Part shown: positions 1 to 64,000 of the stretch, piece after piece
How the letters are laid out: every line of letters begins with the position of its first letter
Position numbering within the stretch: position 1 is the stretch's first letter
Source of the DNA: Nibricoccus aquaticus
GTDB taxonomy: Bacteria; Verrucomicrobiota; Verrucomicrobiia; Opitutales; Opitutaceae
Direction of reading: 5' to 3'
DNA: 64,000 nucleotides
Assembly (NCBI RefSeq): GCF_002310495.1
Contig: NZ_CP023344.1
Location: 1,054,001 to 1,118,000, forward strand
Program-made: the position numbers and the translations under genes
The notes under the pieces: model-generated
What the model saw: only the letters and a program-made list of their open reading frames with translations
What the model was told of the DNA's origin: nothing
The model's database searches: none

Positions 1-704
1 GTAAGAGAGAAGCTGCGAGAGTCACCGCCTGGAGACGTCGCGATGGAATTGCCGTCCATAGTGATACTCGCGAGAGACGGATCCATACCGCGGAAACGCA
101 TGGCCGCAGCATCTTCACCGCCGGCGTAATCCACCGTGATGCCCGGCAGATTTTTCATCAGCTCGCCGATGTTACCATCGACCACGTTCCCGAAGGAGTC
201 GGCGGCCACGATGTTTTTCATGCTCATCGATTCGCGCTTCTCCTGAATCGCGCGGGCCGAACCTTCACGCTCCGAAGAAACAATAAACTCACCCAGCATG
301 TAGATTTCCGAGCTGAGATCGAAATCGACCATCTCATCCTTGCCCTCAGAAATGACCACCGTGCGCGTCTCCGCATTCAAACCGGTGTACGTAGCCGTCA
401 CTTTGTAGGTGCCGGGCGTCAGACCCGAAATGCGAAAATAGCCATCCGTAGAGGTGCGCGCCTGGAGACCAGTGCCATCCACCACGATCACCGCATTTTG
501 GAGATACTGGCCCGTACCACCGTTGGAGATTCGGCCAGTGATGACACCGCTGCCTTGGCGGGCTTCGGTGGATTGAGCGAGCGCCGACGAAGTCGGCAGA
601 ATTCCGCCTAGCAACGCACAAGCGAGCGGCAGAACGGGGACGGCACTGCGCAACCGGCTGCGGTGCGCGACTGATAGGAGCGTGTCCTTAGGGGTGGTGT
701 TCAT
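1..704 (-). CDS. TonB-dependent receptor, N-terminal part (runs off the window start)
   Basis: The visible 234 codons are the N-terminus of an outer-membrane TonB-dependent receptor; the barrel lies beyond base 1. Reading leftwards from the ATG at 702-704 there is a signal peptide (about residues 1-43, hydrophobic stretch then ALAQ). A carboxypeptidase-regulatory-like beta-sandwich follows (about 53-125, with GTYKVTATYTG). The start of a plug domain comes next (EFIVSSEREGSARAI, then NIGELMKNLPGITVDY and MRFRGMD). The same EREG-x-A-x-AI signature occurs in the island receptor at 24914-27898, so the two are one subfamily. The ligand cannot be told. The divergently oriented sugar ABC transporter makes a carbohydrate ligand possible, but that is inference only. 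Confidence 0.9.
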   Translation of the reverse strand, partial: MNTTPKDTLLSVAHRSRLRSAVPVLPLACALLGGILPTSSALAQSTEARQGSGVITGRISNGGTGQYLQNAVIVVDGTGLQARTSTDGYFRISGLTPGTYKVTATYTGLNAETRTVVISEGKDEMVDFDLSSEIYMLGEFIVSSEREGSARAIQEKRESMSMKNIVAADSFGNVVDGNIGELMKNLPGITVDYAGGEDAAAMRFRGMDPSLASITMDGNSIATSPGGDSRSFSL

Positions 705-1100
705 TGGTGTGTAGGGAAAGGCGTAGCCACGACGACGAAACGGGAAGCCTACGAACGAACGCAGAAAATGCGTCACAAGCAGACAGGGGGACTAATGAGC
801 GAAGCGGCGGACAGGGGTAGGCCGGATCTTGGGAAGACCACGACGCGTGGGGTGTACAAACCAGCCTAAATGACACGGGCGACAGCCCATAAAAATTACA
901 GTAAGAATTCGGCGGAAATCCAGTCCGATAAATCATCCCGGCAGCCTCCGCCTCTCCCATGAAAATCAATCACCCATCTCGCTGCTCCGGGGACTAAAAT
1001 GCTCCCCTCTCCCCGCGAACCGTCCGAAATTTCCATCTTCGCGCGTGACGCCGCCTGCGCTACCCCGTTGGCTCCGTCCCCCGTTTACCCGCCTCGCCTG
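705..1100. other. Divergent intergenic region
   Basis: This spacer separates the minus-strand TonB receptor from the plus-strand sugar ABC transporter and must hold both promoters. I see no convincing -35/-10 pair, RNA element or coding potential. Open frames here have no recognisable protein features. The in-frame codons 999-1100 upstream of the ATPase start are Pro/Ser/Arg-rich and do not resemble the family, so I treat them as untranslated. Confidence 0.5.
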
Positions 1101-2585
1101 ATGCCCGCCCCGCTCCTCGATCTCAAAAACATCGCCAAGACCTATCCGGGCGTCCGCGCCCTCCGTGGCGTCCAGTTCGAGCTCCGCCCCGGTGAAGTCC
1201 ACGCCCTCCTCGGCGAAAACGGCGCGGGCAAAAGCACGCTCATCAAGATCATCACCGGCCTCATCGCCGCCGACTCCGGCTCCGACATCCACGTCGCTGG
1301 CGAACTCATCGCCGACACCTCGCCTCGCCGGATGCAGCAGCTCGGCATCGCCTGCGTTTATCAAAACCCCACGCTCTTCAACGAACTCTCCGTCACCGAA
1401 AATCTCCGCATTGCCGAGGACGGCGCGATCATCTCCTGGCGCGACCGCCGCGCCAAAGCCCAGGAACTTCTCTCGCGCATCGGCGCATCGCTAGATCTCG
1501 ACGCGCCCGTGAAAGACCTGCGCATGGCCGAGAAACAACTCCTCGAAATCGCCCGCGCCCTCGGCCGCAACGCCCGCGTCCTCATTCTCGACGAGCCCAC
1601 CGCCTCGCTCTCGCAACAGGACGCCGACCGGCTTCTCGATCTCGTCGAAAAACTCCGCGCCGACGGCGTCGGCATCCTCTACATTTCCCACCGCCTCGAG
1701 GAAGTCCTCCGCATCGCAGACCGTGTCACCGTCTTCCGCGATGGCGGCTACATCGGCACCTACCTCCAGCGCGACGTCGATCGCTCCCGGCTCATCCAGC
1801 TCATGGCCGGCCGCGATCTCGCCGAGATGTTTCCAAAAACTCACGCCTCCATCGGCGACGTCGTTCTCGAAACGCGTAATCTCACCTGCGCTCGCGGCGG
1901 CGTATCCGACATCTCCCTCTCCGTCCGCCGCGGCGAAATCCTCGGCATTGCCGGCCTCGTCGGCGCCGGCCGCACCGAATTCGCCCGCACCCTCTTCGGC
2001 CTCACCCCCGCCGACTCAGGCGAAATCCTCATCGACGGAAACGCTGTCGCCATAACCTCCGTCTCCGACGCCATCGCCCATCACCTCGCCTACGTCCCCG
2101 AAGACCGCAAAGCCCACGGCGTCGTCGAAGATCTTCCCATCGCCGAAAACATTTCCCTCGCCCTCCTCCGCCGCCTCAACGGCGAATGGCTCGACGAGGC
2201 CAAGGAAAACGCACTCGCCGATAAATTCTTCCGCCAGCTCGGCGTGAAAGCTCCCAGCATCTTCGCGCAAACCCGTGCCCTCTCCGGCGGCAATCAACAA
2301 AAAGTCGCCCTCGCCCGCTGGCTCGCGACCGAACCCCGCGTGCTCATCCTCGATGAGCCCACCCAAGGCATCGACGTCGGCGCCAAGGCCGAGATCCACC
2401 GCCTCATGGGCCAGCTCGCGAAACAAGGTCTCGCCATCATCCTGATCTCCTCCGAGCTCCCCGAACTCCTCGGCATGGCCGACCGCATCGCTGTCATGCG
2501 CAAGGGCCGCCTCGCCGGCACTGTCGACGCCCGCGCCACCACCCGCGAAGCCGTTCTTCACCTCGCGATGGAGGACGCCGCATGA
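1101..2585 (+). CDS. Sugar ABC transporter, double ATP-binding protein (RbsA/RhaT/LsrA type)
   Basis: This is the cytoplasmic ATPase of a CUT2-family sugar importer, 494 residues, the usual length for RbsA-like proteins with two nucleotide-binding domains. Domain 1 has Walker A GENGAGKST (about 38-46), a divergent signature region (LRMAEKQLLEIARAL) and Walker B LILDEPTAS. Domain 2 has the degenerate GLVGAGRTE P-loop typical of the family, signature LSGGNQQKVALARW (about 394) and LILDEPTQGID. The open frame extends upstream to 999, but the ATG at 1101 gives the family-standard N-terminus (LLDLKNIAKTYPGV). It overlaps the next permease by 4 bases (ATGA), so the genes are translationally coupled. 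Confidence 0.95.
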   Translation: MPAPLLDLKNIAKTYPGVRALRGVQFELRPGEVHALLGENGAGKSTLIKIITGLIAADSGSDIHVAGELIADTSPRRMQQLGIACVYQNPTLFNELSVTENLRIAEDGAIISWRDRRAKAQELLSRIGASLDLDAPVKDLRMAEKQLLEIARALGRNARVLILDEPTASLSQQDADRLLDLVEKLRADGVGILYISHRLEEVLRIADRVTVFRDGGYIGTYLQRDVDRSRLIQLMAGRDLAEMFPKTHASIGDVVLETRNLTCARGGVSDISLSVRRGEILGIAGLVGAGRTEFARTLFGLTPADSGEILIDGNAVAITSVSDAIAHHLAYVPEDRKAHGVVEDLPIAENISLALLRRLNGEWLDEAKENALADKFFRQLGVKAPSIFAQTRALSGGNQQKVALARWLATEPRVLILDEPTQGIDVGAKAEIHRLMGQLAKQGLAIILISSELPELLGMADRIAVMRKGRLAGTVDARATTREAVLHLAMEDAA

Positions 2586-3517
2586 GCCTCGGCAAACGCG
2601 AACTCGCTCTTCTCGCCGCCATCGCCGTGCTCTTCGCGCTGCCGCTCTTCGGCGTATCCGGATTCTACACACTCGGCAATCTCCGCAATCTCGTCATCGA
2701 CAACCTGCCCGTGCTCATCGCCGCCATCGGCATGACCATCGTTATCGTCGCCGCGCAGATCGACATCTCCATCGGCTCCGTCTTCGCCGTCTGCGGCGCG
2801 CTCGCCGGTCTCGCCGCCAAGGCCGGCCTGCCCATGCCGCTCGTCGTCCTCACGACCGTCGCCGCCGGCGCAGCCTTCGGCGGACTCAACGGCCTGCTCG
2901 TCTCCCGCTTCGGCATCCCCGCCATCATCACCACGCTCGGCACGATGGTGATCCTCCGCAACGCCATCATCCGCGCCACCGGCGGCGACTGGATTCAAGA
3001 CCTCCCCTCCAGCTTCCAGTGGTTCGGCCTCGGCCAGCAAACCGCTCAACCGCTCTACATCGCCTCCGCCCTCATACTCTTCGCACTCTTCGCGTGGGCG
3101 CTCCGCAACACGTCCGCCGGCCGCAGCTTCTACGCCGTCGGTTGCGATCACGAAGCTTCCCGTCGCATCGGCCTCAATCCACCCAACGTCGTCCTCGCCG
3201 CCTTCGTGCTCATGGGCGCGCTCACCGCCGCCGCCGCCCTGCTCAACTTCACCCGCTATCCCACCATCGAGACCAACGCCGGCCTCGGCCTCGAACTCAA
3301 AGTCATCGCCGCTGTCGTCGTCGGCGGCACCGCCATCACCGGCGGACGCGGCTCACTCTTCGGCACGCTGCTCGGCGTCATCCTCCTCGGCGCCATCGGC
3401 ACCGTATTCACTTTCCTACACGTCAACCCGGCTTGGGAAAAAGCCATCCAAGGCGCGATAATCCTCGCCGCCGTCGTCAGCGATACCGCGCTCGGCAAGA
3501 AGGAGGCCGCCACGTGA
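2582..3517 (+). CDS. Sugar ABC transporter permease 1 (RbsC family)
   Basis: This 311-residue inner-membrane permease belongs to the branched-chain amino acid/ribose permease family. Hydrophobic segments run through the protein, and the family motif IDISIGSVFAVCGALAGLAA is present near residue 60. The loop GIPAIITTLGTMVILRNA and the C-terminal GGTAITGGRGSLFGTLLG are also characteristic of the family. It overlaps the ATPase gene (ATGA) and the next permease gene (GTGA), so all three are one translational unit. Two different permease genes in one operon is the arrangement of the rhamnose (RhaP/RhaQ) and AI-2 (LsrC/LsrD) importers, which use heterodimeric channels. Confidence 0.93.
   Translation: MSLGKRELALLAAIAVLFALPLFGVSGFYTLGNLRNLVIDNLPVLIAAIGMTIVIVAAQIDISIGSVFAVCGALAGLAAKAGLPMPLVVLTTVAAGAAFGGLNGLLVSRFGIPAIITTLGTMVILRNAIIRATGGDWIQDLPSSFQWFGLGQQTAQPLYIASALILFALFAWALRNTSAGRSFYAVGCDHEASRRIGLNPPNVVLAAFVLMGALTAAAALLNFTRYPTIETNAGLGLELKVIAAVVVGGTAITGGRGSLFGTLLGVILLGAIGTVFTFLHVNPAWEKAIQGAIILAAVVSDTALGKKEAAT
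3500..3506 (+). promoter_or_regulatory. Strong ribosome binding site for the GTG start at 3514
   Basis: AAGGAGG lies 7 bases before the GTG at 3514. Good Shine-Dalgarno sequences are scarce in this window, so this one is strong support for GTG as the start of the permease/binding-protein fusion, in preference to the longer open frame that begins at 3019 inside permease 1. Confidence 0.75.
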
Positions 3518-5619
3518 ACGCGCCGCAGCCCTACTTCATCCCCACCAAGCGCCCGTCGTTCCTCACGCGTTGGTGCCCCAACGCCGAGTGGGTCCTGCTC
3601 CTCGTCCTCGCGCTCGAGATCGCCGTCTTCGCCATCGCAGGCGACAACTTCCTCTCCGTCGAAAACGGTTTCGAGATCACGCGCCTCGCCGCCGAAATCG
3701 GCCTGCTCGCCTTCGGTCTCACTCTCGTCATCAAGACCGGCGGCATCGATCTCTCCGTCGGCTCGATGATGGGCCTCGGCGCCGTCGTCCTCGGCGCATC
3801 CTGGTCCGGCCTCGGCCTTCCCATCTGGATCGCCGCCACGCTCACCGTCGTCCTCGGAGCCGCCGGCGGCGCGCTCAACGGCCTGCTCATCACGCGCCTT
3901 CGCGTCCCTCCGCTCATCGTCACGCTCGGCACCTTCTCCCTCTTCCGCGGCCTCGCCGAAGCCGCGACCGGCGGCTACGTCAGCTACACCGGCTTCCCGT
4001 CGTCCTTCCTCGCCCTCGGCCAAAACTACCTCGGCGGTTTTCTCCCCGTTCAGTTCATCGTCTTCCTCGTCGTTTTCATCGCGCTCTGGCTGCTGCTTCA
4101 CCGCACCGTCTTCGGCCGCGAGCTCACCGCCCTCGGCTTCAACGCCGCCGGAGCCCGTTTCGCCGGTGTGCGCGTAGGGTCGATCACACTACGGAGCTAC
4201 ATCATCTGCGGCATCTGCGCTGCGCTCGCAGGCATCGTCTACGTCGCCCGCATCGGTCAGGCCAAAGCCGACGCCGGCACCGGCTACGAACTCCTAGCCA
4301 TCGCCGCCGTCGTTCTCGGCGGCACCGCCATCGCCGGCGGACGCGGCACGCTTCACGGCACGTTGCTCGGCCTGCTCTGTCTCGTCGTCCTCCAAAACGG
4401 CCTGCGCCTCTCCGGTCAGCCCAGCGAGATCGCCGGTCTCTGCGCCGGCCTCATCCTGATCGTCGCCATCGCGCTGAACCAGCTCTGGAACCGCCAGCAA
4501 CGCGCCGCGCAAATCGCCAGCACCCGCCCCCTTTCCAACAACCCCAACGCCACCTCTTCCGACTTTGATATGAAAAACAGCCAGGTTGCCCTCATCATCG
4601 CCGCCATCCTCGGCGGCGCCGTCCTCATCGCCGCGAGCAACATCTTCCTCGCCCGCTCGCTCACCGGTTCCCCCGCAGCCCGCAACGCCTCAGGCTCGCC
4701 CGAGCCGGTCGCGAAAAAACTCGTCGTCGCCATGACGCCGAAAGCCAAGGCCGACCCCTACTTCGTCTCCTGCAAACAAGGCGCCGACGAAGCCGCCGCC
4801 AAACTCGGCGTCGATATCCTATGGGACGCACCGACCGATCCCGATCCCGCGAAGCAAAACGAAATCGTCGAGGCATGGATCACCAAAGGCGTCGACGTCA
4901 TCGCCGCCAGCTGCGCCAGTCCCGAAGCCATTTCCTCCGTCCTCCGCAAAGCCCAGCAACGCGGCATCAAGGTCATCACGTGGGACGCCGACGCCCGCTC
5001 CGACGCCCGCAGTTTCTTCGTGAATCAAGCCACCGCCCAAGGCATCGGCTCCACGCTTGCCGACGAAGGCTCCCGCCTCGCCGGCGGCGAAGGCGAATAC
5101 GCGATCATCACCGCCTCGCTCACCGACGCTAATCAGAACGAGTGGATCAAGTTCATCAAAGAGCGCATGGCCGCCGCGCACCCGAAGATGAAACTCGCCG
5201 CCATCCACCCGTGCGACGGCCAGCGCGACAAGGCCATGCTCGAGGCCAAGAACATCACGCGCGCCTACCCCAACGTGAAGTCCATCCTCGCCATCTGCTC
5301 CCCCGCCGTTCCCGGCGCCGCCGAAGCCCTCAAACAAGAAGGCCGCACCAACGTAAAACTCACCGGCCTCTCCACGCCGAATCTGAATCGCGAATACGTC
5401 AAAGACGGCTGGGTCCAGTCCATCGTCCTCTGGAACACCATGGACCTCGGCTACCTCACCGTCACCGCCGCCAAAGCGCTCCACGACGGCTCGCTCGCCC
5501 CCGGCGCTTCCAGCGTCGCCGCCGGCAAACTCGGCTCGATCGCCATCGACGGCGACAACATCCTCCTCGGAAAACCCTTCGTCTTCACCAAAGAGAACAT
5601 CGATCAGTTCAAATTCTGA
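3514..5619 (+). CDS. Sugar ABC transporter permease 2 fused in frame to substrate-binding protein (RhaQ/LsrD + RhaS/LsrB-like)
   Basis: This is one uninterrupted 701-codon frame. Residues 1 to about 325 are an RbsC-type permease (IDLSVGSMMGLGAVVLGAS, GGTAIAGGRGTLHGTLLG). A polar linker of about 30 residues follows. At residue 353 (ATG at 4570) begins a hydrophobic export/anchor segment (ALIIAAILGGAVLIAAS) and then a periplasmic type-I sugar-binding protein. That part matches the RhaS/LsrB family throughout (WDAPTDPDPAKQNEIVEAWI, ITWDADARSD, NQNEW, STPNLNREYVKDG) and ends FTKENIDQFKF, close to the LsrB ending. No Shine-Dalgarno precedes 4570. Either the binding protein is tethered to the permease, or the internal ATG gives a separate 349-residue product. 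The ligand (rhamnose, AI-2 or another sugar) is undecided. Confidence 0.85.
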   Translation: MNAPQPYFIPTKRPSFLTRWCPNAEWVLLLVLALEIAVFAIAGDNFLSVENGFEITRLAAEIGLLAFGLTLVIKTGGIDLSVGSMMGLGAVVLGASWSGLGLPIWIAATLTVVLGAAGGALNGLLITRLRVPPLIVTLGTFSLFRGLAEAATGGYVSYTGFPSSFLALGQNYLGGFLPVQFIVFLVVFIALWLLLHRTVFGRELTALGFNAAGARFAGVRVGSITLRSYIICGICAALAGIVYVARIGQAKADAGTGYELLAIAAVVLGGTAIAGGRGTLHGTLLGLLCLVVLQNGLRLSGQPSEIAGLCAGLILIVAIALNQLWNRQQRAAQIASTRPLSNNPNATSSDFDMKNSQVALIIAAILGGAVLIAASNIFLARSLTGSPAARNASGSPEPVAKKLVVAMTPKAKADPYFVSCKQGADEAAAKLGVDILWDAPTDPDPAKQNEIVEAWITKGVDVIAASCASPEAISSVLRKAQQRGIKVITWDADARSDARSFFVNQATAQGIGSTLADEGSRLAGGEGEYAIITASLTDANQNEWIKFIKERMAAAHPKMKLAAIHPCDGQRDKAMLEAKNITRAYPNVKSILAICSPAVPGAAEALKQEGRTNVKLTGLSTPNLNREYVKDGWVQSIVLWNTMDLGYLTVTAAKALHDGSLAPGASSVAAGKLGSIAIDGDNILLGKPFVFTKENIDQFKF

Positions 5620-5648
5620 TCCTGCCTCCTCCCTCTTCTGCTTTCTCA

Positions 5649-5677
5649 AAGGCGCCGCTTAATCGCGGCGCCTTTTT
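5649..5677 (+). terminator. Rho-independent terminator of the ABC transporter operon
   Basis: The inverted repeat GGCGCCGC/GCGGCGCC (5651-5672) has a short loop (TTAATC) and is followed directly by TTTTT. It lies 30 bases after the binding-protein stop codon and before the tspO start, so it ends the ABC operon. Confidence 0.9.
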
Positions 5678-5710
5678 GCATTCCTACGCCAGACACATCT
5701 TGTTCATCCC

Positions 5711-6226
5711 GTGAATTCCGATCCAACGCCCGCTCCCATCAAACCTCGCGACTGGTTCGCTCTCACCGGCTTTCTAGCCGCCTCTTTCGCGGCCTCGGCC
5801 ATCGGTGGACTCGCCACCGCCTCCAGCGTCACGACCTGGTTCCCCACCATAGCCAAGCCCGCTTGGAATCCCCCCAGCGCCGTCTTCGCCCCCGTCTGGA
5901 CCATCCTCTATATTTTCATGTCCATCGCCGCCTGGCGCGTCTGGCGCCACCGCGAAAACCCCGCCCTGCGCCCCGCCGTCCGCGCTCTCCTCATCGCGCA
6001 TTTCCTCCAACTCATCCTCAACACCGCCTGGTCCCTCCTCTTCTTCGGCCTGCGCCGTCCCGACCTCGCCTTTATCGACATCGTCGCCCTACTCGCCGCC
6101 CTTTTCTGGATACAAGTCCGCCTCTCCCGCATCGACCGCCCCGCCGCCATGCTCTGGACGCCCTACCTCCTCTGGGTCACCTTCGCCACCGCCCTGAATT
6201 TCTCCATCTGGCACCTCAACCAATAA
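5711..6226 (+). CDS. tspO: TspO/MBR family membrane protein
   Basis: This 171-residue protein has five hydrophobic segments, the size and topology of TspO (tryptophan-rich sensory protein, relative of the mitochondrial benzodiazepine receptor). Family signatures are clear: WFPTIAKPAWNPPSAVFAPVW, ILYIFMSIAAWRVW and LNTAWSLLFFGLRRPDLAFIDI, with the C-terminal WVTFATALNFSIWHLN. TspO binds porphyrins and other hydrophobic ligands in the membrane; its role here is unknown. The start is GTG. It lies between a terminator and a convergent small gene, so it is probably monocistronic. Confidence 0.93.
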   Translation: MNSDPTPAPIKPRDWFALTGFLAASFAASAIGGLATASSVTTWFPTIAKPAWNPPSAVFAPVWTILYIFMSIAAWRVWRHRENPALRPAVRALLIAHFLQLILNTAWSLLFFGLRRPDLAFIDIVALLAALFWIQVRLSRIDRPAAMLWTPYLLWVTFATALNFSIWHLNQ

Positions 6227-6243
6227 CAGGGGCTCCCGCCGGC

Positions 6244-6276
6244 CGCATCCGTGACCATCCGTGAAATCCGTGGTTA
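6244..6276 (+). repeat. Dispersed intergenic repeat, CATCCGTG family
   Basis: It reads CATCCGTGACCATCCGTGA and then AATCCGTGGTTAC, that is, three near-copies of an ATCCGTG word about 10-11 bases apart ending in GTGGTTA. Relatives with the same ending occur at 51805, 57535, 59151, 59211, 60825, 61839 and 63082, always between genes. Confidence 0.7.
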
Positions 6277-6342
6277 CCCCCCCTCCTCTCCCATTTCTCC
6301 GAGTCAGCCCTCCCCGGCTCAATCACCTGCAAGTCTGCCCAC

Positions 6343-6373
6343 AAAAAAACCGCGCCCCAGACGGAGCACGGTT
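6343..6373 (-). terminator. Rho-independent terminator of the small exported peptide gene
   Basis: On the minus strand, AACCGTGCTCC pairs with GGGGCGCGGTT (11 base pairs including G-U pairs) around a GTCT loop and runs into seven T residues. It lies 45 bases downstream of the minus-strand gene ending at 6418. Confidence 0.85.
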
Positions 6374-6417
6374 CGCAAATCTGAGTCTCAGCTCGAAGAG
6401 CCGGAGACTTCTCTGAC

Positions 6418-6576
6418 TCAGGGCTTCTTCTCTTCTTTTTTGCCGGCCGGGCACTTGTCTTTGCAGCACTCGGAGCAGGACTTGCCTTCTTCCTTCTTCG
6501 CGTCGCCCGCCTGAGCGGCACCAGCGAACAGCATGGAGGCAAAACCGAGGGTGAGGAGGATACGGATGAATTTCAT
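6418..6576 (-). CDS. Small exported Cys- and Lys-rich peptide
   Basis: This 52-residue frame starts at the ATG at 6574-6576 (MKFIRILLTLGFASMLFAGA). The N-terminus is a textbook signal peptide with likely cleavage after AQA (residue 23). The mature part, about 29 residues, is highly charged and contains four cysteines in the pattern CSECCKDKC between Lys/Glu runs. A strong terminator follows. The Cys spacing could bind a metal or iron-sulfur group, or form disulfides in the periplasm. I recognise no family. Signal peptide, terminator and sensible composition support a real gene despite its size. Confidence 0.75.
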   Translation of the reverse strand: MKFIRILLTLGFASMLFAGAAQAGDAKKEEGKSCSECCKDKCPAGKKEEKKP

Positions 6577-6699
6577 AGAGATCGTTGACGATTTTAAGGG
6601 TTAAAAAGCACCAGCACTCAACTGGCTCGTGAGATACTACGGCGCGAGTCCGCCCATCCCTCCATTATTTTTCATGCGCCCCTCGATCGCCCTTCTCGT

Positions 6700-6784
6700 T
6701 GGTGCCCAGAGTCGGGGTCGAACCGACACTCCTTTCGGAACAAGATTTTGAGTCTAGCGCGTCTGCCAATTTCGCCATCTGGGC
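6700..6784 (-). tRNA. tRNA-Leu (anticodon CAA)
   Basis: An 85-base class II tRNA on the minus strand. The acceptor stem GCCCAGA (6784-6778) pairs with TCTGGGC, the discriminator is A, and CCA is genome-encoded. The anticodon loop CTCAAAA places anticodon CAA at 6750-6748, reading UUG. A long variable arm (TGTTCCGAAAGGAGT) and T-loop GGTTCGACCCC are visible. Confidence 0.95.
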
Positions 6785-6890
6785 GCACCGAACGAGGCCC
6801 CGACCGTAGAAACGACCGCCCCCATGTAAACGGAAATTTTGACCAACTCCTCCGCTCCCGACGACCTCCGACCCGTTTGCGCTCCTCGTG

Positions 6891-6914
6891 GAGGGACGAC
6901 CTCCGCGTCGTCCG
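6891..6914. repeat. Dispersed palindrome (GGACGAC type)
   Basis: GGACGAC (6894-6900), loop CTCCGC, GTCGTCC (6907-6913), preceded by GTGGAG. The same layout (purine-rich GGxGGG lead, 7-10 base arm, 5-6 base loop often containing CTCCG, exact complement) occurs at 12746, 42645 and 51778 with different arm sequences. Confidence 0.6.
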
Positions 6915-7114
6915 TTCCCCCAACCTCCCTCGCCCCAAAAATCTCATCGCCCAGCTCCGCTTCCCCCTCGCGAAATCCTCCCGCAGAATCCCCCCAAAAA
7001 ACTTTCCTCAAAAAACTTCCCGCCATTTTGAACGCCACCGCCCCCACCGCGTCTTACCCCACGTTAGTTACCGTTCTTTTTGGTAGTCATAGTTTGTAGT
7101 TTCTAAAAGTCGGC

Positions 7115-7156
7115 AAGGGCGCTGGTCTTTCATAGGGCCAGCGCCCTTACTGTTTT
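7115..7156 (+). terminator. Terminator-like hairpin upstream of rsmE
   Basis: AAGGGCGCTGG (7115-7125) pairs with CCAGCGCCCTT (7138-7148) as a perfect 11 bp stem with a 12-base loop, followed by ACTGTTTT. The sequence supports a transcription stop or attenuator 31 bases before the rsmE ATG. No gene precedes it on the plus strand, so it may end a short untranslated RNA. Confidence 0.55.
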
Positions 7157-7186
7157 CAGGCCCCAGCACTTCGCCAATCCGTTCTC

Positions 7187-7963
7187 ATGCCCGACTTTCG
7201 CGTTCATTCGATCCCTCCGGAAACTGCTCCGACGACTCTCCAACTAACCCCCGACGAGTCCCACCACCTGATCGTCGTCAACCGCGCCCGCCGCGGCGCC
7301 CCCGTCATCGCCTTCGACGGTCGCGGCACCGAATGGATCTGCGAACTCACGACCGACGCTAAAAACGCCGCCGTCCTCACGGTTCGCGACACGCACCGCG
7401 CCCCTCCCCTCAGCCACGCCATCACCCTCGCCCAAGCACTCCCCAAAGGCCCCGGGTTCGACGACATCATCCGCAAAGCGACCGAGATCGGTGCCGCCCG
7501 CGTCGTCCCTATCGTGAGCGAACGCACCCAGGTTCACCTCGACGGCGACCGTCAGGACAAAAAGATCGAAAAATGGCGCACCGCCGCCCTCGAAGCCGCC
7601 AAACAATGCGGCAACCCCTGGCTCCCCGAGATCGCCCCGCTGCAATCGCTCAACGCCTTCTTTGCTTCCCACTACGGAGCCCGCTCCACGAGCAACAGCG
7701 GCTACGATCTCAAACTCATCGCCAGCCTCCACCCCGGCGCGAAACCGCTCAAAACGCTCTTCGCCGAAACCGCCGCCGCCCTCGGCCACGCCCCCCGCCG
7801 CGTCCTCTGGCTCATCGGCCCCGAAGGCGATTTCACCCCCGCCGAAGTCGAAACCGCTCTCCGTTCCGGTTTCGCCCCAGCCACACTGGGCACCCTCGTG
7901 CTCCGCTGCGAAACCGCCGCCACCTACGCGCTCAGCGTGACCGCCCACGAGCTTTCACTCTGA
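7187..7963 (+). CDS. rsmE: 16S rRNA (uracil1498-N3)-methyltransferase
   Basis: This 258-residue SPOUT-family enzyme transfers a methyl group from S-adenosylmethionine to N3 of U1498 of 16S rRNA. The N-terminal PUA-like domain (about 1-75, LTPDESHHLIVVNRARRGAP) is followed by the knotted methyltransferase domain. It carries the RsmE signatures ALPKGPGFDDIIRKATEIGA, AAKQCGNPWLPEI and LIGPEGDFTPAEVETA, and the C-terminal LGTLVLRCETAATYAL knot region. Length and motif order are standard for the family. The ATG is 9 codons before the conserved region, consistent with the family. Confidence 0.95.
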   Translation: MPDFRVHSIPPETAPTTLQLTPDESHHLIVVNRARRGAPVIAFDGRGTEWICELTTDAKNAAVLTVRDTHRAPPLSHAITLAQALPKGPGFDDIIRKATEIGAARVVPIVSERTQVHLDGDRQDKKIEKWRTAALEAAKQCGNPWLPEIAPLQSLNAFFASHYGARSTSNSGYDLKLIASLHPGAKPLKTLFAETAAALGHAPRRVLWLIGPEGDFTPAEVETALRSGFAPATLGTLVLRCETAATYALSVTAHELSL

Positions 7964-8036
7964 AGCTTGGTTTCTTTGCGCCTTCGCGCCTTTGCGTGAG
8001 CGACCTCCGTCCGCGCCCCTCCCGCCGCCGCACGCC

Positions 8037-8822
8037 TCACTTTCCCGCCAGCTTCCCTTCGATTTCTTTCATCAACCCATACCGCACCACCGCGTACTCC
8101 GGCTCCCGCTCCAACGCCTTTTCAGCCGCCTCCTTCGCCCCCGCCAGATCGCCCGCTTTGAGCCGCGCCCTCGCCAGCCAGTAATACGTCAGCGCCCCGC
8201 CCCAGCCCGTCACCGTCGCCCCTTCGCCCTTTTCAAAAACAGCCGCCGCGCGCGTGAAGAGCCTCAACGCCTCCGCCGGATCTCCGCCAAACATCTCCGG
8301 CGTGCTCAACAACGTCACCCCGTGAAACATCAGTGCCCGCCCGCTTCCCGGCACTTCATCGACCGCCTCCGATGTCTGCCGCTTCATCTTTGGCCCCAGC
8401 GTCATTCCCGACATGCTTCCGCGCGCACCGATCAACTGCCCCGTAACATAACCTCGCAGCGCCAGCGCCTCCGCCGCCCACGGTTCGCCCTTCACCTTCG
8501 CGAGTAACTCATCCGCGCGGACCAATCCTTTCTCCAACGCCTTCTTGTCCTTCGTCGCGTACTCGAACGACGCCCGCGCATAAGCCCCGAATCCCTCCAG
8601 ATAACGCAGCCCCGCCCGCCCCGGCTCCGCCTTCAACGCCACCGCCAGCTCGCCCTCCGCCTCCGTCAGCAAAGCCGCGTCGCCCCGATAAAGCGCCCGC
8701 TCGATTTTCTGTTCGATACCCGCCATCGCAGCGCCGGCTTCCGCCGCTCGCCCCGCCGGATTAAACGCAGCGAGCACCAGGCCCGCGATCATAACGATAG
8801 TTCTGAGGATATGTGTTTTCAT
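8037..8822 (-). CDS. Exported TPR-like protein, partner of the upstream TonB receptor
   Basis: A 261-residue protein with a signal peptide (residues 1 to about 23, cleavage near GRAAEA). The rest is Ala/Leu/Glu-rich helical sequence with tetratricopeptide-like pairs, clearest at the end (ALTYYWLARARLKAGDLAGAKEAAEKALEREPEYAVV is the repeat region, about 210-250). The ATG at 8822-8820 lies 2 bases after the stop of the TonB receptor, so the two are one operon. The open frame reaches 9293, but that part is antisense to the receptor and lacks protein character. By position it could be a periplasmic partner of the receptor. I do not recognise a named family. Confidence 0.8.
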   Translation of the reverse strand: MKTHILRTIVMIAGLVLAAFNPAGRAAEAGAAMAGIEQKIERALYRGDAALLTEAEGELAVALKAEPGRAGLRYLEGFGAYARASFEYATKDKKALEKGLVRADELLAKVKGEPWAAEALALRGYVTGQLIGARGSMSGMTLGPKMKRQTSEAVDEVPGSGRALMFHGVTLLSTPEMFGGDPAEALRLFTRAAAVFEKGEGATVTGWGGALTYYWLARARLKAGDLAGAKEAAEKALEREPEYAVVRYGLMKEIEGKLAGK

Positions 8823-8824
8823 GG

Positions 8825-10783
8825 TTAACGGAAAATCAGGTTCACGCCAAAAAAGAGTCCGCGGCTGAACAGCGTCGGCACTTCGCGCCGCTCGCGAAAA
8901 TCGTCGGAGTACTCGTACGCCTGCACATTGTCCCAGCCCGCCAGGTTGAAGCCCGCGAGATAAGTCACCGCCGTCACGCGCTTCGAAACTTCCCACGTCC
9001 GCGCAAGGGTGCAGTCGATCCTCCGGAACGAGGGATAATTCTCCGAATTGACCGCCCCGAAAACCGGCTCGCTCCCGCCGCCGCCGTTGCTCACCGCACC
9101 GGTGATCGGCGTGAACGCCCGCCCGTTCGCCCAGCGCCCGGCGAGAGAGCATTTCCAGTTTCCGAAATCCCGCTCCACGATCAGCACCACCGAATTCCTC
9201 ACCGCCCACGGCGCCGGCGCTTCCACGCCCGTCGCCGGATCGGTCCGCTCCGCCCACACCGTGCTCCACGTCAGCCGCCCGCTCGCCTCCCACGGCAACG
9301 GCTGCTTGATCATAAAATCCACCCCGCGCGCCTCGCCCACCCCGTCACCGACCACCGAATACTTCCGGTCAAACCCCACGATCCTGCGGTAACGCTTCGC
9401 ATACGCTTCCACCCGCACCGAGCGCTGCCCGCGCTTCCAGTCGTACGACACGATCACCTGGTCCGCCTGCATCGCCCGCGCCGGCTCAGTTCCGTCGCGA
9501 TAATAAAACCCTTCCGCCACCTGGTGATACCGCCCGCCCGAGACCGACCACGACGCGCGCCTGCTCATCTGCCAGATCAACGCCAGCCGCGGATCAAACC
9601 CCGCCTCGCCCGCCCGCCGTGAATCCCACGCCCTCACCCCAGCCGTCGCGTTCACGTTGCGCGCCACGCTCGTCTCCAGCTCCACCCATCCCGCCGTCAA
9701 CGTCTCGCGCGAGCGCCCGCGATAAACCAGCCGCTCCGCCGCCCCCGCTCCGCCCGGCGCCAAAAACTCCCACGCATAATCCAGCCGCTCGCCCGCCACT
9801 TCTGCGCCACCGCGCCAGACTCCATACCCCGCGTCCCACGCGCTCCTCGCCACGATCTCGCTCCGCTCCTGCTCCGTCGTCCACGACGACGTCATCCAGT
9901 CCTCCCGCTTCTCATCCGCCCCTCCGCCGATGCTCACATCATGCGTCCACGCGCCGCGCTTCTCCCGCCAGCTCACCACACCAAAACGCGTCTCCCCTTC
10001 GCTGCGATACTCGCCCGACTGGAAAACATCCTTCACCGGCAACGCCACCGTCGCCGTCTCGTGCAACCCAAACCACCGCACCTCACCCTCCGGCCGGTAC
10101 TTCCAGCCTCCCGCCACGCTGAACGTATTTCCCTCCGGCGCCTCCGCGAAACTCCGCGACGGTTTGAACAACTCGAAGTACGGCTCCAGATCCAGCCGCG
10201 TCGCCGTCACCGTCATGCCGGCACGCGTGCCCCACGGCCAGCTCACCGCGCCCGCGACCGTCCCCGCCGCGAGGTTCACGCTCGCCTCCCGCGCCTCGGG
10301 CACACCCAGCGTCTCGATCTTCACCGCCCCCGAGAGCACATCGCCCGTCCCCGCGCCAAACCCGCCCGCCGCAAATTCCGTCTTCGCCCCCAGCCATGGA
10401 CTGATCGACCCCGTAAACGTCCCCATCGGCGCATTCACCGATGTCGTGCCCGGATAGCGGATACCGTTAATCCACATCCCTGTTTCCCGGCTGTCGCCAC
10501 CCCGCACGAACAGCGCATTGCCTTCATCCGCCGCCTGCACACCAGGCAGCGTCTGCAACGCCCGGTTCACATCCGCCGCCGATCCCGGAATCATCAACAT
10601 CTCCACCGGCGTCAGCGTGGCCTTGCTCGATCCGCCCCCCGCCGTGAACTGCCCCGCCGCCGCCCCGCTCACCACAAATTTCTCCAAAGTCACCTCCGCC
10701 GCATCGTCCTTTTTCTCCGGCGCCGCCTGCGCCACCGCTGCAGATAACAAAACCAGCCACCGCGCCTGTTTTCTAAAACTCAT
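8825..10783 (-). CDS. TonB-dependent receptor (compact, no regulatory domain)
   Basis: A 652-residue outer-membrane receptor. The signal peptide spans about 1-20, followed by a TonB-box-like VTLEKFVVSG (31-40). The plug domain has NRALQTLPGVQAADEGNALFVRGGDSRE, and the beta-barrel ends in a C-terminal aromatic/arginine (FFGVNLIFR). It has no carboxypeptidase-like N-terminal extension, unlike the receptors at 1 and 24914. It is cotranscribed with the TPR protein downstream (2-base gap) and divergent from a histidine kinase/response regulator pair starting at 10917, which may control it. The substrate is unknown. Confidence 0.9.
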   Translation of the reverse strand: MSFRKQARWLVLLSAAVAQAAPEKKDDAAEVTLEKFVVSGAAAGQFTAGGGSSKATLTPVEMLMIPGSAADVNRALQTLPGVQAADEGNALFVRGGDSRETGMWINGIRYPGTTSVNAPMGTFTGSISPWLGAKTEFAAGGFGAGTGDVLSGAVKIETLGVPEAREASVNLAAGTVAGAVSWPWGTRAGMTVTATRLDLEPYFELFKPSRSFAEAPEGNTFSVAGGWKYRPEGEVRWFGLHETATVALPVKDVFQSGEYRSEGETRFGVVSWREKRGAWTHDVSIGGGADEKREDWMTSSWTTEQERSEIVARSAWDAGYGVWRGGAEVAGERLDYAWEFLAPGGAGAAERLVYRGRSRETLTAGWVELETSVARNVNATAGVRAWDSRRAGEAGFDPRLALIWQMSRRASWSVSGGRYHQVAEGFYYRDGTEPARAMQADQVIVSYDWKRGQRSVRVEAYAKRYRRIVGFDRKYSVVGDGVGEARGVDFMIKQPLPWEASGRLTWSTVWAERTDPATGVEAPAPWAVRNSVVLIVERDFGNWKCSLAGRWANGRAFTPITGAVSNGGGGSEPVFGAVNSENYPSFRRIDCTLARTWEVSKRVTAVTYLAGFNLAGWDNVQAYEYSDDFRERREVPTLFSRGLFFGVNLIFR

Positions 10784-10916
10784 ACCGCCAGCCTACGTGT
10801 TCTTCGCGTTCAGCGGATGCGTCACTCGTCCGCCTCCAAAGTCCCACCGGCCATGACGCGCCACCATGACTTCCGGCCTATTGCCGCCCGTGCCGCCAAA
10901 CCGCTAGCCTGCGTCC

Positions 10917-12071
10917 ATGCCCTGTGACGTTACCGCCAAACCGCTCCCCGATCCCGCCGACAATCGCTGGATGATGGCCGCGCTCTGCGTGCTCTGGAGC
11001 TTCACGGTTTACAACATCACGATCCGACTCTGGGAAACGCGTCCGCTCCACCTCGCCCTCTTCATCGTCGCGGCACTCACGTACTTCGGGCTCATGAGCA
11101 ACCGCGCCGCCGCTTATTACAGGCCCCGGCGCTACCAAGGCTACTTCCTCCACCAATTCCTCGTACTCACCGTGATGCTCTATGGCGCGCAGACGGCGGC
11201 GAACTTCGTGTGGACACTTTTTCTCCCGGTACTCTCGCAGATAATCATTTACCTCCCGCCGAAGAGAATCCCCGCGACTCTCCTCACGAATCTCTTTCTC
11301 GCCGCCTTTCCCGCGCTGCTCATCCCGCCACAGTACGCTCAAAATTATCTCATCAGCTTCGGCTCCTCGTTTCTCTTCACCGCCGGCTGCTCCTACGCCA
11401 TCCGCCGCGAATTCACCGCGCGCCGCGAACTCCACGAAGCCCACGAAAAACTCCGCGCCCACTCCGCCCAGGCCGAAGCCCTGGCCGCCGCTGAGGAACG
11501 CAACCGCCTCGCCCGTGAGATCCACGACGGCGTCGCCCACCACCTCACCTCCGCCCACGTCCTGGTCGAGGCCGGCCTCGCGCTGCTCCCGCCTTCCTCA
11601 TCACCGCCCGCAACCGACTCGCTCCAAAAAGCCCAACAACAAATCCGCTCTGCCCTCAACGAACTCCGCGACTCCATCGCCAGCCGCCGCCCCGCCCACG
11701 ACACGCCACTTCCCGACCGGCTCGATCAACTCATCCTCGAAGGAAACTTCCCCGCCACCCTCACCGTCTCCGGTCCGCCGCGCCGCTTCGCATTCACTCA
11801 CGAACAAGCCCTCTACCGCGTCGCCCAGGAAGCGCTCACCAACGCCCGCAAACACGCGCCCGGCCACGCCATCCGCCTCCAGCTCGATTTCTCCGCACCC
11901 GAAAACATCCGCCTCCGCGTCGAAAACGACCAGCCCGCTCAAAGCTCCAGCGGCGACGGCGCTTTCGGCCTCCTCAGTCTCCGCGAACGCATGCAACAAC
12001 TCGGCGGCACCTTCCGCGCCGGCGCCGAAAACTCCGGCCAGTTCGTCGTCCTCGCCGAGCTCTCCGCATGA
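10917..12071 (+). CDS. Sensor histidine kinase, NarL/DesK-type (HisKA_3)
   Basis: This 384-residue membrane kinase has about five N-terminal hydrophobic segments (residues 15-150). A short coiled-coil stretch follows (RRELHEAHEKLRAHSAQAEALAA), then the HisKA_3 dimerisation domain with phospho-acceptor His203 in LAREIHDGVAHHLTS. The C-terminal HATPase_c domain carries the N-box ALYRVAQEALTNARKHAP and G-box FGLLSLRERMQQLGG. No periplasmic sensor domain is evident, so the stimulus is probably sensed in the membrane. Its stop overlaps the response-regulator ATG (ATGA). It is divergent from the TonB/TPR operon. Confidence 0.93.
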   Translation: MPCDVTAKPLPDPADNRWMMAALCVLWSFTVYNITIRLWETRPLHLALFIVAALTYFGLMSNRAAAYYRPRRYQGYFLHQFLVLTVMLYGAQTAANFVWTLFLPVLSQIIIYLPPKRIPATLLTNLFLAAFPALLIPPQYAQNYLISFGSSFLFTAGCSYAIRREFTARRELHEAHEKLRAHSAQAEALAAAEERNRLAREIHDGVAHHLTSAHVLVEAGLALLPPSSSPPATDSLQKAQQQIRSALNELRDSIASRRPAHDTPLPDRLDQLILEGNFPATLTVSGPPRRFAFTHEQALYRVAQEALTNARKHAPGHAIRLQLDFSAPENIRLRVENDQPAQSSSGDGAFGLLSLRERMQQLGGTFRAGAENSGQFVVLAELSA

Positions 12072-12736
12072 TCACGCCTCCGCAAAAACTCCGCCTGCTC
12101 CTCGTGGACGACCAGGCCCTCTTCCGCGAAGGCCTCCGCACGCTCCTCTCGCTCGTCCCCGATTTCACCCTCGTCGGCGAAGCCGCCGACGGACGCGAAG
12201 CCGTCTCTCTCGCGCAAAAACTCCGCCCCGACGTCATCCTCATGGACCTGCGCATGCCCGGCATGGACGGCGTCGAAGCCACCCGCCTCATCCGCCAGTC
12301 CGTATCCGCTCCGCAGATTCTCGTCCTCACCACCTTCGACCACGACAACGAGGTCTTCACCGCCCTCGCCGCCGGCGCCATCGGTTATCTCCTCAAAGAC
12401 GTCCCCTCCGAAAAACTTGCCGAAGCCATCCGCTGCGCCGCCCGCGGCGAATCCACGCTCCAGCCCGCCGTCGCCAGCAAAGTCGTCGCCGAATTCGCCC
12501 GTCTCCAAAACAAACAACAACGCCGCTCCGCCCAGCCGCTCATCGAGCCGCTTTCCTCCCGCGAACTCGAAGTCCTCGAACAACTCGCCACCGGCCGCTC
12601 CAACAAAGAAATCGCCTCCCACCTCCGCATCGCCGAAGGCACCGTGAAAAACCACATGAGCCAGGTCCTCACCAAACTCGGCGTCCAGGACCGCACCCAA
12701 GCCGCCCTCCACGCTCGCGAACTCGGCCTGCTCTGA
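12068..12736 (+). CDS. Response regulator, NarL/LuxR family
   Basis: A 222-residue DNA-binding response regulator, cognate of the kinase that it overlaps by 4 bases. The receiver domain (about 8-125) has the acidic pair at VDDQ, phospho-acceptor Asp60 in VILMDLRMPGMDG, Thr in LVLTTFDHDNE and Lys in YLLKDVP. The C-terminal LuxR-type helix-turn-helix (about 155-220) reads LSSRELEVLEQLATGRSNKE and GTVKNHMSQVLTKLGVQDR. The divergent TonB/TPR operon is a plausible target, by inference. Confidence 0.95.
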   Translation: MITPPQKLRLLLVDDQALFREGLRTLLSLVPDFTLVGEAADGREAVSLAQKLRPDVILMDLRMPGMDGVEATRLIRQSVSAPQILVLTTFDHDNEVFTALAAGAIGYLLKDVPSEKLAEAIRCAARGESTLQPAVASKVVAEFARLQNKQQRRSAQPLIEPLSSRELEVLEQLATGRSNKEIASHLRIAEGTVKNHMSQVLTKLGVQDRTQAALHARELGLL

Positions 12737-12745
12737 ATTTTCCGG

Positions 12746-12772
12746 GGTAGGGACAATGCTCCGCATTGTCCG
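12746..12772. repeat. Dispersed palindrome (GGACAATG type)
   Basis: GGACAATG (12751-12758), loop CTCCG, CATTGTCC (12764-12771), preceded by GGGTAG. It sits between the convergent response regulator and GNAT genes. There is no T-run, so it is not a classical terminator. The layout matches the elements at 6891, 42645 and 51778. Confidence 0.65.
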
Positions 12773-12798
12773 CTTCGCGACAAGCACGCGCCCTCTCA

Positions 12799-13248
12799 TT
12801 AAGCGCCAATTTCAAATGTCAGCCGGATCATGTCTCGGCAGGCGATGCCGTTCTCAACAATCGGCGGTTCGTACGCGTCGAAGAATCCCCGGATCACGCC
12901 GGTTATGCGAAAACCATTCCGCTGATAAAACGCGAGCGCTCGCAGACTCGAATTGCCAGTGCCCACCGTGATGCGCTTCGCCCCGCCGCCCGCCGCATAC
13001 ATCAACGCGCATCTCAGCATTTCCCTGCCCAATCCTCGCCCCTGTTCCTTTTCAGCAACAGCGATGTTCCTTAGTTCAAATTCACCTTCTTCTCGCTCAA
13101 CGACAGCTACTGCAACAGCCACGCCATTTTCTTCGCCCACAAACGTCACACCCTTTCTGACGTACGCCATCACGCGCTCACGAGAGGGATCTGCCTGCAA
13201 CAAAAGTGGCCAAGGAACTGAATCAGCCGAAACTGAGCGAACAATCAT
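12799..13248 (-). CDS. GNAT-family N-acetyltransferase
   Basis: A 149-residue acetyl-CoA-dependent acyltransferase of the GNAT superfamily. The central beta4-alpha3 motif A is clear: FELRNIAVAEKEQGRGLGREML, with the acetyl-CoA pyrophosphate loop QGRGLG. Later motif B reads RALAFYQRNGFRITGVI, and the C-terminus IACRDMIRLTFEI is typical. The substrate cannot be told. Its ATG is 6 bases after the stop of the lipoyl/KAS III fusion gene on the same strand, so the two are probably cotranscribed; whether they share a pathway is open. Confidence 0.88.
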   Translation of the reverse strand: MIVRSVSADSVPWPLLLQADPSRERVMAYVRKGVTFVGEENGVAVAVAVVEREEGEFELRNIAVAEKEQGRGLGREMLRCALMYAAGGGAKRITVGTGNSSLRALAFYQRNGFRITGVIRGFFDAYEPPIVENGIACRDMIRLTFEIGA

Positions 13249-13254
13249 GGTCGC

Positions 13255-14883
13255 TCACCACACCAGCAACCCACCCGCAAATGTCAGCCCAGCGCCCACG
13301 CTGCAAAAGATGATCTTGTCGCCCGCGTTGAAGATCTCCTCTTCCGCAGCCCAGCCGAGCGCCATCGAGACACTCGCGGCCGACGTGTTGCCGTACTTCC
13401 CGATCGTCACGACGAACTTCTCGTAAGGAATCCCCACGCGTTTCCCAACCGCGCGCAGGATGCGCTCGTTCGCCTGATGCGGCACAATCCACGCGACCTC
13501 GTCCGGTTTCAAATTGTGACGCTTCAGCGTTGCCTCGATCTGATCCGCAAAGGCGATCACCGCGTGCTTGAACACCGCGCCGCCATTCATCTGGAGGAAA
13601 AAGTCCTCCTGGTCCTTGCCCTGCGGATCGGGAAACGGCCGGATCGCTCCACCACCCGGACGCTGGATCGCCTCGAACTGATCCGCATCGCCCGAGAGCG
13701 CCATACGCGCCAGCCGATGTCCGCCAGCCGCATCCGTGAGCACCGCCGCCCCCGCGCCATCACCAAAGAGAAACGCCGTGGCGTGATCCTTCGGATTCGT
13801 GATGCGCGACAACAACTCCGCCGTGACCACGATCAACTTTTTCGCCGTGCCCGAACGGATGAACGCGCGCCCCACTTCGAGCGCGTACAACCAGCCCGAA
13901 CACGCCGCATTCAGATCGAACGCCAGCGCGCGCGGAATGCCCAGTTGCTTGGCCAGCGCGCTCGCCATCGCCGGTACCGGCTGGTCCGGGATCAACGTCG
14001 CCATGATCACGCCATCAATCTCCTTCACATCGATCTTCGCCTGCTCGAGCGCGTGCTGCACCGCGATTACCGCGAGGCTCGTCGCCGTCTCGCCATTCAC
14101 CGCGTAACGCCGCTCGCGGATGCCAGTGAGCTTGATCACCTCTTCCTCGGTCATATCCGGGAAGGACTTCAAAATTTCGCTGTTTGAACGGATGCCCGAC
14201 GGGATCGCGTATCCGACACCCGCGATACACACCGTCTCGGCCGCGCGCAGATCGAAACCCGCCGCACCGCCAGCAGACGCCGTCGCTCCAGCGCCGGCAT
14301 CCGCAACCGCTCCGCCCGCTTTCCTCTTCTCCAGATAAGCCGCCACATCATCGCCCGACACCCGCCCGCCAGGGCCGGTCGCTCCGATGTCCGTGATCGC
14401 CGCCGGATCGAGCCCGGCCTCTTGCGCGATCTTGCTCGCGCGCGGCGTCCACTGGATACCCGTGCGCGCCGGAGCGGCAGCCACCGAAGTCACCGGCTGT
14501 GTCGTCACCCGCGCCACCGGCGCAGCCACGACCACCGTTTTCGCCGCAGCCGCATGGCCATTTGCGGCGACTGCAGGAGCCTTCGTCACTGCAGCTTCCT
14601 CGCCCGCCTTCACTTCCAAATGTTTGAGCGACACATCGCTCGTCTCGATCCGCAGAAACGGCGCACCCGTCGAAATGATGTCCCCAGCCCGGCCGACCAC
14701 CGCCCGGATTGTTCCGGCGCACGGCGACTCAAACTCGAAGACCGACTTGTCGCTCTCCAGCTCCGCCAGCTTCTGCCCCTTGGTCACGGCCGCGCCGGGC
14801 TCGATCACGATGTCGATCACCGTGAGCTCGTTGACGGTCGCACCCATTGAGGGCACGGGCACTTCAATCAGAAATGTTTCCAT
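13255..14883 (-). CDS. Lipoyl domain - peripheral subunit-binding domain - beta-ketoacyl-ACP synthase III fusion
   Basis: A 542-residue three-part protein. (1) Residues 1-82 form a lipoyl domain like that of 2-oxoacid dehydrogenase E2 chains, with the lipoylation site Lys46 in ESDKSVFEFESP. (2) An Ala/Pro linker leads to a peripheral subunit-binding domain (about 145-186: TPRASKIAQEAGLDP, then GATGPGGRVSGDDV), which docks E1 or E3 in known complexes. (3) Residues about 215-542 are a complete FabH-type condensing enzyme with an intact triad: Cys328 (NAACSG), His469 (VPHQAN) and Asn499 (YGNTSAAS). The E2 acyltransferase domain is absent and replaced by KAS III. The ATG at 14883 begins METFLIEVPVPSMG; upstream codons are not domain-like. 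The inferred role is condensing lipoyl-bound acyl groups with malonyl-ACP. Confidence 0.9.
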   Translation of the reverse strand: METFLIEVPVPSMGATVNELTVIDIVIEPGAAVTKGQKLAELESDKSVFEFESPCAGTIRAVVGRAGDIISTGAPFLRIETSDVSLKHLEVKAGEEAAVTKAPAVAANGHAAAAKTVVVAAPVARVTTQPVTSVAAAPARTGIQWTPRASKIAQEAGLDPAAITDIGATGPGGRVSGDDVAAYLEKRKAGGAVADAGAGATASAGGAAGFDLRAAETVCIAGVGYAIPSGIRSNSEILKSFPDMTEEEVIKLTGIRERRYAVNGETATSLAVIAVQHALEQAKIDVKEIDGVIMATLIPDQPVPAMASALAKQLGIPRALAFDLNAACSGWLYALEVGRAFIRSGTAKKLIVVTAELLSRITNPKDHATAFLFGDGAGAAVLTDAAGGHRLARMALSGDADQFEAIQRPGGGAIRPFPDPQGKDQEDFFLQMNGGAVFKHAVIAFADQIEATLKRHNLKPDEVAWIVPHQANERILRAVGKRVGIPYEKFVVTIGKYGNTSAASVSMALGWAAEEEIFNAGDKIIFCSVGAGLTFAGGLLVW

Positions 14884-15051
14884 CGGAACCACGGATAAAC
14901 AGGACCATTCCACGCGCCGCAAGCTCTCGGTCAGTTCATCTCAACCCCTACCAGCAGCCCGCAAATACACCGCCTGCGCATTTCTTGCCGCACACCTCCT
15001 CCGCGATGCCCCTCGCCTCAGCTCCCGCCCCGCCATCGCGTAACCGGTCTC

Positions 15052-15666
15052 TCAATAACGCTGCCCCATCGCCTTCGACATCTCCGCCGAACTCGCATCG
15101 TTCGTGCGCAAAAACATCGCCCGGTTCTCCTTCTCCAGTTTCGCCGCCTTCTCATCATCTCCCGCCGCCCGATAAAGCGAAACCTGCCGGTCCGCCTCCA
15201 CCATGTTTTTCATGCGTTCATCATCCCAATACATCTGCATCGCGTACGCCTCGCCCGTCTTCCCCAGCTGAAACTTATTGAGCGGTCCCTTCCCCAGATA
15301 GCGCCGCATCGCCAGCCGCGACAAATTATCCCGCGTGTACAGATTGCGCTCCGCAAACACCGGCGGCTTCACCCCCTCCACCATGTACTTCGGCAGCCGG
15401 ATGATCTCGTTGCGCGGCTTGTCCACATCGCGCTGATCGACCAGCTCATCCTCGTCCATCACCTTCTCCACCGGCTTCGGCGGACTATACTTGTAGCCGG
15501 CCGACAACAACGACGACGTCTCACCCGAGATCGCCCGGTTCTTCTTTGACTGCTCAGCCGGCGCCGTCGCGCCCGAAGGTGCCGTCACAGGTGCCTCCTG
15601 AGCTGTCACCGGCAAAGCCGAAACGCACAAAATCAAAAACAACGAGCGGGGAGTGATCGCGGTCAT
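15052..15666 (-). CDS. Exported hypothetical protein with TonB-box-like motif
   Basis: A 204-residue protein with a signal peptide (MTAITPRSLFLILCVSALPVTAQE, cleavage near residue 22). A Pro/Ala/Thr-rich low-complexity stretch follows, then IIRLPKYMVEG at 88-98, resembling the aromatic-x-V motif after the signal peptide of the TonB receptors in this window. The C-terminal half is charged and helical (ADRQVSLYRAAGDDEKAAKLEKE). The open frame extends to 15786, but the ATG at 15666 gives the clean signal peptide. No family is recognised. It is likely periplasmic or membrane-associated. Confidence 0.75.
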   Translation of the reverse strand: MTAITPRSLFLILCVSALPVTAQEAPVTAPSGATAPAEQSKKNRAISGETSSLLSAGYKYSPPKPVEKVMDEDELVDQRDVDKPRNEIIRLPKYMVEGVKPPVFAERNLYTRDNLSRLAMRRYLGKGPLNKFQLGKTGEAYAMQMYWDDERMKNMVEADRQVSLYRAAGDDEKAAKLEKENRAMFLRTNDASSAEMSKAMGQRY

Positions 15667-15808
15667 GCGCTGATCTGACACGAATTCCCCGCCGTTGTTT
15701 AGGACAAATTTCAAGCCGCACTCCAGCCACCGCGCACTCCGCCCTGCCAATGCGCACGCCGCAGGCAAAGCGCAGCACACGCGCACTCAATCGCTGCAAG
15801 TCGCGCGA

Positions 15809-17083
15809 TTAACCGCGCACCTGACCAGTCCCATCGACTAGAAATTTATAGCTGCACAGCTCGCGCAACCCCATCGGTCCGCGCGCATGCAGCCGATCCG
15901 TGCTGATGCCGATCTCGGCACCAAACCCGAACTCGAAGCCGTCATTGAACCGCGTGGACGCATTCCAGAAAACCGCCGCGCTATCGACGCCCGCCTGGAA
16001 ACGCCGCGCCGCTTTTTCATCCGCCGTCACGATCGCCTCACTATGCGCCGAGCTGTCGCGATTGATCGTCGCGATGGCCGTCTCCAGCGAGTCCACAACG
16101 CGGATCGCGATGATGTAATCGAGAAACTCCGTCCGATAATCCGCATCGACCGCAGGCGTCAGCGCGATCTTCTCACGCTCCAGAATCGCCGCGCTCGCCG
16201 CGTCACACCGCAGCTGCACGTTCTTCGCGAGCAAGGCCCGCGCGACCCGAGGCAACAGTTTCTCCGCCGCCTCGCGATGCACGAGCAGCTGCTCGGCCGC
16301 GTTGCACACCGAGACGCGCGACGCCTTCGCGTTCACTGTGATTTTCTCCGCCAGCTCCGCGTCCGCCGCCTTGTCGAGATAGACGAAGCAAATGCCGTTG
16401 TAGTGCTTGATCACGGGCACGGTCGCATTCTCCGCCACGAAGCGGATCAAGCTCTCGCCACCACGCGGGATGATGCAGTGCACGTACTGATCGAGTTTGA
16501 GGAGCGTGTTCAGCGCCGCCCGATCCGTCGTCGGAATGAGCTGCACCGCATCGCCAGGAATCCCCGCGTGTTCCAGCGCCTGCGTGATGAGCGCGGCGAA
16601 CGCGGTGTTCGTATGAAAAATCTCTTTGCCGCCGCGCAGGATCGCAGCGTTGCCGCTCTTCAAGCAGAGGATCGCGCAATCAATCGTCACGTTGGGGCGC
16701 GCCTCGTAAATGATCCCGATCACACCGATCGGCACGCGAATGCGACGGATGCGCAGACCGTTGGGCCGCGTCGTTTCATCCAAAAGCTCGCCGACAGGAT
16801 CGGGCAGCGCCACGACCTCACGGACACTCGTCGCCAACTGCGCGAGCCGGGCCGGATTCAACGTTAGCCGCTCGATCTGCGCCTTCGCGAGACCGTTGGA
16901 TTCAGCCGCCGCCAGATCCTTCACATTCGCGGCGAGAATCGTCTCGTGCGAAGACTCGATCAATTCCGCCAGCCGCGTGAGGGCGACGTTCTTCTGCTCC
17001 GGCGGAGTCGTCGCCAAAACAAGCGACGCCGCACGCGCGCGTTGAGCGATGGAAGTTACGAGTTGAGCAAGATCGGCAGACAT
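15809..17083 (-). CDS. proA: Glutamate-5-semialdehyde dehydrogenase (gamma-glutamyl phosphate reductase)
   Basis: A 424-residue NADPH-dependent enzyme that reduces L-glutamyl 5-phosphate to glutamate 5-semialdehyde, the second step of proline synthesis, in the cytoplasm. ProA signatures are present: IRRIRVPIGVIGIIYEARPNVT, LKSGNAAILRGGKE, the catalytic Cys260 in RVSVCNAAEQLL, and the C-terminal NASTRFNDGFEFGFGAEIGIS with LHARGPMGLRELCSYKF. Length is standard. proB is not adjacent, and the gene appears to stand alone. Confidence 0.97.
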   Translation of the reverse strand: MSADLAQLVTSIAQRARAASLVLATTPPEQKNVALTRLAELIESSHETILAANVKDLAAAESNGLAKAQIERLTLNPARLAQLATSVREVVALPDPVGELLDETTRPNGLRIRRIRVPIGVIGIIYEARPNVTIDCAILCLKSGNAAILRGGKEIFHTNTAFAALITQALEHAGIPGDAVQLIPTTDRAALNTLLKLDQYVHCIIPRGGESLIRFVAENATVPVIKHYNGICFVYLDKAADAELAEKITVNAKASRVSVCNAAEQLLVHREAAEKLLPRVARALLAKNVQLRCDAASAAILEREKIALTPAVDADYRTEFLDYIIAIRVVDSLETAIATINRDSSAHSEAIVTADEKAARRFQAGVDSAAVFWNASTRFNDGFEFGFGAEIGISTDRLHARGPMGLRELCSYKFLVDGTGQVRG

Positions 17084-17247
17084 GAAGCGAAAAAGTTGCC
17101 CGCGCAGCCCGCGGAAGGCACGGAAGAAATGCAGGGACAGACAACACGCAAGCGGAGCAGTTTTCAGCGTCTGGCATCAGCCGTAGCCGCGCTCGTTAGA
17201 GCGTGGCTCTGCAGCGGCAATAGCCGCCAGAGGTCATAGCCCCCGTG

Positions 17248-17562
17248 CTACCGCTTAGTTTGGCTGCTCTCTTGCTTCTTTGAGGAACCTTCAGCGAGTT
17301 CGGTAACGTATGCTTCAACTTCCGCCGTGGTCGTGAATGCATTCTCCACGCCCTCCCACCCGTAGACAGCAGTCGCCGCGCGAGAAACGCCAAATCCCAA
17401 AGAAGGAAGATACTCAATAACGTGCATCTCCTGTTTGATCGTAAGATCGATCATGAACGCTCCAGACGGAAATACCGCGAGTTTCGGTTGGCTATGCGGC
17501 AACCGCGCACACAAGCGGCTGAGAAACTCTTCCGGCATGGGTTCCATAGCTTCTTTAACCAA
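17248..17562 (-). CDS. Hypothetical protein, 104 residues
   Basis: A short frame with balanced composition (KLAVFPSGAFMIDLTIKQEMHVIEYLP, then FTTTAEVEAYVTELAEGS near the end) and no signal peptide or membrane segment. A beta-rich middle and a C-terminal helix are suggested. The composition is less biased than the shadow frames, which supports a real protein, but I recognise no family and see no ribosome binding site. The start could be the ATG at 17562 or Met7/Met9. It sits alone between proA and rsfS. Confidence 0.5.
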   Translation of the reverse strand: MVKEAMEPMPEEFLSRLCARLPHSQPKLAVFPSGAFMIDLTIKQEMHVIEYLPSLGFGVSRAATAVYGWEGVENAFTTTAEVEAYVTELAEGSSKKQESSQTKR

Positions 17563-17612
17563 GCAGCCATGGTCTAAAGACCGCAGCTACGACTAAGTCT
17601 CATCTCATAGCA

Positions 17613-18215
17613 TCACTTCTTCTTCGCCGCTTTCTTCGCCGGCTTCTTCGCAGCCGCGGCTTTTTTCTTCGGCGCAGCCTGTGCCTTCGCGACGCGCTTC
17701 GCCTTGGCGATCGCTTTCACCTTGGCCGTGGCCTTTTCCTTCCGGGGCGCTTTCGCTTTCACCGGAGCTTCTCTGGTTTTCGCCGGAGCTTTGGCTGCTT
17801 TGCCCCCGCCCGCTTTCACCTTGGCCGCGTAAGCCTCGGGATTCACCAGTGCTTCAACCGGGATGTCTTCGGCGTCTTTCCAGAGATTTTCCAACGCGTA
17901 CTTCTTCCGGTTTTCCGGCGTGAAGACGTGGATCATGAGGTCAAACGCATCGACCACCAGCCAGCCACTCTCCAGGCCTTTATCCATTCCGAGGATTTTG
18001 GTGCCCGTGGCATCGATCACCTTCTCCAGCTCGACGCGCAGCGCGCGCAGATGCGGCTCGGAGTTACCAGTCGCGAGAATCAGATAATCCGTGATCGAGG
18101 ATTGCTCGGAGACATCGAGCACGCGCAGATCGTCGGCTTTTTTTTCGTCGAGGGCTTTGCAAATGAGCGCGAGCAAAGCGGGATGGGCGGCAGTCGTGGG
18201 CGTGGTGGAGTTCAT
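17613..18215 (-). CDS. rsfS: Ribosomal silencing factor RsfS with long basic C-terminal tail
   Basis: Residues 8 to about 122 match RsfS (Iojap/YbeB), which binds uL14 on the large ribosomal subunit and blocks subunit joining in starvation: ALDEKKADDLRVLDVSEQSS, ITDYLILATGNSEPHLRAL, ESGWLVVDAFDLMIHVFTP and YALENLWKDAEDIPV. Residues about 132-200 are an added tail almost entirely Lys/Ala with Pro, Arg and Val, ending KKPAKKAAKKK, like histone H1-type tails; typical RsfS proteins are about 105-130 residues and stop before this. The ATG at 18215 is family-like; the frame extends upstream without similarity. It follows nadD by 7 bases, the classical nadD-rsfS pairing. Confidence 0.93.
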   Translation of the reverse strand: MNSTTPTTAAHPALLALICKALDEKKADDLRVLDVSEQSSITDYLILATGNSEPHLRALRVELEKVIDATGTKILGMDKGLESGWLVVDAFDLMIHVFTPENRKKYALENLWKDAEDIPVEALVNPEAYAAKVKAGGGKAAKAPAKTREAPVKAKAPRKEKATAKVKAIAKAKRVAKAQAAPKKKAAAAKKPAKKAAKKK

Positions 18216-18222
18216 GCAGGTT

Positions 18223-18837
18223 TCAGCGATAAAGACGTTTTTCGGCGATGTGGACAATCGCCTTATGCGGGACGAAGTAATCCAGCGAAAGCCCGAGGCG
18301 GATGCGTTCACGCAGCTCCGTCGAACTGATTTCCACCAAGTGCCCGTCGCAGCGATGGAGCCGCAGCCCCGGAATCGCCGGCGTGGCTTTCACCGGATGG
18401 CCCGGGCGTTCGAGGAAGATAAACTCCACCAGCTTCGCCAGCTCCTCGATTTCCTTCCAAAGATGCAGCTTCGGCAGCTGGTCGCCGCCAATGATCCAGT
18501 AGAGCTGATCGTCCGGGAAGAGCTCCCGAAAGTGCCGGACCGAATCGATCGTGTAGCTCACGCCGCCCTTGCGCAGTTCGTAATCGGATACCTCGAAGCG
18601 ATCGTCCCATTCGACGGCCGCGTGCAACATCGCGAGCCGGTCCTCCGTGGAGCACTGCACGTCATCGGGTTTCAGCGGAGCCTGAGCGGCGGGCACGAGG
18701 AAGAGCCGATCGAGCTGGTGCTGCTCGTAAGCATCCTGCGCGGCGATGAGGTGTCCGAAGTGGACGGGGTCAAAACTACCCCCAAGAAAACCGATCTTCA
18801 CGGCGCGGACCGTGGGCAGCGCCCTGTGCTCCGGCAA
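18223..18837 (-). CDS. nadD: Nicotinate-nucleotide adenylyltransferase
   Basis: It converts nicotinate mononucleotide and ATP to deamido-NAD in NAD synthesis. The nucleotidyltransferase fold motif GFLGGSFDPVHFGHL is near the N-terminus. SYTIDSVRHFRELFPDDQLYWIIGGDQL is the adjacent NadD substrate region, and the C-terminal ISSTELRERIRLG carries the ISxT ATP-binding motif. Coding from the ATG at 18837 gives 204 residues; a GTG at 18801 just before KIGFLGG gives 192 and is equally plausible. It is followed by rsfS with a 7-base gap. Confidence 0.94.
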   Translation of the reverse strand: MPEHRALPTVRAVKIGFLGGSFDPVHFGHLIAAQDAYEQHQLDRLFLVPAAQAPLKPDDVQCSTEDRLAMLHAAVEWDDRFEVSDYELRKGGVSYTIDSVRHFRELFPDDQLYWIIGGDQLPKLHLWKEIEELAKLVEFIFLERPGHPVKATPAIPGLRLHRCDGHLVEISSTELRERIRLGLSLDYFVPHKAIVHIAEKRLYR

Positions 18838-18967
18838 GGGAATGTTTCAGCCGCTTCCTTTCCGACGACGCCATGCTACCTCCGCACATATCGCAAACAC
18901 GCGCCCACCCCTCAGCCCACCATTGACGCCCGGCCTCCGCTCAAGAAAGTCGCCCGCTGCGTGCCAC

Positions 18968-19053
18968 GCCCTCGTGGTGGAATGGTAGACACTTGGGACT
19001 TAAAATCCCCTGCTCGTAAGAGCGTGCCGGTTCGAGTCCGGCCGGGGGCACCA
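18968..19053 (+). tRNA. tRNA-Leu (anticodon UAA), integration target
   Basis: An 86-base class II tRNA including encoded CCA. The acceptor stem GCCCTCG (18968-18974) pairs with CGGGGGC, and the discriminator is A19050. The anticodon stem-loop GGGACTTAAAATCCC gives anticodon TAA at 19001-19003. A long variable arm and T-loop GGTTCGAGTCC follow. The 3' part from the anticodon loop onward (18999-19054) is duplicated exactly at 35675-35730, which marks this gene as the attachment site of the genomic island to its right. Confidence 0.97.
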
Positions 19054-19054
19054 A
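18999..19054 (+). repeat. attL: left copy of 56 bp direct repeat
   Basis: This is the 3' portion of tRNA-Leu(UAA) from CTTAAAATCCCC to GGGGCACCAA. It is identical over all 56 bases to 35675-35730; the flanking bases differ on both sides (A and T on the left ends, T and C on the right ends). Integration here keeps the tRNA gene intact. Confidence 0.95.
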
Positions 19055-19442
19055 TTATGGGAGTTTGTGGGCGGGCTCAGTCCTCTGGACCCTATGTAGG
19101 CTGCACGAATGTATTAGTTTTCGATGCAGAAATAAAACCGCATCGTTCCATCGCGACAACATCCGGGACCTACCGAAAAAAGGGTAGACAATCTGTTATC
19201 GCGAAACCTGTGAGATTTAAGTCGTTTGACCTGAATTTTTGCAATTGGACTACGTTAAAACTACGTACACCGCAATTCTAGTAGCCATTGGTCGCAAACG
19301 CACACCACAAAGTTAGCCAAGAAGACAAAAACGATACATGCGGGTCGGTGCGAATGTTCATGCGCATGACGTGAAACTTCTTTGGCATGAGGGTGAACTG
19401 AATAGCTCTGACAACTAATCACAGGGCTTTGGACTTGATCGC
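19055..19442. other. Left end of the island, non-coding
   Basis: About 390 AT-richer bases between attL and the first cargo gene. Frames here are short or antisense and lack protein character. It should contain the promoter for the amidohydrolase operon at 19443 and possibly recombinase arm sites. I cannot identify specific boxes. Confidence 0.5.
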
Positions 19443-20558
19443 ATGAATCAGCCCAACCCCGTGGCTGCGGTGACTCCGCACCCCAAGATCGGTTATTCCA
19501 TTTTTGACATTGAGATTCATGCCCGCCCTGCAAGTCCCCGGAATATCGCGGCCTATCTGCCGTCTTCCTACGTGGATCGTTACCTCGATGGTTTTCTCGG
19601 CGATAGTACCCCCAACCTGGATCAACGTGGCGGCAACGATCGTGAGGATGCGGATATTTCAGATAACTGTGTTGCCGCCAGTAATCCGGAGCTCATCGCG
19701 CGCCAGCTGCTGGATCCCTACGGGATTGAATGGGCGATTTGCACCGGTCCGATCTACAACCTGAGCACCATCGGTGACACGGACTACGCGGTAGCTTTGG
19801 CCAGCGCGTTTAACAACTGGCTGAACAACGATTTTGTCCCGCGTGATACTCGATACTACGGCGTGATCTATGTGGCCATGCAGGATCCGAAGGCTGCGGT
19901 GAAGGAGATCGAAAAGTGGGCAGGCCATCCGCGCGCGAGCCAGGTTTTCATCGGCAGCGCCGGGATTGTACCGCTCGGCCATCGCTCGAACCATATTATT
20001 TACGAAGCCGCGGCGGCGAATGGTCTGCCTGTCGCCACACACAGCACGATGGAAGGCCGCGGTATCACCGGCACTCCCACCGGAAACGGCTACTGCTCGC
20101 GCTACATCGAATACCACACCGGGCTGGCGGCGAGTGCGTTGACGAACGTGACGAGCCTTGTGTGCGAAGGTGTTTTCGCGAAAATTCCCGACTTCCGTTT
20201 CGTGCTGCTGGAATTCGGCATTTCTTGGGCGCAGCCCTTGATGTGGGCGCTCGATCGGGAGTGGAAAAGCCTGCGGTCTGAAATGCCTTTGTTGAAGGAA
20301 CTGCCAAGCGAATACCTGAAACGCCAGTTGTTCTACACTACGCAGCCGATCGAGGAGCCCGACAAGACGCGCGATCTCGTGCAGACGTATCATGCGGTCA
20401 ACGGGAGCAATCAGATCATGTTTTCCAGCGATTATCCGCATTGGGATTTTGACAACCCCGTCGTGATCCTGCCCGGAAGGGACAATGCAGAGCTGAAGCG
20501 CCGCATCCTTCGGGAAAATGCTCTCGCGCTTTATGGCCGCCGACTTGGATTGAAATGA
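19443..20558 (+). CDS. Amidohydrolase-superfamily protein A (Amidohydro_2 / ACMSD-like)
   Basis: A 371-residue TIM-barrel metal-dependent hydrolase/decarboxylase-type protein. The N-terminal metal motif is FDIEIHARP, where D-x-H-x-H would be usual. Central ATHSTMEG supplies a His, VCEGVFAKIPDFRFVLLEFG is the typical Amidohydro_2 strand-helix, and the C-terminal catalytic-type Asp is in MFSSDYPHWDFDNP. LLKELPSEYLKRQLFYTTQP is shared with the paralogue at 20946. It is first in the operon and overlaps the Rieske gene (ATGA). This family includes ACMSD, 5-carboxyvanillate decarboxylase and related ring-product enzymes; the substrate here is unknown. Confidence 0.9.
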   Translation: MNQPNPVAAVTPHPKIGYSIFDIEIHARPASPRNIAAYLPSSYVDRYLDGFLGDSTPNLDQRGGNDREDADISDNCVAASNPELIARQLLDPYGIEWAICTGPIYNLSTIGDTDYAVALASAFNNWLNNDFVPRDTRYYGVIYVAMQDPKAAVKEIEKWAGHPRASQVFIGSAGIVPLGHRSNHIIYEAAAANGLPVATHSTMEGRGITGTPTGNGYCSRYIEYHTGLAASALTNVTSLVCEGVFAKIPDFRFVLLEFGISWAQPLMWALDREWKSLRSEMPLLKELPSEYLKRQLFYTTQPIEEPDKTRDLVQTYHAVNGSNQIMFSSDYPHWDFDNPVVILPGRDNAELKRRILRENALALYGRRLGLK

Positions 20559-20941
20559 GCAACGTCACCTCTCCTTCCCCAACCAAGGCTCGCAAACTGG
20601 TGCCAGCAGGTCCGGCAGATCTGTCGATCGGTGGGCGCCGCATCGTAAAGATCGATACGTATTCCATCGGTGTTTTTCGAATCGAGAGCGGTTACTACGG
20701 CATCGTGAACTACTGCCCGCACGAGGGCGCTGAGCTTTGCAAAGGCCGGCTCACGGGCACAAACCTGCCGACGGACAAGGTCTCCAACTACGAATGGGGC
20801 TGCCAGGGACGGATCCTGCGCTGCCCCTGGCACAAGTGGGAATTCGATCTCATCACCGGCCAGCACCTCGCCGATCCATCGTTCCGGGCACGCACTTATC
20901 GCGTCATCGAAAGCGAAGGACAGCTCACCATTGAACTTTGA
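20555..20941 (+). CDS. Rieske [2Fe-2S] ferredoxin-like protein
   Basis: A 128-residue soluble Rieske protein. The cluster-binding motifs are complete: CPHEGAELC (Cys-x-His, about residues 54-56) and CPWHKWEFD (Cys-x-x-His, about 95-98). The spacing between the two motifs is longer than in typical ferredoxins because of an insert (KGRLTGTNLPTDKVSNYEWG). No oxygenase catalytic domain is attached, and none is encoded nearby. It overlaps amidohydrolase A by 4 bases and is followed by amidohydrolase B after 4 bases, so the three products are probably made together. The electron partner is not evident. Confidence 0.93.
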   Translation: MSNVTSPSPTKARKLVPAGPADLSIGGRRIVKIDTYSIGVFRIESGYYGIVNYCPHEGAELCKGRLTGTNLPTDKVSNYEWGCQGRILRCPWHKWEFDLITGQHLADPSFRARTYRVIESEGQLTIEL

Positions 20942-20945
20942 CCCC

Positions 20946-22037
20946 ATGGACACCCCCTCTCTGAAATTTTTTGATGCCGACGTGCACGTTCGTTGGGATG
21001 ATGATCGTGCGATCGCCGATCGCCTGCCCGAGTCTTGGAAAGAGCGCTGGCTGATCGGCGCGGGTCACACGCAGGCGGGCCTGCGGATCAACCCGAAGTT
21101 CTACAATCCGCACGAACCGTTTGGCCAGGGCACTCCCCGGACAGTCGGGCGGCAAGGCTTGGTGTCGGCGGAAGCGCTGGCGAAAGACTGGCTCACTCCG
21201 CAGGGAATCGATGCCGCCCTGGTGAGCGTTTACGATGCGCCGAATCTCTGTACGTTTGGCGACGTCGATTATCCGATGGAGATGGCGCGCGCGGTAAATG
21301 ACTGGCTGGCCGAGGAATGGCTGGAAAAGTCGCCGGCTGTTTACGGGACCATCGTGGTGGCGACGCAAAATCCAGAGGAGGCCGCCAGAGAGATTCGTCG
21401 CGCGGCCCGTCACAACCGGATGCTGCAGGTGATGCTGCCGACCGGGAGCATGTTTCCCTATGGAAATCGGCGTTTCTATCCGATCTATGAAGCCGCGCAG
21501 GAATGCGGTTTGGCAATTGCGATTCACTCCGGCACTGAGGGCATGGGCACAAGTCCGGCGCCCACGCCGTGCGGCTGGCCGGGCACTTTGTCTGAGTTGC
21601 GAGTGACACGCTCGACCACGTTTCTCGGTCACCTGACCAGCATGATCACCGAAGGTGTGTTTGTTCGGTTTCCCGAACTGCGCGTCGTAGGTCTCGAGGT
21701 AGGCGTGGCGTGGTTGTCCACCTACCTCTGGCGGTTCGACAAAAATTACAAAGGTCTGCGTTCAGAATGTCCGTGGTTGAAGGAGTTGCCGAGTGAATAC
21801 ACACGACGCTTCTTCCGCTTCGGTACTCAGAGTGCAGAGCCGGGTAATCCGGCTTCCGAATTCTGGCGTTTGCTCGGATCCAATCGCCTGGATGAAACCC
21901 TGATGTTCTCGAGCAATTACCCACGATGGGATCATGAAACTCCGGTGTTCTCCCATGGCATGGCCTCCGCCGCGCCCGAAAAAATCGAGGCGTTGAAGGT
22001 CGGCGTCGCCCGTTCCACCTACCCAAGATTGCTTTGA
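20946..22037 (+). CDS. Amidohydrolase-superfamily protein B (paralogue, degraded catalytic motif)
   Basis: A 363-residue paralogue of protein A with the same order of blocks: FFDADVHVRW at the N-terminus, IAIHSGTEG in the middle, VFVRFPELRVVGLEVG, and LKELPSEYTRRFFRF. The C-terminal block SSDYPHWD of protein A is SSNYPRWD here, so the usual catalytic/metal Asp and the following His are both replaced. It may be a non-catalytic partner subunit, or it may use another chemistry. The start is the ATG at 20946, 4 bases after the Rieske stop; an in-frame TTG at 20931 lies inside the Rieske gene. Confidence 0.88.
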   Translation: MDTPSLKFFDADVHVRWDDDRAIADRLPESWKERWLIGAGHTQAGLRINPKFYNPHEPFGQGTPRTVGRQGLVSAEALAKDWLTPQGIDAALVSVYDAPNLCTFGDVDYPMEMARAVNDWLAEEWLEKSPAVYGTIVVATQNPEEAAREIRRAARHNRMLQVMLPTGSMFPYGNRRFYPIYEAAQECGLAIAIHSGTEGMGTSPAPTPCGWPGTLSELRVTRSTTFLGHLTSMITEGVFVRFPELRVVGLEVGVAWLSTYLWRFDKNYKGLRSECPWLKELPSEYTRRFFRFGTQSAEPGNPASEFWRLLGSNRLDETLMFSSNYPRWDHETPVFSHGMASAAPEKIEALKVGVARSTYPRLL

Positions 22038-22068
22038 TTCCGCCTGGTCCAACGCAAAGCTGGGCTTC

Positions 22069-22974
22069 GTGAAACGCGGAACGAAAAAAGCGAAGCCTCC
22101 CGTTGTTGACGCGACAGGCGAGAGTTTCGAAGCGCCGCGTTCCTATGACTGGAACGCGGTGCGTTGCCGGCTCCTCTGGTGCTATCGCAATCAGCCGAAC
22201 ACGATCAAAGGTTCGTTTGAGACCATGAATTTCATCCTCTGGCATATGCTGGAGGGCGAAGTCGATGTGACCGCATCCGGGCCACCTGTGAAGGCGGGCA
22301 AGGGTTCGTGGATGGTGCTCGTGCCTGGATTGGGGCGGCGCACGCAAAGTTTTTCTCCGAAATCACGCATCATCTCGATTCACTTCGCGGTCGAGGTGGG
22401 CTCGGCCAAATGGGAGGGGCCGTCGGTTGCGGTCTTGAAGGGAAATCCCGAGTTGGAAGCCGCGGCCGAAGTGCTGGAACAATTCACCTATAAAAAGCAC
22501 GCCGACGGCATTCCGCCGGGAGGTCCGATCCTGTCGATTTCCAGTTTCGAAGAGCAAATCGAGGTCCGGGAAAAAATCTGGGCTTTCTGGCGTATTCTCG
22601 CACCGCAGATTGCGACAGCAGGCATCCGGCTGCGCGCTCCTGATCTGACGCATCCGCTGATGGCCAAGAGCATGACGTTGATCGAAAGCTGGCCGATGGC
22701 CGCCAACTGGAATCGTCGCAAGGTATCACAAGCCGTGGGCGTGAGTGCGAGTCAGCTGGACCGCATCTGGCGGGACACCTGCGGACAGACACCGTTTCAA
22801 TTCTGGAGCCAGCGCCGGTTGCTGTATGCGTGCAGCCAACTGCAAAGCATGGAACGCGGCGTGAAGGAAATCGCCCACGAGCTCGGCTTCGTCCACCTCT
22901 CGCAATTTTCCAATTGGTTTCGTCGGCATCAACACACGTCGCCGCGGACCTATCGCTATACGTTCTCTGGATGA
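22069..22974 (+). CDS. AraC-family transcriptional regulator
   Basis: A 301-residue regulator. The N-terminal part (about 30-180) is a cupin-like sensing domain (MNFILWHMLEGEVDVTASG, then GSWMVLVPGLGRR). The C-terminal AraC double helix-turn-helix covers about 200-298 (NRRKVSQAVGVSASQLDRIW, then GVKEIAHELGFVHLSQFSNWFRRH and SPRTYRYTF). The start is GTG at 22069, 31 bases after amidohydrolase B, with no obvious Shine-Dalgarno. Lying at the end of the amidohydrolase operon and followed by a strong terminator, it probably regulates the island's catabolic genes, an inference from position. Confidence 0.92.
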   Translation: MKRGTKKAKPPVVDATGESFEAPRSYDWNAVRCRLLWCYRNQPNTIKGSFETMNFILWHMLEGEVDVTASGPPVKAGKGSWMVLVPGLGRRTQSFSPKSRIISIHFAVEVGSAKWEGPSVAVLKGNPELEAAAEVLEQFTYKKHADGIPPGGPILSISSFEEQIEVREKIWAFWRILAPQIATAGIRLRAPDLTHPLMAKSMTLIESWPMAANWNRRKVSQAVGVSASQLDRIWRDTCGQTPFQFWSQRRLLYACSQLQSMERGVKEIAHELGFVHLSQFSNWFRRHQHTSPRTYRYTFSG

Positions 22975-22988
22975 GCGCCTGACGCTCA

Positions 22989-23022
22989 GCAAAAAAGCCG
23001 GCCCGAGCGGCCGGCTTTTTGC
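22989..23022. terminator. Bidirectional Rho-independent terminator
   Basis: AAGCCGGCC pairs with GGCCGGCTT around CGAGC. It is flanked by an A-run on the left and a T-run on the right, so it can stop both the plus-strand AraC operon and the convergent minus-strand operon that ends at 23045. Confidence 0.92.
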
Positions 23023-23044
23023 GATGAAGGAATTAGGGGGCTAC

Positions 23045-23494
23045 TCAGTTTTTAGGATTCAGCGTGATTTCACGCATGAGTTTGATGCCGTGAACCTCAC
23101 GCATATCGACGCGATCGGTGGCGATTTTGAAGCGCTGGTCGGCGTCACCTTCGGCTTCGAGGACGATCTTGCCCCAGCGTTCACGGACGTTGTCCTGATC
23201 GGCCATGTTGCGGGTCTCGACCATCAGGAGGACGTTGAAGTCACTGGGGTTTCCCGGATGACCCAGCAGGATTTTGTAGTCGAGGATGAGGCCTTCTTTT
23301 TTCGCCTGACGCATGACGGCATCGAAGGTGCGGGTGATGCTTTTCAAGTAGGCTTCGACCATGCCGTGCTTGGCGCGGACAATGGTAATCTCCCAGACCG
23401 TGCCTTCCGTGTAAGGAGCTTCGTCTTTGGCGAAGGTTTTTCCGGAAAAAGCGAGGAGCGCCGTGAGAAGAATGAGGAGGAGTTTGTTTTTCAT
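23045..23494 (-). CDS. Exported small protein, dimeric alpha/beta-barrel-like
   Basis: A 149-residue protein with a signal peptide (MKNKLLLILLTALLAFSGKTFA, cleavage after about residue 22). The mature part starts VWEITIVRAKHGMVEAYLKS and continues with FDAVMRQAKKEGLILDYKI and FNVLLMVETRNMADQD. This beta-alpha-beta pattern recalls the ferredoxin-like antibiotic-monooxygenase/EthD fold. No catalytic residues can be assigned. It is last in the minus-strand operon after the MFS transporter (30-base gap). It might bind or process a small molecule in the periplasm. Confidence 0.75.
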   Translation of the reverse strand: MKNKLLLILLTALLAFSGKTFAKDEAPYTEGTVWEITIVRAKHGMVEAYLKSITRTFDAVMRQAKKEGLILDYKILLGHPGNPSDFNVLLMVETRNMADQDNVRERWGKIVLEAEGDADQRFKIATDRVDMREVHGIKLMREITLNPKN

Positions 23495-23524
23495 AGAGAG
23501 GATCGAGAAGGGACGTACTGCGGA

Positions 23525-24805
23525 TCAGTGTGCGCGAACGTTATCCGCAGGAGCTTCCTGACGGATGAATTCGCGCGGGAAGAAACGGTAAGCGGCAAAG
23601 AGCAGCGCGCTTCCGCCGAGAAGGTAAGCCCAGGCAAGACCGGACAGACCGGCGCCGAGATCGCCGCCTTGCTTCATGGCGCCGAGAATCAACGGAGCCA
23701 GAGAACCGATCATGAAGGAAAACGCCACCATGAGACCAGCGGCCGAGGCATGAAAACGACGGGGCACGACATCGAAAAGCGATGCGTAGATGTTCGAGTC
23801 GAACAGGCCGCGGCAAAAACCGAAACCACCGAGCGCGATGTAAACAACGGTGAGATTGTCGGATGCGCCCATGAAATAGAGCGAAGGGATGCCGAGAAGC
23901 AGCGCGGTACCGGCGAGATTCAGACGGAAGCTCGGATATTTCTGAGCGAATTTGTCGGAGAACTTGCCGCCAAGCATAACACCGACGAACGCGGCCACCA
24001 AATTGTAGAATACGCTGAAGAACCCGGCGTTCGCTAGCGTGAGCCCAAAGGATTCATGGAGATAAGTCGGCATCCAGGCGAGGTAGCCAATGCTCACGAA
24101 GGTGCTAAGGCCGAGTACGAGCGAAAAGATGATCGCCGTTTTAATCTTTATAAGCGATTGGAGTACTTCTTTAACGCGGGGCCGCTCACCGCTGATGACC
24201 GGGCTGACTGAGTGCGATCGCTTCATGCGCAGGTGAATAACAACGGCGAGAATGATGCCGAATCCACCGAAGACAAAGAAGGAGCTTTTCCACCCGAAGA
24301 GCTGCCCGAGCCACCCAGCCATGAAGCCGCCGCCAATGGTTCCGACGTAAAGAGCGGATTGGTGAACCGCGAGCGCGAGACTGCGGGATTTGGTGTGATG
24401 CTCTCCGATGAAAGCCACAGCTGCGGGAACATACATGGCTTCACCAACGCCCGTAGCCACGCTGCGGATGGCTATGAAAGAAATCAGTCCGACCGAGAGG
24501 CCACTGAGCAACGTGGAGAGGCTCCAGGCGGCGAGGCTCAAGACGATGATAATACTGCGCGGATAACGGTCGCCGATGTAGCCGGCCGCGGGAAGCACGA
24601 ACGCCATCGTCACGACCATCGTTGAGCCGATCACCCCCGCTTGGAAATCATTCAGACCGAGATCAGCTTTGATGAGCGGAAGCACCACATTGAAAATCTG
24701 GCGGTCGGCCTGATTCATGACGTAGGCGAGGAAAAGCCAAATGATGATTTCCCATTGGTAAGGAATCAGCGGCTTTTTCGCCGTGTTTGCAGAAAGAGAT
24801 GCCAT
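23525..24805 (-). CDS. Major facilitator superfamily transporter
   Basis: A 426-residue inner-membrane transporter with about twelve hydrophobic segments. Motif-A-like sequence lies after TM2 (AAGYIGDRYPRSIIIVLSLAAWS), and the first segment contains MNQADRQIFNVVLPLIKADL, typical of the anion:cation symporter/hexuronate or aromatic-acid branch. The frame extends to 24877, but the ATG at 24805 (MASLSANTAKKPLIPYQWE) gives a normal cytoplasmic N-terminus. It lies between the TonB receptor upstream and the small exported protein downstream on the same strand. It may move the receptor's ligand or its breakdown product across the inner membrane. Confidence 0.92.
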   Translation of the reverse strand: MASLSANTAKKPLIPYQWEIIIWLFLAYVMNQADRQIFNVVLPLIKADLGLNDFQAGVIGSTMVVTMAFVLPAAGYIGDRYPRSIIIVLSLAAWSLSTLLSGLSVGLISFIAIRSVATGVGEAMYVPAAVAFIGEHHTKSRSLALAVHQSALYVGTIGGGFMAGWLGQLFGWKSSFFVFGGFGIILAVVIHLRMKRSHSVSPVISGERPRVKEVLQSLIKIKTAIIFSLVLGLSTFVSIGYLAWMPTYLHESFGLTLANAGFFSVFYNLVAAFVGVMLGGKFSDKFAQKYPSFRLNLAGTALLLGIPSLYFMGASDNLTVVYIALGGFGFCRGLFDSNIYASLFDVVPRRFHASAAGLMVAFSFMIGSLAPLILGAMKQGGDLGAGLSGLAWAYLLGGSALLFAAYRFFPREFIRQEAPADNVRAH

Positions 24806-24913
24806 GTGAGTCGGATCTTGAGCGTCGAAGCAGGATGAGAGTGGGCCTGAATTATAAAACCACCGGGCAGAGGACATCCCGCCCGGCGGTTGAATCTTTA
24901 GCGCGAGCGGTTC

Positions 24914-27898
24914 TTAGAAGACCGCCTTCACGGCCAGGGTATAAGTGGTGCCGACGCGGAGGTGATCGTAGAGCGTCGGAGCACTTGGAGCCACTTTCTG
25001 CATCTGGATGTAAGGAGCGTCGGTCACATTGCGCGCGCTCAAGTTGAGGGACAGCATGCGTGTGAGTTTGAAGCCGGCTCCGCCGTCGATCTGCGTACGC
25101 GCACGACGATAAGTCGCGCCTGTGGTGGTGGTCGGCGTGTCGTCGGTCCAGTTGCCGTTCGCGTAGATATTGAAGCGGCGATAGGTGTAGGAAATGCCGC
25201 TGTTGACGGAATGCGGCACGAGGCCGGTCTTCAGTTCGGTGGCATAGGCGCGGGTGTAGTTGGCGCGAACATTCAACCGGCGGAAGGCGTTGCCGAGGAA
25301 GCCGAGGTTCTGATTGTACGAGAGTTCCATGCTGCGGACTTTGACCTGGCCCGGGCTGTTGGCTGAGGTGATGAAACGGTAGCCGGTGTAATCCTCGCCG
25401 GCGTAACCAAATTCCGCGGCGGTGAGTTCATCGCTATTGATGAGATCTTCGACGTGGTTCTCGTAGAGGGCCACGCTGAATTCGCCGACGTTCTTCATGT
25501 AATAAGCGAGACGGGTCGCAAAGTTGGTGGCGGTTTCCGGTCTCAGCTTAACGTTCGGCGCAGTGACTGTCTGGTTGTTGTCATTGACGACCCAGACGCC
25601 CGCCACGTCGTTGTATGCCGGACGGCGGATTGTGGAGCTGAAGCCGGCGTGCCATTCAAGGTCCTTGATGATCTCGTAGCGAATCGAACCGCTGGGGAAG
25701 AAGTTTTCGTAGTTGCCTGTCCGGTACACGCGAGGACGGGCCAGGAACTGATAAGCTACGCCCGGAATGGTGGTGGCGACGCCGCTGGCGTTGACCGCAT
25801 AACCGGCGGCAGTGACCTCAGCCGAGGTCCGGGCATCGGGCTCGAGCACCTTCGTTTCTGTGTCCTCGTAACGCACCCCAGCGCGGATGGTGAACCCTTT
25901 CACCTGGGCAGTGCCCATGAAATAACCGGCGTTGATGCTCTCGGTGAAGTTACGGTTACGGACGACGTGGGTGTTGTAGTAGTCGGTCGCGTTGGAGGAG
26001 TTGACGAATTGCTCGGGATTGGTGCGGAAGCGTTCGCCGATATCCGCGAGATCGGGCATGAAGATACGACCGCCGCTGATGGAGGTGATGTTCACGTTGG
26101 TTTTGCCGAGGTCCCAGACGAATTCAGAGGGAAATTCGCCGTAGTGGGTGGAATTGCCGTTGGGTCCGACATAATTGTAACGATCCAAAGAGCGCTTATC
26201 GGAGAAGGTCCGGTTTTCTTCCCGGAACTTGAGGCCGGTCTTCCAGACGATCGGGATGCCCCAGTTGGTGGAAAGACTCGCATTGGTTTGTGCAGTCATG
26301 AACTCGCCGCGAGAGCGGCGGCTGTCTTTGGCGATGATGGACGGTTTGCTGAAGGCAGAGCCGGAGGCGATGTCGCGGCCGGCAATCTGCACAAACTGCC
26401 AGTCCGGCGAGAGCGCATCGTTCGGCCGCACGGCGCGGTAGTTGACGTTCGCCGCCACCGGGCTGTTGAGAGTCTGCATCGTGCCATGGCGTCCGAAGTT
26501 GTCATACCAGCTGGTGGAATCCGAGTAGGACGCAGCGCCATCCCACACAAAGTTGCCATTCTTGTATTCGAATTTTGGTGTCACAGTGATGGTTTCGCCC
26601 AGCTTGGAGATCGCCACCGGGTTCACGGTGATGCTCGCGGCAGTTGAGTTGGTGGTGAAACCGAAAACCGGATCAGCGCCGATGACCGAGCGGCCACCGG
26701 TGGTCGCGGTCATAGAGCGCTGCATGTTCCAAAGTTCGGAGTAGTTGTAGATTGTGGTGAGCGAGAGCGTAAGGCGGTCCGTTGCGCGGAAGTCGGTCGT
26801 GAACGTGGTGGAGAAACGCCGGTTGTGACGCGGGAGTTGCTGGAAAACAATCGATGTGGGCACCTGCTCACGACGGTCGGTCGCCGTGGGGCTGCGATTG
26901 TAGTTAATTGTGACACGGCTGGCGTCCGAGTAGATGTTCGATTCGGAGACGTTGAAGACGAAGCCGAGGCGATTATTGAGAAACACATCGGAGTATTCGA
27001 AAATACCGCCGGGCCCAAATTTGTAGCTGCCGTCGTGATCATCGGGGCCAATGCCTTTGGAAAGCGTCATGGCGCTCGAGTGCATGGCCGAGTTCAATTG
27101 CAGGCTGATACGGCGGTCCTTGCGGTCGAATGCACGTTTGGCGCGGAGATTGATCGTACCGGCGGGGGCGTTGGCATCGACGTCGGCGCTGATCGTGCGG
27201 GAAATTTCGAGGGAATCCATGCTGCTGAGGGACACCATCTCGAAACTGGAAGCGCGAGTGTTGGTACCGGTGCCGGCGGTGTCGTTGGCATCGGCGGCGG
27301 CGAGCGACATGCCATCAACCGTGACCTGCGTGTATTCGGAGCCGAGGCCGCCGAGGCTGACGTTGCGGACTTCACCGTTGACGGTGTCGAGTTGCACGCC
27401 GGGAACATTGCGGAGGAACTCGCCGATGTTGCCTTCCGCGTTTTCACCGAAGACGTCGGAGGCGATGTGGTTGGTGATATTCATGGAGCTGCGTTGCTCC
27501 ATGATCGCCTTGGCGTTTCCTTCGCGTTCGCCGGAGACGACGAACGCCTGCATGACGAGTGTACCGTCTTCGCTCGGGAGGTTGAAATCGTGCGTGACGG
27601 TCTGGCCGGGCTGGACGACAAGCGTGGCCGTCTGCGTTGGATAGCCAATATAATCGGCTTCGACCGTAGCATTTCCGACTGGGACATTTCCGAACCGGTA
27701 GGAGCCGCCGTCACCAGAAGTGGTGGTTTCGTTGGAAGGCAGCAGGCGGATCTGGGCGCTGCGGGCGTATTCGCCTGTTGCAGGATTATAGACCCGGCCG
27801 GTGATGGCGCCTGTTGCGGGTTTTTCCTGGCCGATAAGGGTGAGTGCCGGGCTTAAAAAAAGTAGGCCTGCGTAGAGGAGCCGTTTAATCGAGATCAT
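24914..27898 (-). CDS. TonB-dependent receptor with carboxypeptidase-like N-terminal domain
   Basis: A 994-residue outer-membrane receptor. A signal peptide (about 1-23) is followed by a carboxypeptidase-regulatory-like domain (about 30-110, ITGRVYNPATGEYARSAQI is its start). FVVSGEREGNAKAI comes next, then the plug (NIGEFLRNVPGVQLDT, VTVDGMSLAAAD). The long barrel ends VGTTYTLAVKAVF with a terminal Phe. The EREG signature links it to the receptor at base 1. It heads the 23045-27898 minus-strand group with the MFS transporter, so together they form an uptake route for the island's substrate. The ligand is unknown. Confidence 0.93.
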   Translation of the reverse strand: MISIKRLLYAGLLFLSPALTLIGQEKPATGAITGRVYNPATGEYARSAQIRLLPSNETTTSGDGGSYRFGNVPVGNATVEADYIGYPTQTATLVVQPGQTVTHDFNLPSEDGTLVMQAFVVSGEREGNAKAIMEQRSSMNITNHIASDVFGENAEGNIGEFLRNVPGVQLDTVNGEVRNVSLGGLGSEYTQVTVDGMSLAAADANDTAGTGTNTRASSFEMVSLSSMDSLEISRTISADVDANAPAGTINLRAKRAFDRKDRRISLQLNSAMHSSAMTLSKGIGPDDHDGSYKFGPGGIFEYSDVFLNNRLGFVFNVSESNIYSDASRVTINYNRSPTATDRREQVPTSIVFQQLPRHNRRFSTTFTTDFRATDRLTLSLTTIYNYSELWNMQRSMTATTGGRSVIGADPVFGFTTNSTAASITVNPVAISKLGETITVTPKFEYKNGNFVWDGAASYSDSTSWYDNFGRHGTMQTLNSPVAANVNYRAVRPNDALSPDWQFVQIAGRDIASGSAFSKPSIIAKDSRRSRGEFMTAQTNASLSTNWGIPIVWKTGLKFREENRTFSDKRSLDRYNYVGPNGNSTHYGEFPSEFVWDLGKTNVNITSISGGRIFMPDLADIGERFRTNPEQFVNSSNATDYYNTHVVRNRNFTESINAGYFMGTAQVKGFTIRAGVRYEDTETKVLEPDARTSAEVTAAGYAVNASGVATTIPGVAYQFLARPRVYRTGNYENFFPSGSIRYEIIKDLEWHAGFSSTIRRPAYNDVAGVWVVNDNNQTVTAPNVKLRPETATNFATRLAYYMKNVGEFSVALYENHVEDLINSDELTAAEFGYAGEDYTGYRFITSANSPGQVKVRSMELSYNQNLGFLGNAFRRLNVRANYTRAYATELKTGLVPHSVNSGISYTYRRFNIYANGNWTDDTPTTTTGATYRRARTQIDGGAGFKLTRMLSLNLSARNVTDAPYIQMQKVAPSAPTLYDHLRVGTTYTLAVKAVF

Positions 27899-27941
27899 GA
27901 GTTACTTGGGTAGGTGGGGAACAAAAACAAATTTCGCCGAA

Positions 27942-30218
27942 TCATGGCGCAGCGGGAGCCACGGGGATCTTGGTGCCATTAAGCGCGGCGAGTTCGTGGT
28001 AGAGCTCGGGATCCTGCGTGATGAGATCCTTCATTCCGCGCAGCTGGCTGACCGAGACCCAGGGGAGCCAGAATTGGTGGCGGCCGATGCCGCGAGGGAG
28101 ACTGAAACAGTAATGTTCCTGCTGCCAGCCGGGGCCGCGTAGTCCGAGCGGTTTGCCCGGGAGTTCGATCATGGCCTTGGTATTATGCAGAAGGATGGTG
28201 GCGACTTCGAGGTAGTGCCTGTCGCCAGTCAGGCGATACAGTTTGGCGAAACTCGCGACGTCGAAGGCCATGTAGCCATCGATGAGCGAGTGGCCGGTGG
28301 CGATGAGTTGCATGCCGGTGGTGGGAACGCCGCGTTTCCATTGAAGTTTCGCAGCCGGACTGTCGTCTGGCATAGGGACGTTCCAGATATACATCCAGGT
28401 CTCGGCCATGGCGGCAGCGGCTTTGGCGCGCCCAAGCCAACGGTCATCCTTGGTGATGTCGTGGAGCGCGAGATAGCCCTCGAGCGAGATGGTGGCGGCC
28501 TCTTTGTCGATGACGTCGGGATTATCAATGGTGCCGCCGACAAAGCGGCCGACGTTTTGACCCTGATTCCATGCGAAGTCGGCGGTGCGTATGGCGACAT
28601 CGAGATAATTTTTTTCGCCGGTGATGCGATGAAGCTGGGCGTAAAAAGGAACGGCCATGAAGGAGCCGGTCGGCGAATCGGAGACGACTTTCGCGGTGCG
28701 CGGCATCCAGGAACGAATGAAGCCACCGCCGGGCTTTTCCTGCGTGAGCAGCCAGTCGGCGAACTGACGAACCCACGCGATCCAGTCGGCATGCGTACGG
28801 CCGGCGCGTTGCTCGTCTTCGTAGGCGCGCATCAGCGACTTCATGTCGTCGGTGAAGCAGCGAAGGAAAAGTTCGTGATCCGTTTTATAGCCCCCCTGGG
28901 AGGTCGCGTACTCGCCGCTCTTGTGGAAAAAGCCTTCGCCGGCAGGAGGTGCCATTGGGATGCGTAGAAACGAATCGATGGACTTTTCCGCTTTGCGACG
29001 GAGCTCGGTGCCGCGTTCGGTGTGATCGAGCGTCGAGGCTGCGAGCATCATTTCAGCGGAGCCTAGTGCGTAGCCGATGAAGCCCATGATGGACTTCGTG
29101 ATCTCGCGTTCCTTCTGCCCGGGAATCGCCGGGCTGATGATTTGCGTGCCAGCGCGGTCGTCGAATTCGAGCGTGTTCTCCGCGATCATGTCCACGACGT
29201 GACGCCAGACGGCACCGAGGTTTTGCGGATTGGCTTTCGGCTTGAGCGTCGTCCATGCCCAGCGCCACGAATCGGAAACAAAGGCTGTGAAATTATCCGC
29301 CTGGTTGAAGCGGAAGGACACTTCGTAGCTATGGGCGAATCCGTCCTTGATAGGATGGTAACGCCTGCGCCACGCGGCGTGCGCGGTGGCATGTTCGCTC
29401 GATTTGCGTCCATAGTTGATCTGCCCCTCGGAGCCGGGAAAGAGAAAGCCGAGCTGGAGTGTCTTCTCGTTTTCCTGCGCACCAATCGCGCCAAAGAGAA
29501 AGCGGGCATCGGCGCGGGACGCGTGGGAGAAATCGTTGCCTTCGGAATGAGTGGTCGCGCCGTTGGGCGCGGAATTCAGGACGGAAAGCGTGGAGCCGTC
29601 GGCGAAACGTGCGCTCATGAGCGGCGCGGGCATGCGATCTTCGCGAATCCAGACAGCGTAGTTTCTCGGCTGGTAATAATTGCCCGCGCCGAAGGAGTTG
29701 TTCCTCAGATGGGCAAAATTTCCGTAGATCATACCAGGCGAAAACCATTCCACTTCCGGCCATTTTTTTGGCTCGGTGATTTCAAGTGTGACGGAGGAAC
29801 GGAAGCCGCCGTCGAGATTTCCGTGAACTTTAACGGAGCGGTTCAGACGAAGTGCAGAACCTTCCACACTCCATTCGTCTTCAAACGTGAAGCGGAGATC
29901 GTGGAGCCCTTTGATGACGCCGCGTCCGATCCACTTTCCATTTTTCGATTCGAAGCTGCGGTAGGCCGCGCGCAGCGGAGTATAGCTGTCAGCATTCTTG
30001 TCCCAGACTTCGACTTGAAGTGGGAACGACTGGCTGGCGCTCGCCATCCCCTGCCCCTCGATGCGGATGCCTGTGCTGTCGTCCGGATTCTTCTGCGACT
30101 GGAGAACGGGCTGTTGCCGAGAGGCGGTGGTCGTGGCGGCCGCGCTGGCGATAAAAGTAAAACCTGCCAGCGCAACGGCGGCGAAAGATCGAACAAAAGA
30201 ATTTCTTAAATCACGCAT
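27942..30218 (-). CDS. Exported protein of unknown function, possibly (alpha/alpha)6-barrel
   Basis: A 758-residue protein. The ATG at 30218 gives a signal peptide (MRDLRNSFVRSFAAVALAGF onward, Ala-rich, cleavage near residue 27). The N-terminal half looks beta-rich (SFPLQVEVWDKNADSYTPL, RLNRSVKVHGNLDGGFRSS). The C-terminal half (about 350-740) has repeated helical blocks with aromatic/Gly motifs (TKSIMGFIGYALGSAEMML, SQGGYKTDHELFLRCF, FADWLLTQEKPGGGFIRS, DVASFAKLYRLTGDRHYLE). These resemble the helix pairs of six-hairpin glycosidases and lyases. No catalytic residue can be named. It is 43 bases upstream of the TonB receptor on the same strand, which suggests it acts on the same glycan or glycoside. 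Confidence 0.75.
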   Translation of the reverse strand: MRDLRNSFVRSFAAVALAGFTFIASAAATTTASRQQPVLQSQKNPDDSTGIRIEGQGMASASQSFPLQVEVWDKNADSYTPLRAAYRSFESKNGKWIGRGVIKGLHDLRFTFEDEWSVEGSALRLNRSVKVHGNLDGGFRSSVTLEITEPKKWPEVEWFSPGMIYGNFAHLRNNSFGAGNYYQPRNYAVWIREDRMPAPLMSARFADGSTLSVLNSAPNGATTHSEGNDFSHASRADARFLFGAIGAQENEKTLQLGFLFPGSEGQINYGRKSSEHATAHAAWRRRYHPIKDGFAHSYEVSFRFNQADNFTAFVSDSWRWAWTTLKPKANPQNLGAVWRHVVDMIAENTLEFDDRAGTQIISPAIPGQKEREITKSIMGFIGYALGSAEMMLAASTLDHTERGTELRRKAEKSIDSFLRIPMAPPAGEGFFHKSGEYATSQGGYKTDHELFLRCFTDDMKSLMRAYEDEQRAGRTHADWIAWVRQFADWLLTQEKPGGGFIRSWMPRTAKVVSDSPTGSFMAVPFYAQLHRITGEKNYLDVAIRTADFAWNQGQNVGRFVGGTIDNPDVIDKEAATISLEGYLALHDITKDDRWLGRAKAAAAMAETWMYIWNVPMPDDSPAAKLQWKRGVPTTGMQLIATGHSLIDGYMAFDVASFAKLYRLTGDRHYLEVATILLHNTKAMIELPGKPLGLRGPGWQQEHYCFSLPRGIGRHQFWLPWVSVSQLRGMKDLITQDPELYHELAALNGTKIPVAPAAP

Positions 30219-30533
30219 GATGCGGAGAGCTGGGGGCGGCACGAGGTCGGGGTTAACGAACACGAGCGGATAAACACACAGCGCTTTTGGCACATCTAAT
30301 TGCTTAATGATTCTAACCGAAATGTTGCTTCTCATGTGCTTTTCCAAAACGCGCAGCAGTGTGCAGCATGTGCGATGATGCTTTCATTACGGCCGGCGAA
30401 GGAGAGTTTCCGGCAGCAAGAAGTGAGTGTTCGCGCGCGACGCGTATTCAAAAAAATTTCCTGCGCGTAAATGGCTGCGTCAATGGAGTCAGAGTCTCGA
30501 CACGCGAACTCTGGTTTGCAGCGTACGCCGGAA
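30219..30533. other. Divergent promoter region within the island
   Basis: This spacer lies between the minus-strand exported-protein/TonB/MFS operon and galactokinase on the plus strand. Frames extend into it from both sides but lose protein character here. It must contain two promoters. I see no palindromic operator that I would defend. Confidence 0.45.
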
Positions 30534-31676
30534 ATGTCCGCCGCACGCACCTTCGCCCTGCAAGAATTTCCCATTCATTTTTCTCACCGACCGCTCGCGT
30601 TGGTCCGCTCCCCTGGCCGGGTGAACCTGATCGGCGAGCACACCGATTACAACGACGGCTTCGTGTTCCCACTCGCGATCGAACGCGGAACCTACATCGC
30701 CGTCGGTCCGCGATCGGACCGGCAGGTTTCGCTCTACTCAACTCACTTCAATGAGACCGCGACCTTCGCGCTCGACGATCTGGAAACTCCCGTTCCCGAA
30801 TGGGCCGAGTACGCGCGAGGCGTCGCTGCTATACTACAACTCGACGGTTTTTCGCTTCACGGTTTTAACGGCGTCGTGGCCGCAGATCTTCCCGTTGGCG
30901 CCGGTCTGTCCTCGTCGGCTTCTTTCTCACTCGCCATCGCTCGCGCGCTTCACGTGACGTCCGGATTTACTTGGGACGCCACCAAGATGGCGCTGCTGTG
31001 TCAGCGTGTGGAAAACGAGCACATCGGTGTGAACTGCGGCATCATGGATCAGCTTGTGATTGCTGCCGCGCGTGAAAACCAAGCGCTGCTCATCGACTGC
31101 CGGTCCCTTGCCACGACGCCTGCGTCGCTTCCGGCAGAAGCTGCGATCGTCATCATGGACACCAAAAAAAGCCGGACCCTCGCCGGCTCTGCTTACAATG
31201 TCCGCCGCGCACAGTGCGAGGCGGTCGCCAGATTTTTCGGAGTCAAAGCCCTCCGTGACGTGACGCTCCCTGAACTCGAAGCTGCTAAATCCAAGTTGGA
31301 CCCTCTGGACTATCAACGCGCCTGTCATGTGATTTCCGAAAATGCGCGGACCGAAAAAGCCGGCAGTCTCGGAACGCCGCCAGCTGCTGAACTCGGCCAG
31401 CTCATGAACGCGAGCCACGAAAGCCTGAGGAATGACTACGAAGTTTCCTGTGATGAGCTCGACGAGATCACCGCTCTGGCACGCCACCAACCCGGTTGCT
31501 TCGGAGCACGCATGACAGGCGCAGGCTTCGGCGGTTGCGCGGTAGCGCTCGTCGAAGCGAACAAAGCCGAATCGTTCGTAATGGCCGTCACGGCGGGCTA
31601 TGAAGAACGCTTCCACGTGAAGCCCGCGCTTTATGTGACACGCGCAACCGCAGGCACCTCCCACGAAATGCTCTGA
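30534..31676 (+). CDS. galK: Galactokinase
   Basis: A 380-residue GHMP kinase that phosphorylates galactose at C1 with ATP, the entry step of the Leloir pathway. The galactokinase signature RSPGRVNLIGEHTDYNDGFV is at the N-terminus, and the ATP-binding PVGAGLSSSASFSLAIA is near residue 120. The catalytic Asp lies in GVNCGIMDQLVIAA, and MTGAGFGGCAVALVE is the third GHMP motif. The ATG at 30534 gives the standard length; an in-frame ATG at 30471 would add 21 unrelated residues. It stands beside the GH43-like gene, consistent with use of galactose released from a glycan. No other Leloir genes are in the window. Confidence 0.95.
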   Translation: MSAARTFALQEFPIHFSHRPLALVRSPGRVNLIGEHTDYNDGFVFPLAIERGTYIAVGPRSDRQVSLYSTHFNETATFALDDLETPVPEWAEYARGVAAILQLDGFSLHGFNGVVAADLPVGAGLSSSASFSLAIARALHVTSGFTWDATKMALLCQRVENEHIGVNCGIMDQLVIAAARENQALLIDCRSLATTPASLPAEAAIVIMDTKKSRTLAGSAYNVRRAQCEAVARFFGVKALRDVTLPELEAAKSKLDPLDYQRACHVISENARTEKAGSLGTPPAAELGQLMNASHESLRNDYEVSCDELDEITALARHQPGCFGARMTGAGFGGCAVALVEANKAESFVMAVTAGYEERFHVKPALYVTRATAGTSHEML

Positions 31677-31887
31677 TCTGCTTTTCGCTGCGCGCTCTCT
31701 GGTACGAAAGACAAGTTTTGCCGCAGTTTGATAAAGCAAATTAGGATGACTTGCCGCCCGCGTAACTTCTCATCACCGGGCGCGTGCAGCCCTGAATGCG
31801 CTGGAACGCGGTATTGTCATCGACTGCTCACGGTCGAACAAACCGCGCAGATTTTCCAAATGTGTTCGGGACCATGCCCCTATCCCC

Positions 31888-33933
31888 ATGAAACATTTCG
31901 GCTCCATCCTCGCATTTATTTTCGCCGCTGTCTTGTCCCTGGCGGCAAACCCACCGGCAAGGGTCATCGTGGTTAAAGGTTCGGATCGCGCTTCCAGTTC
32001 GAGGGAACTGTCCTCGGCTTTCACACAGCTCGCCAGCACAGGAGGCGTCATCGTGTTAAGCGGGGGCGTGCGCGTGGACGCCAACTTCGTCACCCCGGCC
32101 CATGCTGCACCGATAACGATCACCAGCAGCCACGACGGCAAAGACTATCAGGCTGAGCGCAGCGCGAAGCTGATTTTAGAAGGCGATTACACGGTCAATG
32201 GTCCGACGACCTTTGCGAAGGTGCTTATCGCTGCGGCGGGCAAATCCAGTCATATCCATTGCAACGGTTTTCCGGTCGCTTTCTCGGATGGAATCTCGTG
32301 TGAGCCAGGACAGGCAGGACGATTTCCCTCGATCACGGGGGGCGCACGCCGGAAAGATGGCTCCACCGGTGCCGATATCACCATCAAGGGTGGACAGTGG
32401 GATTCCGTGCTCGGCGGTTCGACGTCCGACGCCGAACCGACCAGCGGAAATCTCCGGATCGTGGTCGATGGGGGTCGTTTTAACGGAATGGTGTGCGCGA
32501 CCGGATCAGGCCGGCATGTGGGCGACGCTCAGCTGACGTTGAATGCCGGATACTTTTATGGCGGCGTGGCCGCTCTGGCGAATAAGGCCGGTGCGGCAGT
32601 GTGGGGAAGTGTCAGCGTGACGATAAACGGCGGCATCTACCACAACACCATCGCCGCCTTGCGTCACCCGGAGGCTAGCTTTTCAGGCGACTACACGCTC
32701 ACGATCAACGGTGGCGTTTTCAGTTCGCTTACCGGGATTACCGGCACCGACGGCTTTCCGGGCGGTGCGACATCTGTCCTGAACGCGGCACCGGCGCTCC
32801 TGGATCAGGAAAACGAGGGAACACTGTCGTTCAGCAATCCGCTGATCGAAGGCGCGGATCCGTGGGTTTTTCAGCACGATGGATTTTATTACAGCACGAC
32901 CACGGGCTACTCGCAGCTCGTCGGCCGCAAGGTCGCGAACTTGGGTGACCTGCCTCATGCCGAACCTGTGACCCTCTATAAGCCGGAAGCCGGTCACCCC
33001 TATTCGAAGCATCTCTGGTCACCAAAGATTTATCACTTGAGCGAGGATCTCGCCGGTGCGGGCAAGGGAGGATTCTATCTCTATTTCACAGCGAACGACG
33101 GCAGTGGTCGCTCGGCCTGGGATCACCGTTTGTTTGTTTTGCGCGCGCTCACAGATGACCCGCTCGGCCCTTACGGATCGCCACACGATGGCACGCGAGA
33201 CACTCCCATCCGGGTGAACAGCGCGTTGAAGAATCAGTTCAACGACGAATGGGTGGCCGGCCCGAAAGTGCTTAGTTACAGAGGAAAAAATTATCTGATC
33301 TGGGTCGGACGCTTCGGGGGTCCTGAGTCGAAAAAAGTCGGTGACCACTGGCAGTGCCTTTACATCGATGAGTTGATCAATCCGTGGACGGTTGCGGGAC
33401 GCGCGGCGATGATCTGCAGCCCGACCTTGCCGTGGGAAAAACACGGTGCCGGCATGACCGGTTCTGGCGATCAAAGGCGCATGCTTCCGGAAGTGATTGA
33501 GGGTGGCACGCCCATCGTAACCAAAGATGGTACGCTCTATCTCGCGTATGCCGGCAGCGGTTACTGGACTCCCCACTATGCGATCGGCCTGATGAAACTG
33601 ACCGGCAGCGATCCGATGAATCCCGCGCACTGGCAGAAGTCGTCGAAGCCAATTTTCAAAGCGTCGAAAGAAGTCGTTGGTTCAGCCAACGCGTGTTACG
33701 TGTTCTCCCCCACCGGCAAATCCCACTGGGCGATTTATCACGCCTACGTCGGACAAAAAACCCGCGGTGTTCCGCGACAGCTATTTGCTGAGCCCTACCT
33801 CGCAGACAGCCAAAGCATGTCGATCGGTCGAGGTACTCCCGCCCCGCTTGGGTCAAAAATGGAAATCGAAACCAATCCGATGCCGTTGCGAAAAAAGGTC
33901 AGCTGGTTCTCAAAATTTGCCGAGTATTACTAA
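31888..33933 (+). CDS. Exported GH43-like glycoside hydrolase with N-terminal repeat domain
   Basis: A 681-residue protein with a signal peptide (MKHFGSILAFIFAAVLSLAA). Residues about 25-310 contain recurring beta-helix-like units with INGG/IKGG turns (ITIKGGQWDSVLGGST, VVDGGRFNGMVCA, VTINGGIYHNTIAAL, LTINGGVFSSLTG). Residues about 318-681 are a five-bladed propeller of the GH43/clan GH-F type. The likely general base is Asp324 in IEGADPWVFQHDGFYY and the likely general acid is Glu538 in LPEVIEGGTPIV, with SPKIYHL and YAGSGYWTPHYAIG also visible. Family members cleave arabinosides, xylosides or galactosides. Together with galK, galactan or arabinogalactan is a reasonable guess. Confidence 0.85.
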   Translation: MKHFGSILAFIFAAVLSLAANPPARVIVVKGSDRASSSRELSSAFTQLASTGGVIVLSGGVRVDANFVTPAHAAPITITSSHDGKDYQAERSAKLILEGDYTVNGPTTFAKVLIAAAGKSSHIHCNGFPVAFSDGISCEPGQAGRFPSITGGARRKDGSTGADITIKGGQWDSVLGGSTSDAEPTSGNLRIVVDGGRFNGMVCATGSGRHVGDAQLTLNAGYFYGGVAALANKAGAAVWGSVSVTINGGIYHNTIAALRHPEASFSGDYTLTINGGVFSSLTGITGTDGFPGGATSVLNAAPALLDQENEGTLSFSNPLIEGADPWVFQHDGFYYSTTTGYSQLVGRKVANLGDLPHAEPVTLYKPEAGHPYSKHLWSPKIYHLSEDLAGAGKGGFYLYFTANDGSGRSAWDHRLFVLRALTDDPLGPYGSPHDGTRDTPIRVNSALKNQFNDEWVAGPKVLSYRGKNYLIWVGRFGGPESKKVGDHWQCLYIDELINPWTVAGRAAMICSPTLPWEKHGAGMTGSGDQRRMLPEVIEGGTPIVTKDGTLYLAYAGSGYWTPHYAIGLMKLTGSDPMNPAHWQKSSKPIFKASKEVVGSANACYVFSPTGKSHWAIYHAYVGQKTRGVPRQLFAEPYLADSQSMSIGRGTPAPLGSKMEIETNPMPLRKKVSWFSKFAEYY

Positions 33934-34154
33934 ATCACACTGAAGCCTCAAAGACACAGTCATTAAATCTGCTCTGCCGCAATATGCAGCAATAACTCGT
34001 TGAGTTTGCACCCGCTAAATCATAATCCTCGGGAGAGAGGTGTTCCAATGCATGCAGAACTCCGCTTTAGTTCTACTCGCGCAATTGGGATGACAATCAC
34101 TACCTCCCGATTAGTAACCTCCGTTTAGCAAAAAATCCTCGCTCAGCGCTTTGA

Positions 34155-35567
34155 CTACACAGCTTTTTCCTCAAGGAGATTCTTAAGTATTTTCATCAAT
34201 TCAGCCGTATTGCTGCTAACTGCGGTCAGAGGCTTCAGTTCGGAGTCTCCTGAGAAAAACGAAGTCGGCTCAATCTTGCTGGAAACATAGAACTTTCGGG
34301 TTACTCCAATCGTGGAATGCCGCAGACCAGAACTAGCCGCCAAGATCCCCTTACGGTCGGCGAGGTGAGATCCAAACTCTTTTCTCAACGTATGTATCCG
34401 AGAAGTGGAGCGAGTGATTCCCTTACCCTTTAACCATAGGCAAAGCGCTTTGAAATCTTTCGTGCACCGATACTGCCTGTACACTGCGTCAGGACGCGGA
34501 GCGACGTCGGAAATGAGCACGAATTCGCCTTTGGAAATCTCGGCATGCTTACGGAGCACTTCCGCGAACTGTGATTCGAGCCGGATTTTCCCGACCGACG
34601 AATCGCTCTTCAGGCGTCCATATTTCGTCGGAGCGATGGTAACAGTCCCGGTGGCAAGTTCCACATTCGACCACAGCAGTTTGTCGATTTCGTTCCGACG
34701 GAGGCCTGCACCTATCGCCAGGACAAAGATCACCAGCTGGTTTCCGGAAAGTTCGGCGAAAGCTGCTTCGATCAACTTTTTGGCGTCTACCTCCGACGTG
34801 TAGAAATAATCTGATTCGCGTTCCGGAAGAAACTCCACTGCGTCGAAAGGAAGTGGAGATGGCAGCACGAGATCCGAACATTTTGTTAGAACTCGCCTCA
34901 TGACACGCTTGGCAAAAAGCGCACGAGCATTGCGAAGAACACCGTTGGCGGTGTGCTCAACCCTAATGCGCTCGGGCGTATTGGCTGGGAACCGTGCCAC
35001 ATACTCGTCGCGCCAGATAGCGATCAGTTTTGGCGTGATGGTGTTTAACCGCGTCCCATCCACCGCCGCTCGCCACCTGGATATTTCAGCTTTCCCAGGA
35101 AACTTGTCGGTGCCGTTGAACTTAATTTTTCGGATTCCGCTCACGATCCGTCGAAATCTGGCCGCGTACGTGTATAGCGTGCACGGATCCAAGTGACCAT
35201 GCTGGCCGACCAGTTCGATGTAACGGCCGACCGTCAACTCTGAGCGCTCAGCTGCAAAGGCTGGCTTGTATTTCGATCGGGTCTCTTCCCATGTGTGCAG
35301 CCGAAGAAAACAATCGATCTCTCGCGCGAGCTTCGCCGCTGAATCCAGATCTGATCCGAGCTCGAACCACTCACGGCAGCCGCGACATTGGATGCGCAGG
35401 AGGTAGTAAGGCGCGTTGGGGCGACCGAAGTATTTCCGGGTGTTTCGTTGGATGCGTTGCTTCAATTTGAGCATCGCACCGTGGGTGGTTGTTTTTGGGC
35501 TTTGGCCCACGTTTTGCCCACTGGCGGGAACTGATCCGAAGACTTCGCTTTCAGAGAGGTTTTTCAT
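34155..35567 (-). CDS. Tyrosine recombinase / site-specific integrase
   Basis: A 470-residue phage-type integrase. The N-terminal half is an arm-binding/core-binding region. The catalytic domain (about 270-450) has Arg in AIGAGLRRNEIDKLLW, a beta-hairpin Lys in TKYGRLKSDSSVG, the H-x-x-R block RIHTLRKEFGSHLA, the second His in SGLRHSTIGVTRKFY and the nucleophilic Tyr of RKFYVSS. It begins about 110 bases inside the right direct repeat and reads into the island, the usual arrangement for tRNA-targeting elements. The ATG at 35567 is preferred to an in-frame TTG at 35606. Codon use is less C-biased than in the flanking chromosome. Confidence 0.95.
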   Translation of the reverse strand: MKNLSESEVFGSVPASGQNVGQSPKTTTHGAMLKLKQRIQRNTRKYFGRPNAPYYLLRIQCRGCREWFELGSDLDSAAKLAREIDCFLRLHTWEETRSKYKPAFAAERSELTVGRYIELVGQHGHLDPCTLYTYAARFRRIVSGIRKIKFNGTDKFPGKAEISRWRAAVDGTRLNTITPKLIAIWRDEYVARFPANTPERIRVEHTANGVLRNARALFAKRVMRRVLTKCSDLVLPSPLPFDAVEFLPERESDYFYTSEVDAKKLIEAAFAELSGNQLVIFVLAIGAGLRRNEIDKLLWSNVELATGTVTIAPTKYGRLKSDSSVGKIRLESQFAEVLRKHAEISKGEFVLISDVAPRPDAVYRQYRCTKDFKALCLWLKGKGITRSTSRIHTLRKEFGSHLADRKGILAASSGLRHSTIGVTRKFYVSSKIEPTSFFSGDSELKPLTAVSSNTAELMKILKNLLEEKAV

Positions 35568-35674
35568 GAGGTCGAGAATTTCCCCTCGTAAGTGCCTGCC
35601 TACCAATACGGCAAAGCGGACATTTCTTCGCCAAAAGCGGACATCTCACAAGAGACCACCATCAAATAATTCCT

Positions 35675-35730
35675 CTTAAAATCCCCTGCTCGTAAGAGCG
35701 TGCCGGTTCGAGTCCGGCCGGGGGCACCAA
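35675..35730 (+). repeat. attR: right copy of 56 bp direct repeat (tRNA-Leu 3' fragment)
   Basis: This is an exact copy of 18999-19054: anticodon loop, variable arm, T-arm, acceptor 3' strand and CCA. The 5' half of a tRNA is missing, so it is not a functional gene but the displaced end of the original tRNA target. Confidence 0.95.
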
Positions 35731-36286
35731 CTCAGCACAGCTCAAAGAGCAACTCCCGGGAAAATACCGCCACAGCTCACGCTCTACGTCTTCAAAAAAC
35801 TCATCACTCGCATTGAACTCTCTCGGCCCCCCTCGATCAGCGCACCCCGACGGCCCACCTCTTATCAATAACACTGCCCAAAACATAACCGTCTCCCGCG
35901 CCAGCAGCCTAAACAACGCATCCGCAAACTGCTAAAAATCATCCGTTAGCGACCTCGCATAGCCCGCTTGAACTGTCCGATAAAACCCCTGCGGTCAGTG
36001 CCAACGCTGATGAATCTTAAGACCCCTATTAGTCAGCGTAACGATTTCATGAATGCCCGGCCGCAGTATTGACGTTTCCCGCCGCGCATTGAATCTTCTT
36101 TTCGTTGTTAGCGCTTAGCGCTGACATTTTGGGGTAACTAAGAAAGCAAATGGCCGGTCGTGTAGGGGTACACGACCGGCCAACTTTTTTACCCGTTCCG
36201 AGCCCTCTACTGATCCAAGTTCCCCCTCCCCCTGTACGCTTCACGCATCAAGGTCTGAGTAGATCAGTAACTTGTGCCCCATCCCA
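35731..36286. other. Chromosomal spacer right of the island
   Basis: This is where the original chromosome resumes after the island. It has low coding potential; a minus-strand frame at 35662-35916 reads through the tRNA fragment and is spurious. It contains AGCGCTTAGCGCT (a short palindrome near 36110) and the strong hairpin terminator at 36152-36190. A small plus-strand RNA ending at that terminator is possible but unsupported by a promoter I can defend. Confidence 0.45.
36152..36190 (+). terminator. Strong hairpin terminator with no upstream gene
   Basis: GGCCGGTCGTGT (36152-36163) pairs perfectly with ACACGACCGGCC (36170-36181) around AGGGGT, followed by AACTTTTTT. On the opposite strand the hairpin is followed by ATTTGC, so it could weakly serve the minus-strand gene ending at 36287. 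The T-run favours plus-strand use, where no coding gene precedes it. Confidence 0.8.
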
Positions 36287-38014
36287 CTATAGTGCTCCTT
36301 CCGCCTTACGCGCCGCCTCACGGATAATACTATTACGCGGATAACGCTCCGCCGCCTTCACCAAGTAACCTCCAGTGCTCGCATGTGGCTTTCCCTCCCC
36401 GCGCAGCACGACCTCCGAGAAAAAAGCCCACAACGTCTCCGTGTTCTGCCCTGCCTTCACCGCCTGCGCCAGCAACGTCAGCACCGGCTGGATCTGCGCC
36501 ACGGTGAGCTTTTCCCCTTCTGCCTTCCCCTCGAGCGCCTTGCGATAACGCAGTTTCGCTTCCACAATCAGAATTCTCGCCGGTGGCTTTGGCAGCGCCA
36601 TCAAGGCCTTTGAGAGTTTGCGCGCCCGCTCCACCGAGCCCACTCGCTCTTCAAGCGTTGCCAGTACCGCCAGCATCTCCGGCTCGCGCTCACCGCGCCA
36701 GTAAGCGATCCGCAACACATCGAGTGCCTGATCCCAGAGTCCTTGAGTAATGAATGCGTCCGCCTTGAGCCGCGCGACTTCCGACTGTGTCGCCTCGCGA
36801 ATGCTAAACGCCGGCAGCTCAGGCAACCGCCCCTTGAGTTCCATCGATGCGAATGCCGCCATGCCCCGCCCCTGCGAAGCCAGCTCCACCTCCATCTTTT
36901 TAGTGGTGCGCCGGAAACACTCTTTGAAGAGCTGCTCTGACACCGGCTCCCGCTCCAGCCGCTCCATGAATTGGATAAAATTCGGCGCCAGCTTCCGATT
37001 ATTGCCGTACAAGCAGTAGTGCGTGAAGGCCCCCGCGAGCATGACTTCGTTGAAGCTGAGCTTTTCGGTCTTCTGGAAAACCGTGAGCAACGACGGCACC
37101 AACTGGCCGGTGAAATCCACCGCTACCCCGGCAAACGCGATTTTTTTCCTGCTCACTTCACTGGTGTAAACCAGCCAGCCCATCCCTTCGCGGAACCACA
37201 ACGGCGGCGGGTTCGACATAGAACGCATCCCAAATACCGCCGCCTCTTTGGAAAGCCCCGCCGCGATCATTTCTTCACCCAGCCTGCTCATCCCTGCCGG
37301 GCTATCCGCGTTGATCAAAGTAGCCACCACGCCATCGCGCGCCCTCAGTACCACCACTCCGGCTGAAAGCGGACGCATCAGCTTCGGTGAATCGAAAGCA
37401 CCGTCGAACGTGCCCGACTTCATGGGCACATCCCCGCCGTACCGTGTCCCCATCGTGCCATAACTGCTGCTCCGACCGATTGCAGTCAGGCGGCTGTCCA
37501 TCTCAGGACCGGCGTCCGCCACCTCAAACGAAACAAATCCCTCGCTCGTATGCTCAGGCGTACTTATCGCGTCGCTTTCCCAACTCTGCGCCACATCCAC
37601 GTCGGCTGGCATGAACGCCTGTCGCGTCCGATCCAGCACCACAATCATCGGCTCACGCGGTAACGCCTCGATGATCGTCGGCCACAAAATCGTCCCAGCC
37701 AGCTGACGCCGTTGCAGCTCCTCCACAAACACCCGCGTATTTTTCTCCGACAGGTTCGAAAGCACTTCGTAGCCCGAGGCCACCACCACCTTTTTTCCAC
37801 GCTCCAACACGCCCGCCGGGACCAGCACATAGCGCCAGGACTCAGGCTGCGGCAGCACCCGGTCAGCCCTCACCACATATTGGGACATATCAACATCCAC
37901 CGCCGCCTTGTCCGATGCGCCCGACTCCACCGCGATCAACGCTCCCGCCGTCGCCGCGATCAGACTCACACGCGCAACGGCGATCCTCATCCTCTGCCAT
38001 CTCGGGGTACCCAT
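36287..38014 (-). CDS. Exported protein of unknown function, tandem paralogue 1
   Basis: A 575-residue protein with an N-terminal export signal (about 9-33). It then has the motif DMSQYVVRADRVLPQPESWRY (from about residue 42), resembling the TonB-box-like segment of the receptors here. A region about 80-390 includes YEVLSNLSEKNTRVF and PLWFREGMGWLVYTSE, recalling the W-x-x-EG helix of peptidase-MA-like proteins, but no HExxH zinc motif is present. Residues about 410-575 are TPR-like helices (ALDVLRIAYWRGEREPEML, RARKLSKALMALPKPP). It is a paralogue of the next gene upstream on the strand (54-base gap), very similar in the C-terminal third. No function is known to me. Confidence 0.85.
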   Translation of the reverse strand: MGTPRWQRMRIAVARVSLIAATAGALIAVESGASDKAAVDVDMSQYVVRADRVLPQPESWRYVLVPAGVLERGKKVVVASGYEVLSNLSEKNTRVFVEELQRRQLAGTILWPTIIEALPREPMIVVLDRTRQAFMPADVDVAQSWESDAISTPEHTSEGFVSFEVADAGPEMDSRLTAIGRSSSYGTMGTRYGGDVPMKSGTFDGAFDSPKLMRPLSAGVVVLRARDGVVATLINADSPAGMSRLGEEMIAAGLSKEAAVFGMRSMSNPPPLWFREGMGWLVYTSEVSRKKIAFAGVAVDFTGQLVPSLLTVFQKTEKLSFNEVMLAGAFTHYCLYGNNRKLAPNFIQFMERLEREPVSEQLFKECFRRTTKKMEVELASQGRGMAAFASMELKGRLPELPAFSIREATQSEVARLKADAFITQGLWDQALDVLRIAYWRGEREPEMLAVLATLEERVGSVERARKLSKALMALPKPPARILIVEAKLRYRKALEGKAEGEKLTVAQIQPVLTLLAQAVKAGQNTETLWAFFSEVVLRGEGKPHASTGGYLVKAAERYPRNSIIREAARKAEGAL

Positions 38015-38068
38015 GACGTGAATCCTCTCAGGACTTCCGATGTCCGCGTCAGCTAAAAAATCCCCGCG

Positions 38069-39802
38069 CTACGACTTCACTCTCGCAAACTCCACCGCCT
38101 GCCGGATCGTCGTATTCCCCGGATAACGCTTCGCCGCCTGGGCCAGAAACGCGCCGATGCTCTCATGCGGCTTGCCCTCACTCCGCAGGACAACCTCCGA
38201 GAAAAACGCCCACACTTCCTCTGAGTTCTGCCCTTCGCGAATCGCCCGCGCCATCAGGCTCAAAATCTTGCGCGTTTCCGCCACCGTCAGCTTCGCCCCA
38301 TCAGCCCTCGCAGCCACCGCTTCGCGATAAACCAGCTTCGCCTCCACCGGCAATACGCGTACCGGCGGCTTCGGCAAAGCCATCAACGCGCCCGATAATT
38401 TGCGCGCCCGCTCGACCGAACCCAGCCGTTCCTCCAGCGCCGCCAGCACCGCCAGCATCTCCGGCTCGCGCTCGCCCCGCCAGTACGCGATCCGTAATTC
38501 ATCCAGCGCCCGGTCCGGCTTTCCCTGCGTGATCAACGCATCCGCCAGCAAACGCGCCGCCTCCGACTGCGTCGCTTCGCGCACCGTGAACTCCGGCATC
38601 GACGGCATCTGCCCGCGCGTCTCGATCGAGCGAAACGCCGAGAAACTCCGGCCATACGTCGCCAGCTCCTGATCCACCTGCTTCATCGTTTTTCCAAAGC
38701 ACTCCTTGAACAACGCATCCGACAACGTCCCCTTCGTCACTCGCTCGGTAAATTTCATGAACTGCTCGGCGTGCTTCCCGTTGTCGCCGTAAAGCCCGTG
38801 GTGAACAAACGCCGTCGCCACCAGCTTCTCCTCTTCCGTCAATGCGCCCGTTTTCGCCAGCACCACCTGAAGCGACGCGAGCCGCTTCTGGGCCGGCATG
38901 ACTATCCCCTGCGCGAACGCGAGCCGGGTGGGTGTCACATCCGTCAGCTCGATCAAGCGGTGCAGCCCGGCATCAAACCAGCGCGGCGCACCGCCCGGAA
39001 GATTTTGTAGACTGGCGACGGAGATCCACGCGCTCAGGTTCGCCGCCAGTTGCTCCTCCGTCGGCTTCTCCGCACTCGCGAGCGGCTGGTCGGCATTCAC
39101 CTGAGCCGCAATCAACCCTTCTCTGGCCGTGAGCACCACATAGCCCGGAGGCAGCGGCAGACGCCGTGATCCTATATCAAACGTGCTCTTCTCCACTGGC
39201 CGCGGATCTACCCGGGACGACGCCTCCTCAACGATCTCACCCGGAATAGGCATCGAGTTGATCGCCTCCCGTTCACTCACTCCCTGCGCCTCCACCAGCC
39301 ACGCGCCCGAATCAAACGCTCCCGACGCGAAATCCGCCGAGCCCGCATCCGACGCCGCGATCGGATCACCGCTCCACGCGATCGCTTCCGAACTATCAGG
39401 CGTAAGCGACGCCTGCTTCGTCTCATCGAAAATCACCACCAGCGGCTGCCTCGGCTGCAAATTCACCAGCATCGGCCACATATACGCACCGGCAAACTGC
39501 CGTAGTTGGATCTCACTCACAAACAGACGCGTGTTCTTCTCCGACACATTGGACAACACTTCGTAGCCCGGCACCACCACCGTCTGTTTGCCTCGCTCCA
39601 TCACCAGCGCGGGCACGCGCACATAGCGCCACGATTTCACCATCGGCAGCACCCGCGTCTCCTGCACCACATACTGCGGCATATCCACGACCGGCTCCGC
39701 TGCTGGTGCCGTCACCGGCTTGTCCTCCGCACGCCCGCTCCACGCACTCGACAACAAACACGCAACACTCAGCACACGCCTCGTCCAGCTGGGGTAATTC
39801 AT
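38069..39802 (-). CDS. Exported protein of unknown function, tandem paralogue 2
   Basis: A 577-residue paralogue of 36287-38014 with the same layout. A signal peptide (about 1-25, WSGRAED) leads to DMPQYVVQETRVLP (40-53) and then YEVLSNVSEKNTRLF. RWFDAGLHRLIEL stands in place of the paralogue's WFREGMGWLVY, and the C-terminal block is nearly identical (IAYWRGEREPEMLAVLAALE, RARKLSGALMALPKPP). The middle sections (about 130-260) differ strongly, so the pair has diverged in the presumed ligand region while the helical repeats are conserved. It is the first gene of the pair and is divergent from the TonB receptor at 40045. Confidence 0.85.
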   Translation of the reverse strand: MNYPSWTRRVLSVACLLSSAWSGRAEDKPVTAPAAEPVVDMPQYVVQETRVLPMVKSWRYVRVPALVMERGKQTVVVPGYEVLSNVSEKNTRLFVSEIQLRQFAGAYMWPMLVNLQPRQPLVVIFDETKQASLTPDSSEAIAWSGDPIAASDAGSADFASGAFDSGAWLVEAQGVSEREAINSMPIPGEIVEEASSRVDPRPVEKSTFDIGSRRLPLPPGYVVLTAREGLIAAQVNADQPLASAEKPTEEQLAANLSAWISVASLQNLPGGAPRWFDAGLHRLIELTDVTPTRLAFAQGIVMPAQKRLASLQVVLAKTGALTEEEKLVATAFVHHGLYGDNGKHAEQFMKFTERVTKGTLSDALFKECFGKTMKQVDQELATYGRSFSAFRSIETRGQMPSMPEFTVREATQSEAARLLADALITQGKPDRALDELRIAYWRGEREPEMLAVLAALEERLGSVERARKLSGALMALPKPPVRVLPVEAKLVYREAVAARADGAKLTVAETRKILSLMARAIREGQNSEEVWAFFSEVVLRSEGKPHESIGAFLAQAAKRYPGNTTIRQAVEFARVKS

Positions 39803-40044
39803 GCCCGACTGCTAATCGCCACCATTTCAGCGGCAAGCGAAGATCCGCCACCTCCTCCCGCGCGGCTGCACTCCTACCCGATAAAACCGCCCGCTCATGA
39901 ACGCGCCCAAAATTCAACCAGTCAGACTTTTCACGTCATCATTCACACACACCTCACATCCCGCATCGCCCACGTAATCTCCCGATAAGCTCAACTCGCC
40001 TAAGCTCGGCTCACCACAACGTCGCCCACCCGGCGTTGCCCAGC

Positions 40045-42630
40045 ATGACGCCACGCCCACGCACTTCCGTTCTCTCGATTCACTGCCTCGCCCGCATTGC
40101 CAGCATCCTCCTGCTCGGGCCGCTCTCTCTTTTGTCCCAGACCGAAAGCACACCAGCCGACGCCCCCACCGTCATGCTCGAAGCCTTCAAGGTCACCTCC
40201 GACCGCCTCTCCGCCAGCGATCAGGAAGGACCGCAGATGCTCGACCGCTACGACAACAGCCAGATCGACGACACCGGCGCATTCACCATGACCGAGTTCC
40301 TCGAAACGCTCCCCGGTGCCGGCAGCGACGAAGAAGTCCTCGTCCTCATCGACGGCGAACCCGCCTACATCGATCCCGCCACGCTTCCGCTCGGCATGGT
40401 CGAAAACATCGAGGTCTCCCGCGACGGCTCCATGCCCGAGTACGGCGCCCAGTCCTCCGGCCGCGTCATCAACATACGCCTCAAAAAAGATTACCAGGGC
40501 GCCGAAGCCGGCCTGAAATTCGACGCTCCTCTCGCCGGCGGCGGCGGCGAACAACAAACTCTCCGCCTCTCCACCTCCGTCTCCCGCGGCAAACTCCGCA
40601 CCCTCGTCGCGATCAACGCTTCTCACCGCAGCGCCCTCGACGCCACCGACCGCGCCTTCGCCCGCAATCAGGACCACACGTCTTGGGGCGGCAGCGATCT
40701 CCGTCTCGCCTGGGGCTCCCCCGCCGTTATCCGGGCCGTCAACGGCCCGCTCAACGGTCTCACCGACGCCAACGGCAATCCCGTCAACACCGCCCTCGTC
40801 CCCGAAAACCAAACTGGCTCCAGTACCAGCCTCGCCTCCAGCGACTTTCTCACCGGCGGCCCCGAAGCGTCCGGCCAGCGCCGCTTCGACACCTCGCCCT
40901 ACCGCCAGCTCATCAGCCCGTCGCAACAACTCGGCGCCACCCTCAGCACCTCGTATCCGATTTTCGGTGAACGTCTGCGCGCCTCCCTATCCGGCTCCTT
41001 CACACACTCCGAAAGCAAACGTCTCGGCCCGCCTCCCGTTTCCTCCGCCTCCTCCCGCACGCGCGTCCCCGCCGCCTATAATCCCTTCGGTCAGGACATC
41101 GAGGTCGGCCTCGTCCACACCGAGTTCGGCCCCACCCGCCAGAAATCCTCCTCCGACCGCGCCCAGCTCGGCCTCAAGCTCAACGGCAAGCTCCCCGCCT
41201 CCTGGTCCTGGAATGGCGGCCTCGCCTACCGCCGCGACGAATCCTCCCAGTCCGCCACCGACCTCGACCCCGCAGCATTCACCGCCTCACTCGCCTCAGC
41301 CGATGCCTTGACCCGCTTCAATCCCTTCGGCGATCCCACCGCAGGTCCGGTCAACGCCCACCTGTATCCATCTCTCACCTTCAACCGTCAAAGCGACACC
41401 GTCCGCAACAACACCCGCTTCGATCTCTCCGCCAACGGCACGCTTACCGAGACGTGGGCCGGTCCGCTCACTCTCTCCATGCAGGGCGGCTACCAACTCG
41501 ACGACCGCACCCGCACCTCGCGCGGAGCCCCCGGCACGTCATCGCCCGAAAGTCACTACGAGAGCCAGGCGCAAAACGCCTCCACCTCCCTCAACATCCC
41601 GCTCACTGGTCGTCGTAATCAGATCCGCTTCCTCAACCGCCTCGAAACCCGCCTCTCCGCCCGCTACTCCTCGCAAGACGACGGCAGCGAAGGCACCGGA
41701 GCCGATGTCGGCCTCGTCTGGTCCCCCATTCGCCCGCTGCTTTTTCGCGCCCGCCACGCCGAGCAATCCTCCCTTCCCTCACCCGACGTTTCCGACCGCC
41801 GCGAAACCCTCGTCAACGAAACCGTCCTCGATCCCCGCCGCGATCTCGCCGCCACCGAGGCCCAGCTCATCGTCCGAGACATCGCCCAGTTCGGTCGTGA
41901 AAACAGCACCCGCCAGTCACTCGGCGCCACCTTCGAGCCTCCCTTCGCTAAAGGCCTCCGCCTCTCCGGAGCGTACCAAAATCAGCAGCGCGAAAACCTC
42001 ATCCAGCGCCGCTTCGATACTCAGGACGTCATCAATAACGAATCCGCCTTCCCCGGCCGTGTCATCCGCGCCGCCCCCACCGCCGACGACTTGGCCAACG
42101 CCCGTCCCGGCGCCATTCTCTCAGTCGATACCACACCCGGAAACACCGGCCGCAGCGAAGCCAGCTCCCTCGACCTCAACCTCGAGTACGCGATCCCCGC
42201 CCAAAAGATCGGCCGTATTCGTATCTCGGGCACAGCCGAGCGAAACCTCACCGACACCCGCGAAATCTCCCCCGGCGTCGCCTTCATTAACGACGGCGGC
42301 GGCCGTTCCTCCCGCCCTGACTGGACCTTCACTAGCACCGCCTCCTGGAACTTCAAAGCCTGGATGGCGTCCCTCCGCCTCGATCACACCGGCGAAATCG
42401 CGCCCACCGCCCGCGGCGAAGGCGTCCCCGCTCAATCCCTCGTCACGCTCAACACCGGCTGGCGCTTCCGCCAGAAAATCTCCCCCAAACGCTCCGTCCA
42501 GTACCGCCTCGGTCTCGGCATCGGCAACCTCTTCGACGAAGACCCGCCCCGCGCCGACACGATCTCAGGCTACCGCGGCGGCTCCCCGCTCGGCCGCACC
42601 TACACCGTCTCACTGTCCGCCGCATTGTAA
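40045..42630 (+). CDS. TonB-dependent receptor-like outer-membrane protein
   Basis: An 861-residue protein with a signal region (LARIASILLLGPLSLLSQ) and a TonB-box-like PTVMLEAFKVTSDRL (about 41-55). The plug is shortened (AFTMTEFLETLPGAGSDEEV, LVLIDGEPAYIDPATLPLG, MVENIEVSRDGSMPEYGAQ, GRVINIRLK). A large barrel follows, ending GRTYTVSLSAAL. The plug lacks some usual loops but keeps the EYG-GRVINI core. ATG at 40045 is preferred over TTG at 40036. It is divergent from the paralogous exported proteins and convergent with the OmpR-type two-component genes. The ligand is unknown. Confidence 0.88.
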   Translation: MTPRPRTSVLSIHCLARIASILLLGPLSLLSQTESTPADAPTVMLEAFKVTSDRLSASDQEGPQMLDRYDNSQIDDTGAFTMTEFLETLPGAGSDEEVLVLIDGEPAYIDPATLPLGMVENIEVSRDGSMPEYGAQSSGRVINIRLKKDYQGAEAGLKFDAPLAGGGGEQQTLRLSTSVSRGKLRTLVAINASHRSALDATDRAFARNQDHTSWGGSDLRLAWGSPAVIRAVNGPLNGLTDANGNPVNTALVPENQTGSSTSLASSDFLTGGPEASGQRRFDTSPYRQLISPSQQLGATLSTSYPIFGERLRASLSGSFTHSESKRLGPPPVSSASSRTRVPAAYNPFGQDIEVGLVHTEFGPTRQKSSSDRAQLGLKLNGKLPASWSWNGGLAYRRDESSQSATDLDPAAFTASLASADALTRFNPFGDPTAGPVNAHLYPSLTFNRQSDTVRNNTRFDLSANGTLTETWAGPLTLSMQGGYQLDDRTRTSRGAPGTSSPESHYESQAQNASTSLNIPLTGRRNQIRFLNRLETRLSARYSSQDDGSEGTGADVGLVWSPIRPLLFRARHAEQSSLPSPDVSDRRETLVNETVLDPRRDLAATEAQLIVRDIAQFGRENSTRQSLGATFEPPFAKGLRLSGAYQNQQRENLIQRRFDTQDVINNESAFPGRVIRAAPTADDLANARPGAILSVDTTPGNTGRSEASSLDLNLEYAIPAQKIGRIRISGTAERNLTDTREISPGVAFINDGGGRSSRPDWTFTSTASWNFKAWMASLRLDHTGEIAPTARGEGVPAQSLVTLNTGWRFRQKISPKRSVQYRLGLGIGNLFDEDPPRADTISGYRGGSPLGRTYTVSLSAAL

Positions 42631-42644
42631 CAATTCCTTCCCGA

Positions 42645-42671
42645 GGTAGGGCCGGCACGCCGTGCCCGGCC
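42645..42671. repeat. Dispersed palindrome (GGCCGGCACG type)
   Basis: GGTAGG followed by GCCGGCACG, C, then CGTGCCCGGC: an inverted repeat with one bulged base, in the convergent gap between the TonB receptor and the histidine kinase. It shares the GGTAGGG lead and layout with 12746-12772. There is no T-run. Confidence 0.6.
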
Positions 42672-42718
42672 TCCGCACATGCAACACGCTGCTCTCACAC
42701 GCCAGCGCCCGCCCGCAC

Positions 42719-44119
42719 TCAACGTTTCCCGGAGAGCGTCATCGTCAGCACCCCGCGCTCATCGAGCGCCGCGCTCAACGTATACCCGAGCTGCTCCGCC
42801 AGCGACCGCGCCAGCGCCAGCCCCAGCCCCGCGTGTGTGCCACCGCCCGTGCGCGCGCCGTCCTTCCGCCAGAATCGCTCGAACAACTTCGGCAGATCTT
42901 CCGCGCGCAAATTGTCCGCCGGATTGCTCACGCGAAACGCAAACGCCCCTTCCGCCAGCTCCGCCTCCACGACGACCACTCCGCACCCCCGCGCGTAATT
43001 CACCGCGTTCTCCAATAGATTCGTGATGATCGACCGCACCAAAACCAAATCTGTCTCCACCACCGCATCCGCCGCCACGCTCCGCTCCACCGTCAACTTC
43101 CTCACACCCACCGTCGTCGCCAGCGACTCAAGCACGCCCTCGACCAAATCACTCAAACCCACCCGCTCCTTCGTCAGCGTCACCTGCCCCTGCTCCGCCC
43201 GCGCCAGCGCCAGCATCCGGCCCACCAGCGCCTCCATCTGCATCGCGATTTCGAGCACCGTCTTGTCGCTCTCCGCCGTCCGCTCCTCCGGCCATTTCAA
43301 CGCCAGCTCCGCCTGCGAACGCAGTTCCGCCAGCGGCGTCCTCAACTCGTGCGCGAGGTTCGCGCTAAACCTCCGCTCCCTCTCAAAATTAGCCTCCAAC
43401 CGCGCCAGCAAATCGTTCAATCGTCCCGCGATCGGCTTCAACTCCGCCGGCAATTCCTCCACCGCGAAACGCTCCGTCAGCGAGTTCGCGTCGATCCGCG
43501 ACGCCTGCTCCGCCACCGCGCTCAACGGTTTCAACCCGCGCCGCAACACCAGCGGCACCACCAGCAAAATCACCCCGACCATCGCCGCACCCGCGATCAC
43601 CAGAGTCACATTCAACCGCGCAATCAGCCCTTCTACGTAACTCCGGTCCGATGCCACCACCACGCGTGCGCGCATCTCCGCTTCTTTCCGCGCCCCGCGC
43701 CGGTTCTGCTGATCCGCCGCAAACTCAATCCCGATCGCCCGTCCCGGCCGTCCATTCGGCAACTGCAAATCCCAATAAACCGGTGCCTCCAACGTCCCAT
43801 GTGCCAGCGGCAGATCATGCCCCCACAACGAATCCGAACGCGTGAGCGACGCGCCCTTGTCGTCGAACACCTGGAAAAAATCCATCGCCACATCGTAGTC
43901 GAACTCGCGCAAAAACCCGTCCGAAAACTCCACCTTGATCTGGTTGTTCCGCTGCTGCGTGGACGTCACAATAAACAACGCCTTCACCCGCAGCGCGTCG
44001 TCAAACTGATCGTAGATCGAGTCGCGCAGCGCCCAGTAAGTCGCCCCGCCCGCCCCGCCCAGCAAGAGCGCGAGCGCCGCCAGCACGCCCAGCGTTAACT
44101 GCCTTCGGATGGAGCGCAT
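42719..44119 (-). CDS. Sensor histidine kinase (HAMP, HisKA, HATPase_c)
   Basis: A 466-residue transmembrane kinase. TM1 is at about 9-31, a periplasmic sensor at about 32-170 (FDYDVAMDFFQVFDDKG), and TM2 at about 171-192. HAMP is at about 193-245 and HisKA carries His257 in FSANLAHELRTPLAELRSQAE. HATPase_c has N-box IITNLLENAVNYARG, the F-box region LPKLFERFWRKD and G-box GGGTHAGLGLALAR. Its start overlaps the response regulator's 3' end by 25 bases, so regulator and kinase are cotranscribed. The layout resembles heavy-metal/cation sensor kinases (CusS/QseC style), but the signal is not evident. Confidence 0.94.
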   Translation of the reverse strand: MRSIRRQLTLGVLAALALLLGGAGGATYWALRDSIYDQFDDALRVKALFIVTSTQQRNNQIKVEFSDGFLREFDYDVAMDFFQVFDDKGASLTRSDSLWGHDLPLAHGTLEAPVYWDLQLPNGRPGRAIGIEFAADQQNRRGARKEAEMRARVVVASDRSYVEGLIARLNVTLVIAGAAMVGVILLVVPLVLRRGLKPLSAVAEQASRIDANSLTERFAVEELPAELKPIAGRLNDLLARLEANFERERRFSANLAHELRTPLAELRSQAELALKWPEERTAESDKTVLEIAMQMEALVGRMLALARAEQGQVTLTKERVGLSDLVEGVLESLATTVGVRKLTVERSVAADAVVETDLVLVRSIITNLLENAVNYARGCGVVVVEAELAEGAFAFRVSNPADNLRAEDLPKLFERFWRKDGARTGGGTHAGLGLALARSLAEQLGYTLSAALDERGVLTMTLSGKR

Positions 44120-44793
44120 GCGTCCTGTGATTCCAATACGTACCCGTGCCCGCGGCGCGTCCGGATGATCGGCCGCGCCTTCGCTTCAGAAAGTTTTCTC
44201 CTCACGATGCAGATCGCCGAATCCACCACATTGCTCATCGGGTCCACCTGTCCGTCGTAGATGTGTTCCTCGATCTGGCTGCGCGATACCACCGCACCGC
44301 GATGCAGCGCCAGATATTCGAGCAGCGAATACTCCCGCGACGTCAGCTCGATCACTTGATCGCCGCAAAAAACCCGCTTCGCCGAGGTGTCGATCGCCAC
44401 ATCGTCGATCTCGATGCGCGCCGTCTTCACCGCGTACTTCCGCCGGCAAAGCGCCTGCACCCGCGCCAGCAATTCCTCCAGCGCGAACGGCTTCACCAGA
44501 TAATCGTCCGCCCCTTGATTCAGCCCGCGCACCCGATCCTCCACCGTGTCCTTCGCCGTGAGCAAAAGCACCGGCGTGTTCTTCCCCGCTTTCCTCATCT
44601 GCCGCAGCACCTCCAGCCCGTCCATTTCCGGCAGCATGATATCCAGCACGATCGCGTCGTAGTCGTTCGACTGTGCATGCCACAGCCCGTCCTTCCCGTC
44701 GCCGGAAACATCCACCGCATAACCCGAACGGCGCAGCGCCGCCCCGACGTTTTGCTGCAAGCGGGCCGAGTCTTCTACGAGGAGTACGCGCAT
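44095..44793 (-). CDS. Response regulator, OmpR/PhoB family
   Basis: A 232-residue regulator paired with the following kinase. The receiver domain (1 to about 118) has the acidic pair in LLVEDSARL, phospho-acceptor Asp51 in AIVLDIMLPEMDGLEVL, Thr/Ala in LLLTAKD and Lys in YLVKPFALEELLARV. The winged-helix DNA-binding domain (about 128-225) has LTSREYSLLEYLALHRG, VVDSAICIVRRKL and IIRTRRGHGYVL. The ATG at 44793 (MRVLLVEDS) is the family start; the 21 upstream codons of the open frame are not conserved. It is the first gene of the two-gene operon. Confidence 0.95.
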   Translation of the reverse strand: MRVLLVEDSARLQQNVGAALRRSGYAVDVSGDGKDGLWHAQSNDYDAIVLDIMLPEMDGLEVLRQMRKAGKNTPVLLLTAKDTVEDRVRGLNQGADDYLVKPFALEELLARVQALCRRKYAVKTARIEIDDVAIDTSAKRVFCGDQVIELTSREYSLLEYLALHRGAVVSRSQIEEHIYDGQVDPMSNVVDSAICIVRRKLSEAKARPIIRTRRGHGYVLESQDACAPSEGS

Positions 44794-44971
44794 TTCGAGG
44801 AGCCCGCATCCTACGGTTCTCACATTACCGCTCCATGACAAAATCCAGCGCCACACGGTAATCTCCGCATAATCCCCCGCCTCTTACCTTCTGCGCCTCC
44901 GTCGCATTCTATTTCATGAAACTCCTCGCACGGCTCTCACTTTCTTCGCGTCAGCCGGCCATCAGGTTTGA

Positions 44972-48442
<3,471 letters not shown>

Positions 48443-48461
48443 CCAAACCTCTCCGACCCAT

Positions 48462-48489
48462 TGGTCACTGGTCATTGGTCAATGGTCAT
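48462..48489 (+). repeat. Short tandem GGTCA(T/C)TGGTCA repeat
   Basis: TTGGTCACTGGTCATTGG then TCAATGGTCATT: four tandem near-copies of a 7-8 base TGGTCAY word just upstream of the fucosidase start. It is too short and too irregular for a CRISPR array. It is a simple repeat in the leader region. Confidence 0.55.
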
Positions 48490-48517
48490 TCGCCCCAACC
48501 TCCAAAATTTCAAAACC

Positions 48518-50101
48518 ATGCAACTATCCCGTCGCGACACCCTCAAACTCCTCGCCGCCTCCGCCCCGCTCCTCGCCTCCGCGCGCAGCCTCGCGCAAGC
48601 CGCCGACCACGCCACCCTCCCCGCGATCGCGCCCGGCCCGTTCAAAGGCACTCGTGAGTCCCTTCGCGCCTACGAAGTCCCCGAGTGGTTCGCCGACGCC
48701 AAGTTCGGCATCTGGGCCCACTGGGGCCCGCAGTCCGCGCCCGAGTACGGCGACTGGTACGCGCGCAACATCTACATCGATAAGACCGACCAGTATAAAC
48801 ACCACGTCGCCACCTACGGCCACCCGTCGAAGTTCGGCTACAAAGACATCCTTCCGACGTGGAACGGCAAAAACTTCGACCCCGATCACCTCCTCGGTCT
48901 CTACAAGGAAGCCGGCGCGAAATACTTCATGGCCCTCGGCGTCCACTGCGACAACTTCGACCTCTGGGACTCGAAGCACCAGCCGCACTGGAACTCCACC
49001 AAGATCGGCCCGAAGAAAGACATCGTCCGCCTCCTCCACGACGCCACCCGCAAACACGGCCTCCGCTTCGGCGTCAGCGACCACCTCTGGCCCTCACCCA
49101 AATGGATGTCTGTCTGCCGCGGCGCCGACACCGCAGGCGATCTCAAAGGCGTTCCCTACGACGGCATCGATAAGGCGCTCACCGATCTGTACCCGGAATA
49201 CCCCTACCCCGACCGCAAACTCGACTGGGACGAAACCAACCTAACCGAGGCGTGGAAGAAACACTACTTCGCCCGCATCAAAGACCTCTTCGACCAATTC
49301 GAGCCCGACATCGTTTATTGCGACGGCCACATCCCCTTCGAAGAGTACGGCCTCGGCCTCGTCGCCCACCTCTACAACCTCAGCGTCCGCAAAAACGGCG
49401 GAAAAGTAGACACCGTCTACACCAGCAAACGCATCGAAGACACCGAGCAAAACGAGTGCGTCCTCGATTTCGAACGCGCCGTCCCCGACAAGATCTGGCC
49501 CCGCCCGTGGCAGATCTGCACCTGCGTCGGCGGCTGGCACTACGACCGCCGCAAACTCGGCAGCGACCCGAAGAACCTCTACAAGACCCCGAAGCGTGTC
49601 ATCGACATGCTGGTCGATACCGTGAGCCGCAACGGCTGCCTGCTCCTCAACTTCCCTCTCCGCAACGACGGCACGCTCGACGACCAGGAACTCGCCATCC
49701 TCGCCGAGATCACCGCCTGGATGAAGACCAATAACGAAGGCATCTACGCCACCCGCCCCTGGAAAATCTTCGGCGACGGCCCGCGCAGCAAAATCCAGAA
49801 CGACCCCAAAGTTAAATATAACGAAGCCCTCCGTCAGGACTTCGACGAGCAGGACGTCCGCTACACGAAAAAAGGCGACGACCTCTTCGCCTTCGTCACC
49901 GGCGTTCCTGACCGCGAAGCTGTCATCCCCAGCCTCGCCCTCAGCAAAGACCACGTCTCCGGAAAAGTCCAACGCGTCTCCCTTCTCGGCCACGGCGACC
50001 CGCTCGCATTCACCCACGACAACTCCGGCCTTCGCATCACCCTGCCCGAGACCAAACCCAGCCGCCACGTCCTCGCCTTCAAAATCAACGGCCTCGCTTA
50101 G
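48518..50101 (+). CDS. Alpha-L-fucosidase, GH29, Tat-exported
   Basis: A 527-residue GH29 enzyme that releases L-fucose from glycans. The N-terminus is a twin-arginine signal (LSRRDTLKLLAASAPLLAS, cleavage near AQAAD at 27-30), so the protein is exported folded. The catalytic barrel has WFADAKFGIWAHWGPQS and YMARN-like DWYARNIYI, the conserved AGAKYFMALGVHCDNFDLWDS, and the candidate nucleophile Asp269 in DIVYCDGHIPFEEYG. NGCLLLNFPLRNDGTLDD is the typical GH29 C-terminal barrel strand. The ATG at 48518 is chosen because it starts the Tat signal; upstream in-frame codons from 48461 fall in a simple repeat. It lies 75 bases after the beta-galactosidase and is closed by a terminator. Confidence 0.95.
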   Translation: MQLSRRDTLKLLAASAPLLASARSLAQAADHATLPAIAPGPFKGTRESLRAYEVPEWFADAKFGIWAHWGPQSAPEYGDWYARNIYIDKTDQYKHHVATYGHPSKFGYKDILPTWNGKNFDPDHLLGLYKEAGAKYFMALGVHCDNFDLWDSKHQPHWNSTKIGPKKDIVRLLHDATRKHGLRFGVSDHLWPSPKWMSVCRGADTAGDLKGVPYDGIDKALTDLYPEYPYPDRKLDWDETNLTEAWKKHYFARIKDLFDQFEPDIVYCDGHIPFEEYGLGLVAHLYNLSVRKNGGKVDTVYTSKRIEDTEQNECVLDFERAVPDKIWPRPWQICTCVGGWHYDRRKLGSDPKNLYKTPKRVIDMLVDTVSRNGCLLLNFPLRNDGTLDDQELAILAEITAWMKTNNEGIYATRPWKIFGDGPRSKIQNDPKVKYNEALRQDFDEQDVRYTKKGDDLFAFVTGVPDREAVIPSLALSKDHVSGKVQRVSLLGHGDPLAFTHDNSGLRITLPETKPSRHVLAFKINGLA

Positions 50102-50151
50102 TAGCGGCGAGCGCGCAGCGAGCCGTCTCCGCTTCACTATCGTTCTCCCCA

Positions 50152-50175
50152 AGCCCGCCTCGGCGGGCTTTTTTA
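50152..50175 (+). terminator. Rho-independent terminator after the fucosidase
   Basis: AAGCCCGCC pairs with GGCGGGCTT around TC and the helix runs directly into TTTTATT. It lies 50 bases after the fucosidase stop and ends the GH2-GH29 transcript; the pectate lyase therefore needs its own promoter just downstream. Confidence 0.92.
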
Positions 50176-50254
50176 TTGTCCGTCCGTCATCCCCTCCCAT
50201 TTGCCGGGAAACGTTTCCCCTTCCACAACGTCATGCACAGACACCCCCGCCTGC

Positions 50255-51766
50255 ATGAACCTGTTTCCCCGCTCCGTCGCTTGCATCCTCTTCGCCGCCG
50301 CAACACCCGCCCTCATCTGCGCCGCCGATAATTCAGACGCCGCTCTCCGCACCGAAGCCCTCGCCGCTCTCAACAAATCCGCCCGCGCCCTCCACGCGAT
50401 CTCCACCGAAGGCGGCTACCTCTGGCGCTATTCGCCCGACCTCAAAATCCGCGGCGGCGAAGGCCCCGCCACCGCCACGCAAATCTGGGTCCAGCCCCCC
50501 GGCACGCCCGCCGTCGGCCACTCCTTCCTCCGCGTCTACGCAGTCACGCGCGACCCATTTTATCTCTCCGCTGCTCGCGACACCGCGCTCGCGCTCGTCC
50601 GCGGCCAGCTCGAATCCGGCGGCTGGGACTACAAAATCGAATTCGATCCCGCCAAACGCGCCGAGTGGCGTTACCGCGAAGCGAACTCCAAACGCGGCAA
50701 CAACAGCTCCACCTACGACGACAACAACACCCAGTCCGCCCTCCGCTTCCTCCTCGCTTATCTCGACACCGCCAAATCCTCCCCAGACCCGCGCGACGCC
50801 CAAATCCGCGAGTGCCTCGACCACGGCCTGAAGAAACTCCTCGAAGCCCAATACCCCAACGGCGCCTGGCCCCAACGCTGGGACGGCCATCCGCACGATC
50901 CCGCCAAATACCCCGTCAAACCCGCCAGCATTCCCACCGATTACGCGCGCGAACAGCCCAACGGCTCCTACTACGGTCACTACACTTTTAACGACAACTC
51001 TCACCGCGACCTCACCGTCACCCTCATCGACGCCTGGCACCGCACGGGAAACGAAACGTACCGCGACGCCGCCCGCCGCGCCGCCGATTACCTCATCCTC
51101 GCCCAGCTCCCCCAGCCCCAGCCGCTCTGGGCCCAGCAATACGACGAAAACCTCCAGCCCGCCTGGGCCCGCGCCTTCGAGCCGCCCTCCATCACCACCA
51201 GCGAAAGCGCCGGCGTCATCCGACTCCTCGTCGATCTGTACTTGGAGTTCGGCGACGAGAAATACCTGAAGCCCATCCCGCCCGCCATCGCGTGGCTGCG
51301 TTCCCACGAAATCGCCCCCGGCCGCTGGGCCCGGCTCTACGAACTCGGCACCGACAAACCCATCTACGGCGACCGCGACAAAAAAATCCATTACACCCTC
51401 GCCGAAATCAGCGAGGAACGCCGCCACGGCTACGGCTGGCAGGGCGGCTTCGGCGTCACCGACGCCATCGCTTACTACACCCGCGTCACCACCACCGGCC
51501 GCGACGCCTGGCTCGCCAAAAACCCATCGCCCTTCGTCACCAAATCCACCTCCACGCGACCGACACCTCGTTCCACATCCACCGCCAAAAAAGCCGCCCC
51601 CGAAATCCGCCGCCTCCTCGCCTCGCTCAACCCCGCCGGCTTCTGGCTCACCACGCGCCCCGCCAAACTCATCGACCCCGCCCAAACCGAGTGGATCGAA
51701 ACCGAACTCTTCATCCGGAACACCGCGCTCCTTTGCGCCTACCTCGATGCCACCTCCGCTCCATGA
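50255..51766 (+). CDS. Exported pectate lyase-like protein (PL10 family)
   Basis: A 503-residue protein with a signal peptide (MNLFPRSVACILFAAATPAL, cleavage near ICAAD). The fold is helical, as in PL10 pectate lyases, which cleave polygalacturonate by calcium-dependent beta-elimination. Visible family blocks are YDDNNTQSALRFLLAYLD, QYPNGAWPQRWDG, YYGHYTFNDNSHRDLTVTL, EPPSITTSESAGVIRLL and GRWARLYELGTDKPIYGDRD. The catalytic Arg/Asp pair cannot be placed with certainty by eye. ATG at 50255 gives the signal peptide; 50201 would add 18 unlikely residues. It follows the GH2/GH29 unit and points to a pectin-type substrate. Confidence 0.85.
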   Translation: MNLFPRSVACILFAAATPALICAADNSDAALRTEALAALNKSARALHAISTEGGYLWRYSPDLKIRGGEGPATATQIWVQPPGTPAVGHSFLRVYAVTRDPFYLSAARDTALALVRGQLESGGWDYKIEFDPAKRAEWRYREANSKRGNNSSTYDDNNTQSALRFLLAYLDTAKSSPDPRDAQIRECLDHGLKKLLEAQYPNGAWPQRWDGHPHDPAKYPVKPASIPTDYAREQPNGSYYGHYTFNDNSHRDLTVTLIDAWHRTGNETYRDAARRAADYLILAQLPQPQPLWAQQYDENLQPAWARAFEPPSITTSESAGVIRLLVDLYLEFGDEKYLKPIPPAIAWLRSHEIAPGRWARLYELGTDKPIYGDRDKKIHYTLAEISEERRHGYGWQGGFGVTDAIAYYTRVTTTGRDAWLAKNPSPFVTKSTSTRPTPRSTSTAKKAAPEIRRLLASLNPAGFWLTTRPAKLIDPAQTEWIETELFIRNTALLCAYLDATSAP

Positions 51767-51777
51767 CGCTCGCCAGG

Positions 51778-51800
51778 CAGGACGACCTGCATGTCGTCCG
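51778..51800. repeat. Dispersed palindrome (GGACGAC type, second copy)
   Basis: GGACGAC (51780-51786), loop CTGCAT, GTCGTCC (51793-51799). The arms are identical to those of the element at 6891-6914, 45 kb away, with a different loop. It is in the gap after the pectate lyase gene, with no T-run. Confidence 0.65.
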
Positions 51801-51804
51801 TCTT

Positions 51805-51845
51805 CATCCATCCGTGCCCATCTGTGCCATCCGTGGTTAAAAAAA
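51805..51845 (+). repeat. Dispersed intergenic repeat, CATCCGTG family
   Basis: CATCCATCCGTGCCCATC, then TGTGCCATCCGTGGTTAAAA. It has the same word structure and ending as the copies at 59151 and 63082. Its terminal A-run is shared with the minus-strand terminator of the neighbouring TonB receptor. Confidence 0.75.
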
Positions 51846-51872
51846 GCCGCCCCGAACCAATCGGGGCGGCCT
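51839..51872 (-). terminator. Rho-independent terminator of the TonB receptor gene
   Basis: On the minus strand GCCGCCCCG pairs with CGGGGCGGC around ATTGGTT and is followed by seven T residues. It lies 47 bases beyond the receptor stop codon at 51919. Confidence 0.92.
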
Positions 51873-51918
51873 CATTTCCGGCTGCATCGCACACCGGTTT
51901 ATTTGAATCGCGACAACC

Positions 51919-54900
51919 TCACAGATCGAATGTCGCCGACAACCGGAACATCCGTGGATCGATGATGCGATAGATGTACGGCGTCCCGTCGGGATTCACC
52001 GCCACCGCCTGCAAACGTCCGCCTTCAAACGCATTCGTCACGTTGAACTGAAGCGTCATCGGAACCTTGTCGTTGAACAACTTCATGCGGTACTTCGCCA
52101 TGAAATCCACATACAGGCGCGCCTTGTCGTACACCGGTTTGTTCGGATCGAGCTCGCGGATGGCACCATCCGATTCAGGCGCGCCACCGAGGTATCCGAT
52201 GATCGCCTTGTCTTCCCAACGCACCGCGCCGCCGACTTCGAGATTCTTGAGCCAGCGATGATCGCTGATGCCTGCGAACCGGTAATTCGTCAGGAAATTC
52301 GCGCGCCACTCGCGCACTTGATTGCGCATCTTTCCCTGCGTCGCGACCGCGAGCTTCATCGGCGCCAACAGATTCACAGTGTACCAGCTCTCAGGCGTGC
52401 GACCACCGACGACATAGCTGCCGTTCCAGAATCGCTCGCTCGGGTTGTACGGATTCACCGCTGCCTGCCAGACCGGCAGCCGGTCCGCAACATACTGCTG
52501 GAGATCCGGCGAGATCTTCCCGTTGAAAGCCTTCTGCTGAACGATATTCGCCTTCATCGTCCAGTAGCGGTTCGGGTTGAACGCAATCTCCACTTCCTTG
52601 CCGCGCGAAGCCGAGTTCGCCCCGTCGCCATGCGTGCGATTGCGATGACTGTCGATGAACGACGGGCTCACGCCCATCAGCCGCTCCGCCTCCGCTTCGA
52701 TCTGGGCAGGCGTCCACGTCGGATTCGCCGCCAGGATCGCGTTGGAATAAAAACTCTCCAGATCGGGATCGCCACCGCCGCTGTTACCGTCCGCATCGAT
52801 GCGGATCGCACGCTGCACGATCGTGTTCAGCTCACTGCTGCCGCGGCCCAGATCGAGCGTCTCATACTGCACGGCTTTGATGTGCAGGCGCGGCGAGCCG
52901 CCTTCATCGCGCAAAAGCACGAGAGAAAAACCATAGTCCTTCGTCAGACCGCGCGGATCGCCCAGCGGCTTTCCATAAATGTCATAAGCCAGCGAGGACG
53001 GGCTGAAGCTGTCCGACTCGCTGTAGTGCAGGTGTAGCCAGTCGAGCGGCTTGACCACCACACCCTTGTTCGTCGTCTGCCCGCGACGCTGCACCCAGTC
53101 GTTCGTGGTGAACAGGTACAACGGCTCCATGTTGTAGTAACCATTGGTCGCCGCCGTCGGATTGCCCGCGCTGTTGCCTTCGCGCGTCCGGTTGATGTCG
53201 CGGCGAATGCCGTAATTGAGAATCACCTTATCCTTCCAGAAAAAGCCCTGCCAGTTCGCACCCGAGGTGCTGAGCAGACGGCGGTTCAACCGGTTCGCAT
53301 AGTAGTACTCGCCGAACTCCACCGACTCATTGATCCACTGATTCGCGGTGCCGTTGTAGTAACGAAGCACCTGGTCGCTGTTCTCGACCTTCAACCGCTC
53401 AGGCGAGTAATCGACATTCCCGCCCTGCACGTCGCCCACATAGAAATGCGGATACGTACGGAATGAAGCCGAATTGCGGCTGCTCACGATACCCATCCAC
53501 GACTCCGTCGAGGAAATCGTGTCTTTGTACCCGAGACTGCCGCCAAGCACTTCCTTGTACTCTCCGTACCCGGTGAAGTTGTGGCGGCCGACCCACTTCA
53601 ACCAGCCATCCTCCTGGCTGAGATCCAGCTGGTAAGCCAGCGTGCCGCGGTAGTTGTCGCTGTTGTTGCGCCTCTGCGTGAAGATTGGCTGCGAACCACC
53701 GACATACGGACGCAGGAAGTACGGGTTATCCGCCCCATCCAGCAGCTTCTCGTTGATGTCGATAAACACCTGGAGATTGCTCCCGTTGCCGAGAAAACTC
53801 CGCGACTTGGAGCTGGTCTTCTCGCTCACCATCGTGCCCTGAAAGGCGAGCACCTGCCGAGGCGTCTTCAGGAAAAACTGCTCGATCTCGGCCGTAAATA
53901 TTTCGCCCTTCGACGTCACATAGTTCGGCGCCGTGAGGCTGTCGGACTCCCAATCGTAGAGCGACTGATCGCTGATGCCGGGAGCCAGGAACAACGGATA
54001 CTGCCCGGAGTTCTTCGTGTAGAAATTTGTGTTCTGCAGCAGTCGGCCGGTGCCGCCCGTGTTGGCCGGTCCATTCACGCCAGCCGCAGGCATGCGGTTG
54101 ATCATGTAGAGCCCGACGACGCCGTTATCGATGTACTGGCTGGGGAAAGTCGTCAGCGCCGAGTCAGTCACGCCAATGCTGTACGGCAGTAACGTGCTCT
54201 CCAGCGCCGTGGTCACACCCGTGATCGACGGACGGCCATCGCGAAAATTAACCGTCTGCGTGATCGGATTCCACGTCGGTTTCCCGCTCGCCGCCCAGTC
54301 CGTGTACATATCGCGCGGCGTCACGGAATTCGGCCGGCTGTTGAAATTGCGATAGCTCTCGAAGCTCGAGCGAAGCGTGGTGCTCTTAAACGGCTGCACC
54401 GTCACCGCAAACTGCGCGCGCCGCGTTGTGTCCGAGGAGGGTTTGCGCACGAACCCTTTCTCATCGTACAGCCCGAGTGCGCGCATGCCCACTTTTCCCG
54501 GGACCAGCACGCGGTTGAAATCCATGCCCAGCCGGTAACCGTCGTAGCTGTCCACGCTCGTCGTGATCTGACTGATGTCCTTCGCGGTCGATGCCTTCTT
54601 GGTGATGATGTTCACACCGCCGCCAGAATTCCCGAGGCCGAAAATGCTCGAATTGGGCCCGCGCGAAATCTCGATCGACTCCACGTTAAACGTGTCGATC
54701 GGCAGCGTTGAATCCATCCCGTTCACCGCGATGTTGGCCGCACTCAACCCGCGCATGCGCGTCGCCCCGCTCGGATTGCTCATCACCGAGTCGGTCACCA
54801 CACCGCGATCCACGTTGAAGCTCGTGTACTGGTAAATGCCCTCGGTGCTGGCCTCATACTTGAACACATCGTTGATATCGAAAGCCGCCGTGTCCCGCAG

Positions 54901-55209
54901 CTGCTGCCCCGTGACCACGCTGATCGAGGCCGCAAGATCTTCTAGCCGCGAATTCAAGCGCGTGCCCGACATCGCGGAATTAGCCAGATAGCCATTTGTC
55001 GTCGCTTCCACCTCGAAAGGCGAAAGCTCGATGACATCGCTCTCCACCTCCGGACGGCTGCCCGGCGGAGTCGCTGCGGGTGCCCCGGCAGCGAGAGTCG
55101 GTTGGTTCACGGCCTGCCCCCACGCCGCCGACGCGGCGAGGATGGAAAAGGCGATTTGCGCGCTGACGCGGCGCAGGTGCGTATCGGTCTGTCGTAGTAG
55201 GTTCTTCAT
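51919..55209 (-). CDS. TonB-dependent receptor, large (1096 residues)
   Basis: An outer-membrane receptor of Opitutaceae style. The signal peptide is about 1-32 (SILAASAAWGQA). The TonB-box-like segment IELSPFEVEATTNGYLANSA follows. The plug has SMSGTRLNSRLEDLAASISV (AMSGTRL block), the plug-end block VESIEISRGPNSSIFGLGNS and GGVNIITKKA. The barrel ends RMFRLSATFDL with an aromatic-x-Leu C-terminus. ATG at 55209 (MKNLLRQTDTHLRR) is preferred to the GTG/ATG options upstream. Flanked by pectate lyase, beta-helix enzyme and fucosidase genes, it probably imports oligosaccharides released from pectin. It has no carboxypeptidase-like domain. Confidence 0.93.
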   Translation of the reverse strand: MKNLLRQTDTHLRRVSAQIAFSILAASAAWGQAVNQPTLAAGAPAATPPGSRPEVESDVIELSPFEVEATTNGYLANSAMSGTRLNSRLEDLAASISVVTGQQLRDTAAFDINDVFKYEASTEGIYQYTSFNVDRGVVTDSVMSNPSGATRMRGLSAANIAVNGMDSTLPIDTFNVESIEISRGPNSSIFGLGNSGGGVNIITKKASTAKDISQITTSVDSYDGYRLGMDFNRVLVPGKVGMRALGLYDEKGFVRKPSSDTTRRAQFAVTVQPFKSTTLRSSFESYRNFNSRPNSVTPRDMYTDWAASGKPTWNPITQTVNFRDGRPSITGVTTALESTLLPYSIGVTDSALTTFPSQYIDNGVVGLYMINRMPAAGVNGPANTGGTGRLLQNTNFYTKNSGQYPLFLAPGISDQSLYDWESDSLTAPNYVTSKGEIFTAEIEQFFLKTPRQVLAFQGTMVSEKTSSKSRSFLGNGSNLQVFIDINEKLLDGADNPYFLRPYVGGSQPIFTQRRNNSDNYRGTLAYQLDLSQEDGWLKWVGRHNFTGYGEYKEVLGGSLGYKDTISSTESWMGIVSSRNSASFRTYPHFYVGDVQGGNVDYSPERLKVENSDQVLRYYNGTANQWINESVEFGEYYYANRLNRRLLSTSGANWQGFFWKDKVILNYGIRRDINRTREGNSAGNPTAATNGYYNMEPLYLFTTNDWVQRRGQTTNKGVVVKPLDWLHLHYSESDSFSPSSLAYDIYGKPLGDPRGLTKDYGFSLVLLRDEGGSPRLHIKAVQYETLDLGRGSSELNTIVQRAIRIDADGNSGGGDPDLESFYSNAILAANPTWTPAQIEAEAERLMGVSPSFIDSHRNRTHGDGANSASRGKEVEIAFNPNRYWTMKANIVQQKAFNGKISPDLQQYVADRLPVWQAAVNPYNPSERFWNGSYVVGGRTPESWYTVNLLAPMKLAVATQGKMRNQVREWRANFLTNYRFAGISDHRWLKNLEVGGAVRWEDKAIIGYLGGAPESDGAIRELDPNKPVYDKARLYVDFMAKYRMKLFNDKVPMTLQFNVTNAFEGGRLQAVAVNPDGTPYIYRIIDPRMFRLSATFDL

Positions 55210-55532
55210 GATGCGGGTTGGGTATGCGCCTCGCACCGCCTTACTTCACCAGCCGGCGCTCCGTTCCTCCGCATCCATCCTCTATCACCGCGCACCTCCC
55301 GCACGGGATGCGCAACGACACAGGCCAGACACGGCAGACTGCAACGGCTCAGCTTTGGTAAAACAAAAACGGGGCAACTAAGGCGGGGCGTTCAAAAAAC
55401 CTCAGCTGCCTCCGCTCAACGCACCCACTTTCTGACAGTACCGATTTTCGTATCCGAAAACCAACTCCCTCGTCAACCGCGCGAAATTCTCCGCCACCCG
55501 CCTCCCCCCGCCGCCGCGCTGTATTCCTCCTC
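55210..55532. other. Spacer upstream of the TonB receptor
   Basis: It lies between the TonB receptor start and the end of the beta-helix gene (both minus strand) and must carry the receptor promoter. It contains the perfect inverted repeat TTTTCG-TATC-CGAAAA at 55445-55460, which could be a regulator site about 240 bases before the receptor ATG. No coding potential is seen. Confidence 0.45.
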
Positions 55533-57422
55533 TCAATCCTCCCGCAAATCCCTGAACGACTCCTCCAGCCCCGAGCGCGTTTTCACCGACTCCGGCACGC
55601 CCGGTCCGTTCTTTTCCCACACATTTCCCGGACCGTTCGCATTTTTCTGAAACTTTTCCTCCGGGCACCAGTTGTCCCGCACCGTCATGAACGCCGAGCC
55701 CTCATCGAGGTAAACATACGACCAGTGCGCCTTGTCATGCGCCCACGGTCCCGGCGTCACATCCCAGATCGCATTCTCCGCCACGAGGGTTCCCGGCTGC
55801 GCCGAGAGCGTGTAGATCCCGCCCGTGTCCGCCATCCGCGTCGCGATGTTGAAAATCCGGTTCCCCACCACCCGGTTCTTCCCCGCCGCATTTGGCGAAC
55901 GCGTCCAGCCCCACCCCACGCTCACCGCCGTGTACGGTAGATTGTTCAGCTCGTTGTGCTCGATCGTGATTTCCCGCGCGTACCCCACAGCGATCCCCAC
56001 ACAGCCCCAATCCTCCGTCGCGCAATCCGTGAACAAATTGTTCGCGATCCGCGTGCCCGCGCACACCACCCGCTGGTCCGCCGGATTGTACGGCAGATGC
56101 GATTCCTCCGCCTCGTCTTGAAAACTCCCGAGCTGCAATCCGCTCCCGCCCAGATCGCGAAACACGCAGCCTTCCACCGCGCCGCCTTTCGTCCCTTTCA
56201 CAAAATCCAGCCCGCTCCCCGCCCCGTGCTCGAAACGGCAGCGCACAAACCGCACGCCTTCCGCATTCCGCACCACAACCGACGCCACCAGCCGCTCCAG
56301 CCATTCCTGATTGTCCAGACTCCGCCAGTCCGGCGTCCCCTTCGGCGAGAGTTTGTACGACTCATTCATCGCCATCCCCGCCTGCAACGGCACATGCCCT
56401 TCGCGCCCCGGCCTCGTCCACGCCCCGTGCTGAAACGCGATCCCGCGAAACACCACCTGCGTCACCGGCCGCTCCAGCGATCCCGCGATTTCCACTAGGG
56501 TCTCCAACGCTGGCGTCACTACCCGCACCGTCGCCATATCTTCGCCGTCGCGCGGCCAGTAATAAATCTTCCCCGCCCGCACATCCACCCACCACTCGCC
56601 CGGCTGATCGAGAAACGCCGCGGCCCCGCTCAGAAAAAACGGCGCATTATTCCCCTCCTTCATGATCGGCTGCGGCCACGGATGCTCGAATTGAATCCGA
56701 CTCTCCGGTGCATGAAACGTCAGCACCGCCTTATCGCCCTCCACGCGCACGCTCTTCACGCGCAAGATCGCGATCTCCCACTGCTGCAAAATCAACATCT
56801 CCAGCCCACGTACCGCCTCCGCCACTCCACCCAGCGCCGCCGCCCGCACCGTCGCCGTCTCCTTCAACCGGTCCCACTCCAGCAGCCGCTCCATGTCCTC
56901 TCCATTCTGCGCCCGCGCCTTCACCGCCTTGCGCTCGCCCACCCACATCTGGCGCACATCCACAGCCCGTCCTTGAAAAACGGGTACATCCGCCACCCAC
57001 AATTCCCCGCGCGCCTTTTCCGAAAATGCTCCCTCCACGTCCCCCGCCCGCGTCCACCCGCCAATCACCGCCCCGCCGCTGAAAACCGGCCGCTCACCCT
57101 TCGCTGCCTCGAACACCGTCGGCGCTTTCTCCGTCCCCGCATCCTCCGGCCGCACGCGCAACGTTTCTTCCAGCACATGAACGCCGCCCTTCAACAAAAT
57201 CCTCACACCCTCCGTCGTCGCCGCCACGTCTCCCGTGCGCCGCAGCTCCCGCGCTTTCCGCAACGCCATCCACGCCGACTTCACCGGCTCCGCCTCCGTC
57301 CCCGCAGCCGCGTCATCGCCTTCAGTCGACACCCAGATCTCCGCCGGCGCAGCAAACGCGCCCGCGCTCCACACCGAAACAGCCATCAACAACACGACCC
57401 GGATCACGCAAAATTTTTTCAC
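55533..57422 (-). CDS. Exported right-handed beta-helix protein, possible GH141-type glycosidase
   Basis: A 629-residue protein with a signal peptide (MKKFCVIRVVLLMAVSVWSA, cleavage near AFAAP) and then IWVSTEGDDAAAGTEAEP, the usual opening of beta-helix carbohydrate enzymes. Residues about 300-600 show parallel beta-helix rungs (VVVRNAEGVRFVRCRFEHGA, AVEGCVFRDLGGSGLQLGS, TRIANNLFTDCATEDW, ITIEHNELNNLPYTAVSVG). The SxGW-x-N-x-GKNR-V-GNRIFN segment and the MADTGGIYTLSAQPGTLVAE block resemble family GH141 (fucosidase/xylanase) proteins. That assignment is from memory of the family style and is not certain. The start is GTG at 57422. It fits with the fucosidase and pectate lyase nearby. Confidence 0.8.
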   Translation of the reverse strand: MKKFCVIRVVLLMAVSVWSAGAFAAPAEIWVSTEGDDAAAGTEAEPVKSAWMALRKARELRRTGDVAATTEGVRILLKGGVHVLEETLRVRPEDAGTEKAPTVFEAAKGERPVFSGGAVIGGWTRAGDVEGAFSEKARGELWVADVPVFQGRAVDVRQMWVGERKAVKARAQNGEDMERLLEWDRLKETATVRAAALGGVAEAVRGLEMLILQQWEIAILRVKSVRVEGDKAVLTFHAPESRIQFEHPWPQPIMKEGNNAPFFLSGAAAFLDQPGEWWVDVRAGKIYYWPRDGEDMATVRVVTPALETLVEIAGSLERPVTQVVFRGIAFQHGAWTRPGREGHVPLQAGMAMNESYKLSPKGTPDWRSLDNQEWLERLVASVVVRNAEGVRFVRCRFEHGAGSGLDFVKGTKGGAVEGCVFRDLGGSGLQLGSFQDEAEESHLPYNPADQRVVCAGTRIANNLFTDCATEDWGCVGIAVGYAREITIEHNELNNLPYTAVSVGWGWTRSPNAAGKNRVVGNRIFNIATRMADTGGIYTLSAQPGTLVAENAIWDVTPGPWAHDKAHWSYVYLDEGSAFMTVRDNWCPEEKFQKNANGPGNVWEKNGPGVPESVKTRSGLEESFRDLRED

Positions 57423-57534
57423 GCCGCATCCTCTGACTTCCTCTCACGCCCCGCGCAACCCCGCCGTCACCGGACGTCCCATGACGGTCCACCCGCCCCT
57501 CCGGCCATAGTTCTCTCACTCGTTCTCCCCTCCG

Positions 57535-57570
57535 ACATCTGTGCCCATCCGAGTAATCTGTGGTTAAACC
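57535..57570 (+). repeat. Dispersed intergenic repeat, CATCTGTG family
   Basis: ACATCTGTGCCCATCCGA, then GTAATCTGTGGTTAAACC. It is a diverged copy of the family also seen at 6244, 51805, 59151 and 63082. Confidence 0.7.
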
Positions 57571-57626
57571 TTCTCCGAAACATTCGCGTCACCCGGAATC
57601 CCTTCACGGTCAAAACACCCGCCCCC

Positions 57627-57660
57627 TCAATCCTGTTAGTCCTGCATTCCTGTCCAAAAA
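57627..57660 (+). repeat. Dispersed intergenic repeat, TTAGTCCTG family
   Basis: TCAATCCTGTTAGTCCTG, then CATTCCTGTCCAAAAA. A related copy lies at 59113-59147 (CCCGTTAGTCCTCTTAATCC then TGTCCCAAAATA). Both are built from a 9-base TTARTCCTG word. Confidence 0.65.
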
Positions 57661-57820
57661 TTCCGCCCATCCACCCTCCGTGCCCTCAGTGTCCGCGCTC
57701 TGTGAACTCCATGTCCCCCTCCGATTCCGCCCTCCAAAAATCACCCTATCACTCGTCCTCCTCCGTACTCCGCGCTCTCCGCGCCTCCGCGGTGAATCCT
57801 TTCCGCTTCTCCCTCACTCA

Positions 57821-58951
57821 TTATTCCACCGCATGACTGGCCCGATAACTCCGCGGCGTACACCCGCACGCACGCCGGAACGCTTCATTAAACCGACTCA
57901 ACGAATTGAACCCCGACCCAAACGCCACCTCCACGATCTTCTCCTCCGTCGTCGCGAGTAACCGCTGCGCATGAGACACCCGATGATGCGTCACATAATC
58001 GATCAACGTCGTCCCAAACGCCTTCCTGAAAAGCCCCATCGCGTAGTTGGGATGCAGATTCACCGCCCGCCCGATCTCCTCCACCGTCAGCGCCTCTGTG
58101 TAACGCTGAGCGATCAAACACGCCATCTGCTCCACCTTGTTTAACTCCGACCCCTGCAACGCCCCCACGCTCCGCCCGCGCTTCTTCCCCTCCCAGATTC
58201 TTTCCTCCTTCGCGTCCTTCGTCCGCCCTTCGCGAGACACCCTCCCCGTTCTGTCTTTCCGTCCGCTCACTACGTCGCGCACCACCTCGGGTCCGACTGC
58301 GCCCACCGTTTCACGCCCCAGCCCCAGCGCGATCCTCCGCAACCGCGCCTCCATCTCCAGCATCACGATACGCTCCACATCGTCCCCCGCCTTCGCCTGA
58401 AGATCCTTCTCCCACCGCGCAAACAACCCGCAGTCCTCCTTCCCCGCATCCATCTCTTTTTTCACCGCCTCTTCCGGCCGTCCGCCCACCATCTCCCCCC
58501 GCAACAACCGCCGCACCATCGCCTCCGGCAGCCGGCACTGCAAAAACCACGCGAACGGAATCGTCGCCACGAAGTACCGCGTCCCCTCCCCATACTCCAC
58601 GATCTGGTGCGGGATCGCCGCCCAAAAAACCGCCAGCCGCCCCGCCTCCACGCGCACCTTCTGCCCGCCGAGCAGATAAGTCACCCAGCCGCTCTCCACC
58701 AGATTCAGCTCGATCTCATTATGATGATCCGGCCGCCGCATCGGCGAAGGCGTCCACCGCACACACGTCAGTCCATACGGCTCAAAATCCTTCCGCCCCG
58801 GATCAAACGACACCCCCGCCCGCTCCCCGTCCTTTATCAACCGCTCCGCCCCTCCGCGTCCTTCCTCCGTCCTTCGCGAGACACCCGCCTTCCTCACCAC
58901 GCCCCCGCGCACCTCAATGCCACGCGCCCGCGCCTTCTTCTCCGCCTTCAT
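57821..58951 (-). CDS. AraC-family regulator with repeat-derived insertions
   Basis: A 376-residue regulator. The cupin-type N-terminal domain has PDHHNEIELNLVESGWVTYL and VEAGRLAVFWAAIPHQIV. The C-terminal AraC domain (about 275-372) has LTVEEIGRAVNLHPNYAMGL and KIVEVAFGSGFNSLSRFNEAF, then CTPRSYR. Two Arg/Lys/Glu-rich stretches do not belong to the family: SRRTEEGRGGAERL near the N-terminus and SREGRTKDAKEERIWEGKK before the DNA-binding domain. Both are encoded by relatives of a repeat word (58851-58889 and 58201-58242). ATG at 58951 is used; an in-frame TTG at 58990 is weak. It probably controls the neighbouring carbohydrate genes, as AraC members often do. Confidence 0.88.
   Translation of the reverse strand: MKAEKKARARGIEVRGGVVRKAGVSRRTEEGRGGAERLIKDGERAGVSFDPGRKDFEPYGLTCVRWTPSPMRRPDHHNEIELNLVESGWVTYLLGGQKVRVEAGRLAVFWAAIPHQIVEYGEGTRYFVATIPFAWFLQCRLPEAMVRRLLRGEMVGGRPEEAVKKEMDAGKEDCGLFARWEKDLQAKAGDDVERIVMLEMEARLRRIALGLGRETVGAVGPEVVRDVVSGRKDRTGRVSREGRTKDAKEERIWEGKKRGRSVGALQGSELNKVEQMACLIAQRYTEALTVEEIGRAVNLHPNYAMGLFRKAFGTTLIDYVTHHRVSHAQRLLATTEEKIVEVAFGSGFNSLSRFNEAFRRACGCTPRSYRASHAVE
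58201..58242. repeat. Repeat element inside the AraC gene, copy 1
   Basis: It contains CCTTCGCGTCCTTCG and CCTTCGCGAGACACCC. The last 16 bases are identical to copy 2 at 58851-58889. It encodes, on the minus strand, the charged stretch between the sensing and DNA-binding domains. Confidence 0.65.
58851..58889. repeat. Repeat element inside the AraC gene, copy 2
   Basis: It contains CCTCCGCGTCCTTCC and CCTTCGCGAGACACCC, in the same orientation as copy 1. It encodes the charged N-terminal stretch of the regulator. Confidence 0.65.
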
Positions 58952-59351
58952 TAAAAATGGTCGCTTCGTGCTCACCTTAGAATCCCGCAAGAAACCTCAT
59001 TTTTCCGGGAAGAAACAGCCGAAAAACTTCTTTAATATAGCTCCTTAAGCCCGCCTTCTCGCCCGCCCGAAACCAACTCCACTCCGCACGAGCCCAGATT
59101 TCCCATCTCCGAAATCCCGTTAGTCCTCTTAATCCTGTCCCAAAATAATCCTCCGTCATCTGTGCCCATCTGTGTCATCCGTGGTTAAAAACTCCGCCCT
59201 CCCAAACATTCGCGTCCCCTAGCATCCATTCGTGGTTAAAAAACTCCGCCACCTCCCTTCCCAGACTGCCCCCTCCATCCCCTACCCTCTTCCCTCTTCC
59301 TCCACTCCTCCTTTCACCCATCCCTCTTCACCCTTCACCATTCCCTACTTC
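58952..59351. other. Repeat-rich spacer with pyrimidine-rich leader
   Basis: This is the divergent region between the AraC regulator and the isomerase-like gene. It holds repeat copies at 59113-59147 (TTAGTCCT family), 59151-59196 and 59211-59250 (CATCTGTG/GTGGTTAAA family). It ends in a tract of about 80 bases (59271-59350) with no G, mostly CT with some A, directly before the ATG at 59352. No gene is seen. Confidence 0.65.
59151..59250 (+). repeat. Dispersed intergenic repeat, one full and one partial copy
   Basis: The full copy is CTCCGTCATCTGTGCCCATC, then TGTGTCATCCGTGGTTAAAA (59151-59191). A partial copy at 59211-59250 reads CGCGTCCCCTAGCATCC, then ATTCGTGGTTAAAAAACTCC. An equivalent full-plus-partial pair occurs at 63082-63176, so the two halves travel together. 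Confidence 0.7.
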
Positions 59352-60776
59352 ATGAAACCTCAGCCCTTCTCCCTCGGCGTCCTCTTCGGCAATCGCGACT
59401 TCTTCCCTGACAAACTCGTCAGCGAAGCCCGCGCCGACTTCACCAAGCTCTTCGCCGAAATCGGCATCGACGCCATCATGCTCGACCCGGCCGACTCCAA
59501 ACTCGGCGGCGTCGAAACCCACAACGACGCCCGCAAATGCGCCGACCTCTTCCGCAAAAACCGCGACAAGATCGGCGGCGTCCTCGTCGTCCTCCCCAAC
59601 TTCGGCGACGAAAAAGGCGTGGCCGACACCCTCAAACTCGCCGGCCTCAACGTCCCCGTCCTCATCCAGGGTTATCCCGACGATCTCGACCGCCTCGACG
59701 TCATCCGCCGCCGCGACGCCTTCTGCGGAAAAATTTCCGTCTGCAACAACCTCCGCCAGGCCAACATCCCCTACTCGCTCACGACCAAACACGTCGTCCG
59801 CCCGACCGATCCGACCTTCCGCGCCGACCTGAATAAATTCCTCGGCGTCTGCCGCGTCGTCCGTGGCATCCGCGGCGTGCGCATCGGCGCCGTCGGCGCC
59901 CGTCCCGGCGCTTTCAATACCGTCCGCTACTCGGAAAAAATCCTCGAACGCAACGGCATCTCCGTCACCACCGTCGACCTCTCCGAGATCCTCGGCTCCG
60001 CCGCCAAGATCGGCGAGACCGACACCCGCATCCTCTCAAAGATCGACGAGATCAAAGCCTACGCCAACGCCACCGCCGTCCCGCCCGCGAAGCTCATCCA
60101 GATGGCCCGCCTCGGCATCGTCCTCGACGATTTCGTCGCCACCAACCACCTCGACGCCACCGCCATCCAGTGCTGGACCTCCGTGCAGGCCAACCACGGC
60201 TGCAACGTCTGCACCAGCATGAGCATGATGTCCGAAAACTTCCTGCCCAGCGCCTGCGAAGTCGACGTCACCGGCGTGCTCACCATGTACGCCATGCAGC
60301 TCGCCTCGCTCTCCCCGAGCGCGCTCGTGGATTGGAATAACAACTACGGCGACACCGACGACAAGTGCGTCCTCTTCCACTGCGGCAACTGGGCCAAGTC
60401 CTTCCTCCCCGACATCAAGATCCTCAACGCCCCCATCCTCGGCTCGACCCTCGGCGTCGAAAACACCTGGGGCGCCCTCGACGGCCGCACGCCCGCCACC
60501 CCGCTCACGTATGGCCGCATCACGACCGACGACACCAGCGGCGTCATCCGCGCCTACGTCGGCCAAGGCCAGCTCACCAACGACGACCTCAAGACCTTCG
60601 GCAACCGCGCCGTCGCCCAAGTCCCGAAGCTCCAGAAACTGATGCACCACATCTGCCGCGAAGGCTTCGAGCACCACGTCGTCATGAACAGCTCGCACAC
60701 TGCCGGCATCCTCGAAGAAGCCTTCACCCGCTACCTCGGCTGGGAAGTCTACCACCACGAAAACCCCGAAGCCTAA
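59352..60776 (+). CDS. L-fucose/L-arabinose isomerase-like protein
   Basis: A 474-residue cytoplasmic protein of the fucose isomerase-like superfamily (aldose-ketose isomerases using a divalent metal). Visible blocks are VLVVLPNFGDEKGVADTLK, VPVLIQGYPDDLDRLDVIRR, GARPGAFNTVRYSEKILERN, CNVCTSMSMMSENFLPSACE with candidate metal ligand Glu303, and VLFHCGNWAKSFLP with a conserved His. It is shorter than classical FucI (about 590) and matches the short uncharacterised branch. ATG at 59352 follows a long G-free leader. It is followed by the split transketolase and an FGGY kinase on the same strand; see the findings for a D-apiose hypothesis. Fucose or another deoxy or branched sugar is also possible. 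Confidence 0.85.
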   Translation: MKPQPFSLGVLFGNRDFFPDKLVSEARADFTKLFAEIGIDAIMLDPADSKLGGVETHNDARKCADLFRKNRDKIGGVLVVLPNFGDEKGVADTLKLAGLNVPVLIQGYPDDLDRLDVIRRRDAFCGKISVCNNLRQANIPYSLTTKHVVRPTDPTFRADLNKFLGVCRVVRGIRGVRIGAVGARPGAFNTVRYSEKILERNGISVTTVDLSEILGSAAKIGETDTRILSKIDEIKAYANATAVPPAKLIQMARLGIVLDDFVATNHLDATAIQCWTSVQANHGCNVCTSMSMMSENFLPSACEVDVTGVLTMYAMQLASLSPSALVDWNNNYGDTDDKCVLFHCGNWAKSFLPDIKILNAPILGSTLGVENTWGALDGRTPATPLTYGRITTDDTSGVIRAYVGQGQLTNDDLKTFGNRAVAQVPKLQKLMHHICREGFEHHVVMNSSHTAGILEEAFTRYLGWEVYHHENPEA

Positions 60777-60824
60777 AACTCCAAAAATAAACCACACAGG
60801 CACAGAGCCCAATCCACCTCTCTG

Positions 60825-60910
60825 CCTCCTTATCCTTCCGTATCCTTCCTCATCTGTGGTTAAAAATCCGTTCTCCGAAACCTTAGCTTCTTTGCGTCTT
60901 CGCGCTTAAC
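60825..60910 (+). repeat. Dispersed repeat block between isomerase and transketolase genes
   Basis: CTTATCCTTCCGTATCCTTC, CTCATCTGTGGTTAAAAATC, then CGAAACCTTAGCTTCTTTGC and GTCTTCGCGCTTAAC. A near copy of the whole block, in the same order, is at 61839-61926 in front of the next gene. Confidence 0.75.
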
Positions 60911-60984
60911 CCAACCACCGCGCAACCAACCACGCACCGTCTCCGGTCTCTCAACTCTCAACCCTCACCTCTCAACTTCCCCGG

Positions 60985-61815
60985 ATGCTCACCGACCACC
61001 AACTCGCCCTCAAAGCCCCCGCGCTCCGCCGCCGCATGCTCCAGCTCATCGCCGACGCCGGAGCCGGCCACACCGGCGGCGGCCTCTCGTGCCTCGACAT
61101 CCTCAACGTCCTCTACAACCGCGTGCTCAACATCACGCCCGAGACCGTCGACTCGCCCACCCGCGATCGCTACGTCCAAAGCAAAGGTCACTGCGTCGAA
61201 GCCCTCTACGCCGTCATGGCCGACCGCGGTTACTTCCCCGACTCCGACCTCAACACCGTCTGCCACTACAAATCCTACTACGTCGGCCATCCGACCCGTA
61301 AGATCAAAGGCATGGAAATGAACACCGGCGCCCTCGGCCACGGCCTCCCGATCTGCATCGGCATGGCCCTCGCCGCCCGCCAGGACTCCGCCGCCTTCCG
61401 CGTCTTCACGCTCCTCGGCGACGGCGAACTCGCCGAAGGTTCCAACTGGGAAGCCGCCATGGCCGCCGCCCACTACAAACTCGATAACCTCGTCGCCATC
61501 CTCGACCACAACACGCTCCAGATCACCGGCCACACGAAGGACGTCATGTCCAACGAGCCCCTCGACGAAAAGTGGCGCGCCTTCGGCTGGGAAGTCCGCT
61601 CCATCAACGGCCACGATTACGCCGAACTCACCAAAGCGCTGACAACGCCACATCCGGGAAAGCCGCTCATCGTCATCGCCAACACCGTCAAGGGCAAAGG
61701 CGTCAGCTTCATGGAAAACGTCGGCAAATGGCACCACGGCGTTCCTAGCGAAACCGAACTCGCCACCGCCCTCACCGAACTCACCGCCCTGGAGAAAAAA
61801 CTCTCCGCCGCCTGA
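60985..61815 (+). CDS. Transketolase, N-terminal (TPP-binding) subunit
   Basis: A 276-residue protein equal to the N-terminal third of transketolase. The thiamine diphosphate/metal motif is LLGDGELAEGSNWEAAM, with NTLQITG completing the G-D-G...N pattern. Substrate-side blocks are DAGAGHTGGGLSCLDILNVL, RDRYVQSKGHCVEALYAVM and MNTGALGHGLPICIGMALA. The C-terminus (KGKGVSFMENVGKWHHGVPS) is the usual end of the N-subunit. The pyrimidine-binding and C-terminal domains are encoded by the next gene, so the active enzyme should be an alpha2beta2-type complex. The ATG at 60985 directly follows a CT-rich leader. Confidence 0.94.
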   Translation: MLTDHQLALKAPALRRRMLQLIADAGAGHTGGGLSCLDILNVLYNRVLNITPETVDSPTRDRYVQSKGHCVEALYAVMADRGYFPDSDLNTVCHYKSYYVGHPTRKIKGMEMNTGALGHGLPICIGMALAARQDSAAFRVFTLLGDGELAEGSNWEAAMAAAHYKLDNLVAILDHNTLQITGHTKDVMSNEPLDEKWRAFGWEVRSINGHDYAELTKALTTPHPGKPLIVIANTVKGKGVSFMENVGKWHHGVPSETELATALTELTALEKKLSAA

Positions 61816-61838
61816 GTTAACTAAACCACAGAGTCAGC

Positions 61839-61926
61839 TTCCTCCGTATCCTTCCGCATCCCTCTGTATCTGTGGTTAAAAATCCGCCCTCCGAAACCTT
61901 AGCGTCGTTGCGTCGTCGCGCTTAAC
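61839..61926 (+). repeat. Dispersed repeat block between the two transketolase genes
   Basis: CTTCCTCCGTATCCTTCC, GCATCCCTCTGTATCTGTGG, TTAAAAATCCGCCCTCCG, AAACCTTAGCGTCGTTGCG and TCGTCGCGCTTAAC. It is the second copy of the block at 60825-60910. Confidence 0.75.
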
Positions 61927-62023
61927 AAAACCACCGCGCCACCAATCACGCTCCGTTTCCGCCGACACGCCGCCCGTTCCGTCGCCTTTCACTCTTCACC
62001 CTTCACTTTTCACTCTTCCTCCC

Positions 62024-63022
62024 ATGAGCGCTCCTGCTCCCTCCATGTTCACCCCCGCGGCCACCGCGGTCGCCCAAAAGCTCGGCCTCAAAAAAGGCCG
62101 CGCCAACCTCGAAGAATTCGCCGACACGCTCCAGGCGCTCGCGACCGCCGACCGCAACATCGTCGCCGTCACGTCCGACTCCCGCGGCTCCGGCAAACTC
62201 GCGCCCTACGGCAAAGCGCTCCCGAAGCAGATCGTCGAAGTCGGCATCGCCGAGCAAAACCTCGTCGGCATCACCGCCGGCCTCGCCGCCTGCGGCAAAA
62301 AAGCCTTCGGCGTCTCGCCCTCCTGCTTCCTCACCGCGCGCTCCCTCGAGCAGATCAAAAACGACATCTGCTACTCGAACGTCCCCGGCGTAGTCATCGG
62401 CATCAGCTCCGGCGTCAGCTACGGTGCGCTCGGCAGCACGCACCACTCGCTCCACGACCTCGCCGTCCTCCGCGCGATCAACAACCTCACCATCATCGTC
62501 CCCGCGGATAACTTCGAAACCCGCGAAGCCATCAAATACGCCGCCGCCGCCCCGCGCCCCGTCTTCGTCCGCTTCGGCAAAGCCGCGATGTACGACCTCG
62601 CCCCCGCTGGCGCGACCTTCACCACCGGCAAAGCTCTCACCCTCCGCGAAGGCAAGGACGTCGCTTTCATCGCCAACGGCGAAACCGTCGTCCACGCCCT
62701 CCTCGCCGCCGAAAACCTCGCCGCCCAAGGCATCTCCGCCCGCGTGCTCAGTCTCCACACCGTGAAGCCGCTCGACACCGCCGCGATCCTCGCCGCCGGC
62801 CGCGAATGCCGCGCCGTCATCACCGTCGAAGAACACATGATCAACGGCGGCGTCGGCGAAGCCGTCGCCTCGACACTGCTCCAAGCCGGCGTCGCTCCGA
62901 AGTTCAAGATGGTCGGCTTCCCCGACGAAGACACCGTCACCGGCGCCCAAGCCGACCTCTTCCGCCACTACGGCATCAGCATGGAAGGCCTCACCGAAAC
63001 CACACAAAAACTTCTCGGCTGA
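62024..63022 (+). CDS. Transketolase, C-terminal (pyrimidine-binding) subunit
   Basis: A 332-residue partner of the preceding subunit. It begins with the pyrimidine-binding domain (about 30-180), with VAVTSDSRGSGKLAPYGK, the cofactor-activating Glu in VEVGIAEQNLVGITAGLA, and GVSYGALGSTHHSLHDLAVL. The transketolase C-terminal domain follows (about 195-320, EGKDVAFIANGETVVHALLA, LSLHTVKPLDTAAILA, VTVEEHMINGGVGEAVAS). Start and length match the split family. It is separated from the N-subunit by 208 bases of repeats and CT-rich leader instead of the tight spacing usual for two-subunit enzymes. Confidence 0.94.
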   Translation: MSAPAPSMFTPAATAVAQKLGLKKGRANLEEFADTLQALATADRNIVAVTSDSRGSGKLAPYGKALPKQIVEVGIAEQNLVGITAGLAACGKKAFGVSPSCFLTARSLEQIKNDICYSNVPGVVIGISSGVSYGALGSTHHSLHDLAVLRAINNLTIIVPADNFETREAIKYAAAAPRPVFVRFGKAAMYDLAPAGATFTTGKALTLREGKDVAFIANGETVVHALLAAENLAAQGISARVLSLHTVKPLDTAAILAAGRECRAVITVEEHMINGGVGEAVASTLLQAGVAPKFKMVGFPDEDTVTGAQADLFRHYGISMEGLTETTQKLLG

Positions 63023-63081
63023 TTTCTTGAATCGCAAAGACGCCAAGCCGCAAAGTTCCGACCCAAGAAATCCCCTCCAAT

Positions 63082-63300
63082 CTCCGTCATCCGTGCCCAT
63101 CTGTGCAATCCGTGGTTAAAATTCCGACCTCCTAAACATTTGCGTCCCTTAACATCCCTTCGCGGTTAAAAAATCCTACCCGTCCCCTTGCGACCTCTGT
63201 GCCCTCTGTGTCCGCGCTCCGTGCACTCTGTGGCCCACTCCGACTCCGATCTCTGAAACTTCGCTCCGACCTTAGCGCCTTCGCGTCTTAGCGATTAACC
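63082..63300 (+). repeat. Compound dispersed repeat block before the FGGY kinase
   Basis: Four repeat families stand in a row: CTCCGTCATCCGTGCCCATC with CTGTGCAATCCGTGGTTAAA; TTTGCGTCCCTTAACATCC with CTTCGCGGTTAAAAAATCC; GACCTCTGTGCCCTCTGTGT with CCGCGCTCCGTGCACTCTG; and CTTAGCGCCTTCGCGTC with TTAGCGATTAACC. Each is a set of 9-11 base near-tandem words. Copies of each occur elsewhere in this window. Confidence 0.7.
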
Positions 63301-63311
63301 TACCCTCAAGC

Positions 63312-64000
63312 ATGCCCGCCGCTCCGTCATCGCCCAACGCGTCTCAAGCGACCCACGTCCTTGCCCTCGACCAAAGCACCTCCGCCACCAAGGCCCTGCT
63401 TTTCACCCGCCACGGCCGCCTCCTCGACAAAGAATCCCGCGAGCACAAGCAGCACTACCCGCAGGCCGGTTGGGTCGAGCACGACGCTGAGGAAATCTGG
63501 CAGAACACCCTCGCCACTCTCCGCGCGGTCATCACGCGCCTCGGCGACCACGGCCTCTCCCTCGCCGACCTCGCCTGCCTCAGCCTCACCAATCAGCGCG
63601 AGACCATCGTCCTCTTCGACCGCGTCACCGGAAAACCGTTACACCACGCGCTCGTCTGGCAGGACCGCCGCGGCGACGCCCTCTGCGCGTCTCACATCGC
63701 CGCCGGCCGCGAGCCCCTCGTCCTCCAAAAAACCGGCCTCAAAATCGACGGCTACTTCTCCGGTTCGAAACTCCAGTGGCTCGCCCAAAACAAGCCCGAC
63801 CTCCGCGCCAAACTCGCCGACGGCTCCGCCCTCATCGGCACGATCGACGCCTACCTCGTCTACCGCCTGACGCAGGGCCGCGTCTTCGCCACCGACTCCA
63901 CCAACGCCTCCCGCACGCTCCTCTTCGACCTCACCACGCTCAAGTGGGACGCCGACCTCTGCGACCTCTGGGAAGTCCCGCTCAAAGCCCTCCCCGAAGT
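63312..64000 (+). CDS. FGGY-family carbohydrate kinase, N-terminal part (cut by window end)
   Basis: The visible 229 codons cover most of the first ribonuclease H-like domain of an FGGY kinase. THVLALDQSTSATKALLFTR is the phosphate-binding strand-turn. LTNQRETIVLFDRVTGKPLH, WQDRRGD and FSGSKLQWLAQNKPDLRAKL follow, then IGTIDAYLVYRLTQGRVFATD and STNASRTLLFDL. These blocks are closest to glycerol kinase within the family, but the neighbours (isomerase, split transketolase) suggest a ketose kinase. ATG at 63312 precedes the conserved region by about 14 residues. Specificity cannot be settled from this part. Confidence 0.9.
   Translation, partial: MPAAPSSPNASQATHVLALDQSTSATKALLFTRHGRLLDKESREHKQHYPQAGWVEHDAEEIWQNTLATLRAVITRLGDHGLSLADLACLSLTNQRETIVLFDRVTGKPLHHALVWQDRRGDALCASHIAAGREPLVLQKTGLKIDGYFSGSKLQWLAQNKPDLRAKLADGSALIGTIDAYLVYRLTQGRVFATDSTNASRTLLFDLTTLKWDADLCDLWEVPLKALPE

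Follow-up and report, generated by a model that had tools for sequence, protein, structure and literature searches.

The window, as the whole 64,000-nucleotide stretch of Nibricoccus aquaticus DNA is called here, belongs to a complete genome of 4.73 Mb on a single contig. On its minus strand, an uninterrupted ORF of 542 aa, running from an ATG at 14883 to a stop at 13255, encodes one polypeptide, referred to below as the fusion, in which a lipoyl domain and a peripheral subunit-binding domain (PSBD) precede a complete KAS III. The parts of the gene are as follows:

13255 to 14883, minus strand: lipoyl-PSBD-KAS III fusion gene, 542 aa (ORF, Pfam, NCBIfam and orthologues)
14647 to 14865, minus strand: lipoyl domain, aa 7-79 (Pfam PF00364, Biotin_lipoyl, E 5.4e-14)
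14746 to 14748, minus strand: codon of Lys46, the predicted lipoylation site (ESDKS, in ESDKSVFEF); invariant, with K in 88/88 aligned lipoyl modules
14449 to 14646, minus strand: first flexible linker, Ala/Pro/Val-rich and typical of E2 chains, aa 80-145 (sequence; pLDDT <50 at aa 95-140)
14344 to 14448, minus strand: PSBD, aa 146-180 (PF02817, E3_binding, E 1.5e-7)
14236 to 14343, minus strand: second linker, Ala/Gly-rich, aa 181-216, the site of a two-gene split in one Opitutaceae clade (sequence and split orthologues)
13258 to 14235, minus strand: KAS III domain, aa 217-542 (PF08545/PF08541; NF006829 and TIGR00747 above cut-off)

All four Pfam domains of the fusion exceed their curated cut-offs, the two within the KAS III being ACP_syn_III at aa 322-397 (4e-25) and ACP_syn_III_C at aa 453-542 (3e-30), and the KAS part scores 296.7 bits against a cut-off of 292.1 in the NCBIfam fabH model, which places it in the FabH subfamily. 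Two hallmarks of E2 chains are present, namely an N-terminal lipoyl domain with a modifiable lysine and a PSBD above cut-off, and a Pfam search of the protein found no CoA acyltransferase core (PF00198). The AlphaFold2 model of the whole fusion, built from an input of 24 sequences, was poor (mean pLDDT 65, pTM 0.49); the lipoyl domain and PSBD were acceptable, and, since the KAS III lay partly below a pLDDT of 50, only a FabH-like fold has been taken from the prediction.

An earlier, sequence-only reading of this DNA had described a single frame holding a lipoyl domain, a PSBD and a complete KAS III, a description that the intact ORF and its four Pfam domains bear out. Assembly error is unlikely because the window lies in a single-contig genome, and the full-length fusions of relatives, with 59 fused orthologues in all, exclude a frameshift or misassembly joining two genes. 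That reading was also correct in placing no E1 or E3 gene in the window: the only related genes are those of a two-gene transketolase at 60985-63022, which explain the weak E1_dh and Transketolase_C matches of the window, so that the E1_dh match at 61282, once considered as a dehydrogenase E1, has been discarded. The N- and C-terminal halves of this transketolase are encoded by two adjacent genes on the plus strand. Elsewhere in the window, a plus-strand ORF (3019-5619) has an Arg/Pro-rich start, followed in frame by sequence like that of a sugar ABC permease and of a periplasmic sugar-binding protein, and is possibly a permease-binding protein fusion.

Distribution and gene neighbourhood

The 59 fused orthologues recovered all come from Opitutales, or from records of a named collection that are labelled only Verrucomicrobia or Opitutia. 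Searches of the class (384 genomes) and of the phylum (388) placed complete fusions in this order only, where the window's own family has them together with f10 and f90; the phylum-wide search detected none in the genomes that it sampled from beyond Opitutales. Full-length fusions at 55-81% identity are present in many further genomes, named MAGs and isolates. A single-sequence search of the named collection retrieved the fusion from Opitutaceae bacterium EW11, Ereboglobus, Opitutus and Rariglobus MAGs, Pelagicoccus and strain DG1235, among others, and Candidatus Synoicihabitans palmerolidicus also carries it. Across Verrucomicrobiota, the domain order first noticed in the window thus proved to be the same in three GTDB families, all within Opitutales.

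The proposal that an E2 acyltransferase has been swapped for a KAS III requires refinement on two points: the fusion has been split again in one lineage, and some Opitutaceae retain the lipoyl-PSBD module after losing this KAS III. Three states are found at the pyrG-kdsA-X locus, which can hold the fused gene, adjacent lipoyl-PSBD and KAS III genes, or a lipoyl-PSBD gene alone. In the split state, found in one Opitutaceae clade, the two genes overlap or are separated by between a few and about 280 bases. In a KAS-domain tree, the fusion family is set apart from canonical FabH by a long branch with full support, and the split forms gather into one clade among the fused forms, the sole exception (L054) being a fragment at a contig edge. 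This topology makes the fused form most likely ancestral in the sampled families, with a single split and loss of the KAS III in some genera as the most likely later events. Stand-alone lipoyl-PSBD genes, in genomes without a KAS III of the family, were found beside pyrG-kdsA in seven genomes of the Opitutaceae genera g5, g6, g11 and g14 (L144, L145, L146, L147, L148, L149 and L150); a KdsA-lipoyl fusion suspected in one of them (G150, L148) was an out-of-frame reading ahead of the normal start.

Individual copies also depart from the common form. One genome of g15, a genus that the KAS III tree places with Pelagicoccus, has a second, fast-evolving copy of the fusion (L053, G236:C66:12449-13978) with 52-55% identity and a long branch. 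Another genome (L151, G408:C65) has one in-frame TAA in its fusion gene, after the KAS domain has begun but ahead of the catalytic part of that domain; this would be either a broken copy or an assembly error.

The fusion usually lies downstream of pyrG-kdsA, and its neighbours in the loci examined are pyrG, kdsA, rsmE, adenosine kinase and proA. In the window it is displaced from pyrG-kdsA and sits between a GNAT gene and proA. No E1 or E3 gene was encoded next to the fusion in any of the context loci examined.

The orphan E1 and the lipoyl-PSBD module

The inventory of the complete genome provides a candidate partner for the fusion. Three E1s are encoded, namely the PDH alpha/beta pair (genome positions 13102/14791), OGDH (459620) and a fused alpha-beta E1 (372137), and three PSBD proteins, namely the PDH E2, SucB and the fusion, against only two catalytic E2 domains, which were assigned to the PDH E2 and SucB above NCBIfam cut-offs. 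This leaves the fused E1 without an E2 and the fusion without any other E1. A dedicated branched-chain E2 acyltransferase was not found in the genome, the PDH E2 and SucB being the only ones present; LipA, LipB and E3-like genes are also encoded. The orphan gene is located as follows:

G000:C1:372032-374065: orphan fused alpha-beta E1, 678 aa

The alpha half of this E1 scores 100 and 97 bits with alpha chains of branched-chain dehydrogenases, above the 80 and 75 bits reached with PDH, and where human BCKDH has S162 and L164 it likewise carries Ser and Leu, in contrast to the Gly and Val of the genome's own PDH. The beta half scores slightly higher with PDH, the best match being the PDH beta chain of Geobacillus. 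The orphan E1 appears to be nearest to branched-chain 2-oxoacid dehydrogenases, and such weak sequence leanings suggest its substrate.

Co-occurrence was assessed in 132 Opitutales genomes, where orthologues of the E1 (at least 53% identity) were found in 23 and orthologues of the lipoyl-PSBD module in 22. Both were present in 21 genomes, neither in 108, and only three were discordant (Fisher p 4e-21, uncorrected for phylogeny). All three of the latter are broken into many contigs (390 to 900), and one of them (G443) has a KAS III tail at a contig edge. Moreover, a complete genome of the window's family (G024, genus g3) has none of the parts, and in a 96% complete genome (G377) the fusion is the sole PSBD protein and the orthologous E1 the sole E1 match, while an E3-like protein, LipA, LipB and GcvH are retained. 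Together these patterns are strong evidence that the orphan-type E1 and the lipoyl-PSBD module work together. Gene order, by comparison, counts against a joint assembly, E1 and fusion never being neighbours in the loci examined.

The fused alpha-beta E1 is also kept in both of the KAS III-less genomes that were sampled for it (G058 and G064). Retention of the lipoyl-PSBD module in such genomes, with the E1 where checked, indicates that the E1-lipoyl unit can work without the KAS III, and in these two genomes the acyl group must go elsewhere. A canonical FabH acting in trans might be the acceptor, or a PDH E2 passing the acyl group to CoA; canonical FabH retains its CoA site.

The E1 has a recurrent neighbourhood of its own, with kdsC directly after it and then, where the contig extends, lptA-lptB-hprK (L067:8033-13639 and L101-L116; nearly all checkable relatives). 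With the fusion in pyrG-kdsA clusters and the E1 in kdsC-lptA-lptB-hprK clusters, both are tied to Kdo/LPS genes. The location of a keto-acid E1 beside LPS genes is an unexpected tie.

Acyl donor, starter and product

The residues that bear on catalysis and on the choice of acyl donor are as follows:

13900 to 13902, minus strand: catalytic Cys328, aligned with E. coli FabH C112; present in 59/59 fused and 21/21 split forms
13477 to 13479, minus strand: catalytic His469, aligned with E. coli FabH H244; invariant
13387 to 13389, minus strand: catalytic Asn499, aligned with E. coli FabH N274; invariant
14128 to 14154, minus strand: lost CoA-binding stretch, aa 244-252, where T28/W32/R36 are replaced by M244/E248/L252 (alignment; PMC4606726)
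13783 to 13785, minus strand: His367 at the place of Arg151 (alignment; PMC4606726)

Lys46, Cys328, His469 and Asn499 were all named correctly in the sequence-only reading, as judged from the ESDKSVFEF motif and from alignment with the E. coli FabH triad. The Cys-His-Asn triad is kept in all 80 KAS IIIs of the family (59 fused and 21 split). Alignment of the 80 orthologues also shows retention of the basic residues that dock ACP, with K214, R249 and K256/K257 of E. coli corresponding to K439, R474 and K481/R482. The CoA-adenine site, in contrast, is lost in 80/80, whether fused or split, T28 being replaced by R, K or M, W32 by E, R36 by L, V, I or T, and R151 mostly by H or Y. FabH of the E. 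coli type holds CoA by stacking of Trp32 and Arg151 against the adenine, with bonds from Thr28 to the adenine and from Arg36 to the phosphopantetheine arm (PMC4606726). All four residues are present in 24/24 canonical FabHs, a set drawn from Verrucomicrobiota and one distant MAG that includes the window genome's own FabH.

Loss of the CoA site, retention of the ACP site and gain of a lipoyl arm are together what direct priming by an acyl-lipoyl donor would predict. This is strong evidence that stops short of proof, as an enzyme using some other donor in place of CoA, for example acyl-ACP, could equally have lost its CoA residues. The starter pocket has changed as well (F87V, F304V, F115W and I155F), with an opening at positions 87 and 304 in the alignment, and may fit a bulkier starter. 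Canonical FabHs of Opitutaceae (L051:7196-8188 and others) have L, M, I or V at the position of E. coli Phe87, and their own starter pocket may be wider as a result.

Branched chains are prominent in published lipid profiles. Iso- and anteiso-C15:0 are leading fatty acids of Lacunisphaera (Opitutaceae), which also has iso-C13:0 3-OH (PMC5303756), and they lead in Congregicoccus, Alterococcus and other Opitutia, the membranes of Alterococcaceae being rich in both (PMC12193912). Anteiso-C15:0 is prominent with C16:0 in genera of Opitutaceae (PMC13274419). Iso-C14:0 reaches up to 23% in Coraliomargarita, outside Opitutaceae (PMC10288369), so the lipid correlation is not exclusive. Because no branched-chain E2 is encoded, the fused E1 and the fusion would be the most obvious way of starting iso and anteiso chains, on lipid data that come from published species and are not matched to the searched genomes.

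The swap of an E2 acyltransferase for a KAS III is supported by the orphan E1, the co-occurrence, the loss of the CoA site, the invariance of Lys46 and the conservation in three families, every testable prediction that it makes for the genomes having come out positive. The fusion probably takes the place of the E2 in a third assembly resembling the 2-oxoacid dehydrogenases, one that would end in a C-C bond and not in transfer to CoA, with an acyl group, most likely branched, loaded by the E1 and condensed with malonyl-ACP. In this scheme, the orphan E1 would decarboxylate a 2-oxo acid, most likely a branched one derived from Val, Leu or Ile, and reductively acylate the lipoyl group expected on Lys46, while the PSBD would contact E1 and/or E3 and keep them beside the KAS III dimer. 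The lipoyl arm would then hand its S-acyl group directly to Cys328, the donor being acyl-dihydrolipoyl and not acyl-CoA. Malonyl-ACP docking at the retained basic patch would undergo decarboxylation and condensation to a branched 3-oxoacyl-ACP, predicted to prime fatty acids for iso and anteiso chains of the membrane and perhaps for 3-hydroxy chains of lipid A, and a shared E3 would re-oxidise the dihydrolipoyl group with NAD+. On balance, and with somewhat less assurance, such a CoA-independent keto-acid dehydrogenase/ketosynthase complex, with acyl-dihydrolipoyl as direct Claisen donor, may be favoured as the main route of branched-chain priming in Opitutales, leading to fatty acids or lipid A.

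Among the alternatives, the one that survives best, while still rather unlikely, keeps the acyl-lipoyl chemistry and assigns the KAS III to a dedicated product (3-hydroxy-iso chains of lipid A or a secondary lipid) and not to bulk membrane fatty acids. The Kdo/LPS clusters around the genes (pyrG-kdsA and kdsC-lptA-lptB), the iso-C13:0 3-OH of Lacunisphaera (PMC5303756) and the presence of a separate FabH for general priming are all in its favour; however, nothing beside the fusion was recognisable as a dedicated ACP, acyltransferase or tailoring gene, and the Kdo linkage could reflect hitch-hiking in an old operon. FabHs of known biochemistry typically use CoA thioesters, and a KAS III that still takes acyl-CoA or acetyl-CoA, with the lipoyl-PSBD part serving only as its anchor on a dehydrogenase complex, in the interest of channelling or regulation, would agree with a KAS domain above the FabH family cut-off and with the existence of the two parts as separate genes. 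This explanation is improbable in view of the CoA adenine and phosphate residues, which have gone from the 80 orthologues and are kept in the genome's separate canonical FabH, and of the lack of a third E2 acyltransferase in the genome that could make acyl-CoA. There is equally little chance that the lipoyl-to-KAS III chemistry is coupled to a pyruvate-specific E1, with acetoacetyl-ACP as product and CoA-free priming of straight chains. PDH and BCKDH E1s are closely related and the beta half of the orphan E1 does match Geobacillus PDH beta best, whereas its alpha half is nearer to BCKDH alpha and has the Ser/Leu pair, the starter pocket is enlarged (F87V/F304V), and the genome already has a complete set of PDH components as well as a canonical FabH. 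An artefact, whether misassembly, frameshift or a chance in-frame neighbour, is hardly conceivable, for although the copy with one in-frame stop in G408 demonstrates that single copies can break, the 59 fused orthologues, which come from isolates and MAGs of three families, agree in domain order and in their catalytic residues.

Comparison with known systems

The lipoyl arm is so far known as a carrier that delivers acyl groups to CoA or, with folate as the acceptor, aminomethyl groups. If the preferred reading of an acyl-lipoyl-primed KAS III is correct, this arm would also be the acyl donor of a synthase that forms C-C bonds, providing another way of priming type II fatty-acid synthesis, an explanation for iso and anteiso membranes in bacteria without a branched-chain E2, and a compact, CoA-free module for branched lipids. 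The taxa concerned are Opitutales (Verrucomicrobiota) of soil and water, in which a single locus, found fused, split or without the KAS III, offers a natural series for the evolution of substrate channelling. A full-text literature search, with subscription journals outside its scope, found no described lipoyl-KAS III protein or acyl-lipoyl ketosynthase, and no chain matched in PDB searches covers a lipoyl domain or PSBD together with a KAS III. The modules themselves are known and would be newly combined, while the reaction may well be new.

The KAS III fold is shared, according to the PDB matches, with enzymes of the PqsD, BioZ and CorB type, non-FabH KAS IIIs that use other acceptors or donors. 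With FabH, including branched types such as users of 2-methylbutyryl-CoA, the fusion family has in common the fold family, the Cys-His-Asn triad, the ACP-docking residues and a TIGR00747 score above cut-off; it differs in being joined to or paired with a lipoyl-PSBD module, in the loss of the CoA-adenine/phosphate site and in the F87V, F304V, F115W and I155F changes. With BkdB and the BCKDH E2 it shares the order of lipoyl domain, Ala/Pro-rich linker, PSBD, linker and catalytic domain, and the availability of an E1 for loading, but the PF00198 core is replaced by a KAS III and the expected product is 3-oxoacyl-ACP instead of acyl-CoA. Without PF00198 and without a CoA site, the fusion is neither a standard E2 nor a standard FabH, and would act as a hybrid of the two. 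In the two-step priming of Staphylococcus and Chlamydia, Bkd frees acyl-CoA and FabH picks it up (PMC10026030, PMC6167442). The inputs (branched 2-oxo acids and malonyl-ACP) and the expected output would be the same in Opitutales, whereas both steps would here share one polypeptide, without an E2 acyltransferase.

Follow-up and report, generated by a model that had tools for sequence, protein, structure and literature searches.

Metal Ligand Loss in the Partner Subunit of a Putative Heteromeric ARO from Nibricoccus aquaticus

Here, we report that three neighboring genes of Nibricoccus aquaticus, encoding protein A, a small Rieske protein, and protein B, probably specify the oxygenase and the ferredoxin of a heteromeric amidohydrolase-related dinuclear oxygenase (ARO) in which B supports A. 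The genes lie in a stretch of 64,000 nucleotides, the whole of which is called the window hereafter. As read from the sequences, the putative partner B has lost metal ligands that are kept by AibH1 of a published system with this layout.

A Rieske protein together with a PF04909 protein is the published signature of AROs (PMC10811679, PMC10401708). The system AibH1H2-AibG-AibF is the 2-aminoisobutyrate monooxygenase of Rhodococcus wratislaviensis (PMC7782822, PMC10401708); AibH1H2 is described as a heterotetramer of two PF04909 proteins, AibG as a Rieske protein, and AibF as an FMN reductase, and hydroxylation of 2-aminoisobutyrate is reported to give no product without AibH1, AibH2, AibG, or AibF (PMC7782822). 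The metal pair of AibH2 is held by D25, H27, H211, E265, D337, and H340 (PMC7782822), and the single metal of AibH1 by D24, H26, H201, E255, and D328 (PMC7782822, PMC10401708). In a list by Powell and colleagues, 555 AibH2-like proteins have the full set of six ligands, with a small Rieske protein adjacent in 90%, and a search for Rieske genes beside PF04909 genes by Liu and colleagues led to four AROs with redox-active dinuclear sites (PMC10811679); SfbO is reported in that work to carry out the oxidative dealkylation of MES and PIPES (PMC10811679). Given the Aib system and the ARO neighborhood papers, the triad follows a layout already known from a young enzyme class, and the statement of the first-pass annotation that no characterized three-component system of this kind was known to it is superseded by AibH1H2-AibG-AibF (PMC7782822). 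Among the papers searched, no account of the A-Rieske-B triad itself was found, whether by way of the Opitutaceae or of pseudoenzymes.

Results

The three-gene set

The features discussed here are collected in Table 1. The Rieske ORF overlaps that of A by 4 bases, and B starts either at ATG 20946, 4 bases past the Rieske stop, or at TTG 20931, with an overlap of 11. Pfam finds PF04909 (Amidohydro_2, with a (beta/alpha)8 fold) in A (2.5e-33) and in B (9.5e-30) and PF00355 (Rieske) in the middle protein (3.7e-10), so that ORFs and Pfam agree with the three overlapping or abutting genes, amidohydrolase-Rieske-amidohydrolase, described in the first-pass annotation. Its view of A and B as paralogues holds as well, both being PF04909 proteins with 35% identity across 343 aligned positions, and the motifs that it quoted are correct (FDIEIHAR and SSDYPHWD in A, FDADVHVR and SSNYPRWD in B). 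NCBIfam assigns neither A nor B to a family, and for the Rieske protein it gives only sub-threshold matches, to NirD and dioxygenase ferredoxins.

Table 1. Coordinates of the genes and codons discussed, numbered from the first letter of the window
Feature	Position	Strand	Remarks
Protein A	19443..20558	+	371 aa; presumed catalytic ARO subunit; PF04909; best PDB match 8sm7
E24 codon of A	19512..19514	+	AibH2 equivalent is Asp25
Rieske [2Fe-2S] protein	20555..20941	+	128 aa; presumed ferredoxin; PF00355
Protein B	20946..22037	+	363 aa from ATG; presumed non-catalytic pseudo-subunit; PF04909
K266 codon of B	21741..21743	+	presumed equivalent of the AibH1 lysine
N324-Y-P-R327 codons of B	21915..21926	+	stand where the ligands D-x-x-H would be
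AraC-type regulator	22069..22974	+	301 aa, directly after B; PF12833
149-aa protein	23045..23494	-	conserved in the block; 76% identity in L071
MFS permease	23525..24877	-	PF07690; 82% identity in L071
TonB-dependent receptor	24914..27898	-	PF00593, PF07715; 73% identity in L071
801-aa protein	27942..30347	-	predicted beta-sandwich and (alpha/alpha)6-type domain; probably carbohydrate-active by architecture
GH43 protein	31888..33933	+	681 aa; PF04616

The Rieske protein carries C-P-H at residue 54 and C-P-W-H at residue 90 (C-x-H and C-x2-H). The alpha subunit of a Rieske non-heme oxygenase has a Rieske domain and a catalytic mononuclear-iron domain in one chain; a Rieske oxygenase reading was rejected, as the middle protein, at 128 aa, has the Rieske domain only and no catalytic domain. 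An AibF-type reductase was not found among the annotated genes around the triad. PF00970 has one match in the own genome, read as a desaturase-Rieske-reductase fusion and lying away from the triad, two in G282, and none in G181 and G397, and PF14759 has no match in any of these four genomes.

Protein A and its metal ligands

Searched against PDB sequences, A matches 8sm7 best (6.1e-85, 289 bits), then SfbO (8sm6, 8.4e-69), with AibH1 and AibH2 (6m1w chains A and B) at about 1e-47, PtmU3 at 52.7 bits, and 5-carboxyvanillate decarboxylase at 47 bits. A and B share the same list of matches, i.e., 8sm7, 8sm6, 8sm8, AibH1, AibH2, and 8sm9, with PtmU3 and the decarboxylases far behind. The orthologue alignment gives A the ligand set E24, H26, H200, E257, D330, and H333, with D335 in the second sphere. 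Five of the six AibH2 ligands are thus identical in A of the window, and at the remaining one Glu, likewise a carboxylate, replaces Asp, so that strictly the set is not complete; all six are present in A of G181, where the first ligand is Asp, in contrast to the Glu of the window, G282, and G397. Among the single-subunit relatives (61 rows, 4 of them incomplete, with many near-copies from Chloroflexi, so that the counts are not independent events), the first ligand is Asp in all 58 that cover its column, and D,H,H,E,D,H is found in all 57 that cover the six columns. With D24 changed to E in three of four genomes, A itself could be altered too.

Judged by these matches and residues, A is very probably the oxygenase, which runs against the first-pass annotation, where no oxygenase subunit was seen nearby. 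Its reading of D-x-(E/D)-x-H as a decayed D-x-H-x-H likewise does not hold, since working AROs use D-x-H as a ligand pair (Asp25 and His27 in AibH2) and the Asp is kept throughout the covering single-subunit relatives.

Protein B: lost ligands and conservation

The best PDB sequence match of B is 8sm7 (7.7e-67). The AlphaFold2 model of B, computed from 12 aligned sequences, has a mean pLDDT of 79.8; Foldseek returned for it the same ARO list by fold as by sequence, and its superposition on 8sm7 has a VIA-align Z of 42.2 with an rmsd of 2.1 over 336 aligned positions. In B of the window and of G282, D12, H14, H194, and E251 are kept, and N324 and R327 stand in place of Asp and His. B of G397 has V194, G251, G324, and R327 (H194 to V and E251 to G), and B of G181 has R12, Q14, N324, and R327 (D12 to R and H14 to Q). 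The C-terminal Asp is therefore lost in four of four orthologues (N, N, G, N) with His replaced by Arg in all of them, further ligands are lost in two, and the mononuclear Site 0, with its five ligands D, H, H, E, and D, is incomplete, the last Asp being replaced by N324. The ligand loss which the first-pass annotation noticed in B is thus fixed among its orthologues, and the search for a B homologue that keeps the Asp found none among the four.

B is under purifying selection and is not a decaying gene. Between the window and G282, Nei-Gojobori omega is 0.027 for A, 0.124 for the Rieske protein, and 0.066 for B, values that are rough because dS is near saturation. Since the ligands are lost in all four orthologues while B is still under purifying selection, we most likely have in B a pseudo-subunit with little metal or none.

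A lysine at the presumed interface

K282 of AibH1 is reported to bond D342 of AibH2, a residue of the loop bearing D337 and H340 (PMC12141560). The corresponding column was placed at the K of the AibH1 F-D-K motif by its spacing to Y287, as we infer from the printed alignment, and the printed alignments have K in AibH1 and Y in AibH2 there. Lys occupies this column in B (4/4), in the AibH1-like rows (4/4), and in 55 of 61 single-subunit rows; the four A proteins have R, R, A, and A, and the AibH2-like rows R, R, R, and H. A lysine given up by the putative catalytic subunit and kept by its partner would fit an asymmetric heteromer. Please note that five of the six single-subunit rows without the lysine come from the window's own family, where the 4 to 17 kb retrieved showed only one ARO gene per locus, and that the sixth, L066, likewise shows a single one; the idea that loss of the lysine predicts a second subunit was rejected, as it fails in one single-subunit clade.

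Distribution of the triad

The association of the three genes, proposed in the first-pass annotation, recurs in the same order in two further genomes, with a third genome split across two contig ends, which makes it more than chance. A contig scan with B as query gave 29 loci, one of which, L039 (JANQAI010000005.1), has the whole block, with identities to the window of 88% for A, 82% for the Rieske protein, 84% for B, 76% each for the AraC regulator and the 149-aa protein, 82% for the MFS permease, 73% for the TonB receptor, and 60% for GH43; its 801-aa gene is about 83% identical over the main part, but is broken into three frames. When 384 genomes of the class were searched with A, G397 (A 59%) and G181 (A 43%) stood above the rest. 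A-Rieske-B is contiguous in G397 (B 53%), and G181 has A-Rieske on one contig end and B on another, two ends that may adjoin. A search of 387 genomes from across the phylum yielded no triad other than those of G000 and G181, and among 62 genomes from the order to which G397 belongs, only G397 itself had one; all 73 plasmid records matching B are below 60% identity.

A profile scan of 47 loci (18 regions selected among those of relatives matched by B, and the 29 loci of the B scan) found a Rieske gene adjoining the ARO gene in 45. The two loci where the profile missed it are L042, which lies at the end of a contig, and L133, for which tblastn gave a 31% Rieske match (L030). Two ARO subunit genes are present in only four of the 47 (L039, L049, L064, and L065), L051 being a single ARO gene broken by a frame change; AibH1H2-like pairs outside this set were found in G113 and G016, of the window's own family. 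With so few two-subunit loci and so few genomes with the set in these scans, the triad is rare.

L039 belongs to a MAG titled Magnetospirillum. A recent transfer into Magnetospirillum was considered, with B at 84%, and rejected, as the composition points to mis-binning: tetranucleotides of the contig around the block correlate at r 0.90-0.93 with the window and at 0.71-0.77 with other contigs of the MAG, and since the contig resembles the window and not the rest of the MAG, mis-binning is likelier than transfer. The only ProA found in this MAG is 51% identical to that of the window, and RF00177 (16S) has a match only in G397.

Genomic neighborhood

The triads of the window and L071 sit in a carbohydrate-use block with a TonB receptor, an MFS permease, a polysaccharide-lyase-like protein, and GH43. 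An AraC gene also follows B in L039/L071; in L074 and L089 AraC genes (25% identity) are divergent from A, and B of G397 has a sulfatase gene downstream. The 149-aa protein, for which no Pfam family was matched, also adjoins MFS in L111 and L118. GalK and GH43 are encoded on the plus strand beyond the 801-aa gene in the window; GH43 is found likewise in L071 (13273-15162, 60% identity over 633 aa), and GalK has no match in L070-L072.

For the 801-aa protein, Pfam gave weak GH127/GH76/GH88 matches. Its model, with a mean pLDDT of 64, combines a beta-sandwich with a helical part, and the top Foldseek match is the polysaccharide lyase BACCELL_00875 at 6.2e-9, but with a TM of only 0.33/0.37; BACCELL_00875 is described as a PL27 enzyme of like architecture that acts on gum arabic (PMC8377490). 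Relatives of the 801-aa protein occur in 9 of 200 genomes of the family, the own genome counted. Eleven such loci in other genomes, taken with 1.5 kb flanks, have a TonB receptor in 3, AraC in 2, MFS with the 149-aa protein in 2, and GH43 in 3, and the triad in none; the triad is therefore an addition to a carbohydrate locus of this family.

Discussion

We consider our best reading to be that of B as the auxiliary partner in a heteromer fed by Rieske electrons, which the first-pass annotation had also proposed. The sequences themselves show the order of the genes, their homology, the ligand states, the conservation, and the selection; the heteromer, its metal content, the electron path, and the reaction are what we infer. 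A and B would form a heteromer, in which A would bind an Mn/Fe or Fe/Fe pair through its six ligands. The Rieske protein, supplied by an unlinked reductase, would reduce this metal site, where O2 would be activated and a small molecule hydroxylated or oxidatively dealkylated. B, which has the same fold, would be unable to hold a metal pair and would probably support the metal loop of A across the interface, with K266 directed towards D335 of A; it may also help dock the Rieske protein. The enzyme would serve the carbohydrate-use locus in the window and L071.

Like the triad, AibH1H2-AibG-AibF joins two PF04909 paralogues to a small ferredoxin of the Rieske type in one operon, with a dinuclear ligand set in one subunit and the second metal missing in the other. 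AibH1, however, keeps a mononuclear site (Asp24, His26, His201, Glu255, and Asp328), and B does not have all five residues; Asp25 of AibH2 is Glu in A, the gene order is H1-H2-G-F in contrast to A-Rieske-B, and the Aib cluster has the AibF reductase gene whereas none stands beside the triad, other neighbors differing too. SfbO and 8SM7/8SM8/8SM9 (PMC10811679) share with the triad the fold, the ligand set of A, and the Rieske neighbor, but have one PF04909 subunit instead of two, and 8sm7 and 8sm6 have Asp at the first ligand where A has Glu. The nonheme diiron enzymes PtmU3 and LynB7 are described with the same fold family and ligand residues (PMC10127204); they belong to natural-product pathways, and PtmU3 is far more distant from A.

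Could the pair simply be a true orthologue of AibH1H2, with B a drifted AibH1 whose Site 0 still carries a structural, mononuclear metal via D12, H14, H194, and E251? B scores higher for AibH1 (145 bits) than for AibH2 (98.6), and in the window and G282 it still has four of the five ligands of Site 0. The place of Asp328 is N, N, G, and N in B, however, with two more ligands lost in two of the four, and the AibH1-like rows keep the D and H and lose the second-sphere Asp (H in 4/4), whereas B keeps that Asp in 4/4; with these opposite states, the decay of B differs from that of the AibH1-like rows. In our tree (51 rows, IQ-TREE), A (100/99), B (100/100), and the AibH1-like rows (99/97) form clades, and the AibH1-like and AibH2-like rows with six singles form a group with A and B outside it (100/98, and 100/99 in a reduced tree with long rows dropped and ligand columns masked). 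Forcing B together with the AibH1-like rows is 15.3 log units worse and marginally rejected (p-AU 0.045), and in the reduced tree it is 13.8 units worse and not rejected (p-AU 0.082). A as the sister of B was not adopted, with support of only 73/50 and 40/63 in the full and reduced trees. We regard orthology to AibH1H2 as unlikely, and the sequences favor, but do not prove, a pseudo-subunit origin independent of AibH1.

It is also unlikely, in our judgment, that A and B act independently, or that A is a homo-oligomeric ARO with B as a passenger or regulator. Most relatives are indeed single-subunit AROs with a Rieske gene, and PtmU3 is reported to work without a partner (PMC10401708); against this, B is conserved, abuts the Rieske gene, and accompanies A in all four genomes where it was found, the two single clades having an identical genome order (G181 outermost, then G397, the inner forks partly supported), and A is without the lysine that most single-subunit rows keep. 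PF04909 is also home to many non-redox enzymes (PMC10811679), so that A and B might be ordinary mononuclear hydrolases or decarboxylases and the Rieske gene an unrelated neighbor. The match scores of A, for the decarboxylase as against 8sm7, contradict this plain reading, as does the Rieske gene beside nearly every ARO gene scanned. Mononuclear PF04909 hydrolases and decarboxylases have H-x-H on strand 1, and this motif is E-x-H in A and D-x-H in B; the reading was rejected as scarcely credible. The heteromeric ARO with B in support of A thus remains our preferred reading. Its most specific form, i.e., a lineage separate from AibH1H2 with a metal-less partner (Arg327 in the empty site), acting in the carbohydrate locus as a non-P450 oxidative O-demethylase or hydroxylase of a modified sugar, is very unlikely to be right in every part; under this form, 4-O-methyl-glucuronate from arabinogalactan would be one candidate substrate, suggested only by the polysaccharide-lyase-like and GH43 neighbors and by the dealkylation chemistry of SfbO.

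The role of the AibH1 metal is described as open in print, attempts to disrupt its site having given insoluble protein (PMC10401708). B looks like a natural version with the site broken to differing degrees in four genomes, and bears on the question of whether the metal of the auxiliary subunit is needed at all. The Glu-for-Asp ligand of A may likewise offer a natural way to probe the preference for Mn/Fe or Fe/Fe. An ARO tied to a polysaccharide-use locus would narrow the substrate search.

A second oxygenase pair with a putative pseudo-subunit

Another pair of amidohydrolase-related dinuclear oxygenase (ARO) subunit genes with a Rieske gene lies in Conexibacter, at locus L065. Its first subunit retains a PF04909 match (1.4e-20) and essentially all of its ligands read as gone; judged from its residues, this subunit reads as another pseudo-subunit, and a more extreme one.

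Features discussed in this section
Feature	Location	Strand	Evidence or remark
ARO gene pair + Rieske	L065 12414-15096 (Conexibacter sp. CPCC 206217)		
149-aa protein	window 23045-23494	-	hydrophobic stretch at N-terminus
Phage-type integrase	window 34155-35606	-	PF00589, 4.4e-9
Lipoyl + E3-binding + 3-oxoacyl-ACP synthase III ORF, 555 aa	window 13255-14922	-	Pfam
801-aa gene of genome G282	L071 9036-11392		

Other features of the window and of the G282 contig

In the 555-aa ORF, lipoyl (PF00364) and E3-binding (PF02817) domains like those of dehydrogenase E2 chains are joined to a 3-oxoacyl-ACP synthase III (PF08545, PF08541), so that the enzyme which initiates fatty-acid synthesis carries an E2-like arm.

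The 149-aa protein had no match in Pfam or NCBIfam; in further genomes from the window's family, its gene lies next to those for the MFS transporter and the 801-aa protein. The 801-aa gene on JANQAI010000005.1, the G282 contig that carries the same block, is broken across three frames in the sequence as assembled. Near the block, the composition of this contig is like that of the window and unlike that of the other contigs of the same MAG, which is titled Magnetospirillum; the contig is therefore probably mis-binned there. The phage-type integrase is found near the carbohydrate block of the window, and could be relevant to how this block moved.
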